Assembly (NCBI GenBank): GCA_016791475.1
Contig: JAEUWI010000012.1
Coordinates: 62,001 to 126,000 of the forward strand
Origin: Candidatus Hydrogenedentota bacterium
Lineage (GTDB): Bacteria; Hydrogenedentota; Hydrogenedentia; Hydrogenedentales; JAEUWI01
Direction: 5' to 3'
Length of the DNA: 64,000 bases
The notes beneath the pieces are model-generated. The model made no database searches. It was not told where the DNA came from and saw only the letters and a program-made list of their open reading frames with translations. Of this stretch, positions 1 through 64,000 are shown one piece after another (position 1 is the stretch's first letter; each line of letters opens with the position of its first letter). A program made the translations under genes and the position numbers.

Positions 1-165
1 TCCGTTGTCTGCCGCCTGAACGACCGCGGCCCCTTCGTAAAAGAGCGGGTTGCCGACCTCTCCCTCGCCGGTATCCGCGCCCTCGACGAGAATGCGGGTC
101 TGGTCAAAGTCCAGGTGTACCACCTCGGTCCCAATCCACCGCCGATAACGCCCAAGTTGCGCTAG
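1..165 (+). CDS. RlpA-like double-psi beta-barrel protein, C-terminal end (partial)
   Basis: The reading frame is open from the window edge to TAG at 163-165 and encodes 54 residues. It contains the signature RLNDRGPF followed by a D-L-S motif and an alanine, the conserved C-terminal half of the RlpA double-psi beta-barrel, where the Asp of NDRGPF is the usual catalytic residue of lytic transglycosylase-type members. The family acts on peptidoglycan in the periplasm, often at septa. The tail after the barrel is short and proline-rich, so no SPOR domain follows. The start and any signal peptide lie outside the window. The assignment rests on the motif only; an expansin or barwin-like relative is the alternative. 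Confidence 0.75.
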   Translation, partial: SVVCRLNDRGPFVKERVADLSLAGIRALDENAGLVKVQVYHLGPNPPPITPKLR

Positions 166-232
166 TTCACTGTCAGCAGGTGGGGTGGGTCCACGCGCAT
201 GGCGCTCCTGTCCCAAAACGAAAGGGATACGC

Positions 233-925
233 GTGAAGCGATTCGTCCTTTTGTCCTTGACTATTATTACCGCGTCCGCCCTTAGTGGCGGACGTTGTTT
301 TGCGGAAGCGCCCGCGACCGCGCCCACACTACCGGAGTTGTTCACTTCCGATTTCTCAGGCGGACTCGACGCATGGGTGATGACGGATCCGGCCGCCTGG
401 AAGATCGAGGACGAATCGGGCGACGCGAAGTTTTCCCTTTTCGGAAAGAGCGACTACGAAGCGCCTGTGCGATCACCGCACAACATGGCCCGGATCAAAG
501 AACTGGTCGTCACGGATTTCGAACTCGAAGTCGACGCGAAACAGACGGGGAAAGAATACGGCCATCGCGATCTGTGTTTCTTTTTCGGCTACCAGGACCC
601 ATCTCATTTTTACTATGTGCACCTGGCGACCGTGGCCGATCCCCATGCGAATTCCATTTTTCTGGTGAATGGCGCCCCCCGCGTGAGCATCGCGCAGAAG
701 CGGACGAATGGCACCGACTGGAAGACGGGGTATCACCGAGTTCGCATCGAGCGCAATACCGAATCGGGCACCATCAAAGTGTACTTTAACGATATGAAGA
801 CGCCTGTGATGGAGACGGTGGACAAGACTTTTCTCTACGGCGAAGTGGGTCTTGGATCCTTTGACGATACCGGCAACTTTGACAATCTGATCGTGCGCGG
901 GGTACTCCACAAGCCAGCCGAATAA
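233..925 (+). CDS. Secreted concanavalin-like (DUF1080 / 3-keto-glycoside hydrolase fold) domain protein
   Basis: A 230-residue protein if the GTG at 233 is used. That start follows an AAAGGGA ribosome site at 220-226 and gives a clean signal peptide (KRF followed by a hydrophobic stretch ending in CFAEAPA). A longer GTG start at 185 would put a charged extension before it. The mature part has the pattern of a concanavalin-like jelly roll: DFELEVDAKQ, a YGHRDLCFFFGYQ strand, YYVHLA, the HRVRIERN strand, and a C-terminal GEVGLGSFDDTGNFDNLIVRG signature typical of DUF1080-type and LamG-type folds. It is probably exported and binds or cleaves a glycan. No specific catalytic residues can be named from the sequence. 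Confidence 0.7.
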   Translation: MKRFVLLSLTIITASALSGGRCFAEAPATAPTLPELFTSDFSGGLDAWVMTDPAAWKIEDESGDAKFSLFGKSDYEAPVRSPHNMARIKELVVTDFELEVDAKQTGKEYGHRDLCFFFGYQDPSHFYYVHLATVADPHANSIFLVNGAPRVSIAQKRTNGTDWKTGYHRVRIERNTESGTIKVYFNDMKTPVMETVDKTFLYGEVGLGSFDDTGNFDNLIVRGVLHKPAE

Positions 926-961
926 ATCGCCCGCGACCTGTTCACGTCGCGTTGCATTTGG

Positions 962-1004
962 AAAAAGAAAGAGCGCAGAGAAGAATAGCGTCTTCTCCGC
1001 GCTC
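962..1004 (-). terminator. Intrinsic terminator of the GH13 gene
   Basis: On the minus strand a 14-bp GC-rich stem (arms 991-1004 and 971-984, one mismatch) with a 6-nt loop is followed by a T-rich run (complement of 962-970). It lies 28 bases past the stop codon of the minus-strand glycoside hydrolase gene. Confidence 0.8.
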
Positions 1005-1031
1005 GCCGCATTTGCTGGTGTGGCAATGTTT

Positions 1032-4000
1032 CTACTTCACGCTGGACAGCATCCAGTCGAAGTCGAATCGGGTACCTTCGGCGGCCTCCACGAGGACGCC
1101 GGTATTTTCCACGGCGCCGGCGAGGCGATCCCAGTTGGGGGTGGCCTGCTTCGATTCCGCGGCGGCGATGAAGAGTTGCAGGGCGGCGGTCATGGAGAGC
1201 ATCCGCTCCCGGTTCAGCCAGCGCGTACCCTGCCAGGTATTGACGCCGAGGTAGAACAGTACATCCGTATCGCGGAAGATGGTGTCCAGCACTGGTCCCC
1301 AGATCTCGGTCTGGAGATCGTCGAGGTGATGGGTGTGGGTGATGCCGATACGGGCGAGGCTCGCGTCCAGTGCGGCCTCGTAACCGTCTTCGCCGAGCCC
1401 GAGGAAGGCCTGGGCGATGTGTTTGCGCAGGAACCATTCCCGGATCCACGCGCCGCTGGTCACCGCGATTTCGGTTTCGCTCAGGGGCGGGTGGTCGCTG
1501 CGGTCGTTGAGCACGCCGCCGAGGTGGCGGAGCAATGCCCAGACGATAAGGACGCGATAGACGCGCAGGGTTTTTCCGGGGGCCTCCGGCAGTGCCGCAA
1601 GCACGGCCTCGCGGACGCTCTCGATCATGTTGGCGGCTCGAAGGGTCTCGGGTAGCCCATAGATGGCGTTCAGGTCGGCCTGAATGGATGGAACCAGCGT
1701 GGCCGGGTTCACGGGAACGCCGACGCGCGTGCCGAGGGCGTGGAGGAACTTCGTAAGGGTTGGGAGGAAGTCGCTGACCTTCTTCAGGTCGCCTTTGTGC
1801 TCATGGATGCCGCGCAGCAGTGCGGCGGTGAGGAACTCGCTGAAAGGGCCCAGGAGTGGCGCGAGATGAAGTTCCTGATAGGCCTCGTCTATGGAGGGAA
1901 CGCCCTGTCCACCCAGATTGGCATGGAGCCAGGCCCAGGTGAGGTCCATATCGTAGACCGCGCGCCAGTCCATCAAGACGACATAGTGATACGCTCCGAG
2001 GGCCACGAAGATGCCCTCGTCGCGAATGCGCTGCGCGTGCTCAAGGTATTCGAGTCCCGTGCGGCTGTCGCGATAAATGTAGTAGCAGTTGTCGTCGGTG
2101 TGGAGGCCGAGGGCCGCCGCGATGTTCTGCTGGCGCAGTCGGACATTGTCCACCGTGCCCTCATTGCGCGGGACCGAGGTATGAACGCGGCCCTGGGTTT
2201 CGCGGAATGCGTTGTGATAAACCACCAGGGCCTGATCGTAGCCGTTGCGATTGGAATAGGCGTACACGTTTTCATCGACCCAGCCATCGGGGGTGACGAA
2301 ATCGTAGAAGGCAAAATCGGCCGAGCCGCTGAAGAGGTTGCGGCGGCGCATGAGCGGAAAGATCTCTCTTTCATGGCGCTGGACCAGATTGTTGTCGGGA
2401 ACTTCGTCATAGTAGGCCCGGCGGTATTCCATGCCGTATTTTTCCGTGTAGCCTTCCACCTGGCCGTGCCCCACCATGGGCAGGCCCGGCATGGTGACCA
2501 GCAGCGTGGCCACGCCGAAGTATTTATCGCCCCGGCCGAACTGTGCTTCCGCCGTGTCCTCGTCGGGGTTGTTCATGAAATTGACGAAGCGCTGGAGGAT
2601 TTCGGGGCTGAACTCCAGCACGTTTTTCACGGTCTGGCGGTACTTCTGGTTCTCCTCCATCTTCAGCATGTTCATGAAGGCGCTGTTATAGACGCGGTGC
2701 ATGCCCAGGGTACGGACGAAGTAGCCCTCCATGAGCCAGAAGGCTTCCGCCAGCAGGAGGGTATCGGGCACTTCCACGGCCACGCGGTCCACCACTTCCC
2801 GCCAGAACTCGACGGGAAAGGCCTCGTCGAAAGCGGGGCGGCTCATGCTGTAGCCCGCGCGCGAGGGAATGGCGCCGGCCTCTTCGGGCAGGGGGAACCA
2901 GAGGCGCTGGTAGTGCTTCTTGGCCAGGGTCATGGCGGCATCGAAGCGAATAATCGGAAAATGCCGCGCCACATGAAGAATGGTCTGGATAACGGCCTCG
3001 CGCACATCGGGAATCAGGTAGTTGAGCTGGGCCGTGTCGTTCCAGGGCATGCTGGTGCCGTCGTTGCCGTGGTAGATGTAGCGGGTGTCCCCGGTCCACA
3101 GATCCACGCGTTTGAAGACCACGGCGGCGTCCCGGTGGTTCCAGTAGCCGTCTTCAATATAAATTCCGATGCGCGGATCGGGAGAGAGGCTTTCGCTGTT
3201 GAAGGTGTAGCCGGGGAAGGGCGACTGGCGGGCCTGGACAAACCAGTCCGGATGCTCCGTGACCCATTTTGAGTAGATGCCGACGTGGTTGGGCACCATG
3301 TCGCTGGCGAGTCGGATGCCGCGCGACCAGGCGCGCCCGGCCAGGTTCTCGTAGGCGGGGGTACCGCCCAATTCACCCGCGATTTCGTAGTCAAAGAGGG
3401 AGTAGGCGGAGGCGGCGGCCTCGGGGTTGCCCATCTTGCGTTTGATGGTTCGCGATGCCTCGGAGCGTTCCCAGATGCCGATCAGCCAGAGGCCCGTGAA
3501 GCCCCAGGAGGCCAACCGGTCGAGCTCGTCGTCGGGGATCTGATCGAGGGTGCGGATGCTCCGTCCGTAGGCGCGGGACAACTGGTCCAACCAGACGTAG
3601 ACCGTCTTCGCCAGGAGTACCACATTGGGCATCCATTCCTTGTCCATGGAGAAGGCTTCGGGCTCTTCTTCACCGTAGGCCGTGGCGCCGCCGCGACCGG
3701 GCCCGAACTGCATGACCTGGGCCGAGCCGGGGCCGTGGCCGCGAAACTGGATTTCCTCGGCGAGCACGCCCGCGGCGAGTAACAATTGTTTGCGAAGTAC
3801 TTCCGGGAGGAAGGCGGCCCAGTGGGAGCGGATGAAACGCAATTGACCCTCCAGAGAATCGGGGGCGGCCAACTGGGGGGCATAGAGCATGGTGATGAGG
3901 TCCTGCATGGTCTCCGGAAAGGGCGGCTGGGCGCGGAGAAAGACTTGCAGGGCGGTCATGAGCGTGTTGTAGGGCGTTTCCGTCCGGAGGCGCGGCTCGT

Positions 4001-4538
4001 CGAAGAGCATGCCATAGGGGGCCATCGCGGGGTTCGCGAGGGAGACGTGCAGCAGCAGCAATTCGCAGCGGGCGCTGTCCCGGTTGGACCAGAGGCTGTT
4101 GTAGCCTTCGAGGAAGGCCGGTATGTCCATGGACTGGGCGCTGATGGGATCCGCCGGGTAGAGGGCGAGAAACGATGCAAAGGGGCGTTCGGATACGTCG
4201 AGGCCGTGCTCGTTTCGGGCCCAGTCCTGCGCGTCGGCGAGCACCTTCGGGTTGGTAGCGGCGGCGTAGCGATAGACGATAAACCGCAGTACGGAGGTGA
4301 TTAACCCCATGGCCATCAGTTCGCCGGGACGTGCGGGCTGGGTGTTGGGCGCGTCGAAGTCCAATTGTGCGTTGATGGCGTCGGCCACGTCGCGAAATTC
4401 TCGGATGGCCTCGTCGGGCGTTTCCAGCGCCGGCACCAGCCCTGGGGGGAGGCTGAACCGCTTTCGGGCCCCGTCCGATACTGGGAAGCCCAGTCCGAAA
4501 TACGTGTTCAGTTCGTTCGATACCAGATCTTCTTCCAT
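1032..4538 (-). CDS. Large GH13 alpha-amylase family protein
   Basis: 1168 residues from ATG at 4538, chosen because GGAAGAGG lies 4 bases upstream; a longer upstream frame lacks such a site. No signal peptide is visible, so the protein is probably cytoplasmic. GH13 conserved regions appear in order: region I DMVPNHVG near residue 413, region II IIRFDAAMT (nucleophile Asp) near 530, region III LLLAEAFW (acid/base Glu) near 596, and region IV at about 657. Region IV reads FMNNPDEDT rather than the usual NHD, somewhat like the NTPD of GlgE-type maltosyltransferases. About 350 N-terminal and 400 C-terminal residues flank the barrel and match nothing I can name. It is likely an alpha-glucan or glycogen/trehalose-type enzyme; hydrolase versus transferase cannot be decided. 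Confidence 0.85.
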   Translation of the reverse strand: MEEDLVSNELNTYFGLGFPVSDGARKRFSLPPGLVPALETPDEAIREFRDVADAINAQLDFDAPNTQPARPGELMAMGLITSVLRFIVYRYAAATNPKVLADAQDWARNEHGLDVSERPFASFLALYPADPISAQSMDIPAFLEGYNSLWSNRDSARCELLLLHVSLANPAMAPYGMLFDEPRLRTETPYNTLMTALQVFLRAQPPFPETMQDLITMLYAPQLAAPDSLEGQLRFIRSHWAAFLPEVLRKQLLLAAGVLAEEIQFRGHGPGSAQVMQFGPGRGGATAYGEEEPEAFSMDKEWMPNVVLLAKTVYVWLDQLSRAYGRSIRTLDQIPDDELDRLASWGFTGLWLIGIWERSEASRTIKRKMGNPEAAASAYSLFDYEIAGELGGTPAYENLAGRAWSRGIRLASDMVPNHVGIYSKWVTEHPDWFVQARQSPFPGYTFNSESLSPDPRIGIYIEDGYWNHRDAAVVFKRVDLWTGDTRYIYHGNDGTSMPWNDTAQLNYLIPDVREAVIQTILHVARHFPIIRFDAAMTLAKKHYQRLWFPLPEEAGAIPSRAGYSMSRPAFDEAFPVEFWREVVDRVAVEVPDTLLLAEAFWLMEGYFVRTLGMHRVYNSAFMNMLKMEENQKYRQTVKNVLEFSPEILQRFVNFMNNPDEDTAEAQFGRGDKYFGVATLLVTMPGLPMVGHGQVEGYTEKYGMEYRRAYYDEVPDNNLVQRHEREIFPLMRRRNLFSGSADFAFYDFVTPDGWVDENVYAYSNRNGYDQALVVYHNAFRETQGRVHTSVPRNEGTVDNVRLRQQNIAAALGLHTDDNCYYIYRDSRTGLEYLEHAQRIRDEGIFVALGAYHYVVLMDWRAVYDMDLTWAWLHANLGGQGVPSIDEAYQELHLAPLLGPFSEFLTAALLRGIHEHKGDLKKVSDFLPTLTKFLHALGTRVGVPVNPATLVPSIQADLNAIYGLPETLRAANMIESVREAVLAALPEAPGKTLRVYRVLIVWALLRHLGGVLNDRSDHPPLSETEIAVTSGAWIREWFLRKHIAQAFLGLGEDGYEAALDASLARIGITHTHHLDDLQTEIWGPVLDTIFRDTDVLFYLGVNTWQGTRWLNRERMLSMTAALQLFIAAAESKQATPNWDRLAGAVENTGVLVEAAEGTRFDFDWMLSSVK

Positions 4539-4812
4539 GAGGCCTCTTCCGTTAGCGCGGTCAGCAGGGTGGCCGTTGCGGCCCCTTGGCGCCATCATCC
4601 CCGATCGGCACCGTTCGTCTCTGACCAGATCCAAGATGATACCGGAAACCTGTGGTCAATCGCTATTCCCATCGAGATTTTCATGGCAATGGTTGAGCGG
4701 GTATACTGTCGGCCTGTCGCGCGGGTTCGGCGTTGCCACCTTGTTTCGCCTGGAGCCTTGCCCCCCGCGCCGTGATCACTGCCAATTCCCAAATTCCCAT
4801 CGGAGCCCGGCC

Positions 4813-5409
4813 ATGCCCGTCATTTTTCCAGATAAGTCCACTGATGAACAACCGATCATTGTCGTGTCCGGCCTGCCGCGCTCGGGCACATCCATGATGA
4901 TGAAGATGCTCGACGCGGGCGGGCTTGAGGTGGTTACGGATCAGATCCGGACCGCGGACGAGGACAACCCCAAGGGCTACTATGAATTCGAGCGGGTGAA
5001 GAAGATCGCGAGCGATCAGGCCTGGCTGCCGGAGGCCCGGGGCAAGGTGGTCAAAATAATTTCCTTTCTGCTGCTGAAGGCGCCGGCGGGATTTCACTAC
5101 AAGGTCATATTCATGCGGCGCGCGCTGCCCGAGGTGCTGGCGTCGCAACAGCAGATGCTGATCCGACGCGGCGATCATTCGCCCCAGGACGATGTGCGGA
5201 TGGCGGAGCTGTACGAGAAGCACCTGGCGCAGGCGAAGTCGTGGCTGGCGGCCCAGCCCCATGTGGACGTGCTCTATGTGGATCACGGCGATGCGGTTGG
5301 CAACCCCCATCTCGTTGCGGGGCAGGTGAACGCGTTCCTGAACAACGCGCTGAACGCGGAGGCGATGGCCTCGGCCGTCGATCCCGCGCTTCATCGCCAG
5401 CGGAGTTAA
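4813..5409 (+). CDS. Sulfotransferase-family P-loop protein
   Basis: 198 residues from ATG 4813. Residues 15-30 (VVSGLPRSGTSMMMKML) are the PAPS 5'-phosphosulfate-binding loop of the sulfotransferase family, whose consensus is PxSGTT. KVIFMRRALPEVLASQQQ resembles the 3'-phosphate-binding strand (consensus RxPxxxxxS). At about 200 residues it is shorter than typical 250-300-residue members, as is common for the bacterial type. It would transfer sulfate from PAPS to a carbohydrate or small molecule in the cytoplasm. It diverges from the GH13 gene across a 274-bp gap, and no partner can be inferred from the context. Confidence 0.75.
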   Translation: MPVIFPDKSTDEQPIIVVSGLPRSGTSMMMKMLDAGGLEVVTDQIRTADEDNPKGYYEFERVKKIASDQAWLPEARGKVVKIISFLLLKAPAGFHYKVIFMRRALPEVLASQQQMLIRRGDHSPQDDVRMAELYEKHLAQAKSWLAAQPHVDVLYVDHGDAVGNPHLVAGQVNAFLNNALNAEAMASAVDPALHRQRS

Positions 5410-5538
5410 GCAAGGGCGGGTGTTGAACGGCAATTGAATGCGGGGGTAACCCGGGGCTAACACGGTGTTGCTATGCTTCCCCGAGCAATGCAGTACCTCC
5501 GCTTCACATTCGACTTTTCACATCCTTCGACGCCACCC

Positions 5539-6309
5539 TCAACGTGTTCTGCGGAGTTCCCGCGCGCCCCGTCCGTAGCGCGCCTTCAAGAGCCGGGAGA
5601 GGTGATATTCATCGGCCAGGCCAACGCGCGGGGCAATCTCCCGAAGGGTGAGATCGGACTCCCGCAACATGCGCAGGGCGATGTCCAGGCGCGCCTGGCG
5701 CACATACTCCATCGGTGTGATCCCCGTGCGTGTGCGGAAGCTGCGCGCAAGGTGGAACTTGTTGAGATCGCAGCAGGCGGCGAGATCATCCAGCGTGAGG
5801 GGCTCGCTGAGGTGCTCATGGATGAAAGCCTGAACCTGTCCAACGGCGTCCTGGTCGGGTTTCTTGACGAGTCTGAGGATTTCTCCCGTCAGCATGCCGG
5901 TGGCCAGGTGCTGATAGGCTTCCTTGCCGGGATAGTCGACATGGGCCTCCGAAATGAGCCAGCGGGTGAGCTCCAGAATGCGACCCTGGCGATCATGGAG
6001 GAGGAAGGGGATATCCATGGGGCGATCCGGCCACTCGAAATCGACGCAAAAGAATTCGAGAAGCACGTCGCCCTCCTGGCGTTCCTCATGGGTGCAACCC
6101 GACGGGTAAAACAGAAACTGGCCCGGCTCGCAGAGGTAGGGCGTACCCTCCACGAGGGCGCGTTCTTTTCCGCGGACGACGACCACAATTTCGCAGAATT
6201 GATGGCCGTGGGCGGCAGGGCACCACTCGGCGCCGGCATACCAGCGACGGACGGAGATAAATCTCGCAGAGGGAAAGGCTGGAATGTCAATTTCAGACAA
6301 GTTTGTCAA
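5539..6309 (-). CDS. AraC-family transcriptional regulator with N-terminal cupin
   Basis: Up to 256 residues. The N-terminal part is an AraC-type cupin sensor (AHGHQFCEIVVVVRG, then a GQFLFYPSGCTHE metal- or ligand-cupin motif). The C-terminal 100 residues hold the two helix-turn-helix motifs of AraC/XylS (LDDLAACCDLNKFHLARSF and LREIAPRVGLADEYHLSRLLK). There is no ATG at the 5' end. The first usable codon is TTG at 6309, but the GGAG site touches it; TTG at 6300 has a 10-nt spacing and may be the true start. Family members usually sense sugars or small ligands. It faces away from the prepilin gene, separated from it by 331 bases. Confidence 0.88.
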   Translation of the reverse strand: MTNLSEIDIPAFPSARFISVRRWYAGAEWCPAAHGHQFCEIVVVVRGKERALVEGTPYLCEPGQFLFYPSGCTHEERQEGDVLLEFFCVDFEWPDRPMDIPFLLHDRQGRILELTRWLISEAHVDYPGKEAYQHLATGMLTGEILRLVKKPDQDAVGQVQAFIHEHLSEPLTLDDLAACCDLNKFHLARSFRTRTGITPMEYVRQARLDIALRMLRESDLTLREIAPRVGLADEYHLSRLLKARYGRGARELRRTR

Positions 6310-6640
6310 TCTCCGCTATTGGCAGATGGGAGCACTTGGGTTAGGCTAACAAGGCCCGCGAGATGGTGTCAAGCGCGGGTTTTTATCGGGCGTGCTGGCT
6401 GGGTCTTCAGGGATTGTGCTTTCCGGGCAGCCGCTTATGCACCTTCAGGAGGTTTGCCTATGCGTAGTTGATCCTTTTCGGCGTACCAGACAACAGAAAT
6501 GCAGGCGGCCACTGTGCGCGCGCGAAAAGATCGCCCGGTTCATGTAGCCACCATCAGGTTCCCCCAGGAGACGGCGTCCACCGGTAATTGCTCCATTCTC
6601 ATCCATCCGAATTCAAATCTCACACAAGGACCCTAACAAA
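6310..6640. other. Intergenic region between AraC gene and prepilin gene
   Basis: 331 bases with no convincing coding frame. It must hold divergent promoters for the AraC gene and the prepilin gene, but no good -35/-10 pair was found. A GACAA-GT-TTGTC dyad at 6297-6308 overlaps the AraC start. AAGGA at 6626-6630 is the prepilin ribosome site. Confidence 0.4.
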
Positions 6641-7684
6641 ATGAAAACCGCAAGCACACACAAAAGCAAGACGGGCTTTACCCTGATTGAGCTGCTGGTA
6701 GTAATTGCCATTATCGGAATTCTGGCAGCCATCCTGCTGCCGGCACTGGCCCGCGCCCGCGAGGCCGCGCGCCGCGCAAGCTGCCAGAACAACCTCAAGC
6801 AGTGGGGCATCGTCTTCAAGATGTTCTCCAACGAGAGCAAAGGCGGACTCCTTCCCCGCATCCAGAATCAGCACTACATCCGCGATGCCGCCGGCAACAC
6901 CCGCCCCGGACGCGTGCGCGGCGGTGTGGCCATGCCCCAGGTCTATCCCGAATACATGACCGATCTGAACCTGACCATTTGCCCTTCGGCCATCAACGCG
7001 GGTGAACTCGCCGCGCGCTGGACCTGCCCCGGCGGTTCCTATTGCAACCCGGCGCCCGCCCATCCGAACTATCAGAAGCTCGAAGTGGGCGCCGTCGGCA
7101 ATGCGGAACAGGAGAGCTATTACTACTACGGCTACCTGATTAATTCGGATGGCGCCTGGGCCGCCTTCTCCAAGACCATCCGTCCGCGCATGGTCGCCGG
7201 TCTGGCGCCTCTGGGCGAAAGCAACATTCTCTGGACCGATCCGCTGCTGGCTTCCTACCTGACGAAGGCGGAAAGCCTGCTCGACAGCGACTACGACTAC
7301 ACCTCCACCACGGCCGGTAACGCCGCCGCGATTCAGGCCGCCGCGAGCGCCGATATCGTCGCCGCGGGCGTGAACGCGACGGTCGTCGTCGCCGGTTCCG
7401 CCGGTCCGGGAACGACTACGATCTCCAAGCTTCGCGAGGGTATCGAGCGCTTCCTGATCACCGACATCAACAATGCCGGTGGCTCCGCCGAGGCCCAGAG
7501 CACCATCCCGCTCATGTGGGACCGCTTCGTCATCAGCAACACCGACCCGGACCGCCGCACGCGTTTCAACCACCTGCCCGGTGGCGACAACGTGCTGTAT
7601 CTGGATGGTCACGTTGAGTTCAAGAAGTACCCGCAGACGGACTTCCCGATTTCGCCTGTTCACGGCGTCTTCGGTCGCCTCTAA
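6641..7684 (+). CDS. Prepilin-like protein with N-terminal methylation motif and H-x10-DG tail (DUF1559-like)
   Basis: 347 residues from ATG 6641, preceded by AAGGA. Residues 11-40 form a type IV pilin leader: a short basic peptide, then the cleavage motif GFTLIEL and a long hydrophobic helix [18 protein letters not shown]. The sequence continues with [17 protein letters not shown], typical of the DUF1559 pseudopilins abundant in planctomycete-like bacteria. Near the C-terminus [18 protein letters not shown] is the H-x(9-10)-DG motif of these proteins. It would be processed by a prepilin peptidase at the membrane. Pseudopilin assembly partners are not adjacent, although a GspF/PilC gene lies about 50 kb away in the same window. 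A terminator follows at 7717-7758. Confidence 0.9.
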
Positions 7685-7716
7685 TCTCAGGTTAATATTG
7701 GCCTGAACCCCATTGC

Positions 7717-7758
7717 GCGCCTGGTCTCGCCCTACACGGCGGGGCCAGGCGCTTTTTT
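7717..7758 (+). terminator. Intrinsic terminator of the prepilin gene
   Basis: A stem of about 15 bp with GT pairs in the middle (arms 7717-7731 and 7738-7752) is followed by six T residues at 7753-7758, 33 bases past the prepilin stop codon. Confidence 0.9.
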
Positions 7759-7783
7759 GCGCTGGGCGGATCCCGGGTTCCGA

Positions 7784-7812
7784 TTGCAAAGTCCGCCGTC
7801 ACTTCCTATACT
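7784..7812 (+). promoter_or_regulatory. Sigma-70-type promoter
   Basis: TTGCAA at 7784-7789, a 17-base spacer and TATACT at 7807-7812. It lies directly downstream of the prepilin terminator and about 45 bases before the start of the DUF1080/YVTN gene, so a transcript would start near 7819. Confidence 0.75.
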
Positions 7813-7855
7813 TTGGTTATAACAAGTCTCGAACCCCATGCAAAAGGAACCTGCC

Positions 7856-9580
7856 TTGAAGAAACGACTCATTGCCGCGGCACTGGCCCTCGCCGCCTTG
7901 GCCACACCCGCCCTGGCCGCACCCAACACGATTAACCTCCTCGAAAATGGCTCCCTGAACCACTGGTACACGTGGATTAAGGACCGCGGCAAGGACATTG
8001 ATCCCAAGCAGGTCTTCACCATGGTGGATGGCCAGCTCCGCATCTCCGGCGAGGAGTGGGGCTGTGTGACGTCGAAGGAGGAGTTCGAGAACTACCACAT
8101 CGTGCTGGAGTTCAAATGGGGTCAGATTACCCATGCGCCCCGGGTGGACCGCGCCCGGGATTCGGGCTTCCTCATTCATTCCCAGGGGGCCGACGGCAAC
8201 TACAGCGGGATCTGGATGAATTCCATTGAGGTGCAGTTGATCGAAGGGGGCACGGGCGACTTTATTGTGGTGGGCGACAAGTCCGACACCTTCAGCATCA
8301 CCGCGCCCGTCGCGCCAGAGAAGCAGGGCGAATCCTGGCTCTTCAGCCCCGATGGCGAACCGACGCTGGTGAAGGATATCCGCGTGAACTGGTGGGGGCG
8401 CGATCCCAACTGGGCCGACGTGAAGGACTTCCGTGGCGCGAAGGATGTGGAGAAACCCATCGGCGAATGGAATCGCCTTGAAGTCATCGCGGATGGCGGC
8501 AAGATCACCGTGCTGCTGAACGGCATTCTGGTTAATCGCGCCGTGGACTGCACGCCGAAAAAGGGGCGCCTCCAGATCCAGTCGGAAGGGGCCGAGATTT
8601 TCTTTCGCCGCGTCGAACTTACACCCCTGACGCAGCCGGATACCGCCGCTGCCGTACCGCTTACGAAAGAGCCCCGGCTGCTGGTGGCCAATAAGCACAG
8701 CGACACGCTGAGCTACATCAATCCGGACACATTGACCGTGGAGCAGACTATTACCGTGGGCCACAATCCCCACGAGTTGGCCATCACCCCCGACCAGCGC
8801 TTCATGTACCTCTCCAACTACGCCAAACCGGGGGATACGATCTCCGTGGTCGACCTGGCAGCGCGGCGCCACATCAAGCAGATCAACACGGGCGAGTATG
8901 TGCAGATTCACGGAGCCACCATGGCCCCGGATGGGAAGAATGCCTACTTCACCGCCGGGCAGACGGGCTTTGTGGTGGAAGTGGACACCGCAACCCACGA
9001 AATGACGCGCGCCATTCCCACCCACGGCAAGATCTCTCATATGGTGCTCGTGTCGCCCGACAACAAGCGGCTTTACACCGCCAATATCGAAACGGAAAAC
9101 GTCTCCGTCATCGACCGCGCCAGTGGCGAACTCATCACCCAGATCCAATGCGAAAAAGGGGCCGAGGGCATGGCTTTCACGCCCGACGGCAAACAGCTCT
9201 GGGTCGCCAACCAGTCTGGCGCGTCCATGTCCATCATCGACCTCGCCACCCACACCGTTGTCGAGCGTTTCGACGTGCCCGGCATGCCGGTGCGCATCAA
9301 GTTCACGAAAGACGGGAAACGCGCCTACGTTCCCAGTTGGACGCCCGAGGGCGAACTTATCGTGATTGATGTGCCCGCGCGCAAGGAGATCAAACGCATC
9401 AAAGTCGGTAGTTTTGCCATCGGCGTGGAGCTGAGCCCCGACGAGAAGCGCGCTTTTGTGGGGTGCGAGAATGTCGACGGCCTTCATGTGGTAAACACGG
9501 AGACGTTGGAGATGGAGGCCAAGATCGAGACGGGCGATGGGCCGGATCCCATGTCCATGTGGTTTCCAGGGAACGAGTGA
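7856..9580 (+). CDS. Secreted DUF1080-type domain fused to YVTN beta-propeller
   Basis: 574 residues from TTG 7856, or 580 from ATG 7838. I prefer TTG because AAAAGGA at 7842-7848 is correctly spaced for it and lies inside the longer frame. A signal peptide (KKRLIAAALALAALATPALAA) leads into a DUF1080/3-keto-disaccharide hydrolase-like jelly roll (residues about 25-260; GLRISGEEWG-like strand, DSGFLIHSQGADG, NRLEVIADGGKITVLLNG, GRLQIQSEGAEIFFRRVEL). Residues about 270-570 form a YncE-like seven-bladed propeller with repeats such as LLVANKHSDTLSYI and SVIDRASGELITQI. It is a secreted carbohydrate-related protein. This domain pair suggests glycoside binding or cleavage combined with a protein- or cofactor-binding scaffold (inference). 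Confidence 0.85.
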   Translation: MKKRLIAAALALAALATPALAAPNTINLLENGSLNHWYTWIKDRGKDIDPKQVFTMVDGQLRISGEEWGCVTSKEEFENYHIVLEFKWGQITHAPRVDRARDSGFLIHSQGADGNYSGIWMNSIEVQLIEGGTGDFIVVGDKSDTFSITAPVAPEKQGESWLFSPDGEPTLVKDIRVNWWGRDPNWADVKDFRGAKDVEKPIGEWNRLEVIADGGKITVLLNGILVNRAVDCTPKKGRLQIQSEGAEIFFRRVELTPLTQPDTAAAVPLTKEPRLLVANKHSDTLSYINPDTLTVEQTITVGHNPHELAITPDQRFMYLSNYAKPGDTISVVDLAARRHIKQINTGEYVQIHGATMAPDGKNAYFTAGQTGFVVEVDTATHEMTRAIPTHGKISHMVLVSPDNKRLYTANIETENVSVIDRASGELITQIQCEKGAEGMAFTPDGKQLWVANQSGASMSIIDLATHTVVERFDVPGMPVRIKFTKDGKRAYVPSWTPEGELIVIDVPARKEIKRIKVGSFAIGVELSPDEKRAFVGCENVDGLHVVNTETLEMEAKIETGDGPDPMSMWFPGNE

Positions 9581-9867
9581 CTCCGTAGAATCATGCGGGG
9601 ATTTCCACGGGGCATGTCAAAGACCGGGGCAATCGCCAGTAAGCGGAAGGGCTGATCCTCTTGTATCTATGGATTTTGCCTCACTCAGGTCGAAGATTCG
9701 CCATGCTGGAGATGTCTGAGACCCATTGGAGAGTATCGCAATTGGCGCGCTGAACGATGCCATGGATTGCGCGGCCAGCCTTCTTTGGCGAAACTGATAT
9801 CATGCACGGATTCAGCGGTAGTTCGAACAACGCCTTACCGGCGTCCAGCGTGAAAAGGGAGAGAACC

Positions 9868-10497
9868 ATGGCAGATCATGAAAAAGAGGGCGTGCCTGGG
9901 ACCGCAGGTCTCGTGGTTGCGAGTGCGAATGAGTCAGCTACGGACTGGACGCGCTTTGAGGGACTGTTCGACCGCATTGATGCCGAGGTGCGTCATCGTA
10001 TGGTCTGTCTGATCGTCCTGTTTGGGGTATTGTTGTTTGGTCTGATCGCAACCTTGGCCGCAGGGTCCTTGGGCGGGGCGCAGTGGTTGAGCACGACCCT
10101 CGAGTTGTTTCTGCCCTGGGTCGGTCTGTCGGCGTCAATGGCTGTATATTGGTCGCAATACCGTGCACATGAGCAACGACGTGAACTGCAGCGGATATGG
10201 ATTGCACGATATTCGACTGAGCAACCCGCACCTTACGGCCTCCGGATGCGCGATCCCGGTACGCTGCACGGCGTGCCGGCTGTGCTGCTTGGGTTGCTGT
10301 CCTCGATATTCTGGTTATTCGTTTTCGGCTCTTCGTTGGCACGGGTTTGGCCCGGTGGGAGGGAGCAGGGGCCGAATGTGGTACATCAAATCCAGTTTTT
10401 CGGAGTACTCATTCTCGGGGTCGCGAGCATCGTGGTGTTCTATGGTGTGGTTGCCACCCACTTCGCAAACAAAGGCCAGGAAGACAACCAATGTTGA
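9868..10497 (+). CDS. Hypothetical four-helix integral membrane protein
   Basis: 209 residues from ATG 9868, selected because GGGAGAGA lies 5 bases upstream. Four hydrophobic segments are clear: MVCLIVLFGVLLFGLIATLA, LELFLPWVGLSASMAVYW, VPAVLLGLLSSIFWLFVFGS and FFGVLILGVASIVVFYGVV. The N-terminal 45 residues are soluble and acidic, and the loop between helices 2 and 3 is basic (RAHEQRRELQRIW), which suggests it is cytoplasmic. I do not recognise a family. The base composition is less GC-biased than the neighbours. Confidence 0.65.
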   Translation: MADHEKEGVPGTAGLVVASANESATDWTRFEGLFDRIDAEVRHRMVCLIVLFGVLLFGLIATLAAGSLGGAQWLSTTLELFLPWVGLSASMAVYWSQYRAHEQRRELQRIWIARYSTEQPAPYGLRMRDPGTLHGVPAVLLGLLSSIFWLFVFGSSLARVWPGGREQGPNVVHQIQFFGVLILGVASIVVFYGVVATHFANKGQEDNQC

Positions 10498-10655
10498 GTC
10501 TCTGCGTAAAGGTATTGCATGTTTCGAGGGCAAAGTTCCGGTACGGACTCTCGCGATCTGGGCAATCCATAAAAAGCGACACGGGTTTGCGGAAATGCGG
10601 AGCGGGTGCTTTCCAGGACCCGAGTTCGGGCAACGCAGTTGCACGGGAAATACGT

Positions 10656-12506
10656 ATGAAGACGAGTGCTGGTGTACTTGGCACAAAAAGGGGGGCTGGA
10701 AAGCCCCCTCTCGATAGGATCGAGAACCCCAAATATCGTGGTGTACTTAATGAGATTGCCCTGCTCTCGCGATGTGGAGTACGGAGCATTGGGCACGCCG
10801 CAGTGGCGTTCTGCGTACTCGCCTCATGGTGCGGTCCCGCGCGCTCGGGCGAGTTGATGGAGCGTTTTGAAGCGCTCAAGTCCCAGGGTGAGCAGTACCG
10901 CCCCATTGGGAATCCAGGCGATCCTGCGAAAATACTTGCCATCGGCTTGGAACGGAGTCGCGCTTTCATTAGTTGTACGCCGGACTATGAAGTAGTGCTG
11001 GAGCGCGGTGGTGCCATCGCTTATCGGGGCACGGATTGCGTGGATCGTCTGGGCGAGTTCCGCGGCACCATTCGAGATGCAGCGGACTTCGAGAAACTCG
11101 CGGAGTTCATTTGTGGGGGTGACTTCTTTGAATTGCCTTTCGATCCCGGTGCAAATTATTCGGATGCCCCGAGCAGCGTTTTTGTTGTCAAGACGGTGGA
11201 CGGGGAAAAATGGGTGCTGGACCCCAACGACCCACGTGAAATGAACCCTATCACACAGGTGATTTTAGAACGAGTCGACGAAATGCTCGCACAATGCAAT
11301 CTGACCGAAGAGAAGACGGTCCGGTTGACCAGCAACTTCAGCGAGATTCCCATCGCGGCAGACCTTCCCAAACTCTCGAAAAAGATCCATAAGGGCGAAC
11401 CCGTGACCTTCGTTTGCCTCGGTGACAGCGTGACGGGCGTTTATTACCACACGGGCGGTCGGCGCGCCTATACCGACATGCTCAAACTGGCGCTGGAGCA
11501 GGCGTTCCCGGGCGTCGAGTTTACGGCTATCAACGCGGGCGTGAGTGGCAACACCACAGTGAATGCCCTGGAACGACTCGATCACGATGTTCTCAGTCAC
11601 AAGCCCGATCTGGTGTCGATCATGTTCGGCCTGAACGACATGACCCGTGTTTCCATGGACGACTATCGCGCCAACCTGAAGGCGCTCATCGAGCGCTGTC
11701 GCGCGGCGGGGGCCGAGGTCGTTCTCTGTACGCCGAATAGTGTCACCGACACACCGGATCGGCCCACGAGCAAGCTTCTCGAATATGCCGCCGTCGTTCG
11801 AGAGGCGGCCGCGTCGGAAAAGGTAACGCTCGCGGATTGCTACAGCGCCTTCGAGGAGATACGGGCGAAACATCCGCAGGACTGGGCCTTCCTGATGAGT
11901 GATGAAATTCACCCGAATATGGACGGCCACCGGGAACTCGCGCGAACCATTCGCGCTGCGATCGTCGGTCGACCAACCAGGGGTTGGCAAAGCTCTCCGC
12001 CCCAGCCCGCCATTCCCCATACCTTGGGGCTCATTCGGGCGAAGCAGCCCATCGAAGTGCTGGCCATGCCACCCTATGACAAAGTGCTTGAGAAGCTGCT
12101 CCGCGAACTCGCGCCTGACTCGCCACTGACCATGGATTCGTGGGATGTCGCGGGCAAGTCGCTCGCTGAGATCGAAGAGTCCGCCAAGGCCATCCGGGAC
12201 AACCCATCTGATTGGGTCTTCATTGCCATCCCGCTGAGCGCGACGTCCCCGGACTTCGAGAATTTTAAGCGTCACTACACCTGGACCATGAACTATGCGC
12301 TGAGTTTTGCCCATCAGGAGTGGGATGTCACCGCCGTACCGCCGGGCTTCACCGAGAAGATCGAGGGTGAAGCCGACAAGGAGCGCGATGATTGGGCGGG
12401 GCGTCTAATCTGGGCCCAGGACCTCGATCCCATCGCCCGGGGCGGGAGTGTGGCCTTGCGCGAAGTCAAATTGCGCGAATGGCTTAAGAAACAGTTGGCG
12501 GAATGA
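10656..12506 (+). CDS. SGNH/GDSL-family hydrolase with N- and C-terminal extensions
   Basis: 616 residues from ATG 10656; the true start is uncertain. The core (residues about 245-430) is an SGNH hydrolase: block I VTFVCLGDSVTG with the nucleophile Ser, block II INAGVSGNTT (Gly), block III IMFGLNDM (Asn), block V SDEIHPNMDGH (Asp and His). Such enzymes are esterases or lipases, often carbohydrate acetyl-esterases. The hydrophobic stretch HAAVAFCVLASWCGPARSG near residue 48 looks like a signal peptide that begins too far inside, and a strong hairpin at 10691-10708 precedes it, so the real start may be downstream. The C-terminal 170 residues contain no motif I know. The next gene also begins with an SGNH-type domain. 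Confidence 0.8.
   Translation: MKTSAGVLGTKRGAGKPPLDRIENPKYRGVLNEIALLSRCGVRSIGHAAVAFCVLASWCGPARSGELMERFEALKSQGEQYRPIGNPGDPAKILAIGLERSRAFISCTPDYEVVLERGGAIAYRGTDCVDRLGEFRGTIRDAADFEKLAEFICGGDFFELPFDPGANYSDAPSSVFVVKTVDGEKWVLDPNDPREMNPITQVILERVDEMLAQCNLTEEKTVRLTSNFSEIPIAADLPKLSKKIHKGEPVTFVCLGDSVTGVYYHTGGRRAYTDMLKLALEQAFPGVEFTAINAGVSGNTTVNALERLDHDVLSHKPDLVSIMFGLNDMTRVSMDDYRANLKALIERCRAAGAEVVLCTPNSVTDTPDRPTSKLLEYAAVVREAAASEKVTLADCYSAFEEIRAKHPQDWAFLMSDEIHPNMDGHRELARTIRAAIVGRPTRGWQSSPPQPAIPHTLGLIRAKQPIEVLAMPPYDKVLEKLLRELAPDSPLTMDSWDVAGKSLAEIEESAKAIRDNPSDWVFIAIPLSATSPDFENFKRHYTWTMNYALSFAHQEWDVTAVPPGFTEKIEGEADKERDDWAGRLIWAQDLDPIARGGSVALREVKLREWLKKQLAE
10685..10708 (-). terminator. Minus-strand hairpin with T-run (orphan terminator-like)
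   Basis: GGGGGCT and AGCCCCC arms (10691-10697, 10702-10708) with a 4-base loop. Read on the minus strand the stem is followed by C then five T. No minus-strand gene ends here. On the plus strand it sits in the doubtful 5' part of the SGNH gene. Confidence 0.45.
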
Positions 12507-12535
12507 AGGCAGTGCCCTCGGGAAACTGAAAAAAT

Positions 12536-12610
12536 CAGACGGATTGGACCGATAGGACGAATCTGATCGATGTGTTCGGTAGTATTCGTCCTATCGGTCT
12601 AATCTGTCTG
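12536..12610. repeat. Long inverted repeat (27-bp arms)
   Basis: Arms 12536-12562 and 12584-12610 are reverse complements with two differences over 27 bases, separated by 21 bases. The arms contain CCGATAGGACGAAT and repeat-like GGATTGGAC steps. It lies between two plus-strand genes, 30 bases after the SGNH stop codon. There is no T-run, so it is either a Rho-assisted terminator, an mRNA-stabilising hairpin or a dispersed repeat. Confidence 0.8.
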
Positions 12611-12795
12611 GCTGGTCAGTCGCCTTCCGAAGGCGCGCTCCGGAAGGTGACATCGCGCCTGCCAATCCAGTAGACTGCCGGGATTCCCGCCCGTGGCTCT
12701 TGAGCAGTGCGCCCTGGCGGGTTGCGTTTTGGGAGATCAACGCTGCCGCAGCCGCGTGTTTGCGGGCTGTGTCGTCCAACCAGAGAGGTATCATA

Positions 12796-15700
12796 ATGTG
12801 TAGTAGCCTGAACCGGGCTCTTGCCCTGGTCCTGCTGTCCCTCGTCTTGATCGTTCAGGGCGTCTTCGCGGAGTACACTTTCGAGCAGGGCGACAGCATC
12901 GCCATCATCGGCAATGCTTTGCCCGACCGTATGCAGCAGGACGGGTACCTGGAGACCTACCTCCAGCTCGCCAACCCGGACAAGCAGCTTGTTGTTCGCG
13001 ATATGGGCTTCTCCGGCGACGAGGTGGCCAACCGCCCGCGCGAAGAGAATTTCCCGACGGTTGATTTCTACATGGATCTGGTGAAGGCGGACGTGATCTT
13101 CGCCTTCTTCGGCTATAACGAGTCCTTCAAGCAGGATCCGGCGCTCTTCAAGCAGGAACTGACGAAGTTTATTGAGGAGACCAGGACCAAGCGCTACAAC
13201 GGCGAATCCGCGCCGCGTCTGGTGCTGTTTTCGCCCATCGCCCACGAAGATCTGCAATCGCCGGATTTCCCCGACGGCAAAGAGAACAACAAGTGGCTGG
13301 AAATCTACACCGACGCCATGGCCCGTGTCGCCGGTGACATGGATGTGCCCTTCGTCGATCTTTTCGGGCCATCTCAGGCGCTTTACGCATCCACCGAAGC
13401 GCCGCTTACCATCAACGGTGTGCACCTGAATGCCCAGGGCAACGACGCCATCGCGAAGGTCATTGTCGAAGCGCTGGGTCAGAAAGTGGAAACCACACAC
13501 GCCGATCTTGTCCGCGCCGCCGTGCTGGAGAAGAACTGGTGCTGGTTCAACCGCTACCGCGCGACGGACGGCAACGACGTGTGGGGCAATCGCTCCGTGC
13601 TGAAGTTCGTCAACGATCAGACCAACGCCGAAGTGCTGCAACATGAACTGCTGATGCTCGACATCATGTCGGCGAACCGCGACAAGATTATCTGGAGCGC
13701 CACGCTGGGCGAGAGCGGCAAGCCGGACGACAGCAATGTGCCGAATCCCATTCAGGTGGAAACCAATTACCAGCCCAGCGAGAAGAATGGCAAGCTGACC
13801 TATACGCCCGCCTCCGAAGGCACCAAGACGCTGAAGCTGGCCACCAACCTGGAGAGTAATCTCTTCGCCTCGGAAGAGATGTTCCCCGGTTTCGTGAATC
13901 CGGTGCAGATGGACGTGGACACCAAAGGCCGCATCTGGGTGGCGGTGTGGGAGACTTATCCGAAATGGCAGCCGGATCGCGAGATGCTGGATCGCCTGGT
14001 CATCCTGCCGGATGAGAATCGCGACGGTGTCGCGGATGAGTGCAAGACCTTTGCCTACGTCCACAATCCCACGGCCTTCACCTTCTGGAACGGCGGCGTT
14101 ATTGTGGCCTCCGCGCCGAACTTCTGGTTTCTGAAAGACACCGACGGCGACGACGTGGCCGATCATCGCGAGGTTATCCTGAGCGGTCTCGATTCCGCCG
14201 ACACACACCACAGCGCCAACGGCTTCGACTTTGGTCCCGATGGTTACATTTATTACCAGCGCGGTATTTTTAACGTGAGCAACGTGGAGACCCCCTGGCA
14301 GGGGCCGCAGTTCTATGGCAATTCGGCCATGTATCGCTTCAATCCGCGTACGCACCGCTTCAGCTACCACGCGGAAAACCCGCCGAATCCCCACGGCGGC
14401 GATTTCGACTATTGGGGCTATCACTACGCCACCGACGCCACCGGCGGCCGCGCCTACCAGGTGCGTATGGACGGCGGCGGGGCTTTCAAGATGCACGAAC
14501 TGCTGACCAAGACCGTGCGCCCCGTACCCTCCAGCGGTATCCTCTCCAGCACCCATTTCCCCGAGGAAATGAACGGCAACTACCTCATTCTCAATGCTAT
14601 CGGCTTTTTGGGAATCAAGCAGTATACGCTGGAGAACACCGACGGCAACGTGTGGGGCACGGAAACCGAAGACCTGCTCGTTTCGGACGATCCCAATTTC
14701 CGTCCCGCCGACTTCAAGTTTGGCGACGACGGCGCGCTCTACGTCGCCGACTGGGCCAATGCTCTCATCGGCCACATGCAGCACAACATTCGCGACCCCA
14801 GTCGCGACCGCGATCATGGCCGCGTCTACCGCGTGACCTACAAGGGACGTCCGCTGCAGGATTCCGTGAAGGTCGACGGGGAGCCCATCCCAGCGTTGCT
14901 CGACGTGTTGAAGCACCCGACCAATGGCGTGCGTCTTCGTGCGCGCATCGAGCTGAGCGAACGCAACCGCGACGAGGTGATTGCCGCGGCCACCGAGTGG
15001 GCGAAGCAGTTTGACCCGATGAAAGCGGAGGATGCGCACCACCTGCTGGAAGTGCTCTGGCTGCACCAGCAGTTTAACGTGCTTAACGAAGGGCTGCTGT
15101 CCCTGCTGCTCAATTCTCCCGAGGCCCACGCCCGCCGCGCTGCGGAGCGGGTGAAGTATATCTGGGAAATCGAGGGCAAGTTTGGCGCGGGGGCCATGGC
15201 CTCCATGGACCACAGCGCCCACGCGGCCCACGGTGGCGCGGCGGACTACCTCAAGCAGGAAATGTCTCCGCCGCCCTTCATGGACGGCGACACGCTGGTG
15301 GTGAAGATCCAGACCGTCAAGGAAAAGATGAAATACGACCGGACCCAGTTCGCGGTGGAGCCGGGCATGAAGGTGCGGATTGAATTCAGCAATCCGGACG
15401 CCATGGACCACAACCTCATGGTGCTCCAGCCCGACTCCGCCGAGGAAGTCGCCACGGCGGCCATGTTGCTCGGCGCCGATGGCGTCAAGAAAAGCTGGAC
15501 GCCCGACAGCCCCAAAATCATTGCCCATTCAAAGACGCTGTCCGTCGGTCAGGCGGAGAATATCGAGTTCACCGCGCCCGACGCGGTCGGGCTCTACGAC
15601 TACATCTGCACCTATCCCGGCCACTGGCAGTTGATGCGGGGCATGATGCATGTCGTGAATGATCGTGAGGCCTGGAACGCGGCCAATCCCGATCCGGCCC

Positions 15701-16194
15701 TGGCCGAAGTGAAGGAATGGAAACCCGAGGATTTCTCCGCCGACCTGGACAAGCTGGCCAGCCGTTCCGCGGCGCGGGGCGAAGAAATCTTCAAGGCGGC
15801 CGCCTGTGTGGCCTGCCACAAGGCCGGGGGAGAGGGCGCCGCGATCGGTCCCGATCTCGCCGGCGTCGCCGAGCGCCTCGACCCCGCCGCCATGGCGATA
15901 GAAATGCTCGACCCCTCCCGGGTCATCAAGGACGAGTACAAGCCCTGGAACATCGAGCTGAACGACCTCACCAGCACCTACGGCCTGGTGGTGGAGCAGA
16001 CCGACGAGTTCATTCGCGTGGTGGAGAATCCCCTGGTCACTACGGAGGCCCGGAAGATCCCCCGCAGCGAAATCAGCGATATGTCGGCTTCCACCGTTTC
16101 CACCATGCCGACGGGACTGCTGGGCGCCTTCTCCAAGGACGACATCCTCGATCTGATGGCCTATTTGCGGGGCGTGAAGGCCCATCACCACTAA
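12796..16194 (+). CDS. SGNH domain fused to PVC-type dehydrogenase, cupredoxin and cytochrome c
   Basis: 1132 residues from ATG 12796 (AGAGAGG upstream), with signal peptide ALALVLLSLVLIVQGVFAEY. Domains in order: an SGNH-hydrolase-like fold (about 30-240; SIAIIGNALPDR, FFGYNE, TINGVHLNAQGND), in which the usual GDS nucleophile motif is replaced by GNA; a PVC-type membrane-bound dehydrogenase propeller (about 355-690; NPVQMDVDTKGRIWVAVWE, FDFGPDGYIYYQRG, LYVADWAN); a linker of HEAT-like helices; a blue-copper cupredoxin (about 840-955) with ligands His871, Cys937, His943 and Met947 or Met949 in the region DHN and CTYPGHWQLMRG; and a class I cytochrome c with CVACH at about 1004. It is a periplasmic electron-transfer oxidoreductase for sugars or alcohols (inference). 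The tail HHH is unusual. Confidence 0.88.
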   Translation: MCSSLNRALALVLLSLVLIVQGVFAEYTFEQGDSIAIIGNALPDRMQQDGYLETYLQLANPDKQLVVRDMGFSGDEVANRPREENFPTVDFYMDLVKADVIFAFFGYNESFKQDPALFKQELTKFIEETRTKRYNGESAPRLVLFSPIAHEDLQSPDFPDGKENNKWLEIYTDAMARVAGDMDVPFVDLFGPSQALYASTEAPLTINGVHLNAQGNDAIAKVIVEALGQKVETTHADLVRAAVLEKNWCWFNRYRATDGNDVWGNRSVLKFVNDQTNAEVLQHELLMLDIMSANRDKIIWSATLGESGKPDDSNVPNPIQVETNYQPSEKNGKLTYTPASEGTKTLKLATNLESNLFASEEMFPGFVNPVQMDVDTKGRIWVAVWETYPKWQPDREMLDRLVILPDENRDGVADECKTFAYVHNPTAFTFWNGGVIVASAPNFWFLKDTDGDDVADHREVILSGLDSADTHHSANGFDFGPDGYIYYQRGIFNVSNVETPWQGPQFYGNSAMYRFNPRTHRFSYHAENPPNPHGGDFDYWGYHYATDATGGRAYQVRMDGGGAFKMHELLTKTVRPVPSSGILSSTHFPEEMNGNYLILNAIGFLGIKQYTLENTDGNVWGTETEDLLVSDDPNFRPADFKFGDDGALYVADWANALIGHMQHNIRDPSRDRDHGRVYRVTYKGRPLQDSVKVDGEPIPALLDVLKHPTNGVRLRARIELSERNRDEVIAAATEWAKQFDPMKAEDAHHLLEVLWLHQQFNVLNEGLLSLLLNSPEAHARRAAERVKYIWEIEGKFGAGAMASMDHSAHAAHGGAADYLKQEMSPPPFMDGDTLVVKIQTVKEKMKYDRTQFAVEPGMKVRIEFSNPDAMDHNLMVLQPDSAEEVATAAMLLGADGVKKSWTPDSPKIIAHSKTLSVGQAENIEFTAPDAVGLYDYICTYPGHWQLMRGMMHVVNDREAWNAANPDPALAEVKEWKPEDFSADLDKLASRSAARGEEIFKAAACVACHKAGGEGAAIGPDLAGVAERLDPAAMAIEMLDPSRVIKDEYKPWNIELNDLTSTYGLVVEQTDEFIRVVENPLVTTEARKIPRSEISDMSASTVSTMPTGLLGAFSKDDILDLMAYLRGVKAHHH

Positions 16195-16407
16195 GGCGTG
16201 GAAACGAGTTCACTAAAGTTGAATTGACTGGACAGCGCGTGGCTGTCTTGAGTCGCAGCGGAAGATGCCGCGCGCGGGTCAGGGCGGCCACGTTTGTTTT
16301 GACTGTGCAGGAGCGGGACCAGGGGGACGGACACGCGCCAGGCGACTACGGTCAAGGGCAGATCACGTGAGTTGTTCGGTGGCTTCGCGGCGAGGCGATG
16401 CGGCGGC

Positions 16408-16436
16408 TTGACCTTTGTAACCTCACAGGTTACACT
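16408..16436 (+). promoter_or_regulatory. higBA promoter with operator palindrome in the spacer
   Basis: TTGACC at 16408-16413, exactly 17 bases, then TACACT at 16431-16436. The spacer holds GTAACCT-cac-AGGTTAC (16417-16433), a perfect dyad where the HigA antitoxin would bind. The toxin ATG lies 7 bases after the -10 box, at about the expected transcription start, so the mRNA may be leaderless. Confidence 0.8.
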
Positions 16437-16442
16437 GATCTT

Positions 16443-16721
16443 ATGATTCGGAGCTTCGCGCACAAAGGGCTGGAGCGTTTTTATGCGACGGGCAACACCG
16501 CCGGCATACAGGCGAAGCATGCTCTGAAGTTGCGCCTTATCTTAACCAACTTGGACCAGTCGGAGTCACCGGTGGACATGGACCTTCCCGGTCTTCGATT
16601 GCACGAACTCAAGGGTAATCGGCGCGGTACGTGGGCTGTTTCGGTAAGCGGAAACTGGCGCATTACCTTTCGCTTTTCGGGTAGCAATGCCGAGATCGTT
16701 GACTATGAGGACTACCACTGA
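16443..16721 (+). CDS. higB: HigB/RelE-family toxin
   Basis: 92 residues from ATG 16443. The protein is a compact RelE/ParE-superfamily fold with the HigB pattern: IRSFAHKGLERFYATGNTAGI at the N-terminus, LRLHELKGNRRGTWAVSVSGNWRITFRF (basic core and the conserved arginine of the last strands) and the end AEIVDYEDYH. Family members are ribosome-dependent mRNA endonucleases held inactive by the antitoxin. The stop codon overlaps the antitoxin start by one base (TGATG), which indicates translational coupling. No Shine-Dalgarno sequence precedes the ATG. Confidence 0.93.
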   Translation: MIRSFAHKGLERFYATGNTAGIQAKHALKLRLILTNLDQSESPVDMDLPGLRLHELKGNRRGTWAVSVSGNWRITFRFSGSNAEIVDYEDYH

Positions 16722-17017
16722 TGACCATGCACAATCCGGCCCATCCAGGCGAGATATTAAAAGAGCTGATCATGGCGCCGCAGGAACTTACTGTCACGGG
16801 TGTCTCCGGCCATCTTGGGATTAGCCGGAAGACCCTCTCCAGAATTCTGAACGGGCGCAGCGCCATAACGCCCGAGATGGCGGTACGCCTTGAACTGGTA
16901 TTCAGGAAGCCCAGTGCGGATCATTGGTTGCGGCTTCAAAATGCTCATGATCTGTGGCAGACCCGCCAGCATTTGGCCGAGTTGCGCGTGGAGCCCTATA
17001 CGGCGACATTCACCTGA
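16721..17017 (+). CDS. higA: HigA-family antitoxin (XRE helix-turn-helix)
   Basis: 98 residues from ATG 16721; a second ATG two codons later is possible. NPAHPGEILKELIMAP is the HigA N-terminal signature, and VSGHLGISRKTLSRILNGRSAITPEMAVRLE is the helix-turn-helix that would bind the dyad upstream of higB. The C-terminal WLRLQNAHDLWQTRQ helix is the dimer or toxin-contact region. As usual in the higBA arrangement the toxin gene comes first. It neutralises HigB and represses its own operon (family knowledge). Confidence 0.93.
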   Translation: MTMHNPAHPGEILKELIMAPQELTVTGVSGHLGISRKTLSRILNGRSAITPEMAVRLELVFRKPSADHWLRLQNAHDLWQTRQHLAELRVEPYTATFT

Positions 17018-17108
17018 TCGACGGTACAGCAGCGAGAACTTTCGCAACGTGTCGCCGGTCCTGATTTTGAATGCCCGCAACCGATAAATACCTGGAAAGT
17101 TGCCTGTC

Positions 17109-19631
17109 ATGCTTCGTAATGTTCCAGCCTTCTTCACTTCGCTCTTCTTCGCGCTGATGTTGCTCCCCTCCGCCTACGCCGCGCACCTGTCCCCGCGTAA
17201 CACGGAAGTGCCTTTCCCGTACCTCGCGGGGGCCACGCGGAGCTGGCCCATCCTGCAGGAAAACTTCCCTGTCGGCGCACGGATGACCTTTGTGGCGAGG
17301 CGCGATGGCGCGACCCTGGCCCAGGGCAACGTGCTCACGCTGCCGGGCCTTCGCGTTGAGCTGGACCGGGAGCAGCAACTCACCATCGCGGCGGAGGCCA
17401 CCGCCACCGAGGCCCCTTTCGATTTGGAAGTGTCGCTGAGTCTTCCCGGGGGCGAAGCAGAGGCCCAGACGCTGCGCATTCAGCCCGGGCCGCCGAAGCG
17501 CCCTCTCAGCTACTATTCCGACTTCGGCGACGACCTCATCCGCATTTTCAATGCGCCCGACGGCACTTGGCGTCCTGTCACGAAAGACGCCTTTGACCAG
17601 TATTTCCGCCGCTGCCAGCTCCAGGGGATCGACCGCCTCATCACCTGGCTCGGTCCCATGCCCTATATCACCGCGCCCTCAAACTACGCGCCCGAGGACT
17701 GGGCCCGCTATGAGGCCCAGGCCCGCGCGCTGAATGAGAGCGAAGAATTTAAGGCGCTCGTCACCGAACGCCTCAAGGGCGCCCAGAAAGGCGAGTGGGG
17801 GCTCCACATCTCCTGGGACTGGATCCGCCAGTTGAACGCGTTCCGCCTCATGCGTGATTTCGGCCCCATGCTCTCCCGCAGCGCGGAGCAGCACGGCGTC
17901 AAGCTCAGCGTCAGCTTTCGCCCCTTCGAACCGGCCCTGACGAAGTATTACGAGTTGCCCACCTTCGACGAGAAAGGCGCCTACCTCTGGGGCTTCCTGC
18001 CCATGGCCACGCCGCCCATCAACTACCGAACCAGCGAGACCAGCTTCGGCCACTATCGCACCGTGCTCCAGAAAATGGGCCACGAGGACAGGGGCCGCAT
18101 CGGCGCCATTGCCATTCCCGGCTGTGAAGGTGCGGCGGCCTTTCTGCAGCGATTCAACGCTACCGGAGACAATCTCCGCATCGTGGCGTCGGACTATCCG
18201 CCGCTGCTGGCGGAATCTCTCGTACTCCAGCGCGAGGCGGATGGCCAGTTCGCACTGGTGCAGTTTGCCGGAATCGCCGAACAGGCCGAGGCGCAGCTCC
18301 AGCCTGTCACGGGCTTTAGCATCCGCGAAGATCAAGGCACCGTGCGCATCGAGGGCCTGGACGTGCCCTTCCAGTCGCGCTACCTCATCCTGTCCAATCC
18401 CGCGAACGCGGAAGAGGCCCTCGACTTTCCCACCCTCTCGCCCGTGACTCTTTTCGCCCGCGCGGGCAACCGCATCGGGCGGGAAAATGTCTATTGGGTG
18501 CTGGACGACGACCCGGCGCTGGCCGCGGCCACGCGCGTGCCGGGGATTCCCTCCACGGGCGATCAGGCCACGGAGTTCAACGCCACCGAGACCGGTTATC
18601 GCCACCTCTTCCAGCAGGGCCAGCCCCGCACCGCACTGCGCGGCAAACTTCTGGTGATCGATCTCGGCGCGGCCTGGTCCGTGGAGATGCTCGACCTCAA
18701 CCAGCCCCTCATGCGCGCGAACGCCATCAAGGAACTGAAGACGGTCCTCGACCTGCCCGCTTTCGACGAGATCTTCGTGAACACCCGCTCCCACGTGCAG
18801 CTCTCGGCCTATCAAGGTGATGGGGAGGAGGGCATCCAGCCCTTGATGCACTACCGCGAAAACCGGAAGCACTACGCCCACCTCGGCATCGACCGCGCCT
18901 ACGCCCCCATCGCCGCCGCGGACGATCCCGTGCTGCGCACCTGGGCCGCCGATCCCGCCCAGGTGGAAAAGATCACCACCTGGCAGCCCGGCGAGTGGGA
19001 GGGAGATTGCCAGACGGAAGCGTCGCCCTATCGCTGGCGCTTCGCCCGCAACAAGGCCGTGGCCGGGGGCCTGCGCACTTTCCTCGGCGAGCTGGAGGCC
19101 GCCTTCCCCGATACCCGCATCCGCGCCGTCATCCCCATGGCCGAAGCCTCCGCCACCGAAGTGCGCAACGAGATCGCCCAGCTCAAGCGGCCCGACGGCA
19201 CGCCCTACGGCCCCGGCGACAACGGCGGCGTCTGGAGCACCATCAACTACATCGACACCATCGGCGAGGGCATGGCCATGCTCGACCTCAGCGGGCTCCG
19301 CACCGAGCCGGTCCTTTTCGGCATCCGCGACGTGCCCCCCGCCGGGCCTTTCGACGCCCACCTGCGCGGCTCCTTCCGCGATCTCGTGGAGAACCGAGGA
19401 TCCAGCTTCCGCGGCCCCCGCAGCTTCTTCTTCGAAGCCCAATACACCCTCCGCCGCCAGGACTACGACACCGCCCGCGCCGAACGCGAAGGCCTCATCC
19501 TCAAGGTTCTCGCCCACAAAGAAGAGGTCAACGAAGTCATCCTCTACGAATCCGCCGACTGGCTCTACTTCCTGCCCTTCGGCGATCCGGTCTTAAGCGG
19601 GCACGGGTTTCTGGATGCCGTTACGAAATGA
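17109..19631 (+). CDS. Large secreted protein of unknown family
   Basis: 840 residues from ATG 17109, with signal peptide NVPAFFTSLFFALMLLPSAYAA. After a beta-sandwich-like first 130 residues comes a segment rich in aromatic residues and acids (YYSDFGDDLIRIFN, GIDRLITWLGPMPYITAPSNY, GLHISWDWIRQLNAF, VKLSVSFRPFEPALT) that looks like the strands of a TIM-barrel glycoside hydrolase. A later part (EIFVNTRSHVQLSAY, RIRAVIPMAEASATEVRNE, LEAQYTLRRQDYDTAR) could be a second half of the barrel. I do not recognise the family. GC at third positions is very high, typical of the resident genes. An extracellular polysaccharide-related role is a guess. Confidence 0.7.
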   Translation: MLRNVPAFFTSLFFALMLLPSAYAAHLSPRNTEVPFPYLAGATRSWPILQENFPVGARMTFVARRDGATLAQGNVLTLPGLRVELDREQQLTIAAEATATEAPFDLEVSLSLPGGEAEAQTLRIQPGPPKRPLSYYSDFGDDLIRIFNAPDGTWRPVTKDAFDQYFRRCQLQGIDRLITWLGPMPYITAPSNYAPEDWARYEAQARALNESEEFKALVTERLKGAQKGEWGLHISWDWIRQLNAFRLMRDFGPMLSRSAEQHGVKLSVSFRPFEPALTKYYELPTFDEKGAYLWGFLPMATPPINYRTSETSFGHYRTVLQKMGHEDRGRIGAIAIPGCEGAAAFLQRFNATGDNLRIVASDYPPLLAESLVLQREADGQFALVQFAGIAEQAEAQLQPVTGFSIREDQGTVRIEGLDVPFQSRYLILSNPANAEEALDFPTLSPVTLFARAGNRIGRENVYWVLDDDPALAAATRVPGIPSTGDQATEFNATETGYRHLFQQGQPRTALRGKLLVIDLGAAWSVEMLDLNQPLMRANAIKELKTVLDLPAFDEIFVNTRSHVQLSAYQGDGEEGIQPLMHYRENRKHYAHLGIDRAYAPIAAADDPVLRTWAADPAQVEKITTWQPGEWEGDCQTEASPYRWRFARNKAVAGGLRTFLGELEAAFPDTRIRAVIPMAEASATEVRNEIAQLKRPDGTPYGPGDNGGVWSTINYIDTIGEGMAMLDLSGLRTEPVLFGIRDVPPAGPFDAHLRGSFRDLVENRGSSFRGPRSFFFEAQYTLRRQDYDTARAEREGLILKVLAHKEEVNEVILYESADWLYFLPFGDPVLSGHGFLDAVTK

Positions 19632-19708
19632 AAAGGGGCGTCGTCTTGGGGCGTCAGACGGTACGCAGAAGATAACGCACTCCTGCCCGGCGGCTGCCCC
19701 CCCCTGCG

Positions 19709-19968
19709 AATATGCGGCGTTGCGCGTGCGGGCCCTTCCCACGGAAGATTCGTACTCTTACCCGTGAGCCCGCGCCGCTCGATTCCCCCGCGTGCAGAAC
19801 TTTTCCCGATCCGATAGAATCGCGGATGTGAACGCATGCGTAGTTCTCGCGTGTCCAAGTTCCAGTGTGCCGAGGCTCGCCAGAAGCGACGCCGATCCCG
19901 GGAAAGGCGGCGCTGCCGCGATTGATGAAGGTGCAGCCGACAGATGAGACGTCGAGGTTCCAGTGGGG
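19709..19968. repeat. Diverged copy A of a 260-280 bp repeat
   Basis: This stretch aligns along most of its length with 29818-30092, the region that contains the start of the hybrid histidine kinase gene. The best-conserved part is GTGCCGAGGCTCG followed by AGAAGCGA and then a block around AAGGTGCAGCCGACAGA. No open frame covers both copies. Either an old duplication or a dispersed intergenic element; the right end abuts a CTERM-gene remnant. Confidence 0.75.
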
Positions 19969-20046
19969 GTGGCCGCCGTGCTGGGTCTGCTGGGCATGGG
20001 TCTGGTATCCGCGCTGGGACGTAGGAAAAAGTCCGTGCAGGTCTAG
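19969..20046 (+). pseudogene. 3' remnant of a VPxPA-CTERM surface-protein gene
   Basis: 25 codons ending in TAG encode AAVLGLLGMGLVSALGRRKK and a VQV tail, essentially the membrane helix and basic tail of the CTERM sorting signal in the genes ending at 21643 and 24600. There is no upstream coding body: the sequence before it is repeat copy A. The remnant still carries the shared double-hairpin terminator. It is the scar of a recombination or deletion. Confidence 0.8.
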
Positions 20047-20052
20047 CGCTTA

Positions 20053-20112
20053 GATTCGGCACACCGAATCGCACCCCGGGCGGCGTCGCGAGGCGTCGTC
20101 CGGGGTTGTTTG
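20053..20112 (+). terminator. Double-hairpin terminator behind the CTERM remnant
   Basis: A GATTCGG-CACA-CCGAATC hairpin (20053-20070) is followed by a second GC-rich stem with CCCCGG and CCGGGG arms (20074-20105) and a T-rich tail. Nearly the same module follows the CTERM genes at 21650 and 24607. Confidence 0.8.
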
Positions 20113-20205
20113 TTGCGGACGCTTCCCTGTGCAACACACCAGGCTCGCAAGCGCTCCAACGGCATTGCCCGAAGCCCGAGTGCGTCAGGTCGTTCCAGAC
20201 CGTCT

Positions 20206-20243
20206 GTCCAGGTTTCTGAAATCGCTCGTCCAGATTCCTGGAC
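20206..20243 (+). promoter_or_regulatory. Paired upstream activator-type dyads, copy 1
   Basis: GTCCAGGTTTCTGAA begins at 20206 and the perfect dyad GTCCAGATTCCTGGAC at 20228; the starts are 22 bp apart, two helical turns. They lie about 100 bp upstream of the -24 element, a usual place for sigma-54 activator sites. The same pair with the same spacing recurs at 23197 and 23024. Confidence 0.7.
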
Positions 20244-20339
20244 ATTCCACAGACGCCCGTACAATACGCCCAGAGGTCGTTGATCGCTAAGTCACAGCAT
20301 CTATGGCATTTAGGGGGATCGCTGTGGGTGCCAAATTCT

Positions 20340-20355
20340 TGGCACAGGTCTTGCC
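20340..20355 (+). promoter_or_regulatory. Sigma-54 (-24/-12) promoter, copy 1
   Basis: TGGCACAGGTCTTGCC matches the RpoN consensus TGGCAC-N5-TTGC in every fixed position with correct spacing. The next intact gene starts at 20813, about 450 bases downstream. Confidence 0.85.
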
Positions 20356-20486
20356 TATCTACGGCCAGGCCGGGTGCCGTCGCGCCGGGCAATCCATCGA
20401 ATCGGGGAACCGTCCGGATCTCCTCTCGCCCCTTGGTGTGGTGGCCGCGTCAGGGGAAGAGGTCGTTCCGGGAACAACAAGGAGTT

Positions 20487-20812
20487 GAAAGGCACGATCC
20501 GCGGGAACAGAGAAGCGAGTCGCTTTATGGGTCTCGATGGAGTTGGCACTTTAGTCGAATGACGCTGTGGCAGCGGCCCGCTTGGCGGCTCTGATGTATC
20601 AGGACAGTTTCGGATTCCGACTCTTCGGAGCGCGACAGGTCGACAGAGAGCACGGTTGGTGGCAAGTTCATAACGCTCTGCGTTTCGGCCTGCTGGTTCG
20701 ACGGATATTTCAATGTTGTAGTTCGTACGCTTATTCGGTCTTCAGTCGCTGGGAAATATCACTCGCGCCTCTCCACACGCGGTAGGCGCACCAAAGAGAA
20801 GGAAATGTCACT
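20487..20812 (+). other. Unique leader between sigma-54 promoter copy 1 and the CTERM gene
   Basis: 326 bases, lower in GC than the surroundings, with no convincing gene. A 24-codon frame from TTG 20485 to TGA 20562 is all that remains after the promoter. No second -24/-12 element is seen. GAAGGAAA just before 20813 is the ribosome site of the next gene. Confidence 0.5.
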
Positions 20813-21643
20813 ATGAAGAAGTTCATTGGATGTCTATTGTTCGCTCTCGTCGCTCTCGGTGCGAACGCAGGTCAGGTGGTATATGTATCTTCCTTCAATG
20901 AGCCCTGGAATCTCCCAGGCAACGTGAATTCACTTAATGACGTGTTTGGTGCGGGAAACTGGGGACGAGAGTATTTCTCTGGATTCTCTCAGAATGGCGT
21001 CCTTCAGGCAGGCGGTATGGGTGATTTCATATTCATGGACGGCGGTGATGGCGCGACAGCGGAGTTCGAATCGTTTGTCAATACGAATCGGACTCTCTTG
21101 GAAACCTTTGTATCCGGCGGAGGCTCGCTGTTCATTAATGCGGCGCGGTGGGGTGGTACGAGTACCTTCAATTTGGGCTTCGGCGTTAACTTGGTTGCTG
21201 CTGGTCTTGGTCACTCAAGTACATTTAATGGCACTGCTGTTGATCCAGGGCACGCCATTTTCACCGGACCCTTCGGGCCCACGGGAACGGCATGGACAGG
21301 TGGTACGCTATCACACGATTTTGTGACCGGTGCGGGGCTTACAAACCTCATGATAGATTCTTACGGTCGTGCCACTCTAGCTGAAATGGGTTATGGCAGC
21401 GGCCATGTCCTTTTTGGCGGGCTCACACTTCCCTATTTTGGTGGTCCCGATACCCGATGGTCCGCAGGCACTGGCGCATTACACCGAAACATTCTCCGTT
21501 ACGTCGCGGATCCTTACGTAGCGCCGGTTCTTGTACCCGGTGGCCCAGCACCGGTTCCCGTTCCCGCTGCGGGTGGTCTGGGGCTGCTGGGTATGGGCCT
21601 CGTGTCTGCCCTGGGCCGCAGGAAGAAGTCACCGCAGGCATAG
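20813..21643 (+). CDS. VPxPA-CTERM surface protein (276 aa)
   Basis: ATG 20813 with AGAAGGAA upstream; signal peptide MKKFIGCLLFALVALGANA. The mature part (VVYVSSFNEPWNLPG..., FVSGGGSLFINAARWGG, DPGHAIFTGPFGPTG, GHVLFGGLTLPYFGG) resembles glutamine-amidotransferase-like or ThuA-like extracellular domains that sense 'time since event' strings, but no catalytic motif is clear. The C-terminus is a complete exosortase-type sorting signal: VPVPAAGG motif, hydrophobic helix LGLLGMGLVSALG, then RRKK. Proteins of this class are anchored or released at the cell surface by an exosortase; none is in the window. Less GC-rich than the flanking genes. Confidence 0.85.
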   Translation: MKKFIGCLLFALVALGANAGQVVYVSSFNEPWNLPGNVNSLNDVFGAGNWGREYFSGFSQNGVLQAGGMGDFIFMDGGDGATAEFESFVNTNRTLLETFVSGGGSLFINAARWGGTSTFNLGFGVNLVAAGLGHSSTFNGTAVDPGHAIFTGPFGPTGTAWTGGTLSHDFVTGAGLTNLMIDSYGRATLAEMGYGSGHVLFGGLTLPYFGGPDTRWSAGTGALHRNILRYVADPYVAPVLVPGGPAPVPVPAAGGLGLLGMGLVSALGRRKKSPQA

Positions 21644-21649
21644 TTCTTA

Positions 21650-21713
21650 GACTCTGCACACGGAGTCGCACCCCGGGCGGCGTCGCGAGGCGTCGTCCGG
21701 GGTCTTTTCTTTT
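21650..21713 (+). terminator. Double-hairpin terminator of the first CTERM gene
   Basis: Small hairpin around GACTC/GGAGTC (21650-21666), then a stem with CCCCGG and CCGGGG arms (21671-21702) followed by TCTTTTCTTTT. It is homologous to the terminators at 20053 and 24607. Confidence 0.9.
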
Positions 21714-21870
21714 GGCCAGGCTGTTTCGCCCCCTTCGGTAACGCCGGGCATCAAACCAGCACGGTGAAGCGCGCGCTCGAAGGTGACGGCGCGTGACGCG
21801 TAGGCGGTGACGGCGAAGCTGGCGGCGAATCGATGGTTTCAGCGAGGCATCGGGTAAACGTCGCACGATG

Positions 21871-21906
21871 AAAGAGCCCCCTGTAGCCATGGCAGGCTAC
21901 AGGGGG
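21871..21906 (-). terminator. Intrinsic terminator of the minus-strand CTERM gene
   Basis: Perfect 12-bp stem, arms CCCCCTGTAGCC (21877-21888) and its complement (21895-21906), loop of 6. Read on the minus strand it is followed by CTCTTTC. It lies 25 bases after the stop codon at 21932. Confidence 0.75.
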
Positions 21907-21931
21907 CCGTTGCGTCTGATGTCAGGGCGGA

Positions 21932-22597
21932 TTAGGCGGTCTGCTTTCTGCGTCGTACAAGCCCGAGGCAGCCCATACCGAGGAAGCCCATGGCCGCCGC
22001 GCCAGGCAGGGGAACGATGCCTGACGGATTGGGTGTGGCGCCACCCGACGTATCAAAGTTCCCCCGCACCTCCATGTCGAATGCCGTAAGTCCGCCCATG
22101 TCCTGCAAGGCAATGGCGAGCACATTGACGCCCTGTACCAGCGTGGGCGTCGTGAAAGAGCCGGTGTACTCCCACTGCGAAGTGTACCCTCCGGCGCTGG
22201 CGCTGCTGATTAGGGTTCCATTCAGGTAAAGCGTATATCCGTTGTCAACGCCCAACCCCCAGGTAATCGAGTTCAAGTCCCACTCGGTCTGATAGAGGTC
22301 AAAGGTCGTGCGGACCCACAGGTCGTTATCGCTGTTCGTGTCCGCGGGCCAATAGGTTGCATAGTCAAAATTTCCGGCAGGGTCTGTCCAGTACCCACCG
22401 GTATTGTTTCCGAAGGGTGCCGGGCCGGAGAGCCAGCCGGAGGGCGTGGCGCCCGTATTCCACGCGCTGGCGCCTGGATCGGTAAAGGTGTACTCCCAGG
22501 TTGACCCGGGGGACACAATGCTGACATTGTCCGCTTGAGCCGAGAAGGCGCCTGCGACGCCAACCGCCCAGGCGATTGCCAAAAAAGTCTTCTTCAT
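21932..22597 (-). CDS. VPLPx-CTERM surface protein (221 aa)
   Basis: ATG 22597 with AAGGAG 7 bases upstream; signal peptide MKKTFLAIAWAVGVAGAFSAQA. The mature domain (STWEYTFTDPGASAWNT, DNDLWVRTTFDLYQ, VDNGYTLYLNGTLISS, GVNVLAIALQDMGGLTAFDMEVRG) is a PA14-free galactose-binding-like jelly roll of the kind seen in many exosortase substrates. The C-terminus VPLPGAAAMGFLGMGCLGLV followed by RRRK is the sorting signal, but its sequence differs clearly from the two plus-strand CTERM tails, so this gene did not share in the recent exchange of 3' ends. A possible minus-strand sigma-54 promoter lies 363 bases upstream. Confidence 0.87.
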   Translation of the reverse strand: MKKTFLAIAWAVGVAGAFSAQADNVSIVSPGSTWEYTFTDPGASAWNTGATPSGWLSGPAPFGNNTGGYWTDPAGNFDYATYWPADTNSDNDLWVRTTFDLYQTEWDLNSITWGLGVDNGYTLYLNGTLISSASAGGYTSQWEYTGSFTTPTLVQGVNVLAIALQDMGGLTAFDMEVRGNFDTSGGATPNPSGIVPLPGAAAMGFLGMGCLGLVRRRKQTA

Positions 22598-22959
22598 CTG
22601 TGTTCTCCTTGTTTTGAAAAGATTGTGCGGTCACCCGCGCGTGTCGCCGATGCCGCGCTCCATTCCCGCGTGCCGGGGCCGCACTGATTCGTCGTGCCCC
22701 GCCATACGGGTACCCCAAGCAGGTTGCGCAACCCCTCCGGTGTCTCTGCCAATTTGATGCCGCAGGACACCCCACGCCCCACAAGTCCGACTCCCCAGGC
22801 GAACGTCAAAATGGACTTGTGTAAGAAACCTCACTTGCCTCCTTCAAAGATTCTTGCCGACAGAAAGCCCTTTCTGTGTTTCCCACACCGTAGACGCTGC
22901 ACCCGCAAGGGCGCCGACGGCCTATACCGACAGCCCTGCACGCCCATGGCTACCAGGAA
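22598..22959 (-). other. Long leader of the minus-strand CTERM gene
   Basis: About 360 bases between the proposed -12 element and the start codon at 22597. No gene is visible in either direction. A CTTGGGG/CCCCAAG-type short dyad lies at 22712-22730 and an extended AT-poor hairpin region at 22630-22680. It could be an untranslated leader or hold a second promoter. Confidence 0.35.
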
Positions 22960-22974
22960 GCAAGTTCCGGTCCA
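22960..22974 (-). promoter_or_regulatory. Putative sigma-54 promoter, minus strand
   Basis: Read on the minus strand TGGACCGGAACTTGC keeps GG at -24, GC at -12 and the exact spacing, with two departures from consensus in the -24 box. Paired dyads lie 50-87 bp upstream at 23024-23061. It would drive the CTERM gene at 21932-22597. Confidence 0.5.
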
Positions 22975-23023
22975 AGGTCTGGGGCGCGTAAGTCCTGTGT
23001 TCACGGCGGAATGATCCCAGACC

Positions 23024-23061
23024 GTCCAAGTTTCTGGAGGAATGTGTCCTGATTCTCGAAC
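23024..23061. promoter_or_regulatory. Paired activator-type dyads, copy 3
   Basis: GTCCAAGTTTCTGGAG at 23024 and GTCCTGATTCTCGAAC at 23046; start-to-start distance 22 bp, as in the other two pairs, though both sites are less perfect. Positioned between the divergent CTERM promoters. Confidence 0.6.
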
Positions 23062-23196
23062 GGTCCAGGCGAATCGCCTCCGGATGGCCACTCGTGATGG
23101 CGCTCCCCGTCTGTTTCCTGTGCAACACGCCAGACACGTATCTGCTCCATTGCCTTTACCCGAAGCCCGCGCGCATCAGGTCGTTTCAGACCACCT

Positions 23197-23234
23197 ATCC
23201 AAACTTTTGGAATCGCTCGTCCAGATTCCTGGAC
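23197..23234 (+). promoter_or_regulatory. Paired activator-type dyads, copy 2
   Basis: ATCCAAACTTTTGGAA at 23197 and the perfect dyad GTCCAGATTCCTGGAC at 23219, again 22 bp apart, about 97 bp upstream of the -24 box. The first site differs in sequence from copy 1 yet keeps its symmetry, which argues that the dyad itself is under selection. Confidence 0.72.
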
Positions 23235-23329
23235 ATTCCACAGACACCCGTACATTGCCACGGAGATCGTTGATCGCTAAGTCACAGCATCTATGGCATT
23301 TAGGGGGATCACTGTGGGTGCCAAATTCT

Positions 23330-23345
23330 TGGCACAGGTCTTGCC
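23330..23345 (+). promoter_or_regulatory. Sigma-54 (-24/-12) promoter of the HAF-repeat gene
   Basis: TGGCACAGGTCTTGCC, identical to copy 1 and fully matching the RpoN consensus. Transcription would start about 125 bases before the ATG at 23482. Confidence 0.87.
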
Positions 23346-23481
23346 TATCTACGGCCAGGCCGGGTGCCGTCGCGCCGGGCAATCCATCGAATCGGGGAAC
23401 CGTCCGGATCTCCTCTCGCCCCTTGGTGTGGTGGCCGCGTCAGGGGAAGAGGTCGTTCCGGGAACCACAAGGAGTTAAAGC

Positions 23482-24600
23482 ATGAGAATCTTGGGAATAA
23501 AGAAGTGGGCCGTGCTTGCGGTCATCCTAGCGGGCAGCATTCCCTGGGACGCGAATGCCTTGTCTTTCACCGTAACCGACCTCGGCACACTCGGCGGCAA
23601 TAACAGTGGTGGATCCGATATCAACGACAGCGGTCAGGTTACTGGATACAGCTATACCACGGGCAACAGCGCGGCTCACGCATTCCTGTACGATGGCACC
23701 ATGCACGATCTGGGTACGCTCGGCGGCACCCTTAGTGAGGGATATGGCATCAACGACAGCGGTCAGGTTACTGGATATAGCTATACCACGGGCGACAGCG
23801 CGTACCACGCGTTCCTGTACGATGGCACCATGCACGATCTGGGTACGCTCGGCGGCACCGGAAGTTCGGGAAATGGCATCAACGACAGCGGTCAGGTGGT
23901 CGGCGGTAGCTTTACCTCTGGCAACAGCGCGTTCCACGCATTTCTGTACGACAGCGTGAACGGTATGCTGGATCTGGGTACGCTCGGCGGCACCTATAGT
24001 TCTGGAAGTGGCATCAACGACAGCGGTCAGGTGGTCGGCTATAGCGGTACCTCGGGCAACAGCGCGTCTCACGCATTCCTGTACGATGGCAACATGCACG
24101 ATTTGGGTACGCTCGGCGGCACGTCTAGTACTGGACGTGGCATCAACGACAGTGGTCAGGTGGTCGGCGATAGCTATACCTCGGGCAACAGCGCACGGCA
24201 CGCATTCCTGTACGATGGCATCATGCACGATCTGGGTACGCTCGGCGGCACCTATAGTTATGGAAATGGTATCAACGACAGCGGTCAGGTGGTCGGCGGT
24301 AGCTATACCTCGGGCGACAGCGCGTACCACGCATTCCTGTACGACGGTGTGGACGGTATGCTGGATTTGAACGATCTCATTGATCCGCTCTCCGGTTGGA
24401 CACTGGGGTATGCCCGCGATATCAACAACTTCGGACAGATCACAGGCTATGGAACCTACAATGGCCAGACGCATGCCTTCATTCTGACGCCGGATACTCC
24501 CCCCGCTGTGGTTCCCATTCCCGCCGCCGCCCCGTTGGCGCTGCTGGGTATGGGCCTCGTGTCTGCCCTGGGCCGCAGGAGAAAGTCGGTTCAGATATAG
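23482..24600 (+). CDS. HAF-repeat VPxPA-CTERM surface protein
   Basis: 372 residues from ATG 23482, ribosome site AAGGAG at 23469. A signal peptide (KKWAVLAVILAGSIPWDANA) leads to seven tandem HAF-type repeats of about 43 residues (DLGTLGG...INDSGQVxGxS...HAFLYDG), then a degenerate last unit (DLNDLIDPLSGWTL...HAFILTPD). HAF repeats form an extracellular beta-propeller-like structure of unknown ligand. The C-terminus VVPIPAAAPLALLGMGLVSA plus RRRK is the exosortase sorting signal, nearly identical at protein and DNA level to the end of the gene at 20813 and the remnant at 19969. Driven by a consensus sigma-54 promoter. Confidence 0.92.
   Translation: MRILGIKKWAVLAVILAGSIPWDANALSFTVTDLGTLGGNNSGGSDINDSGQVTGYSYTTGNSAAHAFLYDGTMHDLGTLGGTLSEGYGINDSGQVTGYSYTTGDSAYHAFLYDGTMHDLGTLGGTGSSGNGINDSGQVVGGSFTSGNSAFHAFLYDSVNGMLDLGTLGGTYSSGSGINDSGQVVGYSGTSGNSASHAFLYDGNMHDLGTLGGTSSTGRGINDSGQVVGDSYTSGNSARHAFLYDGIMHDLGTLGGTYSYGNGINDSGQVVGGSYTSGDSAYHAFLYDGVDGMLDLNDLIDPLSGWTLGYARDINNFGQITGYGTYNGQTHAFILTPDTPPAVVPIPAAAPLALLGMGLVSALGRRRKSVQI
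23578..24360 (+). repeat. Tandem 129-bp coding repeats (HAF repeats)
   Basis: Within the gene the 43-codon unit recurs about seven times with high DNA identity (for example ATCAACGACAGCGGTCAGGT in nearly every unit). Some units carry a 4-codon insertion (SVNG, GVDG). Such repeats invite length variation by slippage or recombination. Confidence 0.9.
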
Positions 24601-24606
24601 CGCTTA

Positions 24607-24666
24607 GATTCGGCACACCGAATCGCACCCCGGGCGATGTCGCGAGGCGTCGTCCGGGGTTGTTTT
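24607..24666 (+). terminator. Double-hairpin terminator of the HAF-repeat gene
   Basis: GATTCGG-CACA-CCGAATC, then a CCCCGG...CCGGGG stem and TTGTTTTC. Almost identical to the module at 20053-20112. Confidence 0.9.
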
Positions 24667-24854
24667 CTGCAGGCGTGTCTTCCGGTCGGCCCGGCGAAAT
24701 CAGTGACCACCGGTAGAACGGGTGCTATGAGAAAGGCCCCTGAAAGAGGCCGGTTAGTCCAGGTATACGTTCCGCTCACCAAGATCTATGGGGTTCATCC
24801 GGGTGAAGCGCGCGACTCAATTTCTGGCGTGCTACTCAGGACCGCAACGTTACC

Positions 24855-25046
24855 AATCCGCGAAGCGGATGGCAGTCAATAGCCTGGGGCGTAAGCCCCA
24901 GGAACCTTGGCAACGTAGCGATGAATCCGCGAAGCGGATGGCAAATCCGCGTCGTATTGCTCTACCATCCGCTTCGCGGATTCAAACGAATTGCGGAACG
25001 TCGACCCGGGGCTTACGCCCCGGGCTATTGACTGCCGCTCCTGCGG
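24855..25046. repeat. REP-like inverted repeat cluster
   Basis: Arms 24855-24902 and 25005-25046 are imperfect reverse complements sharing GGCAGTCAATAGCC and a GGGGCGTAAGCCCC core. The palindrome ATCCGCGAAGCGGAT occurs at 24856-24870 and 24925-24939, and the variant with CTTCG at its centre at 24967-24981. No gene is visible from 24667 to 25183. It looks like a REP/BIME-type element. Confidence 0.8.
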
Positions 25047-25183
25047 AGCTAATACGGGTTCCAGCGTGCGGAACCCGACGCAATTCATGTCCCCCGCGTT
25101 GTCACTGCGACCAATGTAACGGCGGAACGGCAGAGCCGGTGGAATAGCTTGGATTCAGGGGCGACGAGCGAGTCTGACCAGAC

Positions 25184-27057
<1,874 letters not shown>

Positions 27058-27061
<4 letters not shown>

Positions 27062-28500
27062 GGCGTCTCCAATCTCATCTGCACAGGAACAACCTTCTCC
27101 CGCCCCTCTGTAGAGCCGGGGAGAAATGTAAAAACCGTTCGTCCCTCGGCTGGGCTTCGGGCCAGGAAGTAGCCCTGGCCGCCCGTCGTAAACTGGAGGT
27201 TCGTCGGTTCCGAACCTTCAAGTCCGGGGTAGAGATCGGCCACTTGCTCGGTATGCCATTCTCCATCCACGAGTCGGGCCCACCACAGCTCTTCGCCCGT
27301 GGCGCCATCGTCCGCCGAGAAATAGAGTCCCTGCCCATAGGCAACGAGATTGTAGGGGTCTCCCGAACCCGGGCCGGGCATCAAGTCGACAACACGACGT
27401 GTGCCGGATGGGGTGCCATCCGTAACCCAGAGTTCCTGCCCGCACGTGTCGTCTTTCGCACGAAAGAACACGTGATCACCGGCGGCAACGAAGCCATAGG
27501 GGTCGCTGTCATGGGGGCCTGGGTTGATGTCGGAGAGCAACCGGGTTCCTGCGGCCGTCCCGTCGGTGATCCACAGCTCCTTGCCATATTCTTGAGTGGA
27601 AGCCTGAAAAAGTACGCGCTCTCGCCAGGTGAAAAACTGAGAGGGCCCGGCGGATTCTGTGCCGGGCTCCAGATCCAGGAGCACGCCGAATTCCCCGGTA
27701 TCTTTCTCATAGTGCCACAGCTCCCAACCGTGGGCGGAATCGGAGTTCGCAAAAATCAGGCTGGCGCCGAGCTCTGTCATGGCGCCGGCGCCATCTTCCA
27801 CATCGACCAGCGTGCGAATTGCGCCTGTTGCATAGTCGTAGCGAAAAAGTAAGCAACCGCGCACCGCATCGGCATAGGCGACAACATACGCGCCTTCGGT
27901 GTCTGGCAGCACCGTTGGCGACATGGGCAGTGAACTCTGAACGCCGGCATAGAAATCGGACACCATGGCGGTTTGCTGCGCACTCACGGCATTGGTACAC
28001 CACAGTTCCCGACCGGCGGTTAAGGTCGTGGCGTAGAACAAGATCAGTGCATCACTCGACCCGACAACGATGGGTTCGCTTCCCATGGGGCCTGGGATGA
28101 TGTCCTTAATCAATTCGACGGTACACAGGTCACTGCTGATGCTGCCCAGCCAAAGTTCCTCACCACTAACCGGGGTGCTCGCACTGAATACGAAGTCGCC
28201 TAGACCGCGCATTCGGAAATGCCGGGGATTGCTGGAGTCGGGGCCAGGCGCCAAGTCTTGCACCATGCTGGTATTGCCGTGAAGATCCACGAACCACGGC
28301 TCGCGCCCATGAACCCCGTCGTCGGCGGAGAAAACCGCCTCGTTCCCGACGACGAGCAATTCCGATACCATCGGATCGTTCGCTTGGGGCATAACGCCGC
28401 CCAACACGGTGTCCGCTTTTCGGACGGAGCCCGAAGCGAGGACAATCAGCAGCAGGCCCACCGTGACCGGCAACAGCACGGAGAGCAGGTGGGGCCCCAT
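27058..28500 (-). CDS. Membrane-anchored ELWxTDGT beta-propeller sensor protein
   Basis: 480 residues from ATG 28500; the frame is open back to 28611. It begins with one hydrophobic helix (HLLSVLLPVTVGLLLIVLAS) without a cleavage site, then at least seven propeller repeats with the ELW motif: GREPWFVD, GEELWLGS, GRELWCTN, GWELWHYE, GKELWITDGTAAGT, GQELWVTDGTPSGT, GEELWWAR. The propeller would face the periplasm. The start lies inside the kinase reading frame (55-base overlap, -1 frame), just after a CCAGGGG-AACCAG-CCCCTGG hairpin. In related bacteria kinase, helix and propeller are often one polypeptide, so this may be the receptor half of a kinase split by, or expressed through, a -1 frameshift. 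The end overlaps the activator gene by 4 bases. Confidence 0.85.
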
Positions 28501-29450
28501 CGTTCCCAGGGGCTGGTTCCCCTGGAGGCAGGCAGGACAGGCGGGTTGTCCGGAAGGGCAACAGGCAATCGTGGGCGGTCGAGTTCTGTTGTGTCGCCGC
28601 GGTAGAGACAAGACTCCGGAGCACCGCGCAAGGCTTCGAGGGCCGTCGCTGCACTGGACGGGCGCCCCTCTGCGTCCCGCGCGAGGAGGGAGTCAATCAG
28701 ATCGGAGAATTCGCCCGAAATATCCGCGCGAAGTGATTTCAGCGAAGGAAGCGTCGTAGAAAGTATGGCGTGCATGGTGGCCAGCGGGGTTGGGCCATGA
28801 AACGGTGCGGTGCCGGTAAGCGCCTCATACACAATTACGCCGGCCGCAAAGAGATCCCATTTAGGGGAAACGGGGCCGCCGCGCCATGCTTCCGGAGGCG
28901 TATACTGCGGCGTTCCCCACAGGGGCCCCGAGACCGGATCCGGCGCACCGCCATCGAGATTCCCATCGTAAAGCGCCCGCGCGATACCGAAGTCGGTGAG
29001 CACGAGGTGACCAGCGCGATCGACAACAAGATTGCCCGGCTTCAGGTCGCAGTGAACTATACCCTGATCATGGCAGGCCTGCAAGGCCTCCAGTAATTGC
29101 CCCAGTAGGTCTGCCGCCTGTGTGGGGGGTAAGGGGCCGGACCGAAGCAGCGCACTCAGCGGGGTGCCTTCAACGAACTGCATTTCGATGGCAATTCCGC
29201 GTGCATGTCTGTCGACGCGATAGATTCGCACCACGTTGGGATGCTCAATCCGGGCGGATTTCTTTGCCTCCCGCTCAAACCTTGCCCGCGCATTCGCATT
29301 CTGGAGCAGGTGGGGATGCAGAAGCTTCAGGGCCACGCGCCGATCCAGCCGGGTGTCCCACGCCTCGTGGACTACGCCCATTCCCCCGGATCCAACGACC
29401 CTGAGAAGCCGGTAGGCGCCCAATATGTCTCCTGCTGATTCCGCGTTCAT
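28446..29450 (-). CDS. PknB-type Ser/Thr protein kinase
   Basis: 334 residues from ATG 29450; an upstream extension to 29633 looks non-coding. The complete catalytic domain covers residues about 10-275: glycine loop GSGGMG, VALKLL lysine, Glu in the C helix (FEREAKKSARIEHPNVV), catalytic loop IVHCDLKPGN near 133, TDFG near 152, PPEAW and WDLFAAGVIVYEAL. The residue before the catalytic Asp is Cys instead of Arg (a non-RD kinase), so activation-loop phosphorylation may not be needed. The last 50 residues (RSRWACC end) look like an out-of-frame tail over the start of the next gene. No membrane helix of its own. First gene of kinase-propeller-activator. Confidence 0.92.
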   Translation of the reverse strand: MNAESAGDILGAYRLLRVVGSGGMGVVHEAWDTRLDRRVALKLLHPHLLQNANARARFEREAKKSARIEHPNVVRIYRVDRHARGIAIEMQFVEGTPLSALLRSGPLPPTQAADLLGQLLEALQACHDQGIVHCDLKPGNLVVDRAGHLVLTDFGIARALYDGNLDGGAPDPVSGPLWGTPQYTPPEAWRGGPVSPKWDLFAAGVIVYEALTGTAPFHGPTPLATMHAILSTTLPSLKSLRADISGEFSDLIDSLLARDAEGRPSSAATALEALRGAPESCLYRGDTTELDRPRLPVALPDNPPVLPASRGTSPWERWGPTCSPCCCRSRWACC

Positions 29451-29817
29451 CGGAGAAAACTCGACAAAAAACGGATAGAATGGAGCAGAACCATGTTTAC
29501 AGGCGATGCTGTCGTCCAGAAAGGCGACATCAGCGTTCCCCGAAGGTGTTACGGTCCGTCGCACTCCCCGTGCGAAGGTTCCGCGGACATTCCAACCCAA
29601 TTTTGCCCTTAAAATTGGATATCCACTGTCCAAATTCTAGCACACTCCGTCCAAAGGCGGCAAGACTGAATTCTTATGTAGTTACCTATCTTGTCAACGG
29701 TCGGGGCTCCGGAGCAACCTGAAGGCCTCGCCCTCCGCATTATGCGGGAGATAGATAGCGGAGAAATGGAGCCACCGATTTCTGCTGATCGTGTGGTGGC
29801 TGACTGCGCGCCCTGTG
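29451..29817 (-). other. Intergenic region upstream of the kinase operon
   Basis: Relatively AT-rich. On the minus strand TTGACA (complement of 29692-29697) could be a -35 box, but the best -10 (AAGAAT or AGAATT) is poor. No -24/-12 element was found. No gene seen. Confidence 0.35.
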
Positions 29818-30092
29818 AATATGCGGCATTGCGCGTGCAGGCCCTTCCCACGGAGGATTCGTACTATTCCCAGTGGGCCAGTGCCGGTTTGCCCGCCCCG
29901 GTCGATCCCCCCGCGTGCAAAACCGTTTCGGATCCGCTAGAATTGCTGTGGTGGGCGCAGGCGAAGTTCCGGCGTGTCCATGATTCCAGTGTGCCGAGGC
30001 TCGTGAGAAGCGATGCCGTTCCGGGGAAAGGTGGCGCTGCCGCGATTCATGAAGGTGCAGCCGACAGACGAGACTTCCAAACTCCATTGGGG
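29818..30092. repeat. Copy B of the 260-280 bp repeat, overlapping the kinase start
   Basis: Aligns with 19709-19968. It runs through the proposed start codons (30013, 30049) of the hybrid histidine kinase to about codon 27, so the first residues of that protein are encoded by a repeated element. Confidence 0.75.
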
Positions 30093-32829
30093 CCGACCCG
30101 CGGTGGTCTTTGCCCTTTCCTTTGCATTGGCCGTTGCGCTTTGGTGGATTGAGGAGCGGAGCCATCGTGGTCGGTTGGCGCTGGAGACGCAGGTTACGGC
30201 CGAGCAGGTCGCGAGGCGCCTGTCGGACTGGATGGAGGATAGGCTGGCGCTGTCTTCTTTTCTGGCGGAGAACTGGGCGGGGGAGTACGCCTCCGACGAT
30301 GCGCATTTTGAGCGGGACGCGGGAGAATTCATCCGCCGCTTTCCCGGGTTTCAGGCGATTAACTGGATCGATCCGGAGCAGGTCATTCGCGTGGTGGTGC
30401 CTTCGGAGCGCAATGCTTCGGCGCTGAACGCCAATCTTCGGGCGCACCCGAGCGCGGAGGTGCGCGATGCCCTGGATCGGGCCGGGCGGGAACGCCGGCT
30501 GGTGCGGACACCGGCACGTATTGAATTGTTGCAGGGGGGGCGCGGCTTTGCGACCTACCGCCCGATCTTCAGCGATGATGGCCAGCTCCTGGGTTATGTG
30601 AATGCCGTATTCCGGGTCAACGAACTCATCGACACCTGTCTCGGCCGTCTGCAGGTGAATCAGCGCTTCCAGTTCGCCATACGGGAGGCCAACGGGGAGC
30701 TTGTCTATCCCGTGGATGCTTCGCCCGATTTTCTCGGCGGTCCGGGCGTCGCGGTGCAGTCCGTGGACGTTGCCGATCTGCCCTGGCGGTTCTATCTGGC
30801 GCCCTCGCCGGCATACGTGCTGCAGCAGCGCTTTGCCGCGCACCATCTCATCCTGCCGGTGGGGCTTCTCGTGGCTCTGCTGCTCTCGGGTTTCGAGCGG
30901 CGATTGATCCAGCGGAAGCGCGCCCTGGAGTCGAGTCAGCAGCAGTTTCAGGACCTCTTCGAGCAGGCCCCCGTGGCGTATTTCTCCGTTGGTTCCGACG
31001 CGGTGATCGAACGGGCCAACCGGGTTGCGGAAGTCATCACGGGCCGGGCACAGGACCGGTTGGTCGGCGCGAGCCTCTATGATTTGCTGCCGGAGGACAG
31101 CGAGCCGCGCACCCGGGCCCGGCTGTGCTTCGATGCCGTTCAGCGCGGGGAGCGGGTCCGAGGCGAGGAATTGCCCCTGCTGCGGGCGGATGGTGTTGTC
31201 ATCCGTACGGTGCTGTATGTGGACGGCGTGTACGACGAGCGCGGGTCCTTCGTCATGTTTCGCATCGCCGCCGTCGACATGACCGAGCGGCACGAGGCCG
31301 AAGAGGCCCGGCTGCGCCTTTCCGCCGCCATCGATCAGGCGGAGGAGGGGGTGGTCATTGCGGGGGTTCGGGGGGAGATTCTCTATGTGAATCCCGCGGC
31401 GGGTGTGAGCGCGACGGATGGCTCTCTCGGCGATTTCCTCCGGGCCAATGGGGCCGATCCGGAGAGCATCCTGGAGGTCGAGGGGGCTGTTGCGGGCGCA
31501 CTTCCCTGGCGCGGGTCCGGCCTCATTGATGGCCGCAACGGGCGCCCCACCCACGTGGTCGCGTCGCTTTCGCCCGTGCGCGATCCGAACGGCGCGGTGA
31601 CCAGTTTTGTGTACATCCAGCGGGACATCACCCACGAGGCCGAACTCCAGTCCCAGCTTCAGCAGGCGCACAAGTTGGAGGCCGTGGGCCGGCTTGCCGG
31701 GGGCATTGCCCACGATTTCAACAACATTCTACAATCGCTGCTGGGCTATGCGACCCTCGCGCGTAGAAATACGGCGAATCCGGGCGAAGTGACCGTCTGT
31801 CTGGACGAAATCGAGCGTGCGAGCCATCGGGCCGCCAATCTGGTATCGCACATCCTGGCCTTCGGACGGCAGGCCGCGGTGGACCGTCGCCCGATGCTAC
31901 TCAGGCCCGTGATCGAGGAAGTGGCCGCGCTCGTACGGGGCTCTCTTCCGGAGGGCATACGCCTGGGGGTGGTCTTCGGCGATTTGCAGCATGAAGTCTG
32001 CGCGGATCCCACGCAGATCCATCAGGTGCTGATGAACCTGGCGTCGAACGCCCTGCACGCACTTCGGGCCGGGGGCAGTCTCGACATCCGCTATGAGGCC
32101 GTGGACGTGTCCGAATCGGACCTCCAGCGCTGGCCCCTTCTTCAGCCTGGGCCGCATATGCGCCTGCGGGTGAGGGACAGCGGCGTCGGCATGGATGGGA
32201 AGACCCTGGAGCGCATTTTCGATCCCTATTTCTCCACCCGCGAAATAGGCACGGGCACCGGGCTCGGCCTCGCCACGGTTCACGGCATCGTCGAGAATCA
32301 CAAAGGCGTGATTTTCGCGGAGAGCTCGCCCGGCAACGGCGCCACGTTCACGATCCTCCTTCCGGCGTCCCCGGGCGCTGTGCCCGTGGCGGGTCCTGCG
32401 GAGACCGGGAAGGCGGTTGCGACATCGGAGGAAGAAAGTGCGGCGAAGTTGCGCGTGCTGTACGCGGACGACGAAGCGCAGATCGTGGACAGCATGCGTC
32501 GAATCCTGGAGCGTTTCGGCTTTCATGTTTCGGGTTATACGAGCAGTCGCGCGGCGCTGGAGGCGCTGCGCAATGCACCGGCCTCTTTCGACATACTGGT
32601 CACGGATTTGACCATGCCGGAAATGAACGGCATCGAACTGGCCGGGGCCATACTCGAGATCCGTCCCGACCTACCGGTGGTATTCTGCTCGGGCTACGGC
32701 GATACTTTTGAGCAGACTATGGCAGAGAATGCCGATCCCCGGCGTGTCTTTCTCCGAAAACCGGTGAGCGCCCGGACGCTCTCGGAGGAGATCAAGCGGC
32801 TCGCTTCACTGGCGGGCCTGAACACATAG
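30013..32829 (+). CDS. CHASE-PAS hybrid histidine kinase with receiver domain
   Basis: 938 residues from ATG 30013 (GAGAAG upstream); 30049 is an alternative, and the first 27 codons lie in a repeat. Membrane helix 1 at about 29-46, a periplasmic CHASE-type sensor (about 55-220; RRFPGFQAINWIDPEQ, FATYRPIF, LLGYVNAVFRV), helix 2 at about 280-298, two PAS domains (about 310-540), HisKA with the phospho-accepting His in GGIAHDFNNIL near 567, HATPase_c (NLASNALHAL N box, RDSGVGMD, GTGTGLGLATVHG), and a C-terminal receiver with the phospho-Asp in LVTDLTMPEMNG near 865. The NtrY/PilS-like HDFNN H-box is typical of kinases paired with sigma-54 activators. No output domain or partner regulator is adjacent downstream. 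Confidence 0.93.
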   Translation: MPFRGKVALPRFMKVQPTDETSKLHWGRPAVVFALSFALAVALWWIEERSHRGRLALETQVTAEQVARRLSDWMEDRLALSSFLAENWAGEYASDDAHFERDAGEFIRRFPGFQAINWIDPEQVIRVVVPSERNASALNANLRAHPSAEVRDALDRAGRERRLVRTPARIELLQGGRGFATYRPIFSDDGQLLGYVNAVFRVNELIDTCLGRLQVNQRFQFAIREANGELVYPVDASPDFLGGPGVAVQSVDVADLPWRFYLAPSPAYVLQQRFAAHHLILPVGLLVALLLSGFERRLIQRKRALESSQQQFQDLFEQAPVAYFSVGSDAVIERANRVAEVITGRAQDRLVGASLYDLLPEDSEPRTRARLCFDAVQRGERVRGEELPLLRADGVVIRTVLYVDGVYDERGSFVMFRIAAVDMTERHEAEEARLRLSAAIDQAEEGVVIAGVRGEILYVNPAAGVSATDGSLGDFLRANGADPESILEVEGAVAGALPWRGSGLIDGRNGRPTHVVASLSPVRDPNGAVTSFVYIQRDITHEAELQSQLQQAHKLEAVGRLAGGIAHDFNNILQSLLGYATLARRNTANPGEVTVCLDEIERASHRAANLVSHILAFGRQAAVDRRPMLLRPVIEEVAALVRGSLPEGIRLGVVFGDLQHEVCADPTQIHQVLMNLASNALHALRAGGSLDIRYEAVDVSESDLQRWPLLQPGPHMRLRVRDSGVGMDGKTLERIFDPYFSTREIGTGTGLGLATVHGIVENHKGVIFAESSPGNGATFTILLPASPGAVPVAGPAETGKAVATSEEESAAKLRVLYADDEAQIVDSMRRILERFGFHVSGYTSSRAALEALRNAPASFDILVTDLTMPEMNGIELAGAILEIRPDLPVVFCSGYGDTFEQTMAENADPRRVFLRKPVSARTLSEEIKRLASLAGLNT

Positions 32830-32875
32830 CCGGTGCGCCGTGAGGCGTCCCGGCTCGACCCCTGAAGGTATTTTC

Positions 32876-34948
32876 ATGAAGATTAATCCGCTCGTGTGCC
32901 TGTTCCTGTTCGTCTTTTCCGCGCCGGTCGTTCCGGCGGCCGAAGATGCTCCGGACACCGGAGATGAGCGGGCGTGGCTGGCCTTTCCCGATGGACTGGT
33001 GGGGACCGCGGACCCGCTGCGCTTTCTTATCGAAGGCGCCCAGGCATCGCTGCGCCAGCGGAGCGACCCCGAGTCGCGGGAGGCCTGGCTGGCGCGCGTG
33101 CCCGCCTTGAAGCGGGATCTTGCGCGGGGGCTGGGCCTCGCGCCTCTGCCCCCGAGAACGCCCCTCAATGCCCGCGTAACGGGTCGGGCGCAGCGCGCGT
33201 TTTATCGCGTGGAGAATGTGGTGTATGAAAGCCGGCCGGGATTTTATGTTTCGGCCAATGTGTATATTCCCGAGGGAATCGAGCTTCCAGCCCCCGCCGT
33301 TGTGGTGGCGGCGGGCCACGCCATGGACCACGGAAAAAACCACGATCTGTACCAGCTCGGGCAATTGAGTCTGGTGAAACAGGGTATGATCGTGCTGGCT
33401 TTCGACCCCATCGGTCAGGGCGAGCGCAAGCTGCCTGGTTTCGCCCATGACCTGGGCTATGGCTCCCTGCTGGTCGGCCAGACGAACGAAGGACGTATCG
33501 TGTGGGATGCGATCCGCGCGGTGGACTATCTGGTCTCCCGAGCGGATGTGGATGCATCGCGCATCGGCATCGCGGGCAACTCCGGGGGCGGCGAACTGGT
33601 GTTCTACGCCATGCCGCTGGATGAACGCATCAAGGCGGGGGCCTCGTTCTGCTTCGTCTGCTCCTACGACCAATGGATCGAAAAAGGGGGCAATCACTGC
33701 ATCTGCAATCACCTGCCGGGCATCACGCGGAAAATGGAGCAGTTCGAGATCATTGGGCTCAATGCGCCGCGGGCTTTTCTGGCCGGTAACGGTACGGAAG
33801 ACAAAATCTTTCCCATCGATGGCGTGCGCGATACGATCCGGCGCGCCGGCGCGATATACGCGTTGCATGGGGCGCCCGACCACATCGACGCCGTGGAGGC
33901 ACCCTTGCCACACGGCTGGAGTCAGCCCCTGCGCGAGGCGGGCGCGGGCTGGCTGAGTCATTGGCTTACAGGACAGGAGAGGAAAGAAGCCATCCCTGAA
34001 ACAGGCATCGTTGCGGAGGCACCCGATTCGCCCGATTTGAAGGCATTCAAGAGCGGCTCGATGCCGGAAGGCGCCGAGACGGTTATAACCTTGAATCAGC
34101 AACTGGCCCGTGAGCAGATCGGGACGTACGCGGCGGCGCCGTCGGATTCTAAGGCGTGGGAGTTGCGCGCGCCGCAATGGCGGGAGGAACTCTGGGCGAT
34201 CATGGGGGGTAGGCCCAAGCCCTTCGAGCCCACCGCCCGCACCGTAAACATCTTTGAGTGGGAGGGGCTACGCGTCGAAGTGCTCGCCCTGATGGTGGAG
34301 CCCGGCTTCGAAATCGGTGCGACCCTCGCCACCCCGGTGGACGGGGCCGCGTCCGATGTAGCATCGCTGTTTGTTGGGGGATTTGAGAGCCGTGGCGCTG
34401 CGCTGCGTGATGGTCGCGCGGCCGCCGCCGCACGCAACGGGACCGTATTGGTGATCGATCCCAGGGGATCGGGAGAAAGCGCGCGAAATCTCAATCAGCT
34501 TGTGAGCGGTGGAATCGTGATGGGCAGAGCGCTCTTCGCCCAGCAAGTGTGGGATGTGGTCCAGGCCGCGCGTTGGCTTTCCCATCGGAATGGCGCGCAG
34601 GTGACGGTACAGGCAAACGGCGAGGGTGATGGCGCCCTGCTGGCGCTGTATGCCGCCGCCCTTGAAGCGCCCTTTGAGCGCCTGGAGCTTCAGAACCTGC
34701 TCGCAAGCTATCGGTACTATCTGGAGAACGACCAGCCTCAGTCCATTCTGCTCTCACTTCCCAGCGTGCTGGACGTCGCGGACGTTCCACAGATCATCGC
34801 GCTGGCCGTGGCCGCGCCCATCCACATCGACGGGCTGATCGGTTTTGGCAAGGCGCGCTTGGCGGGCGAGCTTTCCGAGCGCGAGCTGGCCTATCCCAGG
34901 GCGGTGGCCGCGCTCACTGGACGCCAGGAAGGGCTGAAGCTGGAGTAG
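32876..34948 (+). CDS. Secreted tandem alpha/beta-hydrolase (acetyl xylan esterase-like)
   Basis: 690 residues from ATG 32876, with signal peptide LVCLFLFVFSAPVVPAA. The first domain (about 110-375) is a dienelactone-hydrolase/acetyl-xylan-esterase-type fold: VVVAAGHAMDHGK oxyanion region, AFDPIGQGERKL, nucleophile motif GNSGGGE, acidic residue in GNGTEDKIFP and His in LPHGWSQ. A second half (about 465-690; LFVGGFESRG, VLVIDPRGSGESA, a GEGDG in place of GxSxG) looks like a degenerate second hydrolase domain that lacks a nucleophile Ser. Such proteins are common among secreted carbohydrate esterases. It follows the hybrid kinase by 46 bases and could share its transcript. Confidence 0.8.
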   Translation: MKINPLVCLFLFVFSAPVVPAAEDAPDTGDERAWLAFPDGLVGTADPLRFLIEGAQASLRQRSDPESREAWLARVPALKRDLARGLGLAPLPPRTPLNARVTGRAQRAFYRVENVVYESRPGFYVSANVYIPEGIELPAPAVVVAAGHAMDHGKNHDLYQLGQLSLVKQGMIVLAFDPIGQGERKLPGFAHDLGYGSLLVGQTNEGRIVWDAIRAVDYLVSRADVDASRIGIAGNSGGGELVFYAMPLDERIKAGASFCFVCSYDQWIEKGGNHCICNHLPGITRKMEQFEIIGLNAPRAFLAGNGTEDKIFPIDGVRDTIRRAGAIYALHGAPDHIDAVEAPLPHGWSQPLREAGAGWLSHWLTGQERKEAIPETGIVAEAPDSPDLKAFKSGSMPEGAETVITLNQQLAREQIGTYAAAPSDSKAWELRAPQWREELWAIMGGRPKPFEPTARTVNIFEWEGLRVEVLALMVEPGFEIGATLATPVDGAASDVASLFVGGFESRGAALRDGRAAAAARNGTVLVIDPRGSGESARNLNQLVSGGIVMGRALFAQQVWDVVQAARWLSHRNGAQVTVQANGEGDGALLALYAAALEAPFERLELQNLLASYRYYLENDQPQSILLSLPSVLDVADVPQIIALAVAAPIHIDGLIGFGKARLAGELSERELAYPRAVAALTGRQEGLKLE

Positions 34949-35008
34949 GTCCGACGGAGGTTTGTCGCTGGGTGGTTCTGATGCGACCGCCCGATCCTGG
35001 GCAATGGG

Positions 35009-35045
35009 AAAAATGAGAAACGGGTCTTCCCCGAAGGAAGACCCG
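35009..35045 (-). terminator. Intrinsic terminator of the DEAD-box gene
   Basis: Perfect 10-bp stem, arms CGGGTCTTCC (35021-35030) and GGAAGACCCG (35036-35045), followed on the minus strand by TTTCTCATTTTT. The stem may also stop plus-strand transcripts of the esterase gene. Confidence 0.85.
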
Positions 35046-35069
35046 CTTCGAACTTGCTGTTAATCAGGC

Positions 35070-36608
35070 TCAGGCCACTCGGGCCCCGCCACGGTTGCGG
35101 CGGGGACGGTTCCGGCGCTTGCCGCCGTTGCCGCCGGCCTCGCTGGAGGAGGCGCTGGTGTGAGAGCCGCTTTGCGCACCGCGATTGGGGTTGTGCCCGC
35201 CCTGGCGGTTTGCGCCGTCGCTCTGCGCGCGTTTCGGTGCGCCGGCGCCGTTGCCCGCGCCACGACTGTCGCCCGCGCCCCGGCTTCCGCCGTAACCGCC
35301 GTCCCGGTGTTCGCCGTTGCGACCGCCGCCATGGCTGCCGTTTCGGTGGTTGTCATTGCGGTTGCGGCCACCTTGGGCACCGCGACGTTCTCCACCGCCC
35401 GAAACACGGTCGGCGCCGACTTCGGCGCGATTCACCGTTACCTTGGGTTGCGGCGACTTCGCTCCCTTGGCACGGGAAAGTCGGGGTACCGGTATGGAGC
35501 CGCTCCACTCGACTTCGGGAATGGGCTTGCCCATGCCATTTTCAATCGCCGCCAGTTCCTTCGCGTTGTCCGCGCTCACGAAGGTTATCGCGTCACCCTT
35601 GGCTTTCGCGCGGGCGGTGCGGCCGATTCGGTGAACGTAGTCGTCGTACTGGCCGGGAATGTCGAAATTGATAACGTGTGTGACGCCCTGGATGTCGATG
35701 CCGCGGGCCGCCACGTCCGTTGCGACAAGGATGTTGCACTTGCCCGCTTTGAAGTCGTCCAGCGCGTTCTGGCGCTGATTCTGGGAGCGCCCGCCGTGAA
35801 TGGGCTGGGCCTTGAATCCGTCCCGCTTCAACTGCTTGGCGACGCGATCGGCGCGGTATTTGGTGCGAATGAAAACGATTGCCGAAGTGACCTCGGGCCG
35901 ATCAAGCACGTCCGCGAGCAACTGGGATTTGTCTTCCGTGCGCACCGTATACATATGCTGGGTGACCGCGTCGACGGGCGTGGAAATTACGCCAACTTCG
36001 ATCCGCTTCGGGTCGCGCTGAAATTCTTTGGTCAGTTTCGCCATTTCCGGGGGAAAGGTGGCCGAGAACATGAGCGTCTGGCGGTCTTTAGGCAGCACGG
36101 AGACGATCCGACGGATGTCGGGCAGGAAGCCCATGTCCAGCATGCGATCGGCTTCGTCAAAGACGAGGATCGAGAGGCCGTTGAAGCGGACGGTCTTCTG
36201 CTGGATGTGATCCAGCAGGCGACCGGGCGTGGCGATTATAATATCCGCGCCGCGACGGAGGGCGTTAATCTGGGGCTGCATGCCCACGCCGCCATAGACG
36301 CAGGTGCTGCGCAGCTTCATGGCCTTTGCCAGGGGTTCGATGACGGAGTGGACCTGCACGGCCAGTTCGCGCGTTGGCGTAAGCACGAGCATGCGGCTCG
36401 GGCCGGGCTTGGTCTTTGCCAGTTCACACACGGTCGGCAGGCTGAAGGCCAGGGTCTTGCCCGTGCCGGTCTGTGCGATGCCGAGGATGTCGTCACCACC
36501 TTGAGCGGAAAGGTAGGTCTGCTCCTGAATGGGGGTGGGTTTGCTGATGCCGCTCTGCTGGAGAACGTGCAGGCATGGTACGGGAAGGTCGAATTCTTCG
36601 AAGGACAC
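35070..36608 (-). CDS. DEAD-box ATP-dependent RNA helicase
   Basis: 512 residues if GTG 36608 is the start. That codon follows AAAGGGAC and gives the standard RhlE-type beginning VSFEEFDLP; the frame stays open a further 486 bases upstream without coding character. Motifs: Q motif (GISKPTPIQEQ), I (AQTGTGKT), Ia (PTRELAVQ), II (DEAD), III (SAT), IV (IVFIRTK), V (VATDVAARGID), VI (HRIGRTARA). The C-terminal 110 residues are an Arg/Gly/Asn-rich basic tail typical of RNA-binding extensions. It remodels RNA, commonly rRNA or cold-structured mRNA. The leader is about 180 bases long, as in cold-regulated helicase genes. Confidence 0.95.
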   Translation of the reverse strand: MSFEEFDLPVPCLHVLQQSGISKPTPIQEQTYLSAQGGDDILGIAQTGTGKTLAFSLPTVCELAKTKPGPSRMLVLTPTRELAVQVHSVIEPLAKAMKLRSTCVYGGVGMQPQINALRRGADIIIATPGRLLDHIQQKTVRFNGLSILVFDEADRMLDMGFLPDIRRIVSVLPKDRQTLMFSATFPPEMAKLTKEFQRDPKRIEVGVISTPVDAVTQHMYTVRTEDKSQLLADVLDRPEVTSAIVFIRTKYRADRVAKQLKRDGFKAQPIHGGRSQNQRQNALDDFKAGKCNILVATDVAARGIDIQGVTHVINFDIPGQYDDYVHRIGRTARAKAKGDAITFVSADNAKELAAIENGMGKPIPEVEWSGSIPVPRLSRAKGAKSPQPKVTVNRAEVGADRVSGGGERRGAQGGRNRNDNHRNGSHGGGRNGEHRDGGYGGSRGAGDSRGAGNGAGAPKRAQSDGANRQGGHNPNRGAQSGSHTSASSSEAGGNGGKRRNRPRRNRGGARVA

Positions 36609-36786
36609 AAAAGTCCCTTTCGTTTGTGGGCCGGGATGCTCAAAAACGTCGCGGCCGCTGAGGGTTATTTGCTCAGCTAAATACGCGGGGGGACTCGGAG
36701 GGAGTGGAAACCGGGGAGAAAGTTGAGCAACTGCGGGAGAAGTTCCCGCTACGATGCAGGCCCCTGAAGGGGCGATTGCTGCCAAT
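36609..36786 (-). other. Long 5' leader of the helicase gene
   Basis: About 178 bases between the predicted transcription start and the GTG. It contains CAGGCCCCTGAAGGGGC-type and GCGGGAGAAGTTCCCGC-type short hairpins, so the leader could fold; no known riboswitch was recognised. Confidence 0.5.
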
Positions 36787-36793
36787 AGAAGAG

Positions 36794-36822
36794 AGTATAC
36801 ACCGTTGGGGTGTGCATTGCAA
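36794..36822 (-). promoter_or_regulatory. Sigma-70 promoter of the helicase gene
   Basis: On the minus strand TTGCAA (complement of 36817-36822), 17 bases, then TATACT (complement of 36794-36799). Confidence 0.8.
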
Positions 36823-37012
36823 GCGGTCCAGGTACCCCTGTAGCCAATCACTCGATAGCGCGAGACCGTGATCCTTATTGCTGCGGAGGTGCTATGCGCT
36901 CTGTTTTCTATCCATTTCGACTCGCTCCAGATCGAACCCGCCTTGCGCCTGGACTCCATTCGTCGCCGCGACCTTTGATGTCCGATAGATGTGAACGTAA
37001 CGCCAATGGGGA

Positions 37013-37501
37013 TCAGGGAGATTGGGGGGGGCCGCTTTCCGGGAGCGAGCTGGCCTGCGCGTCCGCCGGCGGCGTGAACGGGCCCGGCTGCCATTTGTCG
37101 CGTACTTCCTCGAAGCGGCGTTCCCAGATCTGACGTTGCGAATCGTTCAGGATGGCGGAAACTTCGTCGCGCAGGGTGTCCAGCGTCCGCTTGACTTCGG
37201 GTTGTACTTCGACTCGGATGCCTTCCAGCGCCTCGAAGTGCTTCTCCACGATTGCGGCGGCGACTTCACGCTGCGCTTCGGAAAGGCTCAGCCGGGCTTC
37301 CATTCGTTCCAGCAAATTAGTCTGTAAGCGATCGGGTTCGGATACCATCCGCTGAAACGATCGGTCCATCAGGAGTACGGTGGCCCCGCCGCCAATGATC
37401 ATGCCGCACAGGAGAAACAGCGCGGCTTCGATGTAGGGCGGCAACAATCCCGTGTCGCGTTTTCGCGGTGTGGGAATCCCCGGATAATATCCATCACTCA
37501 T
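37013..37501 (-). CDS. Membrane-anchored Spy/CpxP-like periplasmic protein
   Basis: 162 residues from ATG 37501. A cytoplasmic basic-proline N-terminus is followed by one helix (AALFLLCGMIIGGGATVLL) and an all-helical domain (MEARLSLSEAQREVAAAIVEKHFEALEGI, RDEVSAILNDSQRQIWERRFEEVRDKW) with the LSxxQ and LxxxQR-type spacing of LTxxQ/Spy/CpxP stress proteins, and a proline-rich tail. Relatives act as periplasmic chaperones or metal-stress modulators. No envelope-stress regulator is adjacent. Confidence 0.6.
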   Translation of the reverse strand: MSDGYYPGIPTPRKRDTGLLPPYIEAALFLLCGMIIGGGATVLLMDRSFQRMVSEPDRLQTNLLERMEARLSLSEAQREVAAAIVEKHFEALEGIRVEVQPEVKRTLDTLRDEVSAILNDSQRQIWERRFEEVRDKWQPGPFTPPADAQASSLPESGPPQSP

Positions 37502-37815
37502 AAGGTCTTTTCTCCCCGTTCACCTCGCCGGACGCAGCTCATGGCCGGTCGAAGTTTGACTCGTTTCCCAACTCGTCCTCCCCGATAGTACTCCAACGGT
37601 CGGGCTATTTTCATTTCAGGACCCGATGCTTGACCGGTCCGGGTATCAACCCCTTTACGGGAAGGGGTATACTGGTGAGCGTCGCGTCAAGGTTGGGCCG
37701 TGCCCGCAGTAGCAGAAAGGTTTCCGGTTGTGATGTTTATCCCCTATCCGCGAGTTCCAGGGGTACTGCGGTTGCGTTGCGTCGATACGGCGACATTCCG
37801 GCGGGGCGCTTTGAC

Positions 37816-40170
37816 ATGAAAAACGGCTCGCGGGTGAAGGGCGGCTTCTTGAGCTTGGTCTGCTGCCTTGCCTCACTCGCCGCGTGGACCGGTTCGCGCT
37901 GCGCAGTCGGCGAAGAAGTCAGTCCGGTCCGCGTTCGTTTGCAGTTGAAGTGGTCCCACCAGTTCCAGTTTGCCGGCTTTTATGCCGCGGTGGAGAAGGG
38001 GTTCTATCGGGAGTCCGGGCTTGAGGTGGAACTGGAAGAAGGGCAGTCGGGCACGGACTTTATCGAGCGGGTTGTTTCGGGGGCGGCCGATTTCGGCGTG
38101 GAATTGCCCGACCTGCTGCTTCGCCGAAACGCCGGAGCGCCGGTGGTCGTTCTGGCCGCCATTTATCAGCACTCGCCCTATGTGGTCGCCTCGCTCGAAG
38201 GGACTCCGATTGCCTCGCCCCACGATCTGGTCGGGCGGTCCGTGATGCTGCGTCCGTCCAGCAATGCGGAGATCCTGGCCATGCTGCTGAACGAGGGGGT
38301 GCCGCTGGAGCAGGTGCGATTTGTGGATCATGCGTTCACCGCCGCCGCGCTCGCGAGTGGCGAGGTGGACGCCATCAGCATGTACAGCTCCACGATCATG
38401 CATGAGAAGGCCCTGGAGGGCAAACACCTGAATCTCCTTCACCCCCTGAACTATGGCGTGGATTTCTACGGGGATTGCCTCTTCACTTCGGAGCGCATGC
38501 TGGAGGAATACCCGGATCGGGTGCGCGCCTTCCGCGAGGCCAGTCTGCGCGGCTGGGAGTACGCGATGGAGCATCCCCGGGAGATGGCGGAATTGATTCA
38601 CAACCGCTATGCCCCCGGAAAGTCGGTTGAGAATCTGATGGCCGAGTCCCAGCAGATGATGCCGCTGCTGCTTCACAAATTTGTCGAGCCGGGTCATATG
38701 AACCCGGGGCGCTGGCGCCACATCGCCGACACCTTTGCCGAGGTGGGCCTGCTGCCGCCCAATGTATCGCTGGAGGGATTCATTTACAATCCCGACGCCG
38801 CGCCGGACACCGCATGGCTGCGCGGGGTCGCCGTATCGTCTTTCGCGGCTCTGGTGATTCTGGCGCTGGTCGCGGTCGTTCTGCTGTTGTTCAACCGCAG
38901 GCTGGATGGCGCGGTCCGTGTTCGGACCCGTGAGCTGGAGCAGGCGAATCGCGCTCTGGAGAGCGAAATGAAAGGGCACGCCCACGCCGAGGCTGAGCGG
39001 CTCAGTCTGGAGCATCAGGTGTGGCACGCGCAGAAGCTGGAGAGTCTGGGCGTGCTCGCCGGCGGCATCGCCCACGATTTTAACAACCTGCTGACCGTTA
39101 TACTCGGAAGCGCGGACATGGCGCTCCAGGTGCTCGGGGACGACGCCCAGGCGCGCCCGCTGGTGTCCGAGATCCGCGACGCGAGCAACCGCGCAGCCGA
39201 TCTCACGCGGCAGATGCTGGCCTATTCGGGTCGCGGGCACTTCGAGATTCGGGAGGTGAACCTCAACCAGCTCGTGGGGGAGATCGGGCGCCTGCTTGCA
39301 TCGTCTTTCCCGAAAAACGCCCAAATCGATATAGATCTCGCGGCGGAGCTGCCCCTGATCCGCGGGGATTCCGCTCAAATCCAGCAAATCGTGATGAACC
39401 TTATCACCAACGCCGCCGAATCCATTCCCGCCGAGCGTGAAGGGACGGTGCGTCTCACCACCCGGCTCGTAGCATGTTCGAAGGAAGACCTTCGCAAGAG
39501 CTGTCTTCCCGAGAGCCCGCCACCCGGCGAATACGTCTGTATCGAGGTTGTTGATACCGGCAATGGCATGAGCCCCGAGGCGCAGGAGAGGTTATTCGAG
39601 CCTTTCTCTACAACAAAGGCCTCCGGACGCGGACTTGGCATGGCGGCCACCCTCGGTATAGTCCGGGGCCATCGAGGCGCGATCATGGTCGAGAGCGCGC
39701 TCGGCACCGGGACCACCATCCGCGTCCTGCTTCCATCGGCCGCCAAGTCGGCGAATGACCTCGATCCCAGGCCGGTCTCCGGCGCGGATGGGTGGCGAGG
39801 CCGTGGAACGGTACTCCTGGTGGACGACGAGGAGGCGGTTCGCTCGCTGGCCGCCCGCATGCTCGAACGGATTGGGTTTGACGTGCTGGTCGCGGGCGAC
39901 GGCGTGGAGGGGGTGGCGCTTTTTCGGGAGCGTTCCGAGGAGATCCGCTGTGTATTGCTCGATTTCAGCATGCCCCGGATGGACGGCGTGCAGGCCAGCC
40001 TGGAGTTGCAGCGCGTACGCGAGGACATCCCCATCATCGTGTGCAGCGGTTTCAACCGCCATGAAATGGAGGAGCGCTTCGCGGGTCGCGCCATCGCGGC
40101 GTTTCTGCACAAGCCGTTTCGCTACGAGCAAATCCGCCACGCGTTTCAGACGGCGCTGGGTGAGGACTGA
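37816..40170 (+). CDS. NMT1/THI5-type substrate-binding domain fused to hybrid histidine kinase
   Basis: 784 residues from ATG 37816, with signal peptide LSLVCCLASLAAWTGSRCA. Residues about 35-300 are an ABC-transporter substrate-binding domain of the NMT1/THI5 family: LQLKWSHQFQFAGFYAAVEKGFY, EGQSGTDFIERV, LMLRPSS-like NAEILAML. A helix follows at about 340-360 (FAALVILALVAVVLLLF), then coiled coil, HisKA with His in GGIAHDFNNLL near 418, HATPase_c (NLITNAAES, VDTGNGMS, GRGLGMAATLG) and a receiver with Asp near 715 (LLDFSMPRMDG). It would sense a pyrimidine-like or related ligand outside and pass phosphate to its own receiver. No transporter genes lie next to it; the downstream gene is convergent. 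Confidence 0.9.
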   Translation: MKNGSRVKGGFLSLVCCLASLAAWTGSRCAVGEEVSPVRVRLQLKWSHQFQFAGFYAAVEKGFYRESGLEVELEEGQSGTDFIERVVSGAADFGVELPDLLLRRNAGAPVVVLAAIYQHSPYVVASLEGTPIASPHDLVGRSVMLRPSSNAEILAMLLNEGVPLEQVRFVDHAFTAAALASGEVDAISMYSSTIMHEKALEGKHLNLLHPLNYGVDFYGDCLFTSERMLEEYPDRVRAFREASLRGWEYAMEHPREMAELIHNRYAPGKSVENLMAESQQMMPLLLHKFVEPGHMNPGRWRHIADTFAEVGLLPPNVSLEGFIYNPDAAPDTAWLRGVAVSSFAALVILALVAVVLLLFNRRLDGAVRVRTRELEQANRALESEMKGHAHAEAERLSLEHQVWHAQKLESLGVLAGGIAHDFNNLLTVILGSADMALQVLGDDAQARPLVSEIRDASNRAADLTRQMLAYSGRGHFEIREVNLNQLVGEIGRLLASSFPKNAQIDIDLAAELPLIRGDSAQIQQIVMNLITNAAESIPAEREGTVRLTTRLVACSKEDLRKSCLPESPPPGEYVCIEVVDTGNGMSPEAQERLFEPFSTTKASGRGLGMAATLGIVRGHRGAIMVESALGTGTTIRVLLPSAAKSANDLDPRPVSGADGWRGRGTVLLVDDEEAVRSLAARMLERIGFDVLVAGDGVEGVALFRERSEEIRCVLLDFSMPRMDGVQASLELQRVREDIPIIVCSGFNRHEMEERFAGRAIAAFLHKPFRYEQIRHAFQTALGED

Positions 40171-40176
40171 GACACC

Positions 40177-40929
40177 TCAGGCGTGCTGAGAAACCCAGTC
40201 GCGATCCCGGACATTCCAGGAGCTGGCCCAGTAGATGAAGGGTGTGTCCAGCGCCGCGATGACGACCTTGAATATGTATTTCGCCACCGCCAGCTCCACG
40301 GCGGTCGCGAAATCGAAAAGGCCCCACCATACAATCGTGGAGTAGAGGACCGTATCCACGAGCTGGGAAGTCATGGTGGAAACATTGTTGCGCAGCCAGA
40401 GCATCCGCCCCTGGGTCTTGTCCATGAGGTAGTGATAGAGCCATACATCGAGATGCTGGCTGATGAAGTAGGCGAGGAGTGAGCCGAAAACGAAGCGGGG
40501 CGAAAAGCCGAAGAGCAGGGCAATGGCTTCATGAACGGACGTGGCAAATTCCCTTTTACCGGGATCCTGGGTGGGTAGAAAGAGCAGGCTCAGGGACATG
40601 ATGGAGAACACGACCACGCTGGTTGCAAAGCCGATCATTACGGCCCTGTTGGCCTCGCGCTTGCCGTATTTCTCGCTCAGGATGTCCGTCGCGAAGTAGA
40701 TTCCGGAGTATATGATCATACCCAGGCTGGTCTGCATGCCGAAGACGGTTGTCAGCTTCGGGCCCTGAATGTTCATGAGGATGATATTCATCACGATCAC
40801 GGCATAGAGACCCTGGCGGCCAAAGAGCCGGTACATTACGAGGGTCATGCTGAGGTCGATGCAGACGGTAACGATCCAGAGCGTATTCTGGTGTTGCGCG
40901 AAGAAATCGGCGAGCACTTGCGGTATCAA
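40177..40929 (-). CDS. yhhQ: Queuosine precursor transporter (YhhQ / VUT family)
   Basis: 250 residues from TTG 40929, supported by CTGGAGAATCCG directly before it. About six hydrophobic helices with the family pattern: MNIILMNIQGPKLTTVFG, GIYFATDILSEKYGKREANRAV, RFVFGSLLAYFISQHLDVWLY, NNVSTMTSQLVDTVLYST. The SQxxD and NxxSQ-type polar helices are diagnostic. Family members import queuine or preQ0/preQ1 for tRNA wobble modification. It runs towards the hybrid kinase with only 6 bases between the stop codons. Confidence 0.93.
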   Translation of the reverse strand: MIPQVLADFFAQHQNTLWIVTVCIDLSMTLVMYRLFGRQGLYAVIVMNIILMNIQGPKLTTVFGMQTSLGMIIYSGIYFATDILSEKYGKREANRAVMIGFATSVVVFSIMSLSLLFLPTQDPGKREFATSVHEAIALLFGFSPRFVFGSLLAYFISQHLDVWLYHYLMDKTQGRMLWLRNNVSTMTSQLVDTVLYSTIVWWGLFDFATAVELAVAKYIFKVVIAALDTPFIYWASSWNVRDRDWVSQHA

Positions 40930-40978
40930 CGGATTCTCCAGGGGGTGGGGTTCAGACGCGAAGGGCTGCGGACGGGGG

Positions 40979-42766
40979 CTATTTCTCGATCACGAGCGAT
41001 TCAAATAGTTCATCATTCTGTCCGCGGGCTTCATAGCTGAGGCGCTTTCCGTCGATCGCGATACGGAGATACGACGACTTGCCCTGAAAGTAGGTCTTGA
41101 TATAGTCCGGGCCCGTTCTGGGCCGACCGCCGCGATGGGCCTGCGCGCAGGCATTGATGTAAATCGTTCCCTCGGCGGGCGATGCCACCTCGTTGCCGTC
41201 CCGTAAGGGTGCGGTGCGCATGTAATCATGAATATGGCCCTGGAAGACCATGTCGACGTGGTGGCGGTCGAAGACGGGAATCAAGGCGGCGCGCAGCGCT
41301 TCATACTCGTGATAGAGCACCGGGTTGTACATGGTGAAATGGTGCACCGCAAACTTCCATGTGGCGTCGCTCTCTGCCAGTACTTTGTCGGCCCAGGCGG
41401 CCTGCACCTCGGCCTCGGTGCCCACGTCCATCATCAGGAAGAGGGCGTTGCCGTAGCGAAAGCTATAGTTTGCCTCCGGCACCGCGCCTTCGGGGCCGTT
41501 TCTTGGATACTCGAACAAAGCCAGCGGCAATGCAACGCCCAGCCCGTCCTGATTGTCGTGATTACCCAGGGTGAACATGAGCGGTTTGCGTTCATACACG
41601 CCCTGTCCAAAGCCGATCTGCATATCCCACTGATCGCGATAGAGGCCATAGCTCACCACATCGCCGGGAATAACAAAAAAGGCCATTTCGGGCGTGAGGC
41701 GAAAGGCGGCCTGCAGCGTCTTGCCCGCTTCTTCCGTCGCGTGGGTATCGGAGCCCACGCCGAAGATGAAGGGGGCATCATCTTCGGGCGCGGTCGTAAA
41801 TTGAAAGACCTCGCTCCAGACCTCCGCACCGGGATCGCCCACGCGATAGTCATAGGCTGTCGCCGGTGTCAGCCCCCGCAGCACCGCCGTGAAATGGTTT
41901 GAATAGCGGTCGTTCGCGAGCAGTCGATCCTGGAGCGTCTCCATGGCGGCGTCCGCCTCCAGCCACGCATCGGCCCCGGGCAGTCGATACTGAACGCGTC
42001 CCGACTTCAATTCCGTGCTCGTCCGCCACTGGACCGTCTGGGTCGTGGCCGCATCTTCGCTCCAGGTCAAGACGATCTGGTCGGGCGTTGCGGAAGAAGG
42101 GTGGGGCGTCTCCCGAAAGGCGCCGAGCAAATGGGCTTCCCGGGCACGACCGCGGAAAGTTCCCAGCAGGGTCTGGCCTTTGAGTTCGTCGGGTAACTCG
42201 GTAATCACCAGGCTTGTCCAGTCGCGGTAGGTCATCGCGCCGTTGGTCATGGTGGTCACGGCCTCGGCCGGAAAGAGGTTCGTGATGGAGAGCGAAGCGC
42301 CGGGCGTTTGCGGCGCCACACTCACGAAATATACGGGCCGGTGCCAGTCAAAGCCATTGATGCCCAGGCCCACGTGCCCCGCATCGAACTTCTTCTGCCA
42401 CACCTCGTAGGTGTACTCCTCATTCTTCACCGTCATCGCGGTCTTCTGGAACCCGGCCGTCTCCAGCCAGAAGGGAACCACCTCCTGCTCGATATGCCGC
42501 ATGACGCTGACCACCACCGGCACGTTCACGTCGAAGTGCCAGTACTTCTCCGAGAGGATGGCTTTCTCCTCGTCGCTTAGGGTGGTGAGAATCGCCTCGT
42601 TCGTCAGCGCCGCGCGCTCCGCTTGCGTCATATCCGCATAGTAGCGCGTCACCACGCCGTCCATCACCTCGGCCACGGTGGATTGTCCGTGGGCGGTGGG
42701 GGAGAGGAAAACAAGGGCCAGCGAGAAAAGTGCGAGCGTCAGTTGGAAGACGGGACGACGTATCAT
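40979..42766 (-). CDS. Secreted purple-acid-phosphatase-like metallophosphoesterase
   Basis: 595 residues from ATG 42766 (GCAGGAG upstream), signal peptide PVFQLTLALFSLALVFLSPTAHG. The first 230 residues have no known domain. Then an Fn3-like purple-acid-phosphatase N-domain (about 245-340; VQWRTSTELKSGRVQY, AYDYRVGD) and a calcineurin-like phosphoesterase core: VGSDTHA (in place of GDxH), VIPGDVVSYG, LGNHDNQDG, the FAVHHFTMYN His and FQGHIHDYMRT. It hydrolyses phosphomonoesters or diesters outside the cytoplasm. In the first metal motif the canonical D-x-H is SDTH. Confidence 0.85.
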   Translation of the reverse strand: MIRRPVFQLTLALFSLALVFLSPTAHGQSTVAEVMDGVVTRYYADMTQAERAALTNEAILTTLSDEEKAILSEKYWHFDVNVPVVVSVMRHIEQEVVPFWLETAGFQKTAMTVKNEEYTYEVWQKKFDAGHVGLGINGFDWHRPVYFVSVAPQTPGASLSITNLFPAEAVTTMTNGAMTYRDWTSLVITELPDELKGQTLLGTFRGRAREAHLLGAFRETPHPSSATPDQIVLTWSEDAATTQTVQWRTSTELKSGRVQYRLPGADAWLEADAAMETLQDRLLANDRYSNHFTAVLRGLTPATAYDYRVGDPGAEVWSEVFQFTTAPEDDAPFIFGVGSDTHATEEAGKTLQAAFRLTPEMAFFVIPGDVVSYGLYRDQWDMQIGFGQGVYERKPLMFTLGNHDNQDGLGVALPLALFEYPRNGPEGAVPEANYSFRYGNALFLMMDVGTEAEVQAAWADKVLAESDATWKFAVHHFTMYNPVLYHEYEALRAALIPVFDRHHVDMVFQGHIHDYMRTAPLRDGNEVASPAEGTIYINACAQAHRGGRPRTGPDYIKTYFQGKSSYLRIAIDGKRLSYEARGQNDELFESLVIEK

Positions 42767-42978
42767 TGGGTCTACTCCTGCGAGAAAAGTACTGTCCACG
42801 CCAACGATAGCCGATTCAGGGTTGCCGATCAAAAATACCCTGTCCCCTGGGACGTACCGCCGCAAGCGCACCACCTGCGAGCGAGGCAATATTTTCGCCA
42901 TCAATCCCACATAACCCGGCCGAGTAAGTGAAGTGGAGTAGTTTTCGCAAGTTTGCTTTGCTTGACCTGATGCATGGT

Positions 42979-43122
42979 GACCACGGAGTTCACGGAGGCA
43001 CGGAGAAAACAACATGGGTGAGGGCAACGCGAGAGACCTTCTCGAACGTAAGCGTGTGTGAATTTGGGGGCCATGGCCTCTCAAACTCCTCGTCTTCTCC
43101 GCGCCTCCGTGTTTCCGTGGTC
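42979..43122. repeat. Long intergenic inverted repeat (CACGGAGG type)
   Basis: Arms of about 31 bases at 42979-43009 and 43092-43122, both built from GACCACGGA and CACGGAGGC-like words and mutually reverse complementary with several differences. The 80-base interior shows no gene. The same word family occurs as a dispersed intergenic repeat in several bacterial phyla. The surrounding region 42767-43197 carries no other supported feature. Confidence 0.7.
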
Positions 43123-43197
43123 CAGATCTCTGCTTGCGGCCTCCCAAATGCATTTGCTATAACGCCAGCCAGACTAAACGCTTCGAAGGAGCCCGCC

Positions 43198-44214
43198 ATG
43201 AAAACTCTGAGCCGTATTACCACCCTGAGCCTGACCCTTTGTACCATGTCCCTGGGAGCCTTCGCGGCGGATTCGGTCGCACCCTTCCTGGGCCGCTGGG
43301 CCCTCACAATCCCCGGTGGCGGTGCGGGCTGGCTCGAGATTACCCAGCAGGACGGCTACCTCGACGGCAGCATACTCTGGGGCGGCGGTAGCGTGGTTCC
43401 CGTGGAGAGCGTGTACCTGGACGGAGACGCTCTCATCGTAACCCGGTTGAACACGGTCGAGCGCAAAGACGCCGCCGGTACTGTCGTGCGCACGCAGAAC
43501 TTCACCGAGACCATCTCCGCAACCGTGAGCGGCGATGCGCTCGATCTAAAGCACGAGAAAGTGAATACCAGCGGCATCGGCGCCGAGCGCGCGCCCTTCA
43601 CCGGCAAGCGCATCCCCGATTTGCCCCCGGCGCCCGATCTTTCCAAAGTGAAATTTGGCAAGCCGCAAACGCTCTTCAACGGCAAGGATCTGGGGGGCTG
43701 GCGACTCACCGAGGCATCCGCCGCAAACGGCTGGAGCGCGATCGACGGAATTCTGATCAATGACCCGGTCCAGGAAGAAGGCAAGGCGAAGAAGCACTAC
43801 GGCAACCTTCGCACGGAATCGGAGTACGAGGACTTCAATCTCACCCTCGAAGTAAACGTTGTCCCCGATGGTAACAGCGGTGTCTACCTGCGCGGCATTT
43901 ACGAGGTTCAGGTCATGGACAGCTTCGGCATGGAGATTGATCCTCATCACATGGGCGGCATCTACAGCCGCATCGCGCCACTGGCCGCCGTGGAGAAGCC
44001 CGCCGGCGAGTGGCAAACCATGGACATCACCCTCGTCGACCGCCATGTGACCGTCAAGCTCAACGGCACACTGATCATCGACAACCAGCCCCTCCAGGGC
44101 TGCACCGGCGGCGCCCTCTGGTCCGACGAATCCCGCCCCGGCCCCATCTACCTCCAGGGCGATCATGCCGGGGTGAAATACCGGAATATCGTTCTGCGGC
44201 CGGTGGTGAAATAG
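43198..44214 (+). CDS. Secreted 3-keto-disaccharide hydrolase domain (DUF1080) protein
   Basis: 338 residues from ATG 43198 (GAAGGA upstream), with signal peptide RITTLSLTLCTMSLGAFAA. A beta-rich first part (about 25-140) is followed by a typical DUF1080 jelly roll (about 150-338): QTLFNGKDLGGWRLTEA, GWSAIDGILIND, YGNLRTESEYEDFNLTLEVNV, GNSGVYLRGIYEVQVMDS, PAGEWQTMDITLVDRHVTVKLNG, GPIYLQGDHAGVKYRNIVLRP. The Glu/Gln-rich strand and the GNSGVYLRG motif are the family hallmark. Characterised relatives cleave 3-keto-glycosides in the periplasm. The full motif set makes this the most typical DUF1080 protein in the window. Confidence 0.95.
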   Translation: MKTLSRITTLSLTLCTMSLGAFAADSVAPFLGRWALTIPGGGAGWLEITQQDGYLDGSILWGGGSVVPVESVYLDGDALIVTRLNTVERKDAAGTVVRTQNFTETISATVSGDALDLKHEKVNTSGIGAERAPFTGKRIPDLPPAPDLSKVKFGKPQTLFNGKDLGGWRLTEASAANGWSAIDGILINDPVQEEGKAKKHYGNLRTESEYEDFNLTLEVNVVPDGNSGVYLRGIYEVQVMDSFGMEIDPHHMGGIYSRIAPLAAVEKPAGEWQTMDITLVDRHVTVKLNGTLIIDNQPLQGCTGGALWSDESRPGPIYLQGDHAGVKYRNIVLRPVVK

Positions 44215-44643
44215 GCGGGGATGGAAGGACTCGCGCCCGTGACGTATGCGAGCGCCGGACGAGTTGCTTCATTTCACTCCCTTGTCCGGACAGTGGGATC
44301 GGTAGCGCGCGAGCCCGTCCCAGTGGATGGGTTAGGCGACTCGGGCGGTCAATCGCGTCTCGCCCGGTCGCTGGCAGTTGTCGGCGGGCACAAAAGGGCC
44401 CTTCGAGTGCCCATTGCTGTGGCAAGGGTGCTCCGCCAGGGGCACACGAACCGCCCTTTCGGGCGGATCGCGTGGCACGCTTGCTGGTTGACCGGTGTAG
44501 GAGATAGTTGGCGAAGCTGCTTTACATCCCTTAGGACATGCCGCCGCTTTGGTGTGGGCTTTGCCCGGCGGGGTGGTTGGTAGGCGTTGAGTGTTGCGCT
44601 TGTGAGGGCGGGAGCCCTTGCGGCGGTACGTCCCCAAACTGAA
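44215..44643. other. Non-coding region left of the tRNA-Asn/GIY-YIG cluster
   Basis: 429 bases. Several overlapping frames exist on both strands, but none has a ribosome site, a recognisable motif or consistent codon use. Short GC-rich dyads (CCCTTTCGGGCGG; GTGCCC/GGGCAC) are present. I see no gene here. Confidence 0.4.
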
Positions 44644-44760
44644 CAGGCCATGCAGCGTTTACTGCATGGCCTGAAATTTATTGGCACCTCGGACAGGACT
44701 CGAATTCGCCTTCGGCGAACCTTTGGCCTGTGATTCGCCGCAGGCGAATTAACAGCCGCC
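44644..44760 (-). pseudogene. tRNA-Asn relic 1 with terminator hairpin
   Basis: Read on the minus strand: GGCGGCTGTTAA (anticodon arm, also the end of the GIY-YIG gene), a 15-bp palindrome TTCGCCTGCGGCGAA (44734-44748), TCACAGG, a second palindrome TTCGCCGAAGGCGAA (44705-44719), then the tRNA 3' end through GGTGCCA (44682-44704) and the terminator stem (44644-44673). Only the part after the D-loop is present, so it cannot form a tRNA. Confidence 0.75.
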
Positions 44761-45021
44761 GTCTTTCTGGAGGAAATTGGCTTTGATCCAGTCGCGCCCT
44801 TGCCCGGACTTGAGATGCTTTTCCCTATTCATGGCTTCGCTGCGAGAGCTGTAAGCCTCTGAGTGAATGAGCTTCCACGGACCCTTGTTCCTTTTGGTGT
44901 ACATTGTGAACCGGCAGTTTACGTCGTTGTGTTGTTCCAACCGTTTTCCCAGGTCGGATGTCTGACCAACGTAGGTTTTTCCCGAGCTTTCTGAGCGCAG
45001 TATGTACACGTAGAATTGCAT
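44749..45021 (-). CDS. GIY-YIG nuclease family protein, copy 2
   Basis: 90 residues from ATG 45021. Single-domain GIY-YIG fold: MQFYVYILRS (FYVYIL = the Y-Y pair), KTYVGQTSDL, RLEQHN, the TKRNKGPWKLIHSEAYSSRSEAMNREKHLKSG segment with the catalytic Arg and Glu, ending KDGGC. It is of the short UPF0213/URI type found in many bacteria. About 85% identical to the copy at 45147-45419, from which it arose by tandem duplication of a 398-bp unit. The last codons and stop lie in sequence matching the tRNA-Asn anticodon arm. Confidence 0.92.
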   Translation of the reverse strand: MQFYVYILRSESSGKTYVGQTSDLGKRLEQHNDVNCRFTMYTKRNKGPWKLIHSEAYSSRSEAMNREKHLKSGQGRDWIKANFLQKDGGC

Positions 45022-45041
45022 GCTATCTGCCCGAACGAAAA

Positions 45042-45158
45042 CAGGCCATGCAGCACGTACTGCATGGCCTGAAATCTACTGGCACCTCGGACAGGACTCG
45101 AATTCGCCTGCGGCGAACCTTCGGCCTGTGATTCGCCGCAGGCGAATTAACAGCCACC
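45042..45158 (-). pseudogene. tRNA-Asn relic 2 with terminator hairpin
   Basis: On the minus strand GGTAGA, then GGTGGCTGTTAA (matches the intact tRNA from D-loop to anticodon loop with one small indel), palindrome TTCGCCTGCGGCGAA, TCACAGG, palindrome TTCGCCGCAGGCGAA, then the T-arm remainder and acceptor through GGTGCCA (45080-45102) and the terminator stem (45042-45071, T-run beyond). The 5' third of the tRNA is replaced by the GIY-YIG gene. Confidence 0.8.
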
Positions 45159-45419
45159 GTCTACCTCGAGGAAATTGGCCTTGATCCAATCCCGCCCTTG
45201 CCCGGACTTGAGATGCTTTTCCCGTCTCATCGCTTCGCTTCGAGAAGGGTGGGCCTCGGCGTGAATCAGCTTCCAAGGGCCCTTGTTTCTCTTGGTGTAC
45301 AGGGTGAATTGGCAGGTCAGGTCATTGTGTTGCGCGAGCCGTTTTTCCAAGTCGGAAGTCTGGCCAACGTAAGTCTTTCCCGAGCTTTCTGAGCGTAGTA
45401 TGTACACGTAGAATTGCAT
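45147..45419 (-). CDS. GIY-YIG nuclease family protein, copy 1
   Basis: 90 residues from ATG 45419: MQFYVYILRSESSGKTYVGQ, LEKRLAQHNDLTCQFTLYTKRNKGPWKLIHAEAHPSRSEAMRREKHLKSGQGRDWIKANFLEVDGGC. It has the single GIY-YIG domain with all core residues. It begins 17 bases after the tRNA-Asn terminator stem. Its last codons (V-D-G-G-C-stop) coincide with the D-loop to anticodon-loop sequence of tRNA-Asn, so the coding end appears to be formed by tRNA sequence. Family members are nucleases or repair-like proteins of unclear biology; tRNA-directed mobility is an inference. Confidence 0.92.
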   Translation of the reverse strand: MQFYVYILRSESSGKTYVGQTSDLEKRLAQHNDLTCQFTLYTKRNKGPWKLIHAEAHPSRSEAMRREKHLKSGQGRDWIKANFLEVDGGC

Positions 45420-45435
45420 GCTATCTGCCTGAACG

Positions 45436-45469
45436 AAAACAGGCCATGCAGTATCTACTGCATGGCCTG
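45436..45469 (-). terminator. Terminator of tRNA-Asn
   Basis: Stem CAGGCCATGCAGT/ACTGCATGGCCTG with a 4-base loop (45440-45469), followed on the minus strand by TTTTCG. The same stem follows both relics, with compensatory loop changes. Confidence 0.88.
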
Positions 45470-45477
45470 AAATTTAC

Positions 45478-45553
45478 TGGCACCTCGGACAGGACTCGAA
45501 CCTGTGACAGGGTGGTTAACAGCCACCTACTCTACCAACTGAGTTACCGAGGT
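45478..45553 (-). tRNA. tRNA-Asn (GTT)
   Basis: 76 bases on the minus strand with encoded CCA. Acceptor arm ACCTCGG/CCGAGGT, D-arm with GTTGGTAGAG, anticodon arm GGTGG-CTGTTAA-CCACC giving anticodon GTT, T-arm CAGG-TTCGAGTC-CTG, discriminator G. All stems pair. It is the only complete tRNA in the window. Confidence 0.97.
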
Positions 45554-45652
45554 CTATTTTGGGGGTTGCGAGGGGGCGAGAAGTGCCGCTCAACGCGGGG
45601 CATAGTATGCCAAATTTATCACCGGTGTTTCAAGCGCGAAGCCATAAATTTT

Positions 45653-46567
45653 TTACTTCGCGATCAATTTTTCTTTGAGCGTTTCCACCACGCGGGCGGC
45701 GCCGGTGGCCGGGTCGAGATCCGCGGGCACGGTTTCGGCCCAGTTCGGGGCGGCGTCGGCTTCGCCTTCGCCTCCGGTCCACTTCAGGCAGTCGGTGAAC
45801 ACGGCCTGGAAATCGGTATTTTCCCAGACATCTTCGCGGTGGCCCATCGCATTGTAGAAGACCCGGCCCTCGCCCGGCGCACTGCACCAGATCACGGGAT
45901 AGTTGGGCACATTGTACTTCTCCTGTTTCGTCCGTTCCTCGCCGGGATCGAGCAGGGCGAGCACGTGCATGGTCTTGTCCTGCAGGCCCGTGAAGAGGTA
46001 CCACTCATCATTGATCTGCCAGCCATCCTTCACATGGGCCATGGTGGGGTGGTCGGCGTCAACGACGCGAAGCGTGCCGACGAACTGCGCTCCATGTCCT
46101 CGGAATTCGCCGCCGAGCATGTCGAGATAGGGGGACTCGGGCGCGTACTGGTTGCGCTCACGGTGCCAGGTGTCGCTGGCGCAGTGAAAGCCCATGAAAC
46201 CGCCGCCCGCCTTGACCCAATCGATCAAGGTGGTCATGCCTTCGGGACCCATGGGAGGCGAGCCGTCTTTCGCGGCCGGGTCGCAAAGGTTTTCAGTGGT
46301 GTAAAACATCACCACATCCGCCTCCTTGAGGTTTTCGGCGGTGATGATGGCGCCATCCTTCGTGGAAACCAGGCTGCCGCCCATGCCTTCGATAAGGGGG
46401 CGGACGAGCTTCTCAACATGGCAGGGCGCGCCGTTTTCGACCTTCACCACGCTGTGCTCAAAACCGGCGGATTTGTGAAGAAACAGCACGCGGGGGCCGT
46501 CCGCCGCGTGGGCTCCCAGAATGCCCCCGGCCAGTACCGCCGCCATACCCATCCATCGAGACTTCAT
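45653..46567 (-). CDS. Secreted ThuA-like domain protein
   Basis: 304 residues from ATG 46567 (AAGGAG upstream), signal peptide WMGMAAVLAGGILGAHAADG. The rest is one ThuA/trehalose-utilisation fold, a glutamine-amidotransferase-like domain: RVLFLHKSAGFEHSVV, LKEADVVMFYTTENL, GFMGFHCASDTWH, LGGEFRGHGAQ, YPVIWCSAPGEGRVFYNAMGHREDVW. The GFHCASD and MGHREDVW motifs are characteristic; the nucleophile-elbow Cys of true amidotransferases is in HCASD. ThuA proteins are tied to disaccharide 3-keto metabolism and often accompany DUF1080 genes, as here 1.4 kb away. Confidence 0.93.
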   Translation of the reverse strand: MKSRWMGMAAVLAGGILGAHAADGPRVLFLHKSAGFEHSVVKVENGAPCHVEKLVRPLIEGMGGSLVSTKDGAIITAENLKEADVVMFYTTENLCDPAAKDGSPPMGPEGMTTLIDWVKAGGGFMGFHCASDTWHRERNQYAPESPYLDMLGGEFRGHGAQFVGTLRVVDADHPTMAHVKDGWQINDEWYLFTGLQDKTMHVLALLDPGEERTKQEKYNVPNYPVIWCSAPGEGRVFYNAMGHREDVWENTDFQAVFTDCLKWTGGEGEADAAPNWAETVPADLDPATGAARVVETLKEKLIAK

Positions 46568-46602
46568 GCTAACTACTCCTTCAAGATTGCCGGGCAATCG
46601 GT

Positions 46603-48051
46603 TCAGTTACCCGCTTGTTGCCGCTTGACGGCTTCAACGGTTTCGTCATAGATCTGACAGAGTTGTTCGAGCTCCAGGCCGAGTACCTCCAGGAGAACCT
46701 GATGTGTTCCCGCAAGCACCTGCAGGTCGTGGCGATCAGCCTTCCCGGCAAGGTCCGAGAGGAGCGCTCCGAGGGCGACGATGGCCACGAGCTTCGGAGA
46801 TTTCTGGGCCTGCTGAAAGTCATGGTGGAATCGGATCGGCTCGGAAATTTCGGCGGGAAGCCCCCAGCCGTCGGCGAGGAGAAAGCCCACCTCCGGGTGG
46901 GCGAGGCCGAAGAGTTCGTTTTCAATCCGGATGATCTCGTCTTCCGGCAGTTCCTGATCCACCTCCGCATACTGCTTTGGTGCGATTTCCGCCAGTACGG
47001 CCCGGCCGATATCGAACATGAGTCCGGCGGCGAAGAGTCCGCTTACCCCTTGAACGCGTCTGGCCTTCGCAATCAGCTTGCAGGCCGTGGCGCAGGCCAT
47101 GGAGCGTTTCCAGAATTTCTTATGGTTGAAGTGCTTGCCTTCCTTGAAATAGTCGATCACGGCGGAGGCCAGCACCGCGCCGTAGACCTCCCGAAGGCCG
47201 AGGAGGGCCGTCGCGCGTTCGATCGTGTCCACCCGGTGGGTGAAAGAATAGGCCGCCGAGTTGGCCAGGCTGACGACCTTCGCGGCGAGGGAGGGGTCGT
47301 TGCTGATAATCTTGGCCATGTCGTCCGTCGAGGTTTCCACGTCATCCATGGCGTGGCGCACGCGATTGACCGTCTCGGGGAGCGCGGGCAGCGAACTGAT
47401 CTGGCGGATCAGGTGGACCACCTTCTCGAACTTCAGACCGCTTTCGACGAGGGAAATGGACGCGGTGCCCGGTGTTACCACCCGTGCCGACAGGGGCACG
47501 TTCAGGTTGCCGTCCAGCGTGAACGTTTCTTTTTTCTCATCATCGCGCCGGTAGTAATTGTCCAGCGCCACCCGCACGTCGTTCATGGAGACGAGGAGCG
47601 GCCGCACTTTCATGCCGGTCTTCTCTTCCAGGGCCGCCACGGTGGCCGCATCGAGGGGACACGCCATGCCGACGGTCAAGTCCCGGCCCATTTTGTCGAT
47701 GGGAACGATCTGATGTTTGATGGCAAATTCGCGATCGATGAGGCGCACGACATCCGCGGGGATCGTGTAGTTCAACAAGTCGATGCTGGCCATGCCGGGC
47801 TGGCGCGAGAGAAAACGCACGAAGGTCTGGGTGTCCAGATACTCCAGGGCGATTAGATTCTCCACAATCTTGCCCCCGTCGGTGCGCTGTTTGTCCAGGG
47901 CGTCCTGCAATTGTGAGGGCGTGATGAGCCCTTCTTTAAGCAACAGTTCGCCGATCCGCTTGGGCGGGCCGGCGGCCGGGGTGCGATCCGAGTATCGTCG
48001 TGGTTCGTGCAATCGTAAAAATTCCTTCAGACGGCCCGGTCGACCATACAA
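46603..48051 (-). CDS. MshEN (c-di-GMP-binding type) domain fused to HDOD domain
   Basis: 482 residues from TTG 48051; no ATG serves the N-terminus. Residues about 30-165 are a GspE/MshE N-terminal domain (IGELLLKEGLITPSQLQDALDKQ, GGKIVENLIALEYLD, IVPIDKMGRDLTVGMACPLD), a fold that in MshE and relatives binds c-di-GMP. Residues about 210-420 are an HDOD domain (ISSLPALPETVNRVRHAM, ISNDPSLAAKVVSLANSAAYSF, FWKRSMACATACKLIA, GLMFDIGRAVLAE, HPEVGFLLADGWGLP). HDOD proteins are signalling scaffolds without metal-dependent phosphodiesterase activity. The combination suggests a c-di-GMP-responsive regulator of secretion, pili or motility. It stands alone. Confidence 0.9.
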   Translation of the reverse strand: MYGRPGRLKEFLRLHEPRRYSDRTPAAGPPKRIGELLLKEGLITPSQLQDALDKQRTDGGKIVENLIALEYLDTQTFVRFLSRQPGMASIDLLNYTIPADVVRLIDREFAIKHQIVPIDKMGRDLTVGMACPLDAATVAALEEKTGMKVRPLLVSMNDVRVALDNYYRRDDEKKETFTLDGNLNVPLSARVVTPGTASISLVESGLKFEKVVHLIRQISSLPALPETVNRVRHAMDDVETSTDDMAKIISNDPSLAAKVVSLANSAAYSFTHRVDTIERATALLGLREVYGAVLASAVIDYFKEGKHFNHKKFWKRSMACATACKLIAKARRVQGVSGLFAAGLMFDIGRAVLAEIAPKQYAEVDQELPEDEIIRIENELFGLAHPEVGFLLADGWGLPAEISEPIRFHHDFQQAQKSPKLVAIVALGALLSDLAGKADRHDLQVLAGTHQVLLEVLGLELEQLCQIYDETVEAVKRQQAGN

Positions 48052-48454
48052 GTTCGCCGTAGCCCAGGGTTCTCAGTTTTCGAGCGTAATACCAGCCTCA
48101 ACGATTGGGGGGCCACGAGCCGGATCGAGGAGGGCGCTCACCGGGGTCATAACTTTCCTAAGTGTAGGTACTTCGGGGCATGGTGTCAAGAGCCAGCCCC
48201 CGCCGGCTCATAATCAAGCCCGTGCCCGTTGCGGGGCGCTACCCATTGGCCCCGGAATTTTTGCTATACTCCGTGCGCTGGAATAACGGCATCCACAGCG
48301 GTGTTTTTTCTCAACAGGCCCGCAGCGTGCCTGTTCCGGCCCCCGTTCCGAGCGAGCGTGCCAGGCCGGGGTTGACCCCATGACAAACCAGGCCGGATCC
48401 CGTTCCACTCCATTGGGTCGGACCGGCCCCTCTCTCATCAGAAGGAGAACGAAA
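48052..48454 (+). promoter_or_regulatory. Intergenic region with superoxide dismutase promoter
   Basis: An extended -10 element TGC-TATACT (48262-48270) without a good -35 lies 185 bases before the sod start; AGAAGGAG at 48440 is the ribosome site. Short inverted words around 48320-48345 could give the leader some structure. No other gene is seen. Confidence 0.5.
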
Positions 48455-49069
48455 ATGGCATTCGAACTACCCGCACTGCCCTATGCATTCGACGCACTTG
48501 AGCCCCACATTGATGCGAAGACCATGGAAATACACCATGACAAGCACCATGCCGCCTACGTGGCGGGGCTCAACGCCGCCCTGGAAGGCCTCGAAGGCTA
48601 TGAAGGCAAGTCCGTGGAATCCATTCTGGCCGCCATCAAGGAAGTTCCGGAAGCCAAGCGCCAGGCCGTGATCAACCACGGCGGTGGTCACGCAAACCAT
48701 TCGCTCTTCTGGACGCTCCTGAGTGCTCAGGGCGGTGGTGCGCCGGAAGGCGAGCTGGCCGCGGCCATCGATGCGACCTTCGGCGGTCTGGACGCGTTCA
48801 AGGAGCAATTCTCCAATGCCGCCAAGACGCGCTTCGGCAGCGGCTGGGCCTGGCTGGTGGTCAATGGGACCGGTGCTCTGGAAGTACTCAGCACGCCCAA
48901 CCAGGATTCCCCCCTGATGGACGGCAAGACCCCGATTCTCGGTCTCGACGTCTGGGAGCACGCCTACTACCTCAATTACCAGAACCGCCGCCCCGATTAT
49001 GTTTCGGCTTTCTGGAACGTGGTGAACTGGGCGAAGGTGGCGGAGCTTTTCGCCGCCGCGAAAGCGTGA
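48455..49069 (+). CDS. sodA: Superoxide dismutase, Mn/Fe family (Mn-type pattern)
   Basis: 204 residues from ATG 48455, ribosome site AGAAGGAG. The family is clear: [31 protein letters not shown] (metal His), [13 protein letters not shown] (metal His), [36 protein letters not shown] (metal Asp and His). The [11 protein letters not shown] and FGSGWAWL contexts fit manganese-type enzymes. It has no signal peptide, so it is cytoplasmic and dismutates superoxide. A strong terminator follows. Confidence 0.96.
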
Positions 49070-49110
49070 GCTGAGCCACAACGGGCATACGTCCCAACCA
49101 AGAAACCGCA

Positions 49111-49147
49111 GGAAAGGGGTCCGGTACCAGCCGGGCCCCTTTCCTTT
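49111..49147 (+). terminator. Intrinsic terminator of sodA
   Basis: 14-bp stem with arms GGAAAGGGGTCCGG (49111-49124) and CCGGGCCCCTTTCC (49131-49144), loop of 6, then TTTG. The U-run is short. Confidence 0.8.
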
Positions 49148-49270
49148 GAAGGCTGGAGCCCGTGCGGCCCTGTAATTTCGCCCGGGAATGAGGTATCATG
49201 TTTCAGTGGGCGGCGAAATAGAACAGGGGTATCGAGGGACTCCGTACCCTTAGCGCAAAGGTGAACCTGA

Positions 49271-49660
49271 ATGACCATTGATCTCCCCGACACCCCCAAC
49301 ATTCTTATCGTGGACGACGAGCAGATGGTCTTAACGCTGGGGCGAGTTATCCTGGAGCGAAAGGGTTACCGTGTGTGCGTTGCCCTGAGTGGGGAAGAGG
49401 CCCTGGCCATGTGTCGGGAGTCCGAGTTCAAACCGGACTGTGTGATTATCGACTACACCATGCCCGCCATGAATGGGCGGGACACGCTCATTGCAATCCG
49501 AAAGATACTTCCCTCCGTGCCCGCAATCATTTCTTCCGGGTACAGCGACGATGAAATCGCCGAAGAAATGGAGGGCATCCCCGTCAGTGGGATGATCCAC
49601 AAACCCTACCGACAGGACTCCTTGCTCGCGGCTTTGAATGCCGCGCTGGCGATTTCCTGA
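49271..49660 (+). CDS. Stand-alone response regulator receiver
   Basis: 129 residues from ATG 49271. A single receiver domain: NILIVDDEQM acidic pair, phospho-Asp in CVIIDYTMPAMNG near 57, ISSGYSDDE Ser/Thr switch and HKPYRQDSLL lysine. There is no output domain, so it works through protein contacts or a phosphorelay. The receiver resembles the C-terminal receivers of the two hybrid kinases at 30-40 kb (DLTMPEMNG, DFSMPRMDG), so it could exchange phosphate with them, but no kinase is adjacent. Confidence 0.93.
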   Translation: MTIDLPDTPNILIVDDEQMVLTLGRVILERKGYRVCVALSGEEALAMCRESEFKPDCVIIDYTMPAMNGRDTLIAIRKILPSVPAIISSGYSDDEIAEEMEGIPVSGMIHKPYRQDSLLAALNAALAIS

Positions 49661-49675
49661 AGGTCCAATATCCGG

Positions 49676-50113
49676 CTAGAGCGGGCACATCATGCGGTAG
49701 TGGGGACCCACCCCGGGTATCTCGAACACATCCCCCACGATATTCAGGCCGCGCAATTCATAAAAGGGCCGGGAAACGATCCGGGCGTTGCACCAGAGTT
49801 GCGTGCCCCCGTGGGCGGATGCGTACGCGATACACGCCTGGAGCAGCTTGCTGCCGAAACCCCGCCCGTGATGCTCCGGCAGGACCGCCATTCCCCGCAC
49901 CCGCCAGGCGTTTTCAAGATCCGCGCCGTCTGGTCCTTCCGGATAGAGAGACACGATACCCACCAATGATCCCTCTTCGTAAATCCCCATATGATACGTG
50001 CTCTCCAGGTCATCCCCCGGGAAGACCGCCGCTTCCGGCGGGTCGTGCGGTCGCAGCACCTGCTGCCGTATGGGATAGACCTCACTTGCGGATACTCGGC
50101 TAATCAGGGTCAT
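49676..50113 (-). CDS. GNAT-family N-acetyltransferase
   Basis: 145 residues from ATG 50113, overlapping the end of the upstream hydrolase gene by 14 bases. GNAT signature: STYHMGIYEEGSLVGIVSLYPEG, WRVRGMAVLPEHHGRGFGSKLL (the Q/RxxGxG/A acetyl-CoA pyrophosphate loop is HGRGFG), then YASAHGGTQLWCNAR and the C-terminal FYELRGLNIVGDVF of the ElaA/GNAT type. Substrate unknown. Last gene of the MarR-headed cluster. Confidence 0.9.
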   Translation of the reverse strand: MTLISRVSASEVYPIRQQVLRPHDPPEAAVFPGDDLESTYHMGIYEEGSLVGIVSLYPEGPDGADLENAWRVRGMAVLPEHHGRGFGSKLLQACIAYASAHGGTQLWCNARIVSRPFYELRGLNIVGDVFEIPGVGPHYRMMCPL

Positions 50114-51044
50114 GGTGTTCCACCTCCTTCAGGTAACGCAACACAGATTCAGCCACGACATGCTCATCGTAATCCCAGAATATCACATGGTCGGACTTTT
50201 CTAGCGGAATTAATTCGCGGCGCTCGCTGGCGAAGCCGGAGAAGGCGTCCTCGCTGGCCGCAAACGAAGTTACCGTGTCGTTGCGCGAGTGAATCAACAG
50301 AAGGGGACACCGAATCTGCCCCAGAACCTCCGGCGCCTTGGCCCGCTCGCCCGCATCAAGCGCCGCGATGGCCCCTTGTGCCGGTATCCATGCGTAACAG
50401 TCGATGAACGGCTTGTTTTCCACCTTGTTCACGGGGCCATTTCCCGGACGCGCCGGTACCCACCGCAGGAGCGTCGCGGCGGAGTCCACCAGCCGTTCCG
50501 TGGGCAGCCCCAGGATCGAACCCAGGGTCAGACCGAAGAATGGCGCACATAGCACGAGCCCGTCCACCGGCTCCCGCGCGGCGGCCAGCGTGGAGAGCGC
50601 CCCGCCCAGAGAATGTCCCACGACCACGACGGTCTCATGTTCCTGCTTGAGGGCGCGAAGTTCCGCAAGCACCCCGTCGAGCAGCGCGTCGGTTGACGTC
50701 CGCTCGAAATCCCGGGGACTCGTCCCGTGTCCCGGCAGGCGCATGGTGCGCACGCGCCAGCCCGCCGCCGCCACCTGATCAGGCAGGTCGTGGAAATTGC
50801 TCTGTCCACCGATGAAACCATGGACAAACAGCACCGCGCGGGGGCTGTCCGAAGGGCCGAGTGTTCGCGGGGTCATGCCCTTGAGATAGGGCGAGCCCGG
50901 ATCGCGCGCGGCCCTTTGTTCGTAGCGGGTCACAAGCCGGTCCGTCACCAGATTGAGCAGGGTCAGCCCCACGGCCAGGGATACAAAACCGTAGGCCAGC
51001 AGTGGGCGCCGGCGCCAGACTCGACGGATTCCATCGGAAATCAT
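50100..51044 (-). CDS. Membrane-anchored alpha/beta hydrolase (carboxylesterase/lysophospholipase-like)
   Basis: 314 residues from ATG 51044. An N-terminal helix (PLLAYGFVSLAVGLTLLNLV) anchors it, then an alpha/beta-hydrolase core: VLFVHGFIGGQSNFHDL oxyanion strand, MRLPGHGTSP, nucleophile elbow VVGHSLGGALS, acid in LLLIHSRNDTVTS and His in LEKSDHVIFWDYDEH. It resembles monoacylglycerol lipases and carboxylesterases. It starts 10 bases after the acyltransferase/acyl-CoA synthetase gene and probably forms one operon with it, which supports a role in lipid or lysophospholipid turnover. Confidence 0.88.
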   Translation of the reverse strand: MISDGIRRVWRRRPLLAYGFVSLAVGLTLLNLVTDRLVTRYEQRAARDPGSPYLKGMTPRTLGPSDSPRAVLFVHGFIGGQSNFHDLPDQVAAAGWRVRTMRLPGHGTSPRDFERTSTDALLDGVLAELRALKQEHETVVVVGHSLGGALSTLAAAREPVDGLVLCAPFFGLTLGSILGLPTERLVDSAATLLRWVPARPGNGPVNKVENKPFIDCYAWIPAQGAIAALDAGERAKAPEVLGQIRCPLLLIHSRNDTVTSFAASEDAFSGFASERRELIPLEKSDHVIFWDYDEHVVAESVLRYLKEVEHHDPD

Positions 51045-51054
51045 TGAGCGTGAC

Positions 51055-54000
51055 TCAGTTCGCTTCGCGATCCAATTCCAGGGCCATGCGCTTGATGGTC
51101 TTGATGTCCATCTTGCCCGTACCCAGCACCGGTAGCTCCGCAATGGTGTAAAAGGCGCTCGGTTTCGGCGCCCACAGATTGGGCATTCCCGACCGCGCCA
51201 GGGCTTTCAGAAGCTGTTCGAGTTCTTCGGCGCGGAGCGTATGCAGCACGACCAGGCGCTCGCCCTTCTGAGCATCGGGCACGCTGGCGACCGCCAGGCG
51301 CTGGTCGGTCAGCTCAAGCAGACTGTGGAGGGTCTCTTCCACCTTGGTATGGGGGACCATTTCGCCCGCGATCTTGCTGAAACGCGCCAGTCGGTCCGTA
51401 ATCGTGATGAAGCCGTTTTCATCGAGCCGGGCAATGTCGCCGGTGGAGTACCAGCCGTCCCGCAGCACCTCGGCCGTCTTCTCCGGTCGGTTCAGATAGC
51501 CGCGCATGATATTGGGACCCTTTACCTGCAACAGACCGTCCTCGCCGGGGGCCCGCTCCGCATCCGTATCGGGATCCACCACCCTCACCTCGATACCGGG
51601 TATGGGGCGCCCGATCGTTCCGTGTTTGGTGCCGGGGCTGAAGAAACCGGGCGATGCACAGCCCGGAATATTTGCGGCCACCGCCGGGGCGCATTCGGTG
51701 GTTCCATAGCCCTCCAGGGGCTCCACGCCGAATCGTTCGAGGAAGGCGAGGCGCACCCGGGGCGCGAGTTTCTCCGCCCCACATACGACGAACTCAAGCG
51801 TGGCGAGCTGCTCGGGCTCGCAGCGTCGTATGAAGCCCTGAAGGAATGTCGAGGTGCCAATCATCAGCGTGCCGCGATAATCCTGGATCAACTTGCCGAT
51901 AACCTTGGGTTCCAGGGGATTCGCGTGATAGATCCCCCGCACGCCATGGATGAGCGGCAGCCAAAGGGTCGCCATGAAGCCGAAGGAATGGAAGAAGGGC
52001 AGGAAGCCCACGATGCACGTGTCGTTGTGGTTCGGAAAGACCTCCAGCGTACCATCGATATTCGCGATAAGGTTCCGGTGCGTCAGCATGACGCCCTTTG
52101 GGTCGCCCTCGCTGCCGCTGGAAAAAATAATCGTGGCGATATCGTCCGAATGTCGCGGCGGCGCGCCCAGTAGCCTGTCCAGCAGCCGGGTCGGGCAGGC
52201 CAGGGCCAGGATCATGGCGGTGAGTCGATCGACACCGGTGATGGCGGCTTTCAGGTCTTCCATGAAGAGTGTCTCGCCCGGTACCGTCAGGGGCAGGCGT
52301 TCCAGCAGTTTCCGCGAGGTCAACACCTGGGTCACACCGCACTGGGCCGCGCAGGAGGCAATCGTCTCGTTGTTGGCCGTATAGTTCAAGTTGATCGGGA
52401 TCCGGCCCAGCATGGTGAGTGCGATATTGGCCAGCGCGCCCCCGACGGAGGGGGGCAGAAGAACCCCCACCATTTCGTGGCCATCCAGTACTCTTCTCAA
52501 GCACCGCGCGAAAACCAGACTGCCCACCAGGGTCTTGAAGTAGTTCAGGCTGCCCGACAGGGAATCGGCCACCGCCGTCTTTCTCAAGTTGCGCCGGGCC
52601 ATCTTGACAAATCCGTGGTGAAGCAGCCGGAAGCGAAGGGGGCGTTCGGTGTGAACTTCCCTGCCCAGGCGCCGGAGTTGTTCCTGAAGGTGGAAAACAT
52701 CCGGGAGGGATTCCAACCGTTCGCCATAGCGGATATCGATGGGGAAGGGGAGGCGCTTGGGACGCCGCCAGTGGATCTCGTCCTGGCGGAAGGTATACAG
52801 CGATTCCCATAGACGTGACTGGTAAAAGGGAACCGCAACGGCGTCCGTACCTTCAAGGAGCACGTTGTAGTCGTCGGACCAGGCGAAGGGCGTTCCACCC
52901 TCTTCCGAGCCGCGCTCCTGGTTAATGCATACGGTGGCGCCACTCTTCAGCAGGGTCCGGATCGTCGACAGCACCGCGGCCTGATCCGCTTCGTTCGCCC
53001 CCGCTTTGACCGGAATGATTTGCATCAGACGAGCCAGGCGCCCCATCAGCGGGCGCGCGTAAATCGCCTCGCCCATGACGAAGTGGACCTCGCGATCGGT
53101 GCTTGCGTAGTAGGCGAGGCAGTCGATAAAGCTGACCTGAGTGCCGATGAGCAGTACCGGGCCGTCTTCCGGTACCCGATGTCGGTGGGCCACACGGATC
53201 CGTATCACGGTGCTGCAGAGCACCCAGAGGCCCGCCCTGAGGAACAGATGGGGGATTCGGATGGAGATGAATACGCCGATCAGGAGCGAGAGTATTGCCG
53301 TGACCAGGAAGACCTGGTAGGTGCTCAGCCCCACCGTGCCCAGCCCGATGAATGCGAAATTGGACCCCGCCATACCGACAAAGGTAAGCATGTTCGTGGT
53401 CGCGATTACGCCGCCGACGGTGCCTTTCGGAGATCTGTGCTGGATTGCGGCGGCCAGCGGCACATCGAACATGCCCGCGAAAAAGCCCAGGCCGAAGCTG
53501 GCGAAGGCAACGAGGAGATAATAACCGCCCGCTCCCCCGACCGCGAGCGTCTCGGCGTCTACCGACGGTATGGCCAGCACGCCCGCAAAGAGAGCCATGC
53601 CCAGGGCGCCGATAGGAATCAGCCCCATTTCAATCTTGCCGCGCGAAAGATAGCCCGCCGCGACCGCGCCCACGCCGATACCGATGGTCACCGCGCCGAT
53701 GAGGCCCGTCTGGAGGGATTCGGAGAGGCCCAGCGTCTCACCGCCGAACTTGATCAGATTGTTGCGTACGAGCGAGCCCGCGAACCAGAAGTACACATAG
53801 CCGATGACGACATTCAGCAGCACCCGGTCGCGCCAGATAATTCCAAAATAGCGGCCCATCCCTTTCCAGGGCAGGAGCGGATTGATCGGGATGGCCAGGC
53901 CGGGATTGGCCGCCGGGGGGCGGGAGATCAAAAGGGAACTGAACACGCCGCCCATGGACAGGACTACCAGGAACATGGAAACGATGTAGAGTCGGTCTTC

Positions 54001-54582
54001 GAACATCCCGTGGAGTTTGCCGCCCGCGAGGGTGCCCAGAATGACCGCGGCGAGGGTGCCCATCTGGATGATGCCGTTGCCCCAGGAAAGGCGCGATTCC
54101 GGCAAGATTTCGGGCATGATTCCGTACTTCACGGGGCCGAACATGGCGCTTTGAGCGGCCATCAGGAAAAGCAGAAGCCAGATCAACACGATGTTGCCAT
54201 AGAGAAAGGCCAGGCCACCGGCGATCATGATGGCCACTTCCAGCACCTTCGTCACCGTGGCCAGACGTCCCTTGCTCACGCGATCCGCCAGGGCGCCGAA
54301 AAGACTGGGAAACACAATGAAGGGAAGGGAAAAGAGGATGCCCGAAAGGCCGGTCACGTAATCGTAGGGATCCATGGACCAGCCCTCGCGGATCCATGAA
54401 AGATCGACATGACCGCCATCCAGACCGGATTTCAAGGTCGCGATCACGCTGAAGACGATCAGCCACTGATACACGTTGTCGTTGAACGCGCCCTGAAACT
54501 GGGTCACCACCAGCCCCCAGAAGCCCCGCGCCTGGTAGCGGATCTCACCCGGACCCCGTTCCATTGCTTGCTCTCGTCCCAT
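51055..54582 (-). CDS. Fused LplT-like transporter, PlsC-like and acyl-ACP/CoA synthetase (Aas-type)
   Basis: 1175 residues from ATG 54582, GAGGAACG upstream. Residues 1-430: twelve-helix MFS domain like the lysophospholipid flippase LplT (FQGAFNDNVYQWLIV, FGPVKYGIMPEIL). Residues about 470-640: PlsC-like acyltransferase. Residues about 680-1175: AMP-forming acyl synthetase (IIFSSGSEGDPKGVMLTHRNL, GYGTTECAP, YSTGDIARLDENGF, C-terminal GTGKMDIKTIKR lysine). The fusion imports lysophospholipids and re-acylates them. Oddity: the PlsC motif HxxxxD reads IGTQVSFIDC, with Gln (CAG) for the catalytic His, and the PEGTR motif is replaced by QERGSEEG, so the acyltransferase may be inactive. MarR gene upstream, hydrolase downstream. 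Confidence 0.93.
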   Translation of the reverse strand: MGREQAMERGPGEIRYQARGFWGLVVTQFQGAFNDNVYQWLIVFSVIATLKSGLDGGHVDLSWIREGWSMDPYDYVTGLSGILFSLPFIVFPSLFGALADRVSKGRLATVTKVLEVAIMIAGGLAFLYGNIVLIWLLLFLMAAQSAMFGPVKYGIMPEILPESRLSWGNGIIQMGTLAAVILGTLAGGKLHGMFEDRLYIVSMFLVVLSMGGVFSSLLISRPPAANPGLAIPINPLLPWKGMGRYFGIIWRDRVLLNVVIGYVYFWFAGSLVRNNLIKFGGETLGLSESLQTGLIGAVTIGIGVGAVAAGYLSRGKIEMGLIPIGALGMALFAGVLAIPSVDAETLAVGGAGGYYLLVAFASFGLGFFAGMFDVPLAAAIQHRSPKGTVGGVIATTNMLTFVGMAGSNFAFIGLGTVGLSTYQVFLVTAILSLLIGVFISIRIPHLFLRAGLWVLCSTVIRIRVAHRHRVPEDGPVLLIGTQVSFIDCLAYYASTDREVHFVMGEAIYARPLMGRLARLMQIIPVKAGANEADQAAVLSTIRTLLKSGATVCINQERGSEEGGTPFAWSDDYNVLLEGTDAVAVPFYQSRLWESLYTFRQDEIHWRRPKRLPFPIDIRYGERLESLPDVFHLQEQLRRLGREVHTERPLRFRLLHHGFVKMARRNLRKTAVADSLSGSLNYFKTLVGSLVFARCLRRVLDGHEMVGVLLPPSVGGALANIALTMLGRIPINLNYTANNETIASCAAQCGVTQVLTSRKLLERLPLTVPGETLFMEDLKAAITGVDRLTAMILALACPTRLLDRLLGAPPRHSDDIATIIFSSGSEGDPKGVMLTHRNLIANIDGTLEVFPNHNDTCIVGFLPFFHSFGFMATLWLPLIHGVRGIYHANPLEPKVIGKLIQDYRGTLMIGTSTFLQGFIRRCEPEQLATLEFVVCGAEKLAPRVRLAFLERFGVEPLEGYGTTECAPAVAANIPGCASPGFFSPGTKHGTIGRPIPGIEVRVVDPDTDAERAPGEDGLLQVKGPNIMRGYLNRPEKTAEVLRDGWYSTGDIARLDENGFITITDRLARFSKIAGEMVPHTKVEETLHSLLELTDQRLAVASVPDAQKGERLVVLHTLRAEELEQLLKALARSGMPNLWAPKPSAFYTIAELPVLGTGKMDIKTIKRMALELDREAN

Positions 54583-54662
54583 CGATCCGTTCCTCAAGCG
54601 TAAAAGGGCCCAACTGCAAAGCCCTTATCTCATTTGATCCACAATTGTCGGTCGCCGGGCGC

Positions 54663-55127
54663 TCAGCGCAGGCACCGTTCCCGAATCCGCTCCAGATTCT
54701 TCGTCAGCGTCCTGCAGGCGCCTTCATCCAGATCGGCCATGACATCGTATACGTCCCGGCGGTAAAGGGGCTCCACCTCATCGATAAGAGACCGCCCTGC
54801 GGGGGTCAGGTCGATGTGATAGATGCGGCGGTTGCCCTCCACCGCGTGACGGGCCACCAGGCCCTTGCTCTCCAGTTTGTCCAGTACGGAGGTGACGCTG
54901 GCCCGGGTTACCACCAGTCGCTTGCCGAGATCGGACTGGGTCCAGACTTTCTCCTTGTACTTCAGGCTGAAAAGGACATTGAACTGGGCCTCGGTAAGTC
55001 CGAACTGCCGGAAAAGGTCGGAGCCTTTGAGTGAGAGCAGGCTGGCCGTGCGCACGACGTTCAGCACGGCCTCGTGTTTGGCGTCCTGCATGGGACGTTC
55101 AAGGTTGAGTTCTTTTTCCAGGGACAT
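54663..55127 (-). CDS. MarR-family transcriptional regulator
   Basis: 154 residues from ATG 55127, preceded by a near-perfect AAGGAGG. The winged helix (LTEAQFNVLFSLKYKEKVWTQSDLGKRLVVTRASVTSVLDKLESKGLVARHAVEGNRRIYHIDLTPAG) is fully conserved, including the wing DR-like GNRRIYHI. It stands 80 bases upstream of the Aas-like gene on the same strand and probably represses that cluster together with itself. A dyad overlapping its own -10 box is a natural operator. The ligand is unknown, perhaps a fatty acid or an acyl-CoA. Confidence 0.93.
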   Translation of the reverse strand: MSLEKELNLERPMQDAKHEAVLNVVRTASLLSLKGSDLFRQFGLTEAQFNVLFSLKYKEKVWTQSDLGKRLVVTRASVTSVLDKLESKGLVARHAVEGNRRIYHIDLTPAGRSLIDEVEPLYRRDVYDVMADLDEGACRTLTKNLERIRERCLR

Positions 55128-55161
55128 GCCGCCTCCTTCTTGACGTAAACTGCTGTCACTG

Positions 55162-55193
55162 GAATTGTAAATTCTGGCATTGTTAGAAGTCAA
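55162..55193 (-). promoter_or_regulatory. marR-type promoter with overlapping palindrome
   Basis: Minus strand: TTGACT (complement of 55188-55193), 18 bases, TACAAT (complement of 55164-55169). The perfect 13-base palindrome GAATTGTAAATTC (55162-55174) covers the -10 box, consistent with autorepression. Confidence 0.72.
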
Positions 55194-55212
55194 GCGATTT
55201 CTTGCCTTTTGA

Positions 55213-55875
55213 TCATGCGCCTTCCTCCCTCGTGTAGCGGCACGTCGGATAGCGCTCGCAGGCCAGAAACGCGCTGCCGCTCCGTGGCCCACGGCGGGCC
55301 ACCCTGCGCGTCAGCGCCGCCCCGCAGCGCGGGCAAGCGGTGGCGGTCGGCAGGGGCCCGGCAGGGGGTGGGGGCGGTGGCTGAGTTGCCATGGCGTCAA
55401 GAATCGCCGTGCGGATGCGCTCCGGATCGTAGTCCCGAGCGGCAGGCAGCATGAGCAGGGGAAAACCGGCTTCCGCGCAGGCCCGCGCGATCAAATCATC
55501 CCGTTTTCGACGCTCTTTTCGTTCATGGGAGCGGTCATTCAGTTCGATCGCGCACACGATGCGCCCGGACTCCCGATCACAAAGCACAAAATCGAGGTGC
55601 TTGCCGGTAATCTGGTTGAAGGCGGCGCGCCAGGCTTTGGGATTGAGTCCCTCGACGGGGAGGAGTACATCGGCGACGCGAACTTTTGCAAAGATTTCCA
55701 GGCCGTGGGGGAGGCTCTTCCGGAGGACCTGCATGAATCGAAATTCCGCCGCCGTGAATAGAAACTCACGCCGCGCATACTCGGTCCGGTGGATTCCCAG
55801 CAGTCCGGGAAAGGCAATCCGTAGCAGGACGATGAGCAGTACGACGAATGCGAGTGAAATGGAGGAATAGAACAA
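55213..55875 (-). CDS. DUF2726 nuclease-like protein with C-terminal zinc ribbon
   Basis: 220 residues from TTG 55875, which follows GGAGAGGGGGG; an in-frame TTG at 55926 would add 17 residues without a ribosome site. One N-terminal helix (SISLAFVVLLIVLLRIAF), then the DUF2726 domain (FTAAEFRFMQVLRKSL, VRVADVLLP, LDFVLCDRESGRIVCAIELNDRSH, KRDDLIARACAEAGFPLLML), which has the restriction-endonuclease-like D...ExN pattern, and a topoisomerase-type C4 zinc finger (CPRCG...CERYPTC). Probably membrane-tethered and nucleic-acid-directed. Diverges from the SDR gene at 56030. Confidence 0.85.
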   Translation of the reverse strand: MFYSSISLAFVVLLIVLLRIAFPGLLGIHRTEYARREFLFTAAEFRFMQVLRKSLPHGLEIFAKVRVADVLLPVEGLNPKAWRAAFNQITGKHLDFVLCDRESGRIVCAIELNDRSHERKERRKRDDLIARACAEAGFPLLMLPAARDYDPERIRTAILDAMATQPPPPPPAGPLPTATACPRCGAALTRRVARRGPRSGSAFLACERYPTCRYTREEGA

Positions 55876-56029
55876 TACCGCCCCCCTCTCCGGTGCGGGC
55901 CCTTTGCCCGGGCGTTTATAGCCCAAGCATACGACGCCAGGGAGATTCTACGCAACAGCACGCGGGACTTTTTCCCGTTTCGCCCCCCATGGTAGGATGG
56001 GCCGTGCACTTCTGAAGGAGGCTTTCGGT

Positions 56030-56929
56030 ATGCGAATTCTGGTCAGCGGTTCGAGCGGTCTCGTGGGCAGGGCGCTCTGCCCCGTCCTGGAAGCGGAGGG
56101 CCATACCGTCGTCCGGCTGGTGCGCAATGACACCGCCCTGTCCGACAATGCGGTTTACTGGGATCCCGCCCGGGGGGTGCTGGCGGGCGAATCGCTCGCC
56201 GACATCGACGGTGTGGTTCACCTCGCCGGCGAGTCCATCGCCAGTGGCCGCTGGACACCCGCGCGCAAGACGCGTATTCGCGAGAGCCGCCTGCAGGGTA
56301 CCCGTCTGCTTTGCGAGCGATTGGCGGCGTGCGGTCCGCCGCCCGCTTTCCTGATCGCCGCGTCCGCCGTCGGCTACTACGGTAATCGCGGGGATGACGT
56401 GGTTGTCGAGACCGCGCGGCAGGGCGGAGGCTTTCTGGCGGAACTCTGTGCGGCGTGGGAAGACGAGACCCGCCGCGCGGCAAACGCCGGCATGCGCGTG
56501 GTCAACCTGCGTCTCGGTATGGTGTTGAGCGCCCGGGGTGGCGCTCTGGAGAAAATGCTGCCCCCTTTTCGCATCGGACTCGGCGGCCCTCTTGGTAATG
56601 GCGCCATGTGGATGAGCTGGATCCATATCGACGATGTGGCGAACGCCATCCGCTTCGTCATGCACCACCCGGAACTCGCGGGTCCGGTCAACACCGTCGC
56701 GCCCATTCCCGTCACCAACCGCACGTTCACCCAGGCCCTTGGTCACGTCTTGAAGCGTCCGGCATTCATGACGGTGCCCGCGCCCGTGTTGCGTCTCGCT
56801 CTGGGCGAAATGGCGGATGAATTGCTCCTTTCCAGTCTCCGGGCTCGCCCCCAGCGCCTGGAAGATTCGGGTTTTACCTTCCTGTACCCGGATTTAGATG
56901 CGGCGCTGGTCAGTCTGCTCACGCCCTGA
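56030..56929 (+). CDS. TIGR01777-family NAD(P)-dependent epimerase (YfcH-like)
   Basis: 299 residues from ATG 56030, AAGGAGG 8 bases upstream. Extended SDR fold: nucleotide-binding MRILVSGSSGLVGRAL, VVHLAGESIASGRW, SAVGYYGNRGDD (active-site Tyr), RLGMVLSARGGALEKMLPPFRIGLGGPLGNG, WMSWIHIDDVANAI, ending in the C-terminal DUF1731 region (FMTVPAPVLRLALGEMADELLLSSLRARPQRLEDSGFTFLYPDL). The family is widespread and its substrate is unknown. Confidence 0.94.
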   Translation: MRILVSGSSGLVGRALCPVLEAEGHTVVRLVRNDTALSDNAVYWDPARGVLAGESLADIDGVVHLAGESIASGRWTPARKTRIRESRLQGTRLLCERLAACGPPPAFLIAASAVGYYGNRGDDVVVETARQGGGFLAELCAAWEDETRRAANAGMRVVNLRLGMVLSARGGALEKMLPPFRIGLGGPLGNGAMWMSWIHIDDVANAIRFVMHHPELAGPVNTVAPIPVTNRTFTQALGHVLKRPAFMTVPAPVLRLALGEMADELLLSSLRARPQRLEDSGFTFLYPDLDAALVSLLTP

Positions 56930-57025
56930 TCGTGGAAGCTCCCGCGCTGCGGCACCGGTGTCTTGGATTCTGCTATCATGGAGCGACCCGGCTCCCGCAC
57001 AAGCAAGCGACAGGAAGTGCATCAC

Positions 57026-57286
57026 GTGATTAGCATCAGCATCAAAGAAATCCTCATCCTCGCGGCCATCATCGGGGCCATGATCTGGATGAGGATGGCC
57101 CGTGAAACGGTGGAAGCGTCCACCAACGAATTTGTGAAGAAACTGCGTGGGCCGAGTCCGGGGCGACCGGGATTTGGCTGGCGCGGCCTGATCATCGCCT
57201 TTGTCGTGGGTATGGCCTGCTGCTGCGCCCTGGGTTACATGATTTTTCGCATCATCTCGCTCTACCAGGGCAAGCCGAATGGGTAA
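57026..57286 (+). CDS. Small two-helix membrane protein
   Basis: 86 residues from GTG 57026, chosen because CAGGAAG lies 8 bases upstream; the frame is open back to 56963. Two helices (ISIKEILILAAIIGAMIWMRMA and GLIIAFVVGMACCCALGYMIFRII) are joined by a basic loop. It is unlike any family I know. It follows the SDR gene by 96 bases and may be cotranscribed. Confidence 0.6.
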   Translation: MISISIKEILILAAIIGAMIWMRMARETVEASTNEFVKKLRGPSPGRPGFGWRGLIIAFVVGMACCCALGYMIFRIISLYQGKPNG

Positions 57287-57683
57287 TTTTTGAGCGGATC
57301 TTCCCGGCCGAATTCGGCGCTTCGTCAAAAGTTTGTCATCGCGGCGAACTCTTGACAGATATATGGCAGTTCGATTTGGACGCTTTTCTGCCTTAAGTAT
57401 TTAATTCACAGATGTTTATGGTGATTTTTGCATCGGGGAAAAAGTTGGCCTCTAAGTTGCTTAACACTACATATGGGTATGTGAAAGCAACCACCCAGTG
57501 CCGGCTAACATGTAACAATGTTGACGCTGCCACCAAGCCCGGGTTATGGCAAGGCATCCTGTCGATGCACTGCTGGTAACCAGCACTGAATGGAAGCTTT
57601 CTTATACCCTTTTTTGTGTCTAAACGACGCCCCCGACGCGATTGGGTGTGCTCATTCCTGTAAATAATTTACCAAGAAAATAC
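57287..57683. other. AT-rich intergenic region upstream of the GspF/PilC promoter
   Basis: About 400 bases, the most AT-rich stretch in the window, with no gene on either strand. Contents: a TTGACA at 57352 without matching -10, an AACAT/ATGTT dyad near 57508-57524 and TGCTGGT-A-ACCAGCA (57571-57585), a possible operator. No known riboswitch core was recognised. Confidence 0.45.
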
Positions 57684-57712
57684 TTGTCTTCTGCGACATA
57701 AGTGCTTATACT
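57684..57712 (+). promoter_or_regulatory. Sigma-70 promoter of the GspF/PilC gene
   Basis: TTGTCT (57684-57689), 17 bases, TATACT (57707-57712). The transcript would start near 57719 and carry a 120-base leader. Confidence 0.82.
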
Positions 57713-57718
57713 CTTTAT

Positions 57719-57838
57719 AAGTCGAGGAATAATCGGGGTGAGGATTCAGTCCCGCCCCTGTGACTTGGATGCTGTGCAGGCATGGCCCGCTCTCGTGGGG
57801 TCGCCTGCCTGCCCTCTTCAACAAGGAGATTTTCGCGG
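57719..57838 (+). other. Structured 5' leader of the GspF/PilC gene
   Basis: Can form AAGTC...GACTT enclosing GGGG...CCCC (57719-57769), then a CAGGC...GCCTG stem (57777-57807) just before the AAGGAGA ribosome site. It matches no riboswitch I know; the folding is drawn by eye. Confidence 0.4.
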
Positions 57839-59050
57839 ATGCCGACTTATGCCTACACCGCACGTGCAAAGAATGGTACCAAGCAGCAGGGGACACTCAC
57901 GGCCGATACCCGCCAGGCAGCCTCGCAGATGCTCCAGCAGAAGGGGCTTATCGCCGACAAGCTCGTTGAGAAAAAAGGACGACTGGCGGGTGGGCCCAAG
58001 CTCAACAAGCGCGTAAAAACAACCGAATTGCTGGTCTTTACCCGCCAGCTTTCCACCATCGTCAGCGCCGGTCTTCCTCTGATGCAGGGTTTGGATATTC
58101 TGGCCGATCAGACGGAAGATCCGAATTTCGGCGCCATTATCGACGCCATCGCGCAGGATGTGGAATCCGGCGAGACCTTTTCCGACGCCCTGCGCAAGTA
58201 TCCCAAGGCCTTCCCCGACCTGTATGTGAGCATGGTGCGCTCCGGCGAAGCGAGCGGTGACCTGGACGGCGTGCTCCTCCAGCTTGCCGACTATCTCGAA
58301 GCCTCCGAAGAGTTGAAGCGGCGCATCAAGTCCGCTATGACCTATCCCGTGGTGGCCTTCGGCATGATTATCCTGATCGCCTCCGGCCTCATCATCTTCG
58401 TGGTGCCCCAGTTTGCCACCATCTTCGAACAGATGGGCGGCACCTTGCCGGCGCCCACCCGCATCCTCATCGCCATCAGTAATTTCCTGCGGTCGTGGTA
58501 TGCCATTCCCAGCATGATCCTTGCCGGTTTCGCCATTTCCTTCGCCCTCAAAACCTATGGCAAGACGGAGACGGGCAAGTATAACCTGGACAAGGCGAGG
58601 CTCCGCGTGCCCGTGTTTGGCATGCTGGCCCGTAAGGTCGCCATCAGCCGCTTCACACGCACCCTCAGCACCCTCACTCGCAGCGGCGTGAACATTCTTC
58701 AGGCCCTGGAAATTACCGAGCGCACCGCCGGCAACGAAGTGTTCGCCCGGGCCGTTCGCGAGGCCGCCGACAGCGTGCGCAACGGCGACACCCTGGCCGA
58801 TCCTCTCATGCGCAGCGAAGTGTTTCCCGCGATGGTGACGCGCATGATCGGCGTCGGTGAAAAGACCGGCGCCCTGGAAATCATGCTGGCCAAGATCTCG
58901 GACTTCTATGATGCCGAAGTAAAGGCCCTGGTGGACAGCTTGACCAGCCTCATCGAGCCTATCCTCATCGGGCTTATGGGCGTCGTGGTGGGTGGCATCG
59001 TAATCGCCCTGTTCATGCCCATCCTCATGTTGTCCCAGTTGGTTTCCTAA
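57839..59050 (+). CDS. Type II secretion / type IV pilus inner-membrane protein GspF/PilC
   Basis: 403 residues from ATG 57839, AAGGAGA upstream. The N-terminus MPTYAYTARAKNGTKQQGTLTADT is the classic GspF start; two GspF repeats follow (about 70-195: FTRQLSTIVSAGLPLMQGLDIL...SGEASGDLDGVLLQLADYLE; about 270-395: FTRTLSTLTRSGVNILQALEIT...IGVGEKTGALEIMLAKISDFYD), each ending in transmembrane helices (PVVAFGMIILIASGLIIFVV, LIGLMGVVVGGIVIALFMPIL). It is the polytopic platform of pilus or type II secretion assembly. No GspE or pilin gene is adjacent, so it is an isolated component with its own strong promoter and terminator. Confidence 0.96.
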   Translation: MPTYAYTARAKNGTKQQGTLTADTRQAASQMLQQKGLIADKLVEKKGRLAGGPKLNKRVKTTELLVFTRQLSTIVSAGLPLMQGLDILADQTEDPNFGAIIDAIAQDVESGETFSDALRKYPKAFPDLYVSMVRSGEASGDLDGVLLQLADYLEASEELKRRIKSAMTYPVVAFGMIILIASGLIIFVVPQFATIFEQMGGTLPAPTRILIAISNFLRSWYAIPSMILAGFAISFALKTYGKTETGKYNLDKARLRVPVFGMLARKVAISRFTRTLSTLTRSGVNILQALEITERTAGNEVFARAVREAADSVRNGDTLADPLMRSEVFPAMVTRMIGVGEKTGALEIMLAKISDFYDAEVKALVDSLTSLIEPILIGLMGVVVGGIVIALFMPILMLSQLVS

Positions 59051-59073
59051 CCCTTTGCGAACAATTGATATTC

Positions 59074-59110
59074 ACCGGTCGTTACTTTCGAGTTTCGACC
59101 GGTTTTTTTT
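59074..59110 (+). terminator. Intrinsic terminator of the GspF/PilC gene
   Basis: ACCGGTCG (59074-59081) and CGACCGGT (59096-59103) enclose a 14-base loop and are followed by a run of T. Confidence 0.92.
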
Positions 59111-59248
59111 ATTGTCCGGGGGGCGGTCGATGGATGGGAGGGACGCATTCAGCTCGACCGCAAGCTCTCTCGCGGCAGGCAAGCCCCAAAACCTGAAACA
59201 ATTTTACAGGGTCCAACCTAAAACAACGCCCAAGGGGAATACATAAGC

Positions 59249-61288
59249 ATGAAAATAATGACCCTGCTCACCAGCCTGATTCTGATGCCCCTGTGCGCCG
59301 TGGCGGAGGACTCGCCTCCCATAACGCGCGCGGAGAATTTTCGTCTTCTCGATCATACCGGTCGTTCAGTAGAATTGTACCGGGCCGCCGAGGCACCGGC
59401 GGTGGTGCTGTACACCCACGGTGTGGGCTGTCCCATCGTGCGCAACAGCGTTCCAGAATTGAACCGAATCCGGGAAGAATTCGCCGGCGCGGGCGTGGTT
59501 TTTTACATGCTCAACGCCAATTCACAGGACGCCCGCGCCGATATCGTCGAGGATGTGAAGGAATACGCCATTGCTGTCCCTGTGTTGAAGGATCCCACCC
59601 AGCGTATCGTGAAGAGTCTGGGCTGTACGCGCACCGCCGAAGTGCTGGTGCTCGATCCTCAGGACAAGTGGAAAATTCTTTACCGCGGGCCGGTGGATGA
59701 CCGCTTCGACTATGGAACCCAGAAGGAGGTGGCGGAGAATCGTTATCTGGAGACCGTGCTGAAGTCCCATCTGGCCGGGGAGCTTCTCGAACCTCGAACG
59801 CTGGAGACCAAGGGGTGTCTCATCAGTTTTCTGGAGGACAAGCCCGTATCCTACGCTTCCGAAGTTGCCCCGATCCTTCAGGCCAAATGCGTGAACTGCC
59901 ACTCGGAAGGCGGCATCGGCCCCTTCGCCATGAGCAGCTACAAGAAGGTTCAGGGCTGGTCCGACATGATTCGCGAGACCATCCGCACGGATCGCATGCC
60001 GCCGTGGCACGCCGATCCGGAGCACAAGACGTTTCACAACTCGCTGGATCTGACGGTGGAGGAGGCGCGGACGCTGCTGGCCTGGGTGGAGCAGGGGGCG
60101 AAGCAGGAAGGGACCGAAGATCCCCTGGCCACCTACACCGTGGCCCACGACAGCAACTGGACCCTGGGCACGCCGGATCATATCGTTCAGTTGCCCGAGC
60201 CCCAAAAGCTCCCGGCTTCCGGTGTGCTGGATTATGTCTATGTCAATGTGCCCTCCGGCCTGACCGAGGATAAATGGCTCAAGGGCGTTGAGGTGATTCC
60301 CACCGCGATGGAGGTGGTGCACCACGCCCTCATCTTCATCATGTATCCCCGGGAATACCGCCACGTACAGCCCGATCCCAAGGGGGGGCTGGATGGCTTC
60401 TTCGCGAGCTATCTGCCGGGTGGCAACGTGCAACCCTACCCCCAGGGTACGGCGCAATTTGTACCCGCCGGTTCCACCTTCGTTTTTCAGATGCACTACA
60501 ACACCATTGGCAAGGCCGTGGAAGACCAGACCCGCATGGCGCTCTATTTCCACGACGGTCCGCCGCCCGAAGTACTCCATATCCGGGCGGCCACCGAGAC
60601 CGAATTTGAAATTCCGCCGAACGCCCCGGACCACGTGGTGGAATCGGGGTATCGCTTCCGCGAAGACGCCACGCTGCTCGGCCTGTCGCCCCATATGCAT
60701 TATCGAGGCAGCCGATTCCGCTTCGACGCCACCTACCCCGATGAGAAAAAAGAGACCCTGCTGTCCGTGCCCTGGTATGAGTTTGACTGGCAGCCCATGT
60801 ATTACCTCGACCAGCCCATCCCCATGCCCAAGGGCACACGCATTGAATGCGAGGGTGCGTTTGACAATTCAAAGTACAACCCGCGCAATCCCGATCCCAA
60901 CGCCACCGTGACCTTTGGCGAGCAATCCTACGAGGAAATGTTCATTGGCTACCTGAGCTATAGTCAGCCCTACCGGGCGGAGGATTTCAAACCCCAGGAC
61001 CCCAATCCGGATAAGTGGGCCGGTTATGGAAAGCCTTTGACGGCGGAAACCCTCACGGGCACCACCTGGCAAATGGGACGCCGCTTCAAGATGCGCTTCG
61101 AGGCCGACGGCAAACTCATCATCAACGACGAGCACAAGGGCGCCTGGGCGCTGGATGGTGAGAAGCTCGAACTCAAGGCGGGTTTTCGCGATGTGTCCGC
61201 CCGGGTGGTCGTCGACGAGATCTTCATCGACGGTCGACCGCTAATGCGAATCCCGGCGGGCGCGGTCGAAGTCGCGAAGCCGCAGTAA
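59249..61288 (+). CDS. Redoxin - cytochrome c - copper monooxygenase (PHM-like) fusion
   Basis: 679 residues from ATG 59249, signal peptide IMTLLTSLILMPLCAVAED. Domains: an AhpC/TSA-like redoxin (about 25-165; FRLLDHTGRSVELY, THGVGCPIVRNSVPELNRI, with a single Cys in the active-site loop), a c-type cytochrome (CVNCHSEGGIGPFAMSSY, about 215-300), and a copper type II ascorbate-dependent monooxygenase/PHM-like part (about 330-580; EVVHHALIF and HMHYRGSRF His pairs as copper ligands, MHYNT). The C-terminal 90 residues form a lipocalin-like or DUF-type barrel. Such fusions are typical of planctomycete-like bacteria; the substrate is unknown. It is exported. Confidence 0.9.
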   Translation: MKIMTLLTSLILMPLCAVAEDSPPITRAENFRLLDHTGRSVELYRAAEAPAVVLYTHGVGCPIVRNSVPELNRIREEFAGAGVVFYMLNANSQDARADIVEDVKEYAIAVPVLKDPTQRIVKSLGCTRTAEVLVLDPQDKWKILYRGPVDDRFDYGTQKEVAENRYLETVLKSHLAGELLEPRTLETKGCLISFLEDKPVSYASEVAPILQAKCVNCHSEGGIGPFAMSSYKKVQGWSDMIRETIRTDRMPPWHADPEHKTFHNSLDLTVEEARTLLAWVEQGAKQEGTEDPLATYTVAHDSNWTLGTPDHIVQLPEPQKLPASGVLDYVYVNVPSGLTEDKWLKGVEVIPTAMEVVHHALIFIMYPREYRHVQPDPKGGLDGFFASYLPGGNVQPYPQGTAQFVPAGSTFVFQMHYNTIGKAVEDQTRMALYFHDGPPPEVLHIRAATETEFEIPPNAPDHVVESGYRFREDATLLGLSPHMHYRGSRFRFDATYPDEKKETLLSVPWYEFDWQPMYYLDQPIPMPKGTRIECEGAFDNSKYNPRNPDPNATVTFGEQSYEEMFIGYLSYSQPYRAEDFKPQDPNPDKWAGYGKPLTAETLTGTTWQMGRRFKMRFEADGKLIINDEHKGAWALDGEKLELKAGFRDVSARVVVDEIFIDGRPLMRIPAGAVEVAKPQ

Positions 61289-61310
61289 GTTATTGCAGAG
61301 ATTTATAGGA

Positions 61311-61351
61311 AACCCGGGGCCGACGCTTAAGTCGGACTCGGGTTTTCTTTT
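61311..61351 (+). terminator. Intrinsic terminator of the fusion gene
   Basis: ACCCG...CCGAC and GTCGG...CGGGT arms around GCTTAA, followed by TTTCTTTT. Confidence 0.85.
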
Positions 61352-61413
61352 CGAGGCGGTGGGAGGACCGGCGACCGGCGTGTGGGGCGCCATCGATTGG
61401 GCGTTCGCCCATC

Positions 61414-61635
61414 TCAGTTTTCCGTATTGCGCGCCCGCCAGGCATCGTGCCAATCACGGGCGGCCAGAAGCGTGGGCATCGGCGCGGAGCGATCGCTCTG
61501 TTCCCACGCGGCCCTCATCTCCGCTACTTCCTGTTCGGTGAAAACCAGGCCGCCCTCCTCCACGACAAACAGGCTCTCCAGGCCGAATCCGAGGTCGGAG
61601 AGTATCTTCAGTTCGTTCAAAATCTCAGCTTCCAT
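61414..61635 (-). CDS. Small hypothetical protein (73 aa)
   Basis: ATG 61635 follows AGGAG at 7 bases spacing; 73 residues, acidic and helical (MEAEILNELKILSDLGFGLE, FTEQEVAEMRAAWEQSD). A longer frame to 61803 lacks a ribosome site. No family is recognised. It diverges from the PQQ-like gene. Confidence 0.5.
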   Translation of the reverse strand: MEAEILNELKILSDLGFGLESLFVVEEGGLVFTEQEVAEMRAAWEQSDRSAPMPTLLAARDWHDAWRARNTEN

Positions 61636-61797
61636 TGGGGGGCTCCTGATGGCGCGGTGGGGTGTGAGGAAGATGTTTATCAAGCGTGGATAATAACATT
61701 TCGGGCCATCGCGGCGTCGTGCTGCTCGACCCCGCGCCATTGTGGTAGGATCATGGCCGTTGTTCGTTGGGCGCAGCTTCCTCCTGGAGACCACTTC

Positions 61798-63084
61798 ATG
61801 CATCGCATTCTCGCTGGCATTTTTCTGTTCGCAAGTCTTGCCCTCTCATCCGCGCCGCTGGTTCACGCGGACACCCAGCCCGCGCGCTGGCCGGCCTGGC
61901 GTGGACCCGATGGGACAGGGGTGGTGCTGGAGGGCACTCCGCCGCTGAAGTGGAGCGAGACGGAGAACATCCAGTGGAAGACCGACCTCCCGGGCGAGGG
62001 CCAGTCCACGCCGGTAATCTGGGATGACAAGTTGTTTCTCCAGACCGCCGAGCCCCTGGGTGAAGCCGCGGAAGGGGAGGACTTCCCCGTCTACCGCTTC
62101 AGCGTGCTCTGTCTCGATCGTCACACCGGCACGCTCCTCTGGTCGAAGGCGGTGCGCGAGGAGCGGCCCCATGAAGGTCACCACAAGATGACTACTTTCG
62201 CCCCCTTCACGCCCGTCACCGACGGCGAACGGCTCTGGGTGAGTTTCGGCAGTCGCGGACTTTTCTGCCTGAGCTTCGACGGCGAAATTCTTTGGGACGT
62301 GCGGCCCGTGCAGATGGAGAAGGACGGAAAGTTCGGCGAGGGCGGTTCACCCGTGCTATCAAAGGATTCGGTCATCGTGCTTGCCGATCACGAAGGGCCC
62401 TCCAGGCTCTACGCTTTCGACAAGAACACCGGCGCGATCCGCTGGGAAACGCCCCGGGCATTCGGCTCTTCCTGGGGCACGCCCGCCGTGGCCACCGTGG
62501 GCGACCATGAAGAGATTATTACAACGGCGGACGACTGGGCCCACGGCTACAACGCCGCCAACGGGGAACTGCTCTGGAGCTACAACGGCCTCACCTCGTG
62601 CGCCGCGCCCTCGCCCGTCATTCACGGCGGCGCGGTCTACGTCACCACGGGCTATGAAGGGGACGCCCTCGCCGCAATCACTCTTGGGCGCAAAGGCGAA
62701 CTCGCCAGCACCGACGCCGTCCGCTGGAAAGGGGATACCACCGGCTCGGAAGTCGCCACACCCCTGATCTACGAGAACCGCCTTTACGTCTTCCGCCGCA
62801 TGGGCCCGAAGCTCTCCTGCTACAACGCCACCACGGGCGCCATGCTCTACGAGCACATCGCCGTGCCGGAAATGAAGAACACCTTCGCCTCGCCCCTAGC
62901 CGTTGGCCCCCACATCTACATCAACGGTCGCGAAGGCGCCACCGCCATCATCAAGTCCGCCGACCAGTTCGAAGTCGTCGCCATCAACAAACTGGACACG
63001 ACCCTGGACGCCTCGCCCGTGGTCATCGGCAACACGCTCTACTTGCGCGGCAACAATCGCATGTATTGCATCGCGGCGAAGTAG
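61798..63084 (+). CDS. Secreted PQQ-like beta-propeller protein
   Basis: 428 residues from ATG 61798 (CTGGAGA upstream), signal peptide LAGIFLFASLALSSAPLVHA. The remainder is an outer-membrane-protein-type PQQ-like propeller: WPAWRGPDGTG start, repeated blades (LCLDRHTGTLLWSKAV, LYAFDKNTGAIRWETP, HGYNAANGELLWSYNG, LSCYNATTGAMLYEHI, VVAINKLDTTLDASPVVIGNTLYLRG). The WRGP...LxLDxxTGxxLW pattern marks the planctomycete-type PQQ-binding-like proteins; real PQQ binding or dehydrogenase activity is not shown, as the Asp/Glu catalytic pair of quinoprotein dehydrogenases is not evident. Confidence 0.92.
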   Translation: MHRILAGIFLFASLALSSAPLVHADTQPARWPAWRGPDGTGVVLEGTPPLKWSETENIQWKTDLPGEGQSTPVIWDDKLFLQTAEPLGEAAEGEDFPVYRFSVLCLDRHTGTLLWSKAVREERPHEGHHKMTTFAPFTPVTDGERLWVSFGSRGLFCLSFDGEILWDVRPVQMEKDGKFGEGGSPVLSKDSVIVLADHEGPSRLYAFDKNTGAIRWETPRAFGSSWGTPAVATVGDHEEIITTADDWAHGYNAANGELLWSYNGLTSCAAPSPVIHGGAVYVTTGYEGDALAAITLGRKGELASTDAVRWKGDTTGSEVATPLIYENRLYVFRRMGPKLSCYNATTGAMLYEHIAVPEMKNTFASPLAVGPHIYINGREGATAIIKSADQFEVVAINKLDTTLDASPVVIGNTLYLRGNNRMYCIAAK

Positions 63085-63104
63085 TTTTACGCGAGCGTGG
63101 GGGT

Positions 63105-63551
63105 TCAGTCTTCCGTCTCACCGGCCGAAGTGCGGCGCTGTGTTCGATTCGACTGAAGTTCGTAGGATTCACGGAGCAGGGGCTCCATCGACGAAAAGGT
63201 CGACGCGCTCGGGCTGAGTACGCACAGCCAGTACATTTTTCCGTAAATTGGATGGGGCATGAGGGTATCGAGAACGGTATAGTCAGGTTCCGGGTCCTCT
63301 TCCTCCACTCGGGGGAAGAGTGCCCCGAAGGTCTGCTTCCGAACGCCCACGCTCAGCCGGTATGCGCCGGACCGGTCGAGCTGAGAAAAGTTGTCGTAGT
63401 CATCATCGCGGGTGACCAGCGTGGCAAAGGGGAAGTTGCGTTCCTCGCCCGCAAAGAAAAACAGATTCCCCATGGCCTCCTGAACCTGCGTGTCCGGAAG
63501 CGCATTGGTCAAGGTGTCTATCATCTCGGCAAGGGGAATGGGTGCGCTCAT
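63105..63551 (-). CDS. DUF6194-type protein
   Basis: 148 residues from ATG 63551, AAGGA at 7 bases. The pattern VQEAMGNLFFFAGEERNFPFATLVTRDDDYDNFSQLDRSGAYRLSVGV, KQTFGALFP, DYTVLDTLMPHPIYGKMYWLCVLSPSASTF, LLRESYEL matches the DUF6194 family (small actinobacterial and planctomycete proteins of unknown function). Divergent from the PadR gene, with a perfect palindrome between them that likely regulates both. Cytoplasmic by composition. Confidence 0.85.
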   Translation of the reverse strand: MSAPIPLAEMIDTLTNALPDTQVQEAMGNLFFFAGEERNFPFATLVTRDDDYDNFSQLDRSGAYRLSVGVRKQTFGALFPRVEEEDPEPDYTVLDTLMPHPIYGKMYWLCVLSPSASTFSSMEPLLRESYELQSNRTQRRTSAGETED

Positions 63552-63573
63552 GGCTGGATCCTTCGCATCGGGG

Positions 63574-63627
63574 TTGACTACTCAAGCTTGAGTAGTGAAT
63601 CATAGCCCACAGCCGACCCGCAGTCAA
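63574..63627. promoter_or_regulatory. Divergent promoters and 20-bp palindromic PadR-type operator
   Basis: ACTACTCAAGCTTGAGTAGT at 63577-63596 is a perfect palindrome. On the minus strand TTGACT (complement of 63622-63627), 17 bases, TATGAT (complement of 63599-63604) makes a strong promoter for the DUF6194 gene, with the palindrome over its start site. On the plus strand TTGACT (63574-63579), 18 bases, AATCAT (63598-63603) is a weaker promoter for padR, with the palindrome in its spacer. Confidence 0.8.
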
Positions 63628-63662
63628 ATTCCGTCAGCCCTCTACAGCATGGAAGTGGTGCA

Positions 63663-64000
63663 ATGTCCGTAGTCCGATTACTGATTCTTGGTGTGGTTCG
63701 AAAGCAGGGGACCACCTATGGCTATAAGGTCCAGCGCGAACTGGAACGCTGGGAAGTGGAAACCTGGACCCGCATCAGACCGGGCTCCATCTACCACGCG
63801 CTTAACCAGCTTGCCAAAGAGGGCATGCTCCGGTCCATCGGCGCGGAGCACAGTCCCGACGGTCCGGGGCGCATCGCTTATGAACTGTTGCCTGCCGGGG
63901 AGGCGGCCTTTCTCGAACTCGTCCGGAAGGCGCTCCTGAGCTTCGATCTGGAGACGCTGGGCGCGGGAATCGCCTTCATGCATGTCCTGCCCCGTGAAGA
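63663..64000 (+). CDS. PadR-family transcriptional regulator (runs off the window)
   Basis: At least 112 residues from ATG 63663 (GGAAGTGG upstream), no stop before the window edge. PadR winged helix: MSVVRLLILGVVRKQGTTYGYKVQREL, RIRPGSIYHALNQLAKEGMLRSI, GPGRIAYELLPAGEAAFLELV. The short C-terminal helix suggests a larger protein beyond the edge. It is divergent from the DUF6194 gene and probably binds the 20-bp palindrome between them. Confidence 0.93.
   Translation, partial: MSVVRLLILGVVRKQGTTYGYKVQRELERWEVETWTRIRPGSIYHALNQLAKEGMLRSIGAEHSPDGPGRIAYELLPAGEAAFLELVRKALLSFDLETLGAGIAFMHVLPRE

Follow-up and report, generated by a model that had tools for sequence, protein, structure and literature searches.

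Small stand-alone GIY-YIG genes are common in bacteria and are mostly annotated just as "GIY-YIG nuclease family protein". In the window, that is, the whole stretch of 64,000 nucleotides that was analyzed, two such genes follow a tRNA-Asn(GTT) gene in tandem, and each of them ends inside a partial copy, or relic, of this tRNA. The question raised by the locus is what kind of element is built in this way and what role the GIY-YIG protein has in it.

A tandem array behind tRNA-Asn

Read on the minus strand, the array runs from the intact tRNA-Asn(GTT) through a hairpin, gene 1, relic 1, a terminator, gene 2 and relic 2 to a final terminator, with the following features:

45478..45553, minus strand: intact tRNA-Asn(GTT) (ARAGORN; Rfam RF00005, 66.8 bits; genome search)
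45440..45469, minus strand: terminator-like hairpin 3' of the tRNA, 13-bp stem (sequence repeats)
45147..45419, minus strand: GIY-YIG gene copy 1, 90 aa, stop codon TAA inside relic 1 at the anticodon-loop position (ORF; Pfam)
45080..45165, minus strand: tRNA-Asn relic 1, comprising a D-loop/anticodon part, two palindromes and the tRNA 3' end to CCA; overlaps the end of gene 1
45132..45146: TTCGCC-NNN-GGCGAA palindrome, anticodon arm of relic 1
45103..45117: TTCGCC-NNN-GGCGAA palindrome, T-loop of relic 1
45042..45071, minus strand: terminator-like hairpin, copy 2
44749..45021, minus strand: GIY-YIG gene copy 2, likewise 90 aa, with 87% identity to copy 1 (ORF; Pfam)
44682..44767, minus strand: tRNA-Asn relic 2, anatomy as in relic 1, with 3 differences in the 70 nt 3' of the stop codon
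44734..44748: anticodon-arm palindrome of relic 2
44705..44719: T-loop palindrome of relic 2
44644..44673, minus strand: terminator-like hairpin, copy 3, the end of the array
44642..45437, minus strand: two 398-bp tandem units (44642-45039 and 45040-45437)

The intact tRNA-Asn(GTT) with its terminator and the GIY-YIG gene behind it, which had been recognized in an earlier, sequence-only reading of the locus, were both borne out: ARAGORN reports a continuous, uninterrupted tRNA gene, which is the one full-length tRNA-Asn match returned by a genome search, and PF01541 is found in both 90-aa ORFs (E = 1.7e-18 and 9.2e-18). The same reading had described a repetition of the whole 398-bp unit, and the direct repeats indeed start at 44642, 45040 and 45438, exactly 398 apart, with 86% identity; the remainder of the tRNA to CCA, the two palindromes and the copy of the terminator are present in both units. 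The source genome contains two copies of the GIY-YIG cassette only, both in the array. Gene 1 ends with GGTAGAC-GGTGGCTGTTAA (the terminal sequence of unit 1 being ...GGTAGACGGTGGCTGTTAA), where GGTGGCTGTTAA is identical to tRNA-Asn from the anticodon stem to the anticodon loop and the stop codon TAA of the gene is the TAA of that loop. The proposal that the anticodon loop donates the stop codon is confirmed in this way, and in many other loci, too, the stop is supplied by the tRNA copy; the proposed equality of gene end and tRNA is exact for unit 1 only, because the match in unit 2 is slightly decayed (AAAGACGGCGGCTGTTAA), with one change within GGTGGCTGTTAA and further changes before it.

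Each relic retains the tRNA from the D-loop or anticodon arm to CCA and carries one palindrome after the anticodon loop and another in the T-loop. Palindromes of the TTCGCC-NNN-GGCGAA type occur four times in the window, all in the array, versus 0.02 expected, and the relic palindrome type has 13 occurrences in the 7.7-Mb genome. At 44443-44477, some 165 bp away from the array end, lies a repeat of the form CACACGAA-[palindrome]-TCGCGTGGCAC, which contains a relative of the relic palindrome; this repeat is also found elsewhere in the source genome and in tandem in its congener G001 (L194, L195, L204, L208).

In the 90-aa protein, the Pfam match spans residues 3-72, with no further domain and, in particular, no separate C-terminal DNA-binding domain detected by Pfam. 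Y17, G19, R27, H31 and E67 are invariant among 22 homologues, and the conserved Tyr, Gly, Arg and Glu of the catalytic domain are present. The nearest solved structures by sequence are those of the UPF0213/YhbQ-like stand-alone GIY-YIG proteins 1zg2 and 1ywl.

Linkage to tRNA genes, isotype-matched clades and empty sites

Searches by sequence alone collected loci with 151 distinct GIY-YIG genes or gene pieces, most of these loci coming from metagenome assemblies, and their tRNAs were called by ARAGORN alone. Two subfamilies separate cleanly: class A, to which the window protein belongs (136 bits to the class A profile versus 46 to that of class B), and class B, which is UPF0213-like (GFTKKY...NPEWKDL). 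The class A profile comprises 22 sequences, most of which are tRNA-linked, but these were gathered by sequence and not by neighborhood, and linkage was tested in a second phylum that had not been used to start the search. In this phylum, a tRNA gene on the same strand is located within 500 bp of 37 of the 44 class A genes scoring at least 80 bits and of all 18 scoring at least 95 bits, versus none of 22 class B genes with a tRNA within the same distance (Fisher 8.6e-12 against 37/44), the linkage expected by chance being roughly 1-2% if some 50 tRNA genes per 4 Mb are assumed (our estimate). In all 84 tRNA-linked class A cases, the tRNA is on the strand of the gene, and 78 of 88 tRNA-near genes are bracketed by a tRNA that is intact and a relic of this tRNA. 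Where the intact tRNA is missing, a tRNA relic is still present at most class A genes, whereas none of the 22 class B genes has one.

The sequence-only reading had suggested collecting short GIY-YIG genes from other genomes and had named two outcomes that would speak against it, namely, the lack of tRNA linkage in relatives and a match of gene end and tRNA in one copy only. Neither was obtained, because linkage in relatives is very strong and the gene end matches the tRNA at several other loci.

Two of the collected loci (L029 and L042) have GIY-YIG matches inside longer ORFs (548 and 308 aa) of another type than the cassette genes. General GIY-YIG matches yielded a third group of stand-alone proteins with a tRNA within 500 bp in 12 of 25 cases, mostly tRNA-Ser. 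The tRNA-Ser genes in this group (L162-L191) have several anticodons, and some loci contain tRNA-Ser 3' pieces downstream.

On the protein tree, the tRNA isotype changes 18 times (minimum 10), versus a mean of 51.3 after shuffling, with 0 of 200 shuffles as low. The protein clades follow isotype (Asn, Met, Gly, Ser and others) across phyla, with Met and Gly each forming a single well-supported group, on a tree in which the deep branches are not resolved because the alignment is short. The largest Asn clade combines members of the window's phylum, the second phylum and a Syntrophobacterales genome, and a Desulfobacteraceae sequence is among the members of the Asn clade to which the window belongs. 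Tandem units are also present in the genomes G212 and G175, and the cultured species Marixanthotalea marina carries a cassette at tRNA-Pro (L012).

The search for empty sites that had likewise been suggested was successful in congeners. In G002 and G003, which belong to the same genus, tRNA-Asn has a terminator and adjoins the ThuA-like gene that also neighbors it in the window, with the cassette absent from the site and no class A match in either genome. In G001, the cassette is located at tRNA-Asn in another context, and no ThuA-like gene is found within the 1.5 kb examined. An altered host tRNA (A10-U25 in G000 and G001) was considered as an immunity mark and rejected, as other occupied tRNA-Asn genes have G10-C25. 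No vehicle was seen: the relatives in phage and plasmid collections are weak, with no tRNA at the three plasmid-collection matches examined, and a search of viral contigs with a single protein returned no relatives.

Given that tRNA genes are common attachment sites, the cassette could be of benefit to the host, for example, as an anti-phage or tRNA-locus maintenance nuclease kept beside a protected tRNA or a phage or island attachment site. This would be in line with the finding that the tandem amplification driven by the phage enzyme SegB (see below) can be adaptive (PMC13096335); the patchy distribution, with empty sites in congeners, argues against such a use, which also leaves the anatomy of relic and palindrome unaccounted for, and we consider it very unlikely.

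Anatomy of the relics and selection

Across relatives, the cassettes come in two architectures. In type I, the intact tRNA is followed by the gene and then by a relic extending to the tRNA 3' end; in type II, which is the mirror image, a relic that starts at the 5' end of the tRNA and stops near the T-loop precedes the gene and the intact tRNA follows. Most relics consequently lack one strand of the acceptor stem, being 3' or 5' parts of the tRNA. The type I stop codon is usually part of the relic (25/35); in tRNA-Asn relics, it is repeatedly the TAA of the anticodon loop (position 36 or 37). Some type II genes have their stop codon in the D-loop of the intact tRNA. Rfam contains no family for the relic according to an Rfam search. 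Break of the relic at the SegB T-loop motif was considered as a universal rule and rejected, most type I Asn relics keeping the T-loop.

A perfect hairpin of at least 6 pairs is found in 50 of 71 relics versus 6.5% of shuffled relics. When Asn relics were extracted by anchoring on the tRNA flanks, blind to pairing, 16 matches were obtained, one of which is an intact tRNA; in each of the other 15 segments, the outer six pairs are all formed, the usual sequence being TCCCGCC-NNN-GGCGGGA with a variable loop. Among relatives, the palindrome substitutes positions 24-34 in Asn relics, the anticodon arm in Asp, Val, Ala and Pro relics, and the D-loop, region 38-49 or the T-loop in Met relics; a T-loop palindrome also occurs in the window and in one Lys locus. 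The two palindromes that had been described as inserted are thus present but not incidental: each takes the place of a tRNA arm at a defined position, and the stem is constant whereas the loop varies. Multiple tRNA relics, some without a gene and with differing palindrome loops, are seen at L106, L112, L016, L011, L025, L027 and L057.

Of the silent sites, 47% differ between the two tandem genes, as do 7.5% of the replacement sites, which corresponds to a dN/dS of 0.106; a similar value of about 0.11 is obtained against the G001 gene. Both genes are under purifying selection, with dN/dS of about 0.1, and the excess of silent over replacement differences indicates that both proteins have been maintained and that the duplication is old. 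The earlier reading had allowed for the protein to be either an endonuclease or a passenger; a neutral passenger is unlikely because of this purifying selection and of the clades matching tRNA isotype. The 70 nt 3' of the stop codon, mostly palindromes and the tRNA piece, show 3 changes versus 13 at 30 fourfold sites (Fisher 5e-6), and in comparisons between genomes whose silent differences amount to 0.7-0.9, about 90-100% of the comparable relic positions are unchanged (49/49 for L110/L122 and 55/57 for L135/L148, for example). Gene conversion from the intact tRNA could keep the tRNA parts of the relic but not the palindromes, since the intact tRNA has none. A disabled, palindrome-bearing tRNA copy that is better kept than silent codon sites poses a clean puzzle.

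Tandem tRNA duplications and unequal crossing-over are common, and an alternative account would be passive, with the tRNA duplicating, the GIY-YIG gene hitchhiking between the copies and the spare copy decaying, as gene-less relics at some loci might suggest. However, the arrangement recurs in many lineages with isotype-matched clades and in 0/22 of class B, the genes are under purifying selection and the relics are better kept than silent sites, all of which had already placed this account in disfavor, and we give it little credence.

The conservation of the relic could also reflect a system acting at the RNA level, in which the protein would bind or cleave one tRNA species and the relic in the 5' or 3' UTR of the gene would be an uncleavable mimic that regulates or neutralizes it, as in tRNA-mimic autogenous control or type III toxin-antitoxin systems. 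Such a system would agree with the isotype specificity, with a relic that in either architecture is located in what is presumably the mRNA of the gene, with conserved relics and palindrome stems alongside varying loops and saturated silent sites, with the anticodon arm being the one most often replaced and with the arrays of several relics at some loci. Nevertheless, it accounts neither for the near-constant adjacency of an intact tRNA nor for the insertion-like look of the empty alleles; a relic devoid of one side of the acceptor stem cannot take the tRNA fold, the predicted fold of the window relic being a single long hairpin, and cutting of RNA by a GIY-YIG domain would be unusual. We regard this possibility as unlikely.

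Proposed mechanism and comparison with known elements

The adjacency of cassette and tRNA, the bracketing, the isotype-matched clades, the empty sites, the conserved nuclease residues and ORFs and the conserved relics with their palindromes are direct observations, and the anatomy fits a tRNA-restoring insertion into a tRNA gene. Judging from sequence, we read the array, with a probability of roughly 0.55, as a tandem pair of minimal, tRNA-parasitic and tRNA-restoring homing-like cassettes with an isotype-specific nuclease, the cleavage and mobility being putative. The cassette would consist of a single-domain GIY-YIG gene and a partial, disarmed copy of the cognate tRNA gene. The nuclease would recognize and break or nick the DNA of the cognate tRNA gene, and the break would be repaired from a cassette-bearing copy, the left side pairing with the intact tRNA of the donor and the right side with its relic (mirrored in type II). 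Because repair would pair with the donor tRNA on one side and the relic on the other, the gene would be copied in and a full tRNA restored. Unequal exchange among the tRNA, relic and terminator copies may then give rise to tandem arrays like the 398-bp pair. The palindromes, standing in for tRNA arms, would prevent the relic from being a tRNA and probably shield it from recutting. The element that had been proposed earlier, one that inserts into tRNA-Asn or duplicates by recombination at it, is consistent with the tRNA linkage of relatives and the empty sites, the cutting and movement remaining predicted parts of the proposal. Three points count against the homing reading: a target lying wholly within the tRNA should still be present in the intact copy, which would expose the host allele to cutting; the conservation of palindrome stems beyond that of silent sites is not predicted by simple homing; and the protein lacks the separate DNA-binding domain that Seg and I-Tev enzymes usually carry.

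The closest parallel is SegB, a free-standing GIY-YIG enzyme of phage T6 whose cuts fall inside tRNA genes and which, by way of homology between the ends of tRNA and segB, causes tRNA-Tyr and segB to be amplified together in tandem in a recombination-dependent manner (PMC13096335). As with SegB of T-even phages, a free-standing GIY-YIG gene lies beside tRNAs, tRNA and nuclease form tandem units and the 3' end of the gene is homologous to the tRNA at the unit borders. Unlike SegB, the cassettes reside in chromosomes of unrelated bacterial phyla, encode a single-domain putative nuclease of about 90 aa, form clades that follow isotype and lie between an intact tRNA and a partial copy with palindromes. 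With Seg-type homing endonucleases in general, they share the GIY-YIG residues, a location outside introns and inteins and gene-free alleles at the same site.

Elements with a tyrosine integrase (phages, ICEs and islands) likewise have an intact tRNA on one side and a fragment on the other and preserve tRNA function, which integrase-type elements restore by carrying the 3' half of the tRNA. The cassette differs in that its fragment is interrupted by palindromes, in the mirror form with a 5' fragment and in the lack of an integrase gene, since the whole unit of 398 bp fits one 90-aa gene only, the GIY-YIG gene. The UPF0213/YhbQ-like proteins have the same domain and size, but the class B genes tested are never by a tRNA or relic (0/22). 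Group I introns with GIY-YIG genes in tRNA genes also combine such a gene with a tRNA gene, but the tRNA of the cassette is uninterrupted, and an Rfam search with E up to 10 found no group I intron family, tRNA alone exceeding the cut-off.

No description of such an arrangement in bacterial chromosomes was found in the open-access literature searched, and the cassettes apparently represent an undescribed family of minimal selfish elements living on tRNA genes in several unrelated bacterial phyla. We tentatively suggest, at somewhat less than even odds, that they form a distinct new class of bacterial elements, in which a GIY-YIG nuclease for one isotype is combined with a conserved, palindrome-substituted tRNA copy as a functional component, serving either as a homology arm resistant to cleavage or as a regulator that mimics a tRNA, and which would have spread over several phyla in lineages each holding to one isotype. 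If a large subfamily of these genes indeed represents isotype-specific tRNA parasites of about 400 bp, such genes would gain a target and a testable mechanism, tRNA homing of the SegB type would extend from phages to chromosomes, natural nucleases specific for single tRNA genes would be at hand, and recurrent tRNA pseudogenes and tandem breaks in assemblies would be accounted for.

The palindromes also occur outside the relics. Sites of the TCCGCC-NNN-GGCGGA form number 222 versus 3 for the control in G212, 168 versus 17 in G001 and 37 versus 14 in G000, and they are near background in the cassette-free congeners G002 and G003. In the second phylum, the median excess is 5.2 per Mb in genomes with the cassette versus 1.4 in those without (p=0.0007, not corrected for kinship). 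Short palindromes with a fixed stem and a variable loop, dispersed in many cassette genomes, resemble REP sequences, and the GIY-YIG protein might mobilize them as RAYT does REP, the tRNA relic being one landing site. This would agree with the dispersal in several cassette genomes, the near-background counts in G002 and G003 and the higher excess in cassette-bearing genomes of the second phylum. Unlike in REP/RAYT, the link between palindrome and GIY-YIG gene is a weak correlation, and the unit contains no ORF for a RAYT (HUH) tyrosine transposase; G203 has 175 palindrome copies versus 0 for the control with no stand-alone GIY-YIG match listed, G035, G046 and G061 have the cassette and essentially no excess, and the relic palindrome takes the place of a set tRNA stretch instead of landing at random. 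RAYT-like mobilization was therefore rejected as contradicted by these genomes, and the reading built on it is quite unlikely; random dispersal as the full account of the relic palindromes was rejected as well, 15/15 Asn segments being paired at one tRNA position. In our view, the palindromes are a separate repeat family that relics use or resemble. The dispersed copies often sit inside other repeats; they are highly dispersed in G212, G203, G199, G201 and G001 and nearly absent in close relatives of others.
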